From the IMG/VR virus record IMGVR_UViG_3300032086_000164, positions 1 through 20,843 of that record: DNA of 20,843 nt, one strand, 5' to 3'. The position numbers and the translations under genes were made by a program. The notes under the pieces are model-generated. The model was not told the origin of the DNA and did not search any database. It saw only the letters and a list, made by a program, of their open reading frames with translations. Of the stretch, positions 1 to 20,843 are shown piece by piece. Within the stretch, counting starts at the first letter, position 1. Every line of letters begins with the position of its first letter. The DNA comes from a virus.

Positions 1-32
1 ATAGTTTCTCCTGTACTTGCAAATATTGTCAT
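1..32 (-). CDS. N-terminus of an unidentified gene, cut by the left window edge
   Basis: Only the first ten codons are present, reading MTIFASTGET. The ATG at 32-30 shares its A with the TAA stop of the tail fibre gene (TAATG), the same junction used repeatedly in this window. A purine-rich GGAGA sits about 8 bases upstream inside the end of the fibre gene and can serve as ribosome binding site. Too little is visible for a function. Its place directly after the fibre gene makes a further tail, fibre-associated or lysis gene possible, but that is only position-based inference. Confidence 0.6.
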   Translation of the reverse strand, partial: MTIFASTGET

Positions 33-2578
33 TATTCTATCTCCGTTAAATTAAATTTATATTTCTTGCCATTTTTGTTATTGATGAGATACAAGTTTTC
101 CTCACCTTCTTGGAAAGTCCAAGAACCTTTTGTTCCGTCTATATCGTTTCCTTTGTCTAATCCTTCGTTGCTCATGTGGAAGTCAGAGGTATAGATGTTT
201 CTCCATACTGCAGTAGTAGAACCTAAATCAAATGAGTTTGATGATGTTGGAACTACTGCATCTCCACCAATAGCAAAAGTAGCTCCACCTGTTTTCCCCA
301 TAGTAATAGTGCTACTGTCTATTCCAATAGTTCCAATAGCTGAACCATCTTTTCTAAATTCGATTAGACTGCCATCACTAGTTAATCTATTTAATAAACA
401 TACATTACCCGCTCTAGCAGCAGTTACCTCTCCTGTAACAGTTAAAACAACTCCATTATCAGAAGTAGAACCTAAAGTAGTATCTGTTGTATTAAATAAA
501 ATATTTCCAGAGGAATCAATACGCATAGCTTCTGAACTATTATCAGCAGATGTATTGGCATCACCACCAACCAATACTCTAAAAGCACCAGAACTTGTTG
601 TTGCTAAATTTATTGAACCACCATTATCAGCTAAAGAAATTCCAGATGTTGCGTCAGTGCTATTTTGATATAAACCAACATTATTTGTTCCTATATCTAA
701 TGTTAATGGTGTTGATGGACTACTCGTACCAATACCTAAATTACTTCCGTCAAAAACTAAATTAGCTTCCCCTTCTAAGGTATTAGCAGTAGCACTTCCT
801 GTGATAACTCTATTGTCAGCATTGTTATTAATTGTGGTAGAAGTAATACCAGTAAGATTAGAACCATCTACTGCGGGAAGAACTGAAGGAAATCTAGCAT
901 CAGGGATAGTTCCGTCTGTTAGATTGTTCGCATTAAGTTCTGATACTGTAAAGGATTTGAACGCATGAACAGTTAATAAATCTCCTGTAGTAGCTCCTGT
1001 ACCTAAAACAATAGATGTACCTGAGGTAGCTGTGTAATCGTCTGGATCTAAGACCACACCATTGAGAGTTACAAATAAATTATTAACACTGTAAGAAAGA
1101 CTAGCAGCATTATCATCACTACCACTAAAGGTAGTTTGACCAGAGGTTGCTGTGTATTCATAAATTATTAAAGAAGCTGTACCTGCACTGGAAGCAGCAA
1201 TCCAGTTCGCACCATCATACACACGCATCTCATTCGCAGATGAGTTAAAGTATAATGCACCAGTAACTAAGGCGTTGCCATCATTGTCTAGTGTTGGATC
1301 TGAAGTTTTACTTCCTAAGTATCTGTCATCAAAGGTGTCATAAGCAGCAGCGGCAGAAGCAGCAGATGTGGCTGCGGCATTGGCACTGTTACTTGCATTT
1401 GTGGCAGAGGTACTTGCGTTACTTGCTGAAGTAGCTGCGTTTGTTTCACTTGTTGAAGCATTAGAAGCAGATGTTGCTGCATTGGTTTCACTTGTACTAG
1501 CATTACTAGCACTCGTTGCGGCATTGGTTTCAGAAGTCGCTGCATTGGTAGCTGACGTACTAGCTGCACTAGCCTGTGTAGTAGCAGTCGTAGCTGATGA
1601 GGCAGCAGATGTTGCTGAACTTGCAGCATTAGTTGCACTGGTAGCAGCATTAGTTTCACTTGTCGAAGCGTTAGATTCTGATGTCGCTGCATTAGTAGCA
1701 CTAGTCGCAGCAGCTGTCGCACTGTTAGATGCGTTTGTTGCTGATGTACTGGCATTAGTTTCTGATGTACTTGCATTAGACTCAGAGGTTGCAGCATTGG
1801 ATTCTGATGTAGCAGCGTTTGTTTCTGAAGTAGCGGCAGCAGTCGCACTGTTTGCAGCTGCAGTTGCAGAGTTAGCAGCATTGGTAGCAGACGAGGTGGC
1901 TGCTGCAGCATCTACTATTAAATCATATTTAGAACTGTTTGCATTAGTTGTTAAGGGTTCACTACCAGATGATGTATGTGCAGCATTAACAAAGAATATA
2001 TTACCTGTTGATGTATCTTTAACTAGATCTCTAACTTGATAGCTAGTGGAAGCTGCCCAATCACCCTGGAACGTACCTAGTTCCTGTTCAGCTAATAACG
2101 CAGTTGCGTCTGCATTAACAGATAATACTCTATTCGCTACTAACTCAGGTAAATCAACATCAGATCCTGTAGTTGTGGTAACTGGATATTGCAGTGTTCG
2201 AGCAAACTGTTCTTCTAACTGTTGCAACATAGCAACAATCTTATCTAATTCTGTATTCAGGGTTTGTATAGGAAAGTTACCAGATACAGGAAAGTCTGAT
2301 AATCTCTCAATCGCTAGATCTCTAACAATCGTAATACTATCATTCAGTGTAGCTCCTGGACTACCTAAGGTAATAGATCCCCCACCAGTTACACCTGCAC
2401 CAGTAACGCTGTATTGTGATGCAGATGATGGTGAGTTGTTGTAAGTAAGGAGTGTCGTACCATTGTAAACTTTTAAATCGGCAACATCAAAAAACTCGAA
2501 ATTAACAGCAAATGTAGTCTGTCCAGACGTAGCTGTATATTGAACTCTAGGTGTGGTGTCGCTTATTTGAAGTGCCAT
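32..2578 (-). CDS. T7-like tail fibre protein with heptapeptide-repeat shaft
   Basis: This 848-residue adhesin should form the trimeric fibre that contacts the host surface. Residues 1-130 match the T7 tail-fibre N-terminal domain that docks fibres to the tail (PRVQYTATSGQTTF, ending in a short helical stretch around LDKIVAMLQQLEEQFARTL). Residues about 173-205 look like a small aromatic carbohydrate-binding-type module (W174, TSYQVRDLV, GNIFFVNAAHTS). Residues about 227-412 are an unbroken seven-residue repeat of the type ATSETNA. Residues 441-463 hold LYFNSSANEMRVYDGANW, and 474-545 resemble a second copy of the N-terminal fold. The C-terminal half is Gly/Ser/Asn-rich beta structure (NLGIGTSSPS at 613-622) and ends in a module with WRNIY and GKKYKF. 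No S74-type chaperone is evident. ATG at 2578 directly follows the preceding stop. The T7-fibre assignment is strong; receptor specificity cannot be read. Confidence 0.93.
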   Translation of the reverse strand: MALQISDTTPRVQYTATSGQTTFAVNFEFFDVADLKVYNGTTLLTYNNSPSSASQYSVTGAGVTGGGSITLGSPGATLNDSITIVRDLAIERLSDFPVSGNFPIQTLNTELDKIVAMLQQLEEQFARTLQYPVTTTTGSDVDLPELVANRVLSVNADATALLAEQELGTFQGDWAASTSYQVRDLVKDTSTGNIFFVNAAHTSSGSEPLTTNANSSKYDLIVDAAAATSSATNAANSATAAANSATAAATSETNAATSESNAATSESNASTSETNASTSATNASNSATAAATSATNAATSESNASTSETNAATSATNAASSATSAASSATTATTQASAASTSATNAATSETNAATSASNASTSETNAATSASNASTSETNAATSASNASTSATNASNSANAAATSAASAAAAYDTFDDRYLGSKTSDPTLDNDGNALVTGALYFNSSANEMRVYDGANWIAASSAGTASLIIYEYTATSGQTTFSGSDDNAASLSYSVNNLFVTLNGVVLDPDDYTATSGTSIVLGTGATTGDLLTVHAFKSFTVSELNANNLTDGTIPDARFPSVLPAVDGSNLTGITSTTINNNADNRVITGSATANTLEGEANLVFDGSNLGIGTSSPSTPLTLDIGTNNVGLYQNSTDATSGISLADNGGSINLATTSSGAFRVLVGGDANTSADNSSEAMRIDSSGNILFNTTDTTLGSTSDNGVVLTVTGEVTAARAGNVCLLNRLTSDGSLIEFRKDGSAIGTIGIDSSTITMGKTGGATFAIGGDAVVPTSSNSFDLGSTTAVWRNIYTSDFHMSNEGLDKGNDIDGTKGSWTFQEGEENLYLINNKNGKKYKFNLTEIE
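1343..1909 (-). repeat. Coding heptad repeat array in the tail fibre (about 26 units of 21 bases)
   Basis: The repeat covers fibre residues about 224-412. The amino-acid pattern is small-x-x-Ser-x-x-Asn/Ala, with units such as ATSETNA, ATSESNA and STSATNA in one continuous phase. At DNA level the units are imperfect 21-base repeats, because synonymous codons vary between copies. Similar Ala/Ser/Thr/Asn repeats occur in side tail fibres of lambda-like phages, where they form an elongated shaft. The array also produces long spurious open frames on the other strand and in other frames. Confidence 0.85.
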
Positions 2579-5500
2579 TTAGTATAAACCTTTTTCTAAT
2601 TTATCAAATACACTATCTAAATACCATATATTCTGAAAAGGTAAAGTCTTACGTATTGCTCTAGCAGTTGTATAATCATGTTTTCCTTTACCCCAATCTA
2701 ACATTATATCTGTTAAATTAGCTATATAAGATGCTGTTGGTCCTGCTAAACCTACTTTTTGTTTTAATGTAGGTTTATAAGGTCTACCACCACCAACTAA
2801 CTGAGATAAACCTAATCTGTTGTTAGATAATGTTTCTACCATTCTATTAACATCTGAAAATATACCAAGTATAGCTGATCTCTCTATTGCTGATATAATT
2901 TTGTCTCCAGTTTTAACTTTTTGATAATCTCTACCAAATTGTCTATATCTAAATCCATCAACCATAGCTCCTAGTGTTACTAATGTAACAACACCTAATA
3001 AGAAGTTAGAATCTCTTTCTTGCATACCTCTCATTAATACTTTTTGAGTAGCAGACATACCAAATTTTTTAAATTGTGCTAATATCCCACCTATTTCTGT
3101 ATTCATCCATAAGGGTACATCACCTTTTCCTGGTGTAACAATAGTAATATTGATATCTTTTTGTAAAGCAGATAGGTAAGTATCTCTTGCTTCTTTATCT
3201 AACCAATTATCAGCTCTAGCTACTCTTAATTTATCATATCCAGCAGTTTCACCAGCTCCTCTACCTAAACCAAATTCTTTGTATTGATTGTATATTCTTG
3301 TTGCCATAGCTTCATCTATAAATAAATTTTTTAACTGTGCTTTTGCTTTTGTACTTATTTGCTTACCTTGAGCCATAGCTTCTACGTAATCTAATATTTT
3401 AGATCCATTTACTAATGAAGCTACATTCTTTACACCTGTATTCCATATATTCATGGCATTTATATAACTAAAATAAAAATTAGTTATTTGACCACTTTTT
3501 CTTTCAAGAGTATTCATCAAGCCAAAAATATCACCTGTATCTGCAAATAGAGCAGCACGTGTTCCTAAAAACATATCTGTTGCTTCTCCTGTAAGTTGTG
3601 CATCCGATCTAGACAATTTCATCATTCTCCAACCCATATCTTTAAAAAACGCTTCATATAATCTTCCAAAGTTTTTATTAATTCCGTCTGCCATAACTAC
3701 TCTACCAATATCAGGTACTGCTGCTAATATTCCTGATAGGTAAGTCATAGCAGTTATATTTTTAGCTACTCTAATACCAGACGATATAGCTGAAGATGGA
3801 TCAGCAGATAAACCATATGTTCCTCTTAACAATCCTACATTTGATTCTAAATCATCAAGTGTTTCTACCATTTCCCTTCTTAACTTATCTTTTGCTGTTT
3901 TAGAACCAGCTCTTAGTATTCTATCTTGATATTCAGCATAAATTTGTATTAAACCTGGTTTATATCCACCTGCTGCATAATTTAATCCTATGCCTCCTGG
4001 ATCACCAAATCTTTCTGTCATTACAATATCAGGCATAATAGATCTGTAATATCCTCTCATTAACCCAAATATATCTCCTTCTAAAAAACCTTTACTAATT
4101 AGTTCTTCATCATTTAAATCTAATCTTCTTGCTTTTACATGATCTGAAATACCCAAAGGTGTAGACACATAACCTTCTTCAGAAGCTGCAATCTTTTGCC
4201 ATTTTTGTATTCTGTAAAAAGGTTGTTGTGTTATAATATTATCTACAATTTCTTGTGCATCTTTATACTTTGCATTAGGATTTTCTTTCAACAAAGCCTT
4301 GTAAATAATATCTGTAAATTCTGCTTGTCTAGCTTTAATTACATCTTTTCTATAAAATCTAGGTATATAGTTTTTTCTTAAACCAGAATTACTAAACACA
4401 TAATTTAATTTATCTTCTAGTTCTTTAATAATATCGTTTATTCTTTTACTACTAAAATCTCTACCTTCTATCTTTATAGAATTACTACCACTTCTTTTTA
4501 ATTGATCTAATTTACTTTTCCAAAACTCTAATTGTTTTCTAGGCATAATAGTAAACAATCCAGAATCATCTGCTCTTTTTCCTAACAAATCAAAAAAATC
4601 TTCTCTAATCATTCTAGCTGCTTGTACAACTTCATCATCAAATTGAGATGATCTTTGTACTAATGCTCTAGATACTGCATTTCTAAAATCTGGAAACGAC
4701 ATCACACCATCTTTTGAATAACCTGCTTTTTTTAATACTCTACTTACTGTACCAATGTCTTTTCTCATTTCTTTAGATATTCTTGCTAAATATTTGTCAT
4801 ACATATCTTCTGTAGTTCTCATAGAAGCTATAATTACAGATTTACCTCTATTAATTTCATTTTCTACAGATATCGTTGTAGCTCCACCTTTCATGTCAAA
4901 GTTCTTTTTTTGATATAAAGGAATCTCTAATAACTCTGTAACCATATTCCGAGCTGATAAAACACTTTTTTGTAATCCTCTAAATACAGAAGTTAATGGT
5001 GAATTTTCTAAACCAGTTAATGTTTTAGCTATTTCTTCACCTATTAGTTCTTCATTATAAGTCTTATACTGCATAGTAGGATTATTAGCAGCTCCAGCAC
5101 TTTTTCCTTCTCTTACTGTATTAGCATCTAAGTATCTTGTATCTATACCTTGTTCTTCTAATTCATCTAATTTAGATGCTGCACTAGCATTTGATTTTTC
5201 TAAATCATCTGCATAATTTGTATATTTTTCATATTTAGAAAATGCTTTACTAGTTTTTAAACCACCTATTCCATTAATTTTATTAACTAAACCAGGTATT
5301 AAAAAAGACACACCAGCTACCGTTAATCCTAAACCAATATCTCTATCTTTATCTAATGATTGTTTTGCTAATTCTTCTGAAGTCATAGTCAAACCTAATC
5401 TTGTAGGCGACATAAATCTTTTTCCCCCAGCTGCTACTTCAATAAACTTCTTACCTTTACCCACTAAAGTTAATGTAGATAAATCTGTTAAAGCACCAGT

Positions 5501-5875
5501 TAATGTTCCTACTACTGATAATGGTGATAAAATTCCTTTTACTTTATCTACTTTTAATTGTCTTATTAAATCTTTAGTATTTTCACCACTTACCGAGTTA
5601 CTAAAATATGTAAGATAATTCTCATAAGGTAATAATTGTGGATCATCTAAATAATTATATTGAGGATCTGGTTTGTATCTTTCATCTGTTTTAGAAGCAA
5701 AATTACTAATAGCTAATCCTATTAAATTTTCTTTGTTAAAAGATTCTGCAAATATTGTGTATGCTTCTCTAGGATTTTGAAAAGCTGTTTTAAAAAAATA
5801 ATCTCTTTTTAGTTCTGTTTTTTTAGGTTCATCAGCTATAGACTCTAAACGAAATCCACCTTTATTTATTGTCAT
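2579..5875 (-). CDS. Internal virion protein D-like, large DNA-ejection protein (T7 gp16 position)
   Basis: This 1098-residue protein is the last and largest of three consecutive genes in the place of T7 gp14-gp15-gp16, so it is probably stored in the capsid core and injected to form the ejection conduit. It is largely helical with several hydrophobic stretches: residues about 115-138, 180-200 (GLGLTVAGVSFLIPGL), about 700-725 (MTYLSGILAAVPDIG) and about 960-975 (FLLGVVTLVTLGAMV). The C-terminus holds LPFQNIWYLDSVFDKLEKG. T7 gp16 carries an N-terminal lytic transglycosylase domain; I see no matching Glu-containing motif here, so the murein-cutting function seems absent or unrecognisable. The ATG at 5875 overlaps the preceding stop as ATGA. 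A GAGG lies about 12 bases upstream. Base composition is very AT-rich. Identity rests mainly on position, length and general character. Confidence 0.75.
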   Translation of the reverse strand: MTINKGGFRLESIADEPKKTELKRDYFFKTAFQNPREAYTIFAESFNKENLIGLAISNFASKTDERYKPDPQYNYLDDPQLLPYENYLTYFSNSVSGENTKDLIRQLKVDKVKGILSPLSVVGTLTGALTDLSTLTLVGKGKKFIEVAAGGKRFMSPTRLGLTMTSEELAKQSLDKDRDIGLGLTVAGVSFLIPGLVNKINGIGGLKTSKAFSKYEKYTNYADDLEKSNASAASKLDELEEQGIDTRYLDANTVREGKSAGAANNPTMQYKTYNEELIGEEIAKTLTGLENSPLTSVFRGLQKSVLSARNMVTELLEIPLYQKKNFDMKGGATTISVENEINRGKSVIIASMRTTEDMYDKYLARISKEMRKDIGTVSRVLKKAGYSKDGVMSFPDFRNAVSRALVQRSSQFDDEVVQAARMIREDFFDLLGKRADDSGLFTIMPRKQLEFWKSKLDQLKRSGSNSIKIEGRDFSSKRINDIIKELEDKLNYVFSNSGLRKNYIPRFYRKDVIKARQAEFTDIIYKALLKENPNAKYKDAQEIVDNIITQQPFYRIQKWQKIAASEEGYVSTPLGISDHVKARRLDLNDEELISKGFLEGDIFGLMRGYYRSIMPDIVMTERFGDPGGIGLNYAAGGYKPGLIQIYAEYQDRILRAGSKTAKDKLRREMVETLDDLESNVGLLRGTYGLSADPSSAISSGIRVAKNITAMTYLSGILAAVPDIGRVVMADGINKNFGRLYEAFFKDMGWRMMKLSRSDAQLTGEATDMFLGTRAALFADTGDIFGLMNTLERKSGQITNFYFSYINAMNIWNTGVKNVASLVNGSKILDYVEAMAQGKQISTKAKAQLKNLFIDEAMATRIYNQYKEFGLGRGAGETAGYDKLRVARADNWLDKEARDTYLSALQKDINITIVTPGKGDVPLWMNTEIGGILAQFKKFGMSATQKVLMRGMQERDSNFLLGVVTLVTLGAMVDGFRYRQFGRDYQKVKTGDKIISAIERSAILGIFSDVNRMVETLSNNRLGLSQLVGGGRPYKPTLKQKVGLAGPTASYIANLTDIMLDWGKGKHDYTTARAIRKTLPFQNIWYLDSVFDKLEKGLY

Positions 5876-8754
5876 TGTAAAGCAACCTCAGGTATATCTT
5901 GATAAGATGGTGTTTGTCTATCAATATACCTATCGTATTCTTCTTTTAATGTTTCCCAGTTATAAGCTCCTAAACTTACAAATTCTGCTATTGGTTCTAA
6001 TATTTCATCAGTTAATTCTCTACCACTTCCAAATATTTCTAAAATTTGCCTTCTTCCAGATTTTGGTAAAAATCCAAATGTTTTATTAAAAAACGAAGAT
6101 TTGTTATTAATAATATCTGAGTGTAATAAATATTTGATATCATCCATAGTTCTTGGAACATCTGCATCAATCTCTTTAATAACAGGATCTATTTCAATAG
6201 TATAAGATTCTCTATTATCTTGTAATGGCATACCTTTCATAAATGATCCAGGATCTCTAATCATAATTAAATATTCTGGTGTATTTGCACCTTCTACTGG
6301 TTTAAATTGAAAAAAATCTAAATTATCATAAATATCTTCTACACTAGGTTCTCTATAATCTCCTTTTGGATTGTACAAAAACGGTAAATTTTCCATTAGT
6401 TCTTTTTTTACTATATTAAATCTGTCAGGATTATCTCCAAGTTCAGCTTCTTTTTGTCTTTGATAATCTACTAAAGCTACTTTAACTTGTGATGCTAAAT
6501 ACATAGATCCATTCTTTCCATTATATCCATTATCCACTAATGCTGTTTCTATTCCATGTTTCATCAACACAGGATTACCATTATCACTACTCATTGTTGA
6601 TACAGAAAAATTATTATCTCCCATTTTTTGAACAGCGTTTTGTAAAATAATAGGTAACTTTTCTTCTACTATTTTTTCTGCTCTTTCTGGATCTGTTTTA
6701 AATAAACTCATGTCCATGCTATTTGATAATTGTGTGTAAATAATACTATCTAAAAATTGTTTTGCTTCAGGTTTAAATTCAAAAAATACATTCGCATTAG
6801 CTGATAAAAATGGTTGTCCAGGTAATGCTTTATCTATTAAAGCACTAGCGTTATTTGAAAGTCCAACAAAACCCTTTTCTATTATTCCACTATCTGGTCC
6901 TTGTGGAGTTATAATACCTTTTTTAAATTGAACTAAAGAATCAATAGGCATATTTTCTGAATATTGAAAATCTGGATTACCTTGTAAACTATTCCATCCA
7001 TCCATCCACATTTTATTAATACTTGTATCTTTTACTATGTAATCAACTAATATATTTGTAAAACCACTTCTAATCTCATCATCAGCATGTTTATTTTCAA
7101 CTAACTCTGTTACGTTGTTTTTTATTTCATCAATATTTTCTGTAATCAATTTTTTATTATCCTGATAAAACTGAACTGAATCTCCAACACCATTGATTGC
7201 TAAAAATGCTGATGGACTAGATTCTCCACTTAGTGCATCCAACATATTATAAAAAGATAAATCAACTCCTTTAGATGTTAAATTACCTTGTGCTAAAGGA
7301 TTACCTTGTAATGTAAATTCTATTAGCTGTATATTTCTAATAATCTGGTCTGTATTTTCTTCTGCCATTTTTGGACTAGTAATGATATTTGATGTTTCTT
7401 TTAAAGAATCAGCAATAAAAGATGGAACTACGTTTTCATTAATCATCATGTCTAAAATATTATTAGTAGCACTAGATCTTTCATTAGAAGGTAATCTGTA
7501 TTCACTACTAAATCTTTCTATACTATATCCTTCATCTACTAACTGTATTTGTGCTACTTTATAATCTTCTAAAAATAACTTTAATTCTTCATCATTTTTA
7601 AAAAGAGTAATGTTGTTTTCTCTTAATAAGTTATTGTAAAAAGCAGTTTTGTTAATATCAACATCTGTAACTTTTAAAGCATCTATCAAAGCATATTTTT
7701 GATTTAACGTAGATACTAAATCTGTATCTGTATCTAATTCAAAATCCATCATAGATTGTTTAAATACATCTCTAGAAGATAACATTAACGTCTTTAGATT
7801 ATTAACACTAGTTTCATTAATCGTATCTGTTAATGCTTGTATTTCATCTTGATTCTCAAATGCAAGACTTCTATTACCTAAATCTATATCTGCTTTATTT
7901 TGTTCTATAATCTTTGTAACATTTTTATCAAATTCATTTAAAACTGAATTGACTTCATTCATTCCAAAACTATTACTTAATCTTAATTCATTTCCATTTC
8001 TATAATCTTCTTTAAACTGATTCACAGCTTGATTTGCTAAATCTACTTGATTTGGATCTCTGAAATCTACACCTTTGTAAAAAGACATAGCTAATCCATA
8101 CATTCTAACATTTTCTAAATCTAAAAATGTACTATCTACTTTTGATTTTATAAAAGCATCATTATATTGAATAGGATCTAAAGACTTACCTGAATCAAAA
8201 TTAATATCATTAATATCTAAAGATAAACTATTAAACTTTGTATCTATTTCATTTCTAAAAGTAATTGGATTTGTAACATCTGGATTTTCTAAAATTTTGT
8301 TAATACTATTAAAAGCATCTAATTTAATATTATCTAATTGATTGTTAATTGATCCATTAACATTGTTAAACATAATAGCATTAGATCTTTTTCTTAAACC
8401 ATCAAGTGTATCTATTCCTTTAAGGTCTAAATAGTTTTCAATGTATTTTGAATATCTTTTAGATGATGAGTTAATTAGTTCTTCTTTGTAACCTAATATT
8501 TCTTGTTGAGCTTCTGTTAAATCAGGCATATCCATGCCTTCTTGTTTAATTTTTAAATCATTTAAAAACTCAGCTGTTTTTACTTTAAAATCACCTTTCC
8601 AAATTTCATCCATAACTACTGCTTGTTGTTCAGCAATCTTTAATGCAGTTTCTCCAAATGATTGAATTGCAGTACCTAAACCTCCTCCTTGAGTTCTATT
8701 AACTGATATATTACCAGATACTAATGATGTTCTTTTTCCTCTACTAATTGCCAT
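5872..8754 (-). CDS. Internal virion protein C-like, DNA-ejection protein (T7 gp15 position)
   Basis: The protein has 960 residues if the ATG at 8754 is used. A TTG one codon upstream (8757) is a possible but less likely start: AGGAG lies seven bases before the ATG and only four before the TTG. The ATG shares its A with the TGA of the preceding gene (TGATG). The sequence is polar, rich in Asn, Asp, Ile and Leu, and looks mostly helical with no clear membrane span or enzyme motif. The N-terminus contains a Gly-rich VNRTQGGGLGTAIQSFGETA segment typical of internal core proteins. It sits between the gp14-like and gp16-like genes and probably forms the middle layer of the ejection assembly. This is one of the most AT-rich genes of the window (single 60-base lines counted by hand are 18-20% GC). 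Family assignment is by context. Confidence 0.72.
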   Translation of the reverse strand: MAISRGKRTSLVSGNISVNRTQGGGLGTAIQSFGETALKIAEQQAVVMDEIWKGDFKVKTAEFLNDLKIKQEGMDMPDLTEAQQEILGYKEELINSSSKRYSKYIENYLDLKGIDTLDGLRKRSNAIMFNNVNGSINNQLDNIKLDAFNSINKILENPDVTNPITFRNEIDTKFNSLSLDINDINFDSGKSLDPIQYNDAFIKSKVDSTFLDLENVRMYGLAMSFYKGVDFRDPNQVDLANQAVNQFKEDYRNGNELRLSNSFGMNEVNSVLNEFDKNVTKIIEQNKADIDLGNRSLAFENQDEIQALTDTINETSVNNLKTLMLSSRDVFKQSMMDFELDTDTDLVSTLNQKYALIDALKVTDVDINKTAFYNNLLRENNITLFKNDEELKLFLEDYKVAQIQLVDEGYSIERFSSEYRLPSNERSSATNNILDMMINENVVPSFIADSLKETSNIITSPKMAEENTDQIIRNIQLIEFTLQGNPLAQGNLTSKGVDLSFYNMLDALSGESSPSAFLAINGVGDSVQFYQDNKKLITENIDEIKNNVTELVENKHADDEIRSGFTNILVDYIVKDTSINKMWMDGWNSLQGNPDFQYSENMPIDSLVQFKKGIITPQGPDSGIIEKGFVGLSNNASALIDKALPGQPFLSANANVFFEFKPEAKQFLDSIIYTQLSNSMDMSLFKTDPERAEKIVEEKLPIILQNAVQKMGDNNFSVSTMSSDNGNPVLMKHGIETALVDNGYNGKNGSMYLASQVKVALVDYQRQKEAELGDNPDRFNIVKKELMENLPFLYNPKGDYREPSVEDIYDNLDFFQFKPVEGANTPEYLIMIRDPGSFMKGMPLQDNRESYTIEIDPVIKEIDADVPRTMDDIKYLLHSDIINNKSSFFNKTFGFLPKSGRRQILEIFGSGRELTDEILEPIAEFVSLGAYNWETLKEEYDRYIDRQTPSYQDIPEVALQ

Positions 8755-9200
8755 CAATCTTCTCCTGATGTAGTTGGTGGATTATTATAAGCATAAGCTG
8801 TATAAGCATAACTACCTAACTGACTTATCGTACCAAATGTTAATGATTGTCTATCTAATTTATTTTGTAATGTAGCATAGTCTAAATTAGATTTAGCTAT
8901 TGTTGCATTTAATCTAATATTACCAATATCTTTAGCTGCATCATCTCTTACTTTGTTTTGTATTGCCATAAAAGATCTACTATCGTCTAATATACCTGAT
9001 GCACCAGCAACAACTCTATTATTTGATAAAGTAATATTTTGCTGCTCTATTCTCATATTTTCTTCTTGTAAAGCTCTTAATTTTGCTATTTTTTTTTGTT
9101 CTTGTAATCTGACAGCTTCATTTTGTAATCCTTGCATTTGAGCTTGATAACTCAAACCAGTTCCTACTGCTGATATTAATAATGCTGTTTCTACGCCCAT
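8754..9200 (-). CDS. Internal virion protein B-like (T7 gp14 position)
   Basis: This 148-residue protein begins with a hydrophobic, Gly-containing stretch (residues about 4-18, ETALLISAVGTGLSYQ), followed by a long charged helix with Gln, Glu and Lys (about 19-60) that is probably a coiled coil. A motif around VVAGASGILDDSRSF and a helical C-terminal half follow. This layout matches the small internal proteins of T7-like phages that insert into the outer membrane during DNA ejection. It lies between tubular protein B and the two large core proteins, exactly where gp14 lies in T7. The ATG at 9200 comes one base after the preceding TAA, and an AGAGG lies about 14 bases upstream. The role is well supported by position and size; membrane insertion is inferred from the family. 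Confidence 0.75.
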   Translation of the reverse strand: MGVETALLISAVGTGLSYQAQMQGLQNEAVRLQEQKKIAKLRALQEENMRIEQQNITLSNNRVVAGASGILDDSRSFMAIQNKVRDDAAKDIGNIRLNATIAKSNLDYATLQNKLDRQSLTFGTISQLGSYAYTAYAYNNPPTTSGED

Positions 9201-9201
9201 C

Positions 9202-11397
9202 TTAAAATACTACCTCTAATGCTACACCTAATACCTTCAAAGGCAAAGGTGCTGTTTGTGTTATCTTTAATGTAGGCTCTCTGTCATAACCTAAAAAGAA
9301 AAACTCTTTCTTTCCTGTTACTTTCGCTACTGGAGCTGCTACATCAAAAGCAACATCTCTAATAACTAAACTTTTAGCAGTATTATCTGCTGCTTGTAAA
9401 GCTACATTTAAAGAATCTGATAAATCTATCACTGCCCTAGATATACGCTTTATTTCACCTGTTAATGGACCTGTAGATACTTCTCTATCTATTGGCATAG
9501 TTTCTAGGCTAGGTTCATAATTAAAACCAACTATTACACCAGCACTATGTGCTACATCAAATGTAATAGTATCACTAGCTGATGTTGTAAATGATCCTAA
9601 TGAAAATGTACCATCAACAGCATTAACAGTTTCTTCTGTTAAGTGAGCTGGACTGTTATGGACACGACCTGAAGTAATCGTAATTGCAGCATTGTCAGCA
9701 GGTGAAGAAGCTAAACTAGAATCTAATACAATCGTATATCCACTAGCAGTTTCAGTTACAGTTTGTATTTTATAACTACCAGTAACTCCAGCAATAGTAA
9801 TAACATCACCAGTATTAGGTGCAGATGTATATCCATCTACGTTTAAACTTGTTCCTGTTTGACTAGCTCCATTGACTAATGGAGTACCTTGTTGATTAAC
9901 TGTAGTTGTTGCAGAACAATCTAATGTTAAATCATCCTGTTCAGCAAACTTTTCTAATGTATATACAGTTCCACCTTCTATATCTCTTTTAACAACACAA
10001 AATAAGTTTTCATTAACAGCTGTAATACTAGTAAACTCATCACCACTCTTTGTACTCCATAATGTCCAACCAGCTATCTTTTCTGCACGTACACTATGAA
10101 ACAATGCTAGTGTTCCGTCATTGTTAGTAAAAAAAGCAAACTGTTCTGGTCTAGTTGTAGTACCTGTTATCATAGCCATATCGACTGGACCATTAACTAA
10201 ATGAGATGCTAGGATAGATATAGACGTAGAAGCATAAGCATTTTCTACATCACTAAATAAATACTCTCTAATCGACTTACCATTTTTTTGTGCATACAAT
10301 GTTGCACCATCAAATATAATAGGCTTTGCTCTACTACAACCATAAGGCGTTTGTCTAAGGAATGTAATATTAGCTGGTGTAACTGCAGAAGTATCTGTAG
10401 ATGTAGGAACAAAGTATTCACCACCATCTGTTAATACTTGTAAGTTTCTAGAAGATACTAAGTGTCTAATCTCGTTTACTCTATCACCAGATACAAATAC
10501 ATTAATAGCTTCATCAGCAAGTCCAGTACCTACATCAAAATTAAAATATCCACCAACTTGTGATCCTATTACAGCAGCAGGAGCATCTCTTACTCCTGCA
10601 AAGTATAGTCTATTATCATGAAAGGTAACTGCTTGAGGAAATCCTCTTTCAGCAGATATTAATTGTTCTTCAAAATTTGCATGAGGTCCAGTAGTACCAA
10701 CATCTTCTAATACAGTAGCAGTTGCTACTGTAGCATTAGTCCTAGCAGTAATAAAAACTTGTTTACCATTTATCTTTAAATAAGTATTGACATGATCTGT
10801 TGTAAAAAAATCTGCACTTGCTGTTAGTGTTCTACCTGTACCAGTAGCATGAGAAGATAATGTAATTGTTAAACTAGCAGCAGCATATTTATAAAATGGT
10901 TGTGTTGTTTTATTTACACCACCTACTGATACACTAGTATCTTCTTCAAACTCAAATGCAGATACAGTAAATGTAGTAGCACTTGTTCTTTTAATTTCTC
11001 TAATAGTATTATTTCTATGTGTTAAAAATACCGTATCTCCAAACTGTGCAAAGTTTAATTCAAATAACTGTGCTGTATTCCAATTACATCCAGAAGTAAT
11101 ATTTGTTTGTATCGATGCACCATTAGATCCAAAAACATCTAATCTATTATTAGATAAAACAAATACTGCTAGTTCATCATTAGAAAATATAAATGGTATA
11201 ACTCTAGATTCTCCTGGCAAAGTTGCTTTGTATGTAGTTCCAGGTCTACGCATAATACCACCTTCATCTAGTAAGTACCAATTACGTAAAGTCTTTGCTC
11301 CACTAAAGTAAGCATTAGCATCTGTTCTTGTAACTAATAAAGGATTAAGTTCACCACTTGAAAAGTTGGTATAAACAGTTCTTAGTGTACTAGCCAT
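9202..11397 (-). CDS. Tail tubular protein B (T7 gp12-like nozzle protein)
   Basis: The 731-residue product starts with the characteristic TNFSSGELNPLLVTRTD and continues with ALKRNW-like AKTLRNWYLLDEGGIMRRPG, the signature N-terminus of tubular protein B. In T7-like phages six copies form the tail nozzle below tubular protein A. The rest is beta-rich with Thr, Ser and Val, including GNQVGGYFNFD-like GSQVGGYFNFDVG, HDNRLYFAG and a C-terminal FFLGYDREPTLKITQ. The length is close to T7 gp12 (about 794). The ATG at 11397 overlaps the preceding TAA as TAATG, with AGGGGG five to six bases upstream as ribosome binding site. Tight coupling to tubular protein A supports the call. Confidence 0.93.
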   Translation of the reverse strand: MASTLRTVYTNFSSGELNPLLVTRTDANAYFSGAKTLRNWYLLDEGGIMRRPGTTYKATLPGESRVIPFIFSNDELAVFVLSNNRLDVFGSNGASIQTNITSGCNWNTAQLFELNFAQFGDTVFLTHRNNTIREIKRTSATTFTVSAFEFEEDTSVSVGGVNKTTQPFYKYAAASLTITLSSHATGTGRTLTASADFFTTDHVNTYLKINGKQVFITARTNATVATATVLEDVGTTGPHANFEEQLISAERGFPQAVTFHDNRLYFAGVRDAPAAVIGSQVGGYFNFDVGTGLADEAINVFVSGDRVNEIRHLVSSRNLQVLTDGGEYFVPTSTDTSAVTPANITFLRQTPYGCSRAKPIIFDGATLYAQKNGKSIREYLFSDVENAYASTSISILASHLVNGPVDMAMITGTTTRPEQFAFFTNNDGTLALFHSVRAEKIAGWTLWSTKSGDEFTSITAVNENLFCVVKRDIEGGTVYTLEKFAEQDDLTLDCSATTTVNQQGTPLVNGASQTGTSLNVDGYTSAPNTGDVITIAGVTGSYKIQTVTETASGYTIVLDSSLASSPADNAAITITSGRVHNSPAHLTEETVNAVDGTFSLGSFTTSASDTITFDVAHSAGVIVGFNYEPSLETMPIDREVSTGPLTGEIKRISRAVIDLSDSLNVALQAADNTAKSLVIRDVAFDVAAPVAKVTGKKEFFFLGYDREPTLKITQTAPLPLKVLGVALEVVF

Positions 11398-11993
11398 TAG
11401 TACCCCCTAGTGGTTAATCTGTTTGTTATAAATCTCTTTGTACTTAATTTTTTGTTTGTTACTTCTTGACTATCAGTATTCTTAGCAATTAACATTTGTC
11501 TTTCCGCTTCATCACTAAACTGTTTAATCATAGCTGCATCTCTAGCTACTGATCCAGCAAATCTAGAAGCTAATTTTAATTCTAGTGCATCTTTAAAATA
11601 TGCAGGAAACTCTGATTCATCTTGTCTAAATATATAATCAGCAATTAACGCTGACTGTGAATCATATCCATTAACAAATACTTTATCTCCATATCTAGCA
11701 TACTCAATAGGTACATCAGCGACTGTAATAGTATTTAATTGTAATAAATCTGGTGAAGTAGGTAGCTGATAAGCATATTCATATCTACCTGTAGGTGTTG
11801 CAGTTAATAAAGAAAGTTGTTGTTGTTCTGTTGCAAATCTCCATCTGTGTCTACACAATGTTGATTGCAATATATTTTCATAAATATTAGAAGCTACTAA
11901 TGCTTCTGTTGAACCATCATCAAAAGAAGATATAGGTTGTGCACCTATCATGGTCAAAGCTCTTGCGCAAATGTCTACTTTAGTATCTGCCAT
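11397..11993 (-). CDS. Tail tubular protein A (T7 gp11-like adaptor)
   Basis: At 198 residues it matches the usual size of tubular protein A, the gatekeeper ring between portal and nozzle. Diagnostic features are DICARALTMIGAQPISSFDDGS near the N-terminus (given in part; residues 7 onward), a HRWRFATEQ segment around residue 50, and a helical C-terminus with ALELKLASRFAG and MIKQFSDEAERQ. The ATG at 11993 is fixed by homology of the N-terminus, yet no Shine-Dalgarno sequence lies in front of it. Instead a G6/C6 hairpin ends eight bases upstream. Translation may therefore depend on RNA processing, a leaderless-like mode, or coupling. Confidence 0.93.
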   Translation of the reverse strand: MADTKVDICARALTMIGAQPISSFDDGSTEALVASNIYENILQSTLCRHRWRFATEQQQLSLLTATPTGRYEYAYQLPTSPDLLQLNTITVADVPIEYARYGDKVFVNGYDSQSALIADYIFRQDESEFPAYFKDALELKLASRFAGSVARDAAMIKQFSDEAERQMLIAKNTDSQEVTNKKLSTKRFITNRLTTRGY

Positions 11994-12001
11994 ATTTTAT
12001 A

Positions 12002-12020
12002 GGGGGGAATAAATCCCCCC
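12002..12020 (-). terminator. G6/C6 hairpin after the capsid/decoration genes; possible terminator or RNA-processing site
   Basis: On the transcribed strand the sequence reads GGGGGGATTTATTCCCCCC, a perfect six-pair all-GC stem with a seven-base loop, conspicuous in such AT-rich DNA. It lies seven bases after the stop of the 82-residue decoration-like gene and eight bases before the tubular A start. T7 has its Tphi terminator in the equivalent place, after the capsid gene 10. The bases that follow (TATAAAAT) are not a U-run, so it is an incomplete intrinsic terminator. It could instead attenuate, protect or process the late mRNA. Confidence 0.5.
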
Positions 12021-12027
12021 AATATCA

Positions 12028-12276
12028 TTATGCAAGTAATGCAGTTGTTACTGTAGAGGATGTTGCAGCTGATACGATTAAAATATCTACTACACCATTT
12101 GATCCACCACTGTTTACAATGATTACATCACCAGCATTTAAATCGTCTGTTGCTGATAAAAAGTAATCTGCATTATCAATAGTTCCTATAGCATCTCCGT
12201 CAGAGTAGTACCATAAGGAATTGCTATCTCCCATTTGAGAGATCTTCTTAATTGGATTTGAAGTTGCGTATGCCAT
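12028..12276 (-). CDS. Small capsid-adjacent protein, probable head decoration protein
   Basis: This 82-residue protein starts MAYATSNPIKKISQMG and continues with WYYSDGDAIGTIDNADYF and an Ala/Thr/Val-rich beta-type C-terminus. Small proteins with a MAYxTSNP start, a W-Y-S-x-D core and a DYF segment directly after the capsid gene are common in marine and other podophages, as far as I recall, and are usually taken as head decoration or minor capsid proteins. AGGAG overlaps the capsid stop codon and lies seven bases before the ATG, so it should be made at high level together with the capsid. The decoration role is an inference from position and composition. Confidence 0.7.
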   Translation of the reverse strand: MAYATSNPIKKISQMGDSNSLWYYSDGDAIGTIDNADYFLSATDDLNAGDVIIVNSGGSNGVVDILIVSAATSSTVTTALLA

Positions 12277-12285
12277 TATTTACTC

Positions 12286-13116
12286 CTACTCTGCACACTT
12301 CTGGATTCTTACACCATCACCATCAATTAGGACTGCTCCCATTGACATATATGAAGTTGTAAGGTGTGCTACTTTCTCAGGGATATAGTTTACTTCAGTT
12401 CTTACATCTGAACCTACACCCATACCTAGAGATGATTTATGGAAAGCAATAGTGTTTCTGTCGCTTGATGCGATAGATAAACCACTGAAACCCATCCACA
12501 TAAAAGACAACCATCTTTTAGCTGTCATTCCACCTTTGTAAGGTAGATCTGCTTCACCGATATATTCAGCTCTTGAGAACTGATCTATATCTAAAAGGTC
12601 AGACCACTGTTTTGGACCGACTACCCAGTATCTTTGTCCATCATCTGGCACATCATTGTTGCCAAAGATTTCAAAAACATTCTGAGCTTTGTCTAAGTTC
12701 ATACCAGTAGTTGAACCAGCAGAGTTATTAGCTAGTGCAGTTGCACCTGCATCAAAAGTATCAGTGATAATTGAGTCAGTCTTACGACCTAAAGCATATG
12801 CAGCGTTTTGTGCTACAATGTTTCTCTCATCAATGTTTACTTTTAGTTCGTCTAGTTTGTCTACGTAATCAGCAGCATAAAAGTCTGATAGTGTTGCAGT
12901 TACATTCGAGTGAACGGAGTTCATAGCGACAACCTCAGCGTGTCTTGCTTTAGTTGAAGCAGAACCCTTCGCTACTTTTTGGAACTGAACAGTATTACCT
13001 TTTACACCATTGACATTACGTACCATGGATTTCAATTTTGAACCCATACGTTGATAAGCCATGTGAACTTCAGCTTCAAACTGTTTCACAAATGCTTGAT
13101 CTATTGTTGCTGTCAT
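12286..13116 (-). CDS. Major capsid protein
   Basis: The 276-residue product is the shell protein: it follows the scaffold in the head module and has features of phage coat proteins. These include MTATIDQAFVKQFEAEVHMA at the N-terminus, GNTVQFQKVAKGSA, a DFYAADYVDKLD helix, a region with WVVGPKQWSDLL and a C-terminal ALIDGDGVRIQ. An HK97-type fold is inferred. It is somewhat shorter than T7 gp10A (about 345). A good ribosome binding site AAGGA (13124-13128) stands seven bases from the ATG, preceded by the longest untranslated stretch of the window. Codon choice is less AT-extreme than in the ejection genes, as expected for a very highly expressed gene. No slippery readthrough to a longer form is visible. 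Confidence 0.88.
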   Translation of the reverse strand: MTATIDQAFVKQFEAEVHMAYQRMGSKLKSMVRNVNGVKGNTVQFQKVAKGSASTKARHAEVVAMNSVHSNVTATLSDFYAADYVDKLDELKVNIDERNIVAQNAAYALGRKTDSIITDTFDAGATALANNSAGSTTGMNLDKAQNVFEIFGNNDVPDDGQRYWVVGPKQWSDLLDIDQFSRAEYIGEADLPYKGGMTAKRWLSFMWMGFSGLSIASSDRNTIAFHKSSLGMGVGSDVRTEVNYIPEKVAHLTTSYMSMGAVLIDGDGVRIQKCAE

Positions 13117-13228
13117 TGTGTTTTCCTTTTCATTTATTGTTTATTTCCAAGTTGTCGTCATAAACTTTCACTAAGTTATCCATTACTGGGCAAAGTCCAG
13201 TTTAAATCGGCTTGTTGATTCAGATATA
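13117..13228 (-). promoter_or_regulatory. 112-base leader upstream of the capsid gene; likely site of a late promoter
   Basis: This is the largest gap between genes in the window, which is otherwise almost gapless. It ends in the capsid ribosome binding site. On the transcribed strand it holds a 15-base imperfect hairpin (13186-13200, CTGGAC-TTT-GCCCAG, one A-C mismatch). Directly after it comes a stretch at 13165-13185 that begins TAATGGATAACTTAGTGA. The latter vaguely resembles the layout of a T7-type phage promoter (TAATacgactcactata), but only TAAT and scattered positions agree, so I do not assign it. I see no convincing host -35/-10 pair. Confidence 0.4.
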
Positions 13229-13480
13229 TTATATTTTTGTCAGCTTTACAAGACAAGATGCAGGAAAACTATTGACATCTGCATAGGTATATGAACCATC
13301 ATCTTCCTTAATATAACTAGCAAATGTCTTAATTACCCTTTTATTTCTTGTATGTATATATGCTTCAGAGGTAACTAAAACTGGAGATAAAGATTCCATA
13401 TCTTTTTCATTATGCCAACCACTATCTCCAGTGGGATCTTCCCATATAATTTTATATTTTTTATAGGGAAATTTAGCCAT
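13229..13480 (-). CDS. Unknown 83-residue protein between scaffold and capsid genes
   Basis: I do not recognise a function. The protein is basic at the N-terminus (MAKFPYKKYKIIWEDPTGDS), with a conserved-looking WEDPTGDSGW core, then an alternating pattern suggesting a small beta barrel or beta sandwich (YIHTRNKRVIKTFASYI, DGSYTYADV) and a C-terminal ASCLVKLTKI. The ATG at 13480 overlaps the scaffold stop region by eight bases; only a weak AAAAGAAA precedes it, so translation is probably coupled to the scaffold. Its place inside the assembly module suggests a role in head morphogenesis or gene control, which remains an inference. Confidence 0.7.
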   Translation of the reverse strand: MAKFPYKKYKIIWEDPTGDSGWHNEKDMESLSPVLVTSEAYIHTRNKRVIKTFASYIKEDDGSYTYADVNSFPASCLVKLTKI

Positions 13481-14225
13481 ATTTCTTTTGATAGAGATTA
13501 GTTACCTTTGCTATATATGCTGGATCTTTTGATCCATCTTTCCAATATCTTGGATCTTTCATCATAGATTGTAGATCTCTTTCATCTAGTTCTACATCTA
13601 CAACAGTATTGGTATTAGGTAATGGCTTACTTTTAGATAAGCTCATTATTTCTTCTAGAGCTTTAACGCCTTCAGCAGTAGAAGCAAGATTGGCAATAGT
13701 ATCATAGGCATCAGTAGATAAATACTTCTTACTCCACAGATCAGCAGCTTCAATGCGTTCTTTTGCGTTATCCCCCAGTTTTGACATTTCTTCTTGAAGA
13801 TTCGGTAAACCAGCAATTTCATTATTAACAAAAGCCTCCACTCCCTGGTCGAATACTTCCTGTGGCAATCCATTATCTTTACAAATTTGTTGCCAAGATT
13901 TAACAAGATCTTGTTCTGGATCAACTGTAATTTCAACATCTTCTGGTATATCTTGTGGTAGCCTTACTTCATAAGATTCAGGAACGCTAGATTTTCTTTG
14001 GTTCTCATAATCTTCTTGTACTTGTTTGACAAGATCTTCAGTTCGCATACCAAGTTTCTGCTCCAGAGCTTTGTATGATGCACCCAGTTCTTCAACTTTA
14101 ATCTCATTTCTTTCTGTATCCCAAAATTTTTCTGGAATATACTCAGGTATCTGAACTTCAGTAGTGTTTTCTTGAGATACCTCTTGTGTTGTTTCTTGTG
14201 TTTCTTGTACTTGTTCTTCTGACAT
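13473..14225 (-). CDS. Capsid assembly scaffolding protein
   Basis: The 250-residue protein is strongly acidic and helical. Its N-terminus is rich in Gln, Glu and Thr (EEQVQETQETTQEVSQENT). It is followed by YIPEKFWD, a helix ASYKALEQKLGMRTEDL, a segment SVPESYEVRLP and, near the end, MMKDPRYWKDGSKDPAYIAK. The motif order (PEKFWD, LxxSYxxLE, PxxYE) and the place between portal and capsid are typical of podovirus scaffolds, which template the procapsid and then leave it. AAGGAGG stands four to five bases before the ATG and is among the best ribosome binding sites of the window, fitting high expression. The ATG shares one base with the preceding stop (TAATG). Confidence 0.87.
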   Translation of the reverse strand: MSEEQVQETQETTQEVSQENTTEVQIPEYIPEKFWDTERNEIKVEELGASYKALEQKLGMRTEDLVKQVQEDYENQRKSSVPESYEVRLPQDIPEDVEITVDPEQDLVKSWQQICKDNGLPQEVFDQGVEAFVNNEIAGLPNLQEEMSKLGDNAKERIEAADLWSKKYLSTDAYDTIANLASTAEGVKALEEIMSLSKSKPLPNTNTVVDVELDERDLQSMMKDPRYWKDGSKDPAYIAKVTNLYQKKYG

Positions 14226-14500
14226 TATACCTCCTTATCAGATTCAATTCTTTTCTTGATGATAAAATATAAATATCTCATTCCTTCAAGATGTCTTAGA
14301 TGTTCGTTGCTAACATCTTTACCAGCAACGGAATCTACTGTAATGGATCTTAAATAATCCAAAACCTTTTCTCCTATGACAGTATTAAATACTGCTGCCA
14401 TATCCGAATTAAGTTCTCTTTCTTTTTCTTCTGTACGATAAAATCCATCAATAGATAGATGGCTTCCTTTAGGCTTGTTCTGGAGCTGCTCCCAACTCAT
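14225..14500 (-). CDS. Bbp19-like conserved phage protein
   Basis: This 91-residue protein has the pattern of the Bbp19 family, named after a Bordetella phage BPP-1 protein: a segment FNTVIGEKVLDYLRSIT followed by LRHLEGMRYLYFIIKKRI. It is a short, mostly helical protein that usually sits between portal and scaffold genes, as here. Its molecular role is not known to me; a minor head or portal-associated function is plausible. The ATG at 14500 overlaps the 3' end of the portal gene by 32 bases, with GGAGG five bases upstream. An in-frame alternative nearby is not needed. Confidence 0.75.
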   Translation of the reverse strand: MSWEQLQNKPKGSHLSIDGFYRTEEKERELNSDMAAVFNTVIGEKVLDYLRSITVDSVAGKDVSNEHLRHLEGMRYLYFIIKKRIESDKEV

Positions 14501-16049
14501 TCATTCCTCCTTGCTGTTGCTGCATTACCTGTTGCATCTGTTGTACTACTTGTTGTTGTTCAGCTGCATCTCTTATTAGTTTCTCAGGTAAATTCATTTT
14601 TTCTGCTAGATATCTAGCTACTTCTTCTTGTTTCACAATTAGATTTAATACTTGTGGTCCAAATGTTTGACCTAGTGTTGCATTAAATCTATTTACATCA
14701 GCAATATCTTGTTCGTTCTGCGCTCTAGATAATGGTGATTCTGGAATAATTTTAATTTCTTTATTGTTCAATGAAGGTAGTTCTATTCTACCTTGCTTCT
14801 TTAAAATGTAAATAACTCGTCTAATTAATGGCATAATAAACTCAGACTGTAATCTTCCAAAAGACGATCCAATCTGTCTAGATAGATCTGCCATTCTTTC
14901 AGCTACTTCTGTTGCTGACATAGGTGTACCTTTCGTTGGTCCAAGTGTTTCCATGTATAAAGCTTTACGAATATTAGTTCTCATATCGTCTAATACTAAC
15001 TGAGCCACATCAAATCTACCTGCTGCACTAATAGGTTGTAATCCTCTAGATCCTGGAGCTACAGGAATAATTGTTCCAGGCACTAATTGAATGTTATCTG
15101 GATTAATAACTCCATCATCTTCTAACTGATAGATACCAGATATATTCATCTGTGCGTTTTCTAAAATTAGTTCAATCGTTAAGTTTGTTGTCTTAATAGC
15201 TGACATAGCATTAAACACTGGTCCACGACCATATACTTCACCACTAGCTTTGTTCCATCTAAATGTAATAAAGGGATTAGAACCTTGTCCTTCAAACTGA
15301 TCTTCAAATATTATTTGTTCATGATCTTTGACACAAACAACATAGTCATAAACTTCCTTGTTTGGATCTTTATAGTTTCTCATTGTACCTTCAATAACAG
15401 TACACTTAGCATCTGGTTCATTTAAAATCTTATCTTCTAATGATTCTAATTCGGCATCTGGATATAATATTTTTAAATCGCCTAATCTGATTTGACGTTT
15501 TCTATAGACACAGTCAATTCTATTATCTGGTCCAGAGTTTAAATATACATGGGGTAATGGAATAGAATTAAATACAATAGGGTTAGTTGAGTTACCTTCA
15601 TTTACTAACATCACACCAGTACCAATAGCTAGATCCATAAATGATTCATGTACTTCTTGATTAAAGTTAGAAGCATGAAGTATCTCAAATATATAATTAG
15701 TTATTTCATCTAACTGTTCATCTACTTGTGGAGCTAGTTGAGGTGGTATCTCAATACCTGCTTTTAAATTAATCCATCTACCGAAAGTAGGAGTAATACC
15801 TGCTTGTAATCTTGATGCAAACTCTTGAATACCTACAACAGCAGTTTCATCAAAGATTCTATCTGTTCTTTTTTCTCCAGGTGATTCATCATAAAATGCT
15901 TCTCTGCCTGGCATTGTATATTCATAGGCTTCTTCAAACTTAGGAATCCAATGTGTCTTTAATTGTTCTGCATGACTAAATCTTTTTAGAAATGTTTTGG
16001 AGTTCATCACTCCTGTATTAGGAGCTGATCTATAATTAAAACTATACAT
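14469..16049 (-). CDS. Portal protein (T7 gp8-like head-to-tail connector)
   Basis: The 526-residue protein matches the T7-type head-tail connecting protein: KTHWIPKFEEAYEYTMPGRE, then RTDRIFDETAVVGIQEFASR and LQAGITPTFGRWINL near the N-terminus, VYRKRQIRLGDLKILYPDAE in the middle, and PMSATEVAERM plus RLQSEFIMPLIRRV in the C-terminal half. Length agrees with T7 gp8 (536). The portal is a dodecameric ring at one capsid vertex, through which TerL pumps DNA and to which tubular protein A binds. The C-terminus is very Gln-rich (about residues 493-515). The ATG overlaps the previous TAA as TAATG; only a weak purine stretch precedes it, suggesting coupled translation. Confidence 0.95.
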   Translation of the reverse strand: MYSFNYRSAPNTGVMNSKTFLKRFSHAEQLKTHWIPKFEEAYEYTMPGREAFYDESPGEKRTDRIFDETAVVGIQEFASRLQAGITPTFGRWINLKAGIEIPPQLAPQVDEQLDEITNYIFEILHASNFNQEVHESFMDLAIGTGVMLVNEGNSTNPIVFNSIPLPHVYLNSGPDNRIDCVYRKRQIRLGDLKILYPDAELESLEDKILNEPDAKCTVIEGTMRNYKDPNKEVYDYVVCVKDHEQIIFEDQFEGQGSNPFITFRWNKASGEVYGRGPVFNAMSAIKTTNLTIELILENAQMNISGIYQLEDDGVINPDNIQLVPGTIIPVAPGSRGLQPISAAGRFDVAQLVLDDMRTNIRKALYMETLGPTKGTPMSATEVAERMADLSRQIGSSFGRLQSEFIMPLIRRVIYILKKQGRIELPSLNNKEIKIIPESPLSRAQNEQDIADVNRFNATLGQTFGPQVLNLIVKQEEVARYLAEKMNLPEKLIRDAAEQQQVVQQMQQVMQQQQGGMNELGAAPEQA

Positions 16050-16954
16050 TAAGCCATACCACTTGTAATGGTTCTATTTTTTGTTTGGAATAAACTTCTA
16101 CCTTTAACATTTCCACCTTTTAATGATCCTGCTAATTTTCTTTTTCTTTCTTCGTCTGATTCTGCAAATTCTTGTGTAGGTTCAGTAGGTGCTGTTGGAG
16201 TTGTTTGTGAATCTCTATCATTATTATCTCCATTTTGAAAAAAACCTACTCCACTTTTTAATAATTGATAAGTAGGTGAAAAAGCACCACTTACTACACC
16301 ACCCACTAATGTTGGTATTAATCCTTTGACTGGTTCTGGTTGATAACCTTTCTTTAAATAAGGAACAGAAGGTGCAGTTCCACCACCTAAACCTCTCATA
16401 ATATCTCCCCCTACTTCAGATAACGTAGGAGTACTTGCAACAATTCTTGTTGGATCTAATACTGTTGGAGCAAATTGTACACCTCTACCATAATTTAATG
16501 ATCTTTGAATACGTGCTTCTCTTGCTTTCGAAGGTTCATCTAATTGTTCTAATGCACTCATAGTTTCTAAAGATGTAGCTATTCTTGTTGTAGCTCTATC
16601 TGCCTTACTCATAGCTTTTGTTTGATCGACAGTTTTTGGTTGAGATGATTTAATAATATCTGTTACTTTTTTACTTCCAGAAAATAATGATCCTGTACTA
16701 GTTACACCAGCTACTGTTTTTCCATCTTGAGTTAATACAGAACTTTTATCTGCACTTAATTTATATCCAGCTTTTTTTAAATCTGCTTCTTGATTAGCAA
16801 ATGCACCAGTCTTTGTTCTAGTACTATCTAAAATTTTTTGTTGTCTTTGAACAGCAGCAGCTCTACCTTCAGGTGTTTTAAATTGTTCGTATGTTTGGAC
16901 TGGAGTTTTTCTAGACTTTCCACCACCACCAGATGTTGATTTATCAGATCCCAT
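16049..16954 (-). CDS. Unknown 301-residue Gly/Ser/Lys-rich protein next to the portal gene
   Basis: No family is recognised with confidence. The N-terminal 70 residues are basic and Gly/Ser-rich (MGSDKSTSGGGGKSRK) with an EQFKTPEGRAAAVQRQQ segment. The middle contains RIQRSLNYGRGVQFAPTV, then a Gly-rich hydrophobic patch around residues 180-225 (GLIPTLVGGVVSGAF). A Thr/Pro linker (250-262) follows, then a basic tail KRKLAGSLKGGNVKGRSLF. The last motif echoes the C-terminus of the preceding 71-residue protein. The location between TerL and portal suggests a head-tail or packaging accessory, or a minor virion protein. ATG at 16954 shares its A with the previous stop, with GGAG about 13 bases upstream. 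Confidence 0.72.
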   Translation of the reverse strand: MGSDKSTSGGGGKSRKTPVQTYEQFKTPEGRAAAVQRQQKILDSTRTKTGAFANQEADLKKAGYKLSADKSSVLTQDGKTVAGVTSTGSLFSGSKKVTDIIKSSQPKTVDQTKAMSKADRATTRIATSLETMSALEQLDEPSKAREARIQRSLNYGRGVQFAPTVLDPTRIVASTPTLSEVGGDIMRGLGGGTAPSVPYLKKGYQPEPVKGLIPTLVGGVVSGAFSPTYQLLKSGVGFFQNGDNNDRDSQTTPTAPTEPTQEFAESDEERKRKLAGSLKGGNVKGRSLFQTKNRTITSGMA

Positions 16955-17169
16955 TAATCTACTTGTTCTCCTTCTTGATAAAATCCACGACCACCAGCTC
17001 TAGAAAATAAAGATCTAGCTCCTAGTTTCCCAGCAGCAAATCTTTTCCTTCTTTTTTCAGCAGCTTCTTCTTGTTCTTTTTTGATGCGTTCTTCTTCTTC
17101 ACGCTGTTCTTTAAGCTGCTTTTCTAGCTCTGGATCTGGTCTATATTTTGGTGGTCTTAAAAATCCCAT
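16954..17169 (-). CDS. Unknown 71-residue charged coiled-coil protein with RSLF tail
   Basis: The protein has a short hydrophobic start (MGFLRPPKYRPDPE), a highly charged helix from about 14 to 44 dominated by Glu, Lys, Gln and Arg (probable coiled coil), then RKRFAAGKLGARSLF and a Gly-rich end RAGGRGFYQEGEQVD. I know such short charged proteins near terminase and portal genes in other tailed phages but cannot name a function. It overlaps the upstream gene by 13 bases; AAGG lies about nine bases before the ATG. A shared C-terminal motif with the next protein may mean that both bind the same partner. Confidence 0.7.
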   Translation of the reverse strand: MGFLRPPKYRPDPELEKQLKEQREEEERIKKEQEEAAEKRRKRFAAGKLGARSLFSRAGGRGFYQEGEQVD

Positions 17170-17564
17170 TGTTCACAACCTTGTTTCTTTAAGTATTTAT
17201 ATAACTGATAAGGTGTAATAATCAACCTATTTATTCCTAATACTCTCATTACTACAGTAACACAAGAATGTTCTCTTAACCATGCTGCTTGAAATAATCT
17301 CCATTTATGGCGAAATGTCTTGCATTTTAAAATAACACCTTTGTTTTGAATCACGTAAGATAACATTTCATCTACTTCTGCTCCTTCTAAAATATTTAAA
17401 TCTAATCTTCTATGAATATGCTCTACCACTAACCATTTATCTTTTTTAGGATAATAAGCAAATGCTCCACAATGAGCCATGCCTTTCTTTCTAAATCTAT
17501 GATACCACTCATGGTTAGGTGGATCATAAAAGAATACTAACCATTCCTTCGGAAAATATCCCAC
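17157..17564 (-). CDS. 135-residue protein, possible permuted papain-fold (NlpC/P60-like) protein
   Basis: The order of features is GMAHCGAFAYYP (His31), then KWLVVEHIHRRLDL (Glu48), then HSCVTVVMRVLGI (Cys101) and TPYQLYKYLKK (117-126). A His before a Cys that starts a helix followed by LGI and TPYQLY is the pattern I know from circularly permuted papain-like cysteine peptidases. The catalytic assignment is an inference, and such proteins may be hydrolases, amidases or inactive. It starts with GTG at 17564: AGGAGG (17570-17575) stands five bases before, and no ATG fits. It overlaps TerL by 28 bases. It could cut peptidoglycan or peptide bonds during maturation, but it could also be structural. 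Confidence 0.65.
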   Translation of the reverse strand: MGYFPKEWLVFFYDPPNHEWYHRFRKKGMAHCGAFAYYPKKDKWLVVEHIHRRLDLNILEGAEVDEMLSYVIQNKGVILKCKTFRHKWRLFQAAWLREHSCVTVVMRVLGINRLIITPYQLYKYLKKQGCEQWDF

Positions 17565-19060
17565 TTCTTCCTCCTATTCATGGAACTACGATCAAAAATA
17601 TTCCAGTTCTTATAAGCATTAGATACTTGAGGTTTAGCTGGACCTACAGTTAATGATCTACCTTCACCAGCACCTAGCATTAAATATTGCAGTGCATCAT
17701 GTACGTGTGAAAACTTATTCTTGTTAGGTTTATCTTCATATCTTTCTCCAGAAGTTTGGATTCTTCTGTAATGATATCCACCTAAAAATCCTTTACGTAA
17801 AGACTTACAAGATCTATTCAACAAAAAGCCAGGCTTACCATCTACCATTCTATTCAATGCAGTTTCTACTGATTCTATTCTGAGTCCTACATCATTAGAT
17901 GGTGCAGGAAAGGCTTGGATGCCTTGTTGTCTAAGTATTTGAAACGGAGTTGTTTCATCTGTCTGGGCTCTAAAATCTCCAGCAGGATCTCCAAATATTT
18001 TTAAATCTTTATCAGCACAATGTTTAATAATCTCATGTTTCAATAACTCACTAAACTTAACTGTGCCTATATCAAAACAAACGAGTTCATGCAGGATTAA
18101 CCATCTACCATCTGGTAGCTTCTGACCAAATACAGCAGAAGGTGTAAGACCAAAGTCTAATCCAATGTAAACAGTAACAGGTGCAAAAGGTACTTCTTCA
18201 TCTGCTAAGTGGACATCTTCTCTAAAGGATGGATAAACTAACTTACCATCTTCTATTGTTCCTAGTTTGTTTAAAACATAAACGTCAATCCAAGACTTAG
18301 ACTTTCCTCTTATAATATTGGGATAGTAATCTGGTGTAACATTTTTAATATTTTCTGCGTCAGCATTAAGTTCATAACCTTTAATCTTATCGTTTTCTTT
18401 CTTCTCAATCATACCTGGAGGTTGTACAAAAAATTTCCAGTTGTCTGGTTTGACTAACATCACAGATTCTTCTTGGCTCATATGATCTGGCATAGGAACT
18501 TCACCAGACATAATGGACCACCAGTGATCTTCATCAGGTGCGTTGGTATCTGCTATGACACCATACCAAGTAGGTCCACCATCTTTCATTGAAGGAAATC
18601 TACCAACACGCATTGTACACGCATCCACAATAGATTTAGGAATTTCTCTTGCTTCATTGATCCATACACCAGTTAATTCTAAAGACAATAGTTTCTTAAC
18701 ATCTTCTGGTCTATCTAGTGCCAGGAAGATAACTTCTAGTTCTACATCTCCTACATGAATGTTGTGTGTGTAAGGAACTGAGTACATAAAGTTACCAAAC
18801 GAGTTTTCTGGAAACCAATCTAACCATGTCTTAATGGTCGTTGTCTTTAACTGGGGGTTGGTATTTCTAATAACTGCCCATCTAGATTTACGTTTACCAT
18901 CTGGACTAGGTTCTTGTTTTAAGGCACGTCTAAAGATTTCAATACAACAGGATACAGACTTCCCTGATCCTACTGGACCACGTAATCCTCGAAAGAAGGA
19001 ATCATCCTTCATAAAGGTTTTAACGATTGTACCTGGAGCTTTATAGTTAAGTTCTGTCAA
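17537..19060 (-). CDS. terL: Terminase large subunit (packaging ATPase and nuclease)
   Basis: This 507-residue motor cuts concatemeric DNA and pumps it through the portal. The ATPase domain shows Walker A GPVGSGKS (28-35) and a Walker-B-like segment GVWINEARE (131-139). The RNase-H-type nuclease shows an acidic first strand YIGLDFGLTPSAV (Asp302), FGDPAGDFR (Asp358) and SHVHDALQYLMLG (Asp455). NYKAPGTIVKTFMKDDSFFR before Walker A fits the family, which supports the unusual TTG start at 19060. That TTG overlaps the preceding stop as TTGA. No good Shine-Dalgarno precedes it, so translational coupling is likely. An internal ATG at codon 17 would leave only 11 residues before Walker A and is less attractive. 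Confidence 0.95.
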   Translation of the reverse strand: MTELNYKAPGTIVKTFMKDDSFFRGLRGPVGSGKSVSCCIEIFRRALKQEPSPDGKRKSRWAVIRNTNPQLKTTTIKTWLDWFPENSFGNFMYSVPYTHNIHVGDVELEVIFLALDRPEDVKKLLSLELTGVWINEAREIPKSIVDACTMRVGRFPSMKDGGPTWYGVIADTNAPDEDHWWSIMSGEVPMPDHMSQEESVMLVKPDNWKFFVQPPGMIEKKENDKIKGYELNADAENIKNVTPDYYPNIIRGKSKSWIDVYVLNKLGTIEDGKLVYPSFREDVHLADEEVPFAPVTVYIGLDFGLTPSAVFGQKLPDGRWLILHELVCFDIGTVKFSELLKHEIIKHCADKDLKIFGDPAGDFRAQTDETTPFQILRQQGIQAFPAPSNDVGLRIESVETALNRMVDGKPGFLLNRSCKSLRKGFLGGYHYRRIQTSGERYEDKPNKNKFSHVHDALQYLMLGAGEGRSLTVGPAKPQVSNAYKNWNIFDRSSMNRRKKWDIFRRNG

Positions 19061-19248
19061 GCAATACCATTATCTACAGATTTTTTAATTAACTTGTAGA
19101 TAGTTTCTGGTAGCAAGGATTCTATAAATTTATCGGCTTCATGGTCCGAGAATCTTAGATCTTTAGGATAGTGTTTGAAATGTTCCTTCTTCACTATCTT
19201 ACGAAGTCTTTGACGATCCTCGTAAGATAGCTCCTCTGCGTACCTCAT
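19057..19248 (-). CDS. Unknown 63-residue helical protein immediately before TerL
   Basis: The protein is charged and helical, with MRYAEELSYEDRQRLRKIVK at the start, then KEHFKHYPKDLRFSDHEADK and LLPETIYKLIKKSVDN. I do not recognise a family. Its position directly upstream of and overlapping terL could suggest a terminase accessory or regulatory role; the DHEADKFIESLLPET stretch resembles small phage packaging-associated proteins only in general terms. The ATG at 19248 comes two bases after the stop of the 33-residue membrane peptide. It would be translated in the same chain as terL. Confidence 0.7.
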   Translation of the reverse strand: MRYAEELSYEDRQRLRKIVKKEHFKHYPKDLRFSDHEADKFIESLLPETIYKLIKKSVDNGIA

Positions 19249-19250
19249 GT

Positions 19251-19352
19251 TTAATTAAATATTAATCCTAAGATAATTAGGACAGGAACAGCACATAAAA
19301 ATATCTTTGCATTTCTATTTAACTTGTTCCATTGTGTTTTTACCCAATCCAT
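19251..19352 (-). CDS. 33-residue single-span membrane peptide (holin- or spanin-position candidate)
   Basis: This gene is very short but clean: ATG at 19352, TAA at 19251. The N-terminus MDWVKTQWNKLNRN is polar and basic, and residues 15-32 (AKIFLCAVPVLIILGLIF) form one strong hydrophobic span with almost no C-terminal tail. The ATG shares a base with the stop of the preceding 56-residue gene (TAATG), and the next ATG follows two bases after its stop, so it fits exactly into the gene chain. GAGAG lies just before the start. In T7 the holin and Rz-type lysis genes are next to or between the terminase genes. A pinholin-like or other membrane role is possible but unproven. Confidence 0.65.
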   Translation of the reverse strand: MDWVKTQWNKLNRNAKIFLCAVPVLIILGLIFN

Positions 19353-19522
19353 TATGCTCTCGCTTTCTTTTTAGCTGTTGCTGATAGATCTTTAAAATGT
19401 ACTAAAGGTTTACTAGATGTAGTATGAGTCTTGCCTGTATGTAGTTTACCATTAGGCATTTTGTGATATGCACCAGTAAATTCTTTACCACTCTTTAAGT
19501 AATGCTTTACGCCTTTACCCAT
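19352..19522 (-). CDS. Unknown basic 56-residue protein
   Basis: The frame runs from ATG at 19522 to TAA at 19352 and shares single bases with both neighbours (TAATG on each side). The protein is rich in Lys, Gly, His and Thr: MGKGVKHYLKSGKEFTGAYH, then KMPNGKLHTGKTHTTSSKPL and a C-terminal ATAKKKARA. The Gly-Lys turns suggest a small beta hairpin followed by a basic helix. Similar mini-proteins occur in marine phage packaging regions, as far as I recall, but no function is known to me. DNA or RNA binding is suggested only by charge. Confidence 0.65.
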   Translation of the reverse strand: MGKGVKHYLKSGKEFTGAYHKMPNGKLHTGKTHTTSSKPLVHFKDLSATAKKKARA

Positions 19523-19632
19523 TACTTCTTCTTCTTACTAGCCATAATCTTTTTCTTCAAAGCAGGTGGTAATTTATTTTGTTTACCTTTTAACTTTTTA
19601 GATCCAGCGGCAGGTTTTTTCATTCCATACAT
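19522..19632 (-). CDS. Unknown very basic 36-residue protein
   Basis: This tiny gene starts with ATG at 19632 (MYGMKKPAAGSKKLKGKQNK) and ends with KKKIMASKKKK before TAA. About 40 percent of the residues are Lys. A strong AGGAGG lies eight bases before the first ATG, which favours it over the in-frame ATG three codons later, and supports real translation despite the short length. Both ends are fused to neighbours through TAATG overlaps. No family recognised; the charge suggests nucleic-acid binding. Confidence 0.6.
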   Translation of the reverse strand: MYGMKKPAAGSKKLKGKQNKLPPALKKKIMASKKKK

Positions 19633-19874
19633 TATGATACCCTCCTAAACGGTTTTGTTTTAGCGGCAATAGACTTAGGTTGTTTGACAAATTGTTTCCC
19701 ACTCTTACTGCCTTTTCTCTTAGCTCTAGTTGTAGCTGCATATTCACTAGCAGTCAATGACTTGATCGCAGCTTCTGGTAAGTAGCGTTCACCAGTTTTA
19801 GAGGATGGCTTTCCAGATTTGGTTCTCCATTTCTGTTTAGTCCATGCCTTTAAACTTCTTTGTGGCTTCTTCAT
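19632..19874 (-). CDS. Basic 80-residue protein, probably DUF5872-type
   Basis: The sequence KSLKAWTKQKWRTKSGKPS type core (here SLKAWTKQKWRTKSGKPSSK), GERYLPEAAIKSLTASEYAA and a basic end KSIAAKTKPFRRVS match, to my memory, the DUF5872 family of small basic proteins seen in marine viruses and giant viruses. Its function is unknown. A Trp-rich basic N-terminus and Lys/Arg clusters throughout suggest binding to nucleic acid. The ATG at 19874 overlaps the stop of the previous gene as ATGA. I trust the gene call more than the family name. Confidence 0.75.
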   Translation of the reverse strand: MKKPQRSLKAWTKQKWRTKSGKPSSKTGERYLPEAAIKSLTASEYAATTRAKRKGSKSGKQFVKQPKSIAAKTKPFRRVS

Positions 19875-20041
19875 CGATAGCCACCACCCTTTGCTTTATA
19901 TTGTTTCGCTAACATCTGAGCCTTTCTAGCAGACCACTGTCCAGGCTTTCCTCCTTTACCTCCAGCTTTAATTCGCTGAAATAAACTCTTTCTCATTCCA
20001 GGCTTCGTATAATTACCTGCTTGATTAACTTTACTTACCAT
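19871..20041 (-). CDS. Basic 56-residue protein with GQWSARKAQ motif
   Basis: The frame begins with ATG at 20041 inside the end of the preceding gene (seven-base overlap) and ends with TGA at 19871. The product starts MVSKVNQAGNYTKPGMRKSL, continues with IKAGGKGGKPGQWSARKAQM and ends LAKQYKAKGGGYR. I recall near-identical short proteins in many uncultured marine phages, where the NYTKP, GQWSARKAQ and KGGGY motifs are kept. The function is unknown; it is probably a small helix-rich nucleic-acid-associated protein. Conservation of three motifs in so short a protein argues for a real gene. Confidence 0.75.
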   Translation of the reverse strand: MVSKVNQAGNYTKPGMRKSLFQRIKAGGKGGKPGQWSARKAQMLAKQYKAKGGGYR

Positions 20042-20316
20042 TTTGATTTATTTGCCCAAAACGCAGCTGACATTTTTCCTTTGGCTATATTCTTTCTATG
20101 TCTTGCCTTAAAAGATTTTCTTTTCATCTTCATTTTTTTTGACTCTCCTGCTTTGGGTTTACCTGCTGTACTAGCACCCTGTTCTCCATATCGAATCGTC
20201 TTGATCTTATCTCCTTCTTTAGCCACGACCACATGAGATTTAGTTGGATGTCCAGGGGTACGTTTAGGTTTGTTATATCCAGATACACCTATCCTTTTTA
20301 ATAAACTCTTAGACAT
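20035..20316 (-). CDS. Basic 93-residue protein, probably DUF6321-type
   Basis: The product begins MSKSLLKRIGVSGYNKPKRT, followed by PGHPTKSHVVVAKEGDKIKT, IRYGEQGASTAGKPKAGESK and a C-terminal KSFKARHRKNIAKGKMSAAF ending in WANKSKW. To my memory this matches the DUF6321 family, widespread in marine phage genomes and of unknown function. The central part looks like a small beta domain (SHVVVAKEGDKIKTIRYG); the tail is Arg/Lys-rich with a conserved FKARHxKNI pattern. The ATG at 20316 lacks a clear Shine-Dalgarno; a nine-T tract stands about 13-21 bases upstream on the coding strand. Confidence 0.75.
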   Translation of the reverse strand: MSKSLLKRIGVSGYNKPKRTPGHPTKSHVVVAKEGDKIKTIRYGEQGASTAGKPKAGESKKMKMKRKSFKARHRKNIAKGKMSAAFWANKSKW

Positions 20317-20346
20317 AAACGTACTTTACAAAAAAAAAATATATTT
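20317..20346 (-). other. Short AT-only gap with T9 tract
   Basis: Thirty bases separate the zinc-protein gene from the DUF6321-type gene. On the coding strand they contain AAAATATATTTTTTTTTG, an A/T-only palindrome-like start followed by nine T. There is no GC stem, so I do not call it a terminator. It might weaken transcription or serve as an AT-rich initiation region. Confidence 0.35.
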
Positions 20347-20583
20347 TCAACGCTGTTTGTAATGTTCACCACAGAGGAAATAATAACTTCCTATCTCGTT
20401 CTTAACATGAAACGGAGCGAAATCTCCACACTCTCGGCAACGACAATACTTAACGTGTTCTTTGTGTGTCCATCTTAATATCTGTAACTGATTGTAACAC
20501 GGACCTTTTTCGCCTATGTTGTGTGTAGAGGACTTTTTCCTCTGCTGTCGCTCCTGTTTTCTAACCCCCCCTCCTTCAATCAA
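20347..20583 (-). CDS. Small probable zinc-binding protein
   Basis: The frame gives 78 residues from a TTG at 20583, overlapping the terminase small subunit stop by eight bases. The C-terminal half contains Cys49-x2-Cys52 and, 18 residues on, Cys71-x2-His74, with extra Cys47 and His59: a four-ligand zinc-knuckle layout. The N-terminus is basic and Gln-rich (RKQERQQRKKSS). The start is uncertain: no ATG, GTG or other TTG suits the strong AAGGAGG at 20572-20578, which falls inside this frame right before a G7 tract. The true N-terminus could lie elsewhere. Zinc binding and a role in DNA binding or regulation are inferred from the motif only. Confidence 0.6.
   Translation of the reverse strand: MIEGGGVRKQERQQRKKSSTHNIGEKGPCYNQLQILRWTHKEHVKYCRCRECGDFAPFHVKNEIGSYYFLCGEHYKQR
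20565..20578 (-). promoter_or_regulatory. Strong Shine-Dalgarno (AAGGAGG) with G7 run but no start codon at the normal distance
   Basis: On the coding strand TGAAGGAGGGGGGGTTAG follows the end of the terminase small subunit. The AAGGAGG is a full consensus match, yet no ATG, GTG or TTG lies 4-12 bases downstream. The seven-G run is also an easy site for sequence error or slippage. It may act through termination-reinitiation at the overlapping TTG, or mark an error in the sequence. Confidence 0.45.
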
Positions 20584-20843
20584 GGTCTATCTTGATGGAA
20601 AGATTTCCACCCACTTGGTGTTGTACCTTATCAGGAGCTTTAAACCCACTCCTATCAAGGATATCTTTACTGGCTTCTAGCTTCACGTAATCGGACTTCG
20701 CATCCTGTGCAAGTCTAACGATTGTCTTGACTGCTGGGATTGCACCTATCAATCCTATCTCAGCTACACGTGAACGGTAGTACTCTTGTACCTTTGGGAG
20801 ACGTAATGTCCTTGAAGCTGTTACTCTACCACTTTCTCCCTTT
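20576..20843 (-). CDS. terS: Terminase small subunit, C-terminal part (cut by the right window edge)
   Basis: The last 88 codons are visible, ending in TGA at 20576; the start lies outside the window. The product includes RTLRLPKVQEYYRSRVAEIG, AVKTIVRLAQDAKSDYVKLE and ASKDILDRSGFKAPDKVQ, then ends in GGNLSIKIDLD. The pattern of a helix carrying VKLEASKDILDRSGFKAPDK followed by a short polar beta tail is common at the C-terminus of small terminase subunits, which recognise phage DNA and recruit TerL. The N-terminal helix-turn-helix cannot be seen. Its location upstream of terL supports the call. This end of the window is richer in GC (27 of 60 in line 20701-20760) than the ejection genes. Confidence 0.75.
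   Translation of the reverse strand, partial: KGESGRVTASRTLRLPKVQEYYRSRVAEIGLIGAIPAVKTIVRLAQDAKSDYVKLEASKDILDRSGFKAPDKVQHQVGGNLSIKIDLD

Follow-up and report, generated by a model that had tools for sequence, protein, structure and literature searches.

Phages require far more capsid than tail protein from one late operon. In T7, the annotated terminator Tφ (24210) is located between capsid gene 10 (end 24162) and gene 11 (start 24228), and it serves the phage RNA polymerase. Intra-operon structures without U-tracts can shield the upstream gene from 3′–5′ exonucleases, as described for malE in PMC5927463, where puf of Rhodobacter is cited as well. The phages treated here include HTVC010P-type SAR11 phages, which are the second most abundant known pelagiphage group according to PMC12753301. 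Among the papers listed for the open-access subset of the literature, none describes the hairpin reported below.

The locus of interest lies in a window of 20,843 nucleotides, the whole stretch analysed (positions 1 to 20,843 of IMG/VR record IMGVR_UViG_3300032086_000164). A sequence-only reading of this DNA had compared a hairpin in the window with T7 Tφ by position. As Tφ likewise lies between capsid gene 10 and gene 11, the positional comparison holds. We propose, with moderate confidence, that the hairpin is an intercistronic stoichiometry element that would end the head part of a long late transcript and create a head-over-tail step, mainly by blocking 3′–5′ decay.

Methods

Relatives were fetched from IMG/VR by the tail protein, the 82-aa protein and two capsid proteins, in five scans with the best 80 loci taken from each, and isolates were added. 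Because the scans overlap, often returning identical contigs, and are limited to the best 80 loci each (for three of them, to the matches listed), all counts below are of distinct sequences and represent neither independent lineages nor a census. From all 365 listed loci having a capsid and a tail gene, 185 distinct flanks were drawn. As the last head gene, a script took the first ORF of at least 65 aa starting no more than 45 nt from the capsid stop. Single-linkage grouping of 125 distinct hairpin-plus-tail variants gave 12 groups, one of which holds 90. Pair counts used equal-length sequences only (13 HTVC010P-type and 19 window-type). The anti-Shine-Dalgarno (anti-SD) sequence, the 16S probe and the terminator score formula are assumptions of the analysis.

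Results

A G-first hairpin between the head and tail genes

The late genes of the window are on the minus strand and are ordered, in the direction of transcription, as a 112-nt noncoding gap, the major capsid protein (MCP) gene, an 82-aa gene, the hairpin and the tail gene (Table 1). We infer SAR11 as the host. The flanking genes have matches in a head family (MCP, phrog_3437) and a tail family (phrog_394), in agreement with the head/tail boundary drawn in the sequence-only reading. Its mention of "capsid and decoration" genes is correct for the capsid gene; "decoration" was a guess, because the 82-aa gene matches phrog_18004, a family that carries no assigned function.

Table 1. Features at the head–tail boundary of the window.
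Feature	Positions	Strand	Remarks
RNA hairpin, 7-pair stem, 5-nt loop (UUUAU)	12002..12020	−	Sequence and fold; conserved with compensatory changes
5′ arm GGGGGGA	12014..12020	−	Sequence and fold
3′ arm UCCCCCC	12002..12008	−	Sequence and fold
8-nt spacer UAUAAAAU, stem to next start codon	11994..12001	−	No U-run, no Shine-Dalgarno
Noncoding leader upstream of capsid gene	13117..13228	−	σ70-like match TTGTCT-17-TATAAT (10/12, 13256–13228) ends at leader 5′ edge
MCP gene, phrog_3437	12286..13116	−	61% identity to capsid of Pelagibacter phage EXVC031P Hodr
82-aa head-module gene, phrog_18004 (family with no assigned function)	12028..12276	−	Stop 7 nt 5′ of stem
Tail gene, tubular protein A type, phrog_394	11397..11993	−	Start codon 8 nt past stem; 43% identity to Hodr

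The minus strand, which is the transcribed one, carries GGGGGGATTTATTCCCCCC at 12020–12002, where the hairpin had been noticed from sequence alone, and the record contains a single copy. The stem consists of six G-C pairs and one A-U pair, begins 7 nt past the stop codon of the 82-aa gene and ends 8 nt short of the tail-gene AUG. The 3′ flank UAUAAAAU contains 3 U among its 8 nt, never two adjacent, so there is no U-run, as had been stated. Folding of 61 nt gave −19.7 kcal/mol (z −2.47), and 5 of 200 shuffles were equally good. In a window with a GC content of 34%, this is the sole all-GC stem of at least 5 pairs (loop 3–12) within 20,843 bases, and 0 of 200 dinucleotide shuffles gave an all-GC stem of at least 6 pairs. 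The hairpin noticed from sequence alone is thereby confirmed.

By energy, the head-end hairpin ranks second among six simple sense-strand hairpins at or below −12 kcal/mol. The strongest of these (19193–19231, minus strand, −17.4 kcal/mol) lies within a small ORF at 19057–19248. Two other identities were considered and rejected. A chance inverted repeat is ruled out by the 0 of 200 shuffles together with the presence of the hairpin in all 185 flanks of the listed loci. A known Rfam element was not found at gathering score anywhere in the window; around the hairpin there were five matches, with E up to 5, all below gathering score.

The hairpin is conserved behind the last head gene

In the first set (best 80 loci), the hairpin is found at the same place in 79 of 80; the remaining locus, L040, ends at the hairpin. 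Among SAR11-type phages and their kin (best 80 loci per scan), each of the 185 distinct flanks contains a GC hairpin 3′ of the last head gene. Energies in these flanks of the listed loci range from −12.2 to −24.7 kcal/mol, with 178 at or below −14. As a control, the remaining gene ends in these loci (796, defined by script-found ORFs) had a median of −3.9, and 29 of them reached −12 kcal/mol. All 11 isolates examined first carry the hairpin, as do HTVC022P and HTVC027P. HTVC027P (L577) also carries another U-less hairpin, whose loop is UUCG, at 36112–36168, behind gp62 and downstream of the capsid gene.

In the HTVC010P-type set, 14 of 14 pairs are formed in all 13 sequences, and 8 pairs have changed on both sides, a number reached in 0 of 500 shuffles. 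Sliding the arms by one column lowers pairing to 47–53%. In the window-type set, 7 of 7 pairs are formed in 19 of 19 sequences; the seventh pair is changed from A-U to U-A in 6 sequences, and another from G-C to A-U in 1. Only 2 pairs have changed on both sides in this set, a number also obtained in 29 of 500 shuffles, and 5 of 7 are invariant, and by these counts the compensatory evidence is thinner than in the HTVC010P-type set. The sequence-only reading had proposed to look for compensatory stem changes in related phages and had named a missing stem in relatives as grounds for giving it up. Such changes are found in both sets (8 pairs and 2 pairs, respectively), and since the stem is kept with them, the sequence half of that test is passed. 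Judged from these alignments, what is kept is the pairing and not the sequence.

Loops in the listed loci range from 4 to 19 nt, with a length of 4 nt in 52 of the 125 distinct hairpins. Of these 52, 35 have GNRA loops, and UUCG loops are present in 2 of the 125, as would be expected if the structure works at the RNA level. Any perfect inverted repeat also forms a palindrome in the DNA, and the element could be a protein, recombination or packaging site at the DNA level, or else a functionless inherited sequence whose arm orientation may simply have been handed down. We regard either as very improbable, given that loop length and sequence vary widely with pairing kept, that GNRA loops recur and that stem changes are compensatory.

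The arm orientation itself is uniform. In all 185 flanks of the listed loci, G outnumbers C in the 5′ arm (1211 G against 45 C in total), compared with 12 of the 49 control hairpins with an energy of −9 kcal/mol or lower. Common descent accounts for part of this, because flipping a G-C pair requires two transversions. HTVC019P/HTVC022P, HTVC027P, Baldr and MEP301 have dissimilar hairpins with the same G-first orientation. The orientation may be explained by the need to avoid a G-rich 3′ arm, which would place a Shine-Dalgarno (SD) sequence right in front of the following start codon.

The hairpin belongs to the head cistron

In 9 of 57 window-type flanks of the listed loci, the tail gene is separated by an inserted gene from the relative of the 82-aa gene (L138, L141, L145, L155, L192, L200, L202, L235 and L236), and the hairpin remains behind the 82-aa-gene relative. 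All seven inserted genes that were scored have an SD of their own. In 48 of 59 HTVC010P-type flanks (listed loci), the tail gene is more than 70 nt away, behind at least one small ORF, and the hairpin is at the head end. Greip and HTVC100P are without the small head gene, and there the hairpin is directly 3′ of the MCP gene. Because the hairpin stays at the head end despite insertions and despite absence of the small gene, its placement marks it as a 3′ element of the head cistron that travels with the head gene and not with the tail gene.

The sequence-only reading had treated the hairpin and the SD-less start codon as one pair. This pairing does not hold up, as the hairpin stays with the head cistron when an inserted SD-bearing gene separates the tail gene from it. 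The lack of an SD at the tail gene was correctly noted: anti-SD pairing at its start (11993) is +3.5 kcal/mol, the weakest among 16 window genes scored. Among the listed loci, an SD precedes the small head gene in 91 of 91 distinct start contexts and a tail gene close behind the hairpin in 10 of 79 starts. By these counts, tail genes frequently lack an SD, as a feature distinct from the hairpin. A role of the hairpin as part of the tail-gene start is ruled out by its position behind the head gene. A split ribosome-binding site, with the hairpin bringing an upstream SD near the AUG, was likewise rejected, since no SD-like stretch is seen by eye upstream of the stem.

The distances at this boundary would suit translational control, with the stem covering the initiation region of the tail gene and only ribosomes that arrive from the head gene gaining access to the SD-less start (coupling). 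The stem end is 8 nt from the ATG in the window, the next start is 0–30 nt past the core (mode 8) in the 125 variants of the listed loci, and an SD is present at only 19 of 125 next starts after the hairpin (listed loci). However, the hairpin stays when the following gene differs and has its own SD (e.g., L192, L200, L235 and L236), and by eye TTPA occurs without a preceding hairpin in L138–L142, L145 and L155. We consider translational control improbable as the main role of the hairpin, and continue to favour a block to 3′–5′ decay of the head mRNA.

U-runs, terminator scores and stop spacing

Among the features of an intrinsic terminator, the window has the stable GC hairpin behind a gene and is without the U-tract; by this comparison, the hairpin is not a textbook intrinsic terminator. 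A U-run of at least 5 is present in 13 of 125 distinct hairpin-plus-tail variants of the SAR11-type set (listed loci) and missing from the other 112. The 3′ flanks of these variants (listed loci) nevertheless contain a mean of 3.9 U of 8, compared with 2.3 expected from base composition (T fraction 0.287), and 41 of 125 have at least 5 U of 8. The terminator score, calculated by the assumed formula, is at least 0 in 41 of 125 variants of the listed loci (20 of 40 HTVC010P-type, 12 of 20 in the "win" group and 3 of 47 Hodr-type). Individual scores are +30.7 for HTVC010P, +4.6 for L083 (98% identical tail protein), −16.9 for the window, −33.6 for Hodr, −64 for Greip and −68.9 for Skadi. The U-enriched flanks, together with the scores of 0 or more in 41 of 125 variants, favour weak termination in many members.

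Wider relatives were also inspected. In 5 of 8 records (Vibrio D105, CKB-S2, 1.182.O, Yersinia YeP5 and a gut phage record), a stem at the same position is followed by U5–8, forming a textbook terminator. Alteromonas ZP6 has U4 some nucleotides further downstream of the hairpin position, and the hairpin of Dunaliella virus SI2 is not followed by a U-run. In the Manatee record, no hairpin comes after the small gene, but a long one (−27.1) comes after the next gene. Textbook terminators are also found in HTVC010P (U5), the L147–L149 and L342 groups, T7 and P-SSP7. In cyanophage P-SSP7 (L579, 5950–5995), the U-run of the capsid-end terminator almost reaches the tail ATG, which has no evident SD, a crowding as in the window.

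We searched for a T7-like RNA polymerase (PF00940) and found 0 in 12 related records, some of which are possibly fragments, as is the window; the positive control, HTVC019P, matched. Tφ proper, working with a phage polymerase, was rejected for the window because it has no U-run and no such polymerase was found in these 12 records. The U-run terminators at the same spot in wider relatives, taken with this polymerase search, also argue that this is not Tφ proper. Skadi, a relative that carries the head-end hairpin, is described in PMC10504331 as having no phage RNA polymerase gene and no identifiable terminators.

For two Pelagibacterales genomes, 766 gene ends were examined; their downstream gaps contain 27 strong hairpins, with a U-run of at least 5 (up to 8–9) in 14 and none of that length in 13. 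Some hairpins between convergent genes were counted on each strand, so the 27 do not equal 27 independent terminators, and two hits with gaps of more than 4,300 nt sit in long ORF-free stretches. The hairpins with U8–9 indicate that the likely hosts do have ordinary terminators.

These data bear on a different explanation, that the hairpin is a weak internal intrinsic terminator for host RNA polymerase, at which a partial stop leaves read-through to feed the tail genes and U-poor flanks lower the efficiency. It fits the textbook terminators that occupy this position in the relatives from Vibrio, Yersinia and the gut, in HTVC010P, in the L147–L149 and L342 groups, and in T7 and P-SSP7, as well as the U-enriched flanks and the 41 of 125 scores (listed loci) of at least 0. 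Clostridial transporter operons offer a precedent: internal terminators with long GC stems and low U set stoichiometry there (PMC9045158). However, a U-run of 5 is missing from 112 of the 125 variants of the listed loci, and whole groups keep the stem without one, with scores to match (Hodr-type above threshold in 3 of 47, Greip, Skadi and the window itself well below 0). Hosts, moreover, have hairpins with U8–9. The stem core also begins 5–14 nt past the stop in 115 of 125 variants (listed loci). In E. coli, a terminator a few nucleotides past the stop is repressed by the ribosome and is fully active only beyond about 27–30 nt (PMC4824070). We hold weak termination to be possible but somewhat doubtful as the main role, and retain decay protection as the preferred reading.

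The region upstream of the capsid gene

A promoter scan of the window gave 27 matches, fewer than the 51.5 in shuffles, so the σ70-like site before the capsid gene (Table 1) is a lead only; it is a possible start of the capsid cassette. The window leader (13117–13228, minus strand) contains blocks conserved in the clade, GCC...GGAYAAC and then GAYAA, but no more than 2 pairs in it are supported by RNAalifold.

A 58-nt structured leader RNA is located just 5′ of the capsid gene in HTVC010P-type phages (29 aligned sequences; HTVC010P, L237, 5802–5859). It forms three helices of 15 pairs, 8 of which have changed on both sides, and 0 of 500 shuffles score as high. An RNA model of it was built from 29 of 34 listed sequences, with five near-duplicates or mis-cut ones omitted. 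Each of the 6 phage records searched contains the leader a single time, no match was obtained in 3 Pelagibacterales genomes (150 candidates scored in each), and the model gave no significant match in the window, the other groups or HTVC028P (L405). Rfam returned one sub-threshold match, on the opposite strand, for the 241-base stretch containing the HTVC010P leader. Further along in HTVC010P (L237, 7261–7302), the annotated start of gp11 at 7275 falls inside the head-end hairpin (7273–7294); the true start may be the ATG at 7299, directly past the U-run.

Discussion

Present 3′ of the last head gene in all 185 flanks of the listed loci, the hairpin is a concrete candidate for the capsid-over-tail step. 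The sequence features of an intercistronic stabilising hairpin, namely a stem-loop between cistrons, no U-tract and conserved pairing, are all present. In the reading that we favour, RNA polymerase would mostly pass through the hairpin, because the flank has no U-run and the stem starts 7 nt past a translated stop. Following cleavage or Rho-type release further downstream, 3′–5′ exonucleases would remove the SD-less, poorly translated tail part and halt at the hairpin, so that stable capsid mRNA would remain and head mRNA would exceed tail mRNA. In lineages that bear a U-run, the same stem would also terminate a share of the transcripts; a stem with U-run termination is probably the ancestral state. 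Read-through, decay protection and the protein ratio are steps that we infer from conservation and context.

An extension of this reading, unlikely in its full form, is that SAR11 phages turned the ancestral U-run terminator into a U-less, strictly G-first/C-last hairpin that acts without termination. Opened by ribosomes completing the head gene, it would let polymerase pass; folded again after their departure, it would shield the capsid mRNA and hide the SD-less tail start, setting the capsid:tail ratio by decay and translation in several unrelated phage groups. If true, loss of the U-run would have turned a terminator into a block to decay, in phages of the most abundant marine bacteria. Public strand-specific RNA-seq exists for HTVC022P and HTVC027P infection (BioProject PRJNA1253180, named in PMC12753301); both phages carry the hairpin, and their capsid/tail junctions lie at 21039–21118 and 34952–35010, respectively.

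Among the closest known systems, T7 Tφ shares the position. Both hairpins lie between the capsid and tail tubular A genes, both start 7 nt past the stop, and an expression step is expected at both sites. However, T7 has a U6 tail whereas the window has no U-run, the T7 5′ arm begins C-rich and that of the window G-rich, and the next T7 gene has an SD whereas the window tail gene does not. P-SSP7 and the Vibrio and Yersinia relatives also have a hairpin at the same position, but with U-runs of 5–9. The clostridial ABC transporter operons share a GC-rich, low-U stem behind the 5′ gene, tied to stoichiometry (PMC9045158); they differ in that premature termination was determined there, and in hosts and genes. 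In Rhodobacter puf and E. coli malE-malF, as in the window, a stem-loop lies between a much-needed upstream and a less-needed downstream gene, with no reliance on a U-tract (PMC5927463). Half-life was measured in those systems; for the window hairpin, the evidence is conservation. Unlike either, the window hairpin belongs to the late operon of a phage and has been retained in many phage lineages.

Follow-up and report, generated by a model that had tools for sequence, protein, structure and literature searches.

Analysis of the interval between the genes for the small (TerS) and large (TerL) terminase subunits of an IMG/VR virus record revealed a chain of six short, overlapping genes (g1 to g6). 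Their products are best explained, with a probability of about 0.45, as late nucleic-acid-binding accessory proteins that would act on the DNA as it is packaged or once it is in the head. Nucleic-acid binding is suggested by the charge of the proteins and by the extra domains of their cellular relatives, and action on packaged DNA by the gene neighborhood and by fusions of the g1 domain. We infer that the proteins may condense DNA and may be present in the virion.

The window, i.e., the whole stretch of DNA analyzed, is the 20,843-base record, in which podovirus-like late genes lie on the minus strand. On this strand, the window end cuts the TerS gene, of which the C-terminal part remains (20576..20842; phrog_2538, 6.3e-11), and TerL is encoded at 17537..19060 (phrog_2, 8.6e-21). 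The chain between them consists of g1 (20035..20316; 93 amino acids [aa], pI 11.1; phrog_7595, 5.8e-41), g2 (19871..20041; 56 aa, pI 11.3; phrog_17747, 1.7e-32), g3 (19632..19874; 80 aa, pI 11.5; phrog_14910, 2.3e-36), g4 (19522..19632; 36 aa, pI 10.8; 52 homologues), g5 (19352..19522; 56 aa, pI 10.4; found repeatedly in marine phages), and g6 (19251..19352; a 33-aa peptide with one hydrophobic segment; 42 homologues). Successive genes overlap by 7, 4, 1, 1, and 1 bases. The initial annotation had described six genes for 93, 56, 80, 36, 56, and 33 residues with overlaps of 1 to 7 bases, and coordinates and lengths agree with this description. Its division into five strongly basic proteins and one membrane peptide also holds, with pI values of 10.4 to 11.5 and net charges of +11 to +23 for g1 to g5 and a hydrophobic g6. 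The six genes are present as described, but the interval holds eight genes when Zn78 and g7 are counted. Zn78 (20347..20583, minus strand), placed between TerS and g1, starts with TTG, encodes a Cys-containing protein of 78 aa, and has 16 homologous open reading frames (ORFs); family-profile searches gave no confident match for it. The C-terminal half of the protein is Cys rich, and some members of the close clade retain the gene. The 63-aa g7 (19057..19248, minus strand), which had no family match, is positioned directly upstream of TerL, overlaps it by 4 bases, and is conserved as strongly as TerL. Its position is kept across the TerL clade, and it lies within 10 bases of TerL in 71 of 80 TerL-seeded loci, counted among the best-scoring loci. 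The product of g7 is possibly a terminase partner. Elsewhere in the window, a gene for 135 aa (17157-17564) overlaps the 3' end of TerL by 28 bases and evolves faster than its neighbors (dN/dS, 0.28), and an 848-aa tail-fiber-like protein (32-2578) contains a long run of SATNAATSETNA-type repeats.

Selection on the short frames was analyzed in a close clade (TerL identity of 86% or more). The medians of the pairwise dN/dS values were 0.07, 0.10, 0.15, 0.06, 0.23, and 0.32 for g1 to g6, respectively, compared to 0.08 for TerL, 0.13 for the portal gene, and 0.07 for g7. The initial annotation had named dN/dS below 1 as support for a functional cassette and neutral codon evolution as evidence against it; medians of 0.06 to 0.32 bear out the former, and neutral evolution was not found. 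In a six-frame control with pooled pN/pS, the sense frame gave the minimum for all six genes, and the shifted sense frames gave 0.8 to 1.95. One antisense frame was likewise below 1 (0.20 to 0.69), as predicted, because wobble positions align, and the ratio is therefore strong but not stand-alone proof of coding. It is backed by conserved length, start/stop coupling, and homologues; orthologues of g1 to g6 occur in the same order in many independent IMG/VR contigs. These results indicate that g1 to g6 are real genes. That they are spurious or neutral short ORFs might be suspected since the frames are short, of low complexity, and lysine rich, and several lack a family match. Given the low dN/dS values, the kept order and overlaps, and homologues across hundreds of contigs, we regard this explanation as extremely improbable.

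Comparison of gene order revealed a cassette that is stable among close relatives and is shuffled elsewhere. Members of the close clade retain the order TerS-(Zn78)-g1-g2-g3-g4-g5-g6-g7-TerL together with the overlaps, apart from some replacements. In four contigs (L011, L013, L089, and L092), the g4-g5 slot is occupied by an unrelated basic peptide (MPNVGKKKYPYTKAGM..., phrog_33179). The slot is thus interchangeable, which is new here. In the wider TerL clade (65 to 69% identity), the stable core is g2-g3-g7-TerL. Among the best-scoring loci, g3 lies within 1 kb of TerL in 57 of 80 TerL-seeded loci, and g2 lies on the same strand within 1 kb of g3 in 59 of 78 g3-seeded loci; the loci are the best-scoring matches listed, so these frequencies are not unbiased. 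In unrelated phages, the orders g2-g3-g1, g1-g2-g3, g3-g5-g1, g2-g5-g3, and g3-g6 were found, the last with g6 adjoining g3 in L172-L174, L179, and L185. In some unrelated phages, g5 is placed behind the major capsid protein (MCP) gene, and it lies within 600 bases of this gene in seven loci. The expectation that the set stays together in the TerS-TerL interval was confirmed for its own TerL clade, but not for other phages. A model in which the six genes form a single fixed unit was dropped, as the modules elsewhere are separated, re-ordered, fused, or replaced. In one contig (L193, 3633-4130), a 165-aa protein opens with a further small basic module of phages, phrog_2423 (MPLKKGSSSKVVSSNI...), and has a g2 domain at its C terminus.

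The neighborhood was surveyed with 141 long ORFs beside the modules in unrelated phage loci, which were assigned to PHROG families. The commonest named neighbors were terminase large subunit, portal, holin, endolysin, tail, head-tail adaptor, and head families. The modules keep mostly to late morphogenesis and lysis regions, and random scattering, which the initial annotation had named as evidence against a functional unit, was therefore not observed. The head and packaging neighborhood is also consistent with the earlier designation as a late cassette. The recurrence of motifs of three of the proteins in marine viruses had been proposed; g1, g2, g3, and additionally g5 are recurrent marine-virus families, to which the family libraries assign no function, as had been suspected. 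Collection scans for g1, g3, and g5 yielded at least about 600 matching stretches each.

Comparison of g2 and g3 with longer homologues revealed that the two proteins correspond to the N-terminal and C-terminal halves, respectively, of a DUF5872-type protein. This assignment of the pair as a split protein with fused forms in phages, made here for the first time, is based on sequence homology. Both halves are encoded in a single frame in 17 viral ORFs. Among these is one from Pelagibacter phage EXVC031P Hodr (OQ414635), the nearest named phage, in which a fused g2+g3 gene (132 aa) is followed by g7 and TerL; the order is the same as in the window, but g2 and g3 are fused rather than split, and g1, g5, and g6 were not found in Hodr with the profiles used. 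A fusion of g3 and g1 in one ORF was detected in L135. A further fusion, of the g1 start with g2 (82 aa, L026), was left out, as it may have arisen by natural deletion or through misassembly. With the DUF5872 profile (PF19197), a fused viral homologue scored 3.5e-5 and 24.8 bits, which is below the curated cutoff of 27.5 bits, and one cellular homologue scored 28.9 bits, which is above it. The g2 and g3 proteins of the window, taken singly, gave no match to this profile; both halves are present and linked by the 4-base overlap. DUF5872 comprises cellular and algal giant-virus proteins. The fused viral forms align end to end with the cellular ones, mostly at 54 to 63% identity, and share the GxWSARKAQ and RYLP motifs with them. 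Two trees of g2+g3 were calculated, one from all columns and one from the columns common to split and fused states. In both trees, every split row fell into one well-supported group (100/99 and 99/99) adjoining the fused viral forms, and this group included one or two fused rows. Under midpoint rooting of a short alignment, the simplest reading is that g2/g3 was split once in phages, with rare re-fusion. The structural model of the fused protein (pLDDT 87, pTM 0.52) predicted short helices around a GKGGxxGQWSARKAQ loop and had no significant match in a PDB fold search.

A genome scan identified 435 stretches encoding g2+g3 relatives, of which the best 80 were analyzed in detail. These 80 came mainly from Sphingomonas, Roseomonas, Methylobacterium, Aureimonas, Azospirillum, Pseudomonas, and Stutzerimonas. 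The cellular relatives mostly comprise 163 to 178 aa and end in a Rho_N/SAP-like segment. Rho_N was matched in 51 of 72 cellular homologues (best, 3e-7), with individual scores below the curated cutoff among the matches listed, and SAP was matched in 8 of 72 (best, 0.012); DUF3140 was found in 3 of the 72 and the histone-H1-like domain HC2 in 1. Long H1-like tails of 90 to 370 residues, rich in lysine, alanine, and proline, were recognized by composition in 9 of the 80. Both the Rho_N scores and the H1-like tails are partly compositional. With these additional parts, the cellular relatives look like nucleoid-associated proteins. In contrast, the window pair is split into overlapping genes within a phage packaging operon, and g3 ends right after the shared core, without a Rho_N/SAP-like domain, H1-like tail, or DUF3140 part. 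The genome matches L334-L337 also lack these extra parts, and in at least one of them, L335, the gene for the fused protein overlaps that of an SU10-type adaptor; for these reasons, the four matches are probably viral. The proposal that cellular DUF5872 genes always lie beside one stress gene was dropped, since the neighbors vary, with the exception of DUF3140, which is adjacent or fused in a few genomes. Fusions of cellular DUF5872-type proteins with DUF3140-like parts occur in L358, L380, L387, L398, and L401, some with very long H1-like tails, and DUF3140 is encoded by the adjacent gene in a Pseudomonas sequence (L392). DUF5872 relatives on Phaeobacter inhibens plasmids are labeled aspartate-semialdehyde dehydrogenase in many records, which is probably a propagated misannotation.

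By profile comparison, we recognized for the first time that the g1 protein matches a domain built into XkdF-type prohead proteases and into a portal-MuF protein. Window g1 itself gave a partial match to phrog_220 (minor head protein and DNA pilot; 6.9e-6) and a match to phrog_9979 (0.0016). A hidden Markov model (HMM) built from 22 g1 proteins matched residues 182 to 261 of ICP1 gp125 (1e-17), residues 70 to 150 of Aeromonas phage 2L372X gp101 (4e-23), and residues 534 to 604 of the 1393-aa portal protein of Aphanizomenon phage CL131 (9e-17), with E-values calculated for a five-sequence target set. ICP1 gp125 and Aeromonas gp101 contain Peptidase_S78_2, and the CL131 portal protein contains Phage_portal_3, InPase, and Phage_Mu_F domains. 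The protease fusion is also present in two environmental contigs (L418 and L419). In contrast to these multidomain proteins, g1 is a free protein corresponding to the isolated domain, and a Pfam search of window g1 gave no match to the Peptidase_S78_2 protease domain. The AlphaFold2 model of g1 was confident (pLDDT 87.5, pTM 0.75). In BFVD, it matched ICP1 ORF125 (E = 1.4e-3), an XkdF-like protein, a 1393-residue protein of the same length as the CL131 portal, and, more weakly, a Tunisvirus protein; a PDB fold search gave no significant match. The CL131 portal (ORF012) was among 23 proteins detected by LC-MS/MS in purified virions (PMC6293099), so that one virion protein contains the g1 domain, albeit in fused form rather than as the free protein. 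No virion mass-spectrometry detection of g1-g6 homologues was found in the literature on HMO-2011, roseophages, cobaviruses, OM43 phages, and ICP1.

Other searches with the window proteins gave no significant match for g1 to g6 in Pfam and NCBIfam, including the models of HU, H-NS, and other nucleoid proteins. When solved structures were searched by sequence, neither g1 nor fused g2+g3 had a match, although either may still have a known fold. For g4, g5, and g6, homology gave no hint of a function. Phage internal basic proteins and the chlamydial and AlgP H1-like proteins are small, strongly basic, proposed binders of packaged or nucleoid DNA; the cassette proteins match them neither in sequence nor in fold.

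The same evidence was weighed for other roles. Rather than being packaged, the split DUF5872 pair might mimic a host nucleoid protein and remodel or displace the nucleoid, RNA polymerase, or ribosomes late in infection. Such mimicry is plausible since DUF5872 homologues of alphaproteobacteria and pseudomonads carry Rho_N/SAP or H1-like parts, and the modules resemble accessory host-interaction genes in being shuffled and exchangeable. Their mostly packaging, head, tail, and lysis neighbors are unlike those of typical early take-over genes, however, and the fusion of the g1 domain to head proteins also argues against host take-over, which we consider rather unlikely. A role in head assembly appears to be just as doubtful. 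Here, capsid, scaffold, or portal protein would be the binding target of the g1 domain, its basic partners would serve as minor or scaffold-like components, and DNA binding would be incidental. The position of the g1 domain N- or C-terminal to prohead protease domains and inside a portal-MuF protein, the fold match of g1 to the ICP1 protease protein, and the location of g5 near MCP in seven loci point in this direction; the strong basic charge of the cassette proteins does not, nor do the cellular g2+g3 relatives, which have no capsid link and carry nucleic-acid-binding-like domains.

Binding to another polyanion, namely RNA, the ribosome, or polyphosphate, is a distinctly less probable role. 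Rho_N-type domains can bind RNA. The H1-like bacterial protein AlgP is reported to act on polyphosphate granules (PMC9239181). Against this role, the neighborhoods and fusions examined show no link to RNA or polyphosphate metabolism.

Under the preferred reading of late nucleic-acid binding at packaging, g2/g3 would bind nucleic acid via lysine/arginine-rich helices, would coat or condense phage DNA while packaging proceeds, and might remain with the packaged DNA in the head. As a stand-alone copy of the protease/portal domain, g1 would act at the inner head or on DNA there, although in proteases and portals the domain could be a protein-binding module. Translation of the cassette genes would be coupled by the start/stop codon overlaps; g4 and g5 would be further basic modules of the same kind, and g6 may place something at the membrane. 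The absence from the phage proteins of the Rho_N/SAP part of the cellular relatives argues against this reading, and with lysis genes among the neighbors, "late" does not mean "virion." The initial annotation had suggested DNA condensation, modification of the host nucleoid or ribosomes, or travel in the virion. The DNA-related and the virion-related readings both appear to gain homology support, from DUF5872 with Rho_N/SAP or H1-like tails and from the g1 domain, respectively, and the condensation proposal may thus be raised from plausible to homology supported.

A more speculative extension, to which we give perhaps one chance in a few, is a horizontally shuffled "phage chromatin" kit of marine tailed phages, in which g2/g3, g1, and exchangeable basic peptides would jointly coat the genome while it is packaged and leave with it. 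In such a kit, g2/g3 would be a once-split bacterial nucleoid-type protein and g1 a head-interior domain.

The g1, g3, and g5 families are common but uncharacterized genes of marine phages. The links to DUF5872 and to head proteins give them a first testable role, which extends to cellular DUF5872. Textbook packaging models describe bare DNA neutralized by cations and polyamines. If the proposed role holds, many ocean phages would routinely employ small basic proteins when they package their DNA.
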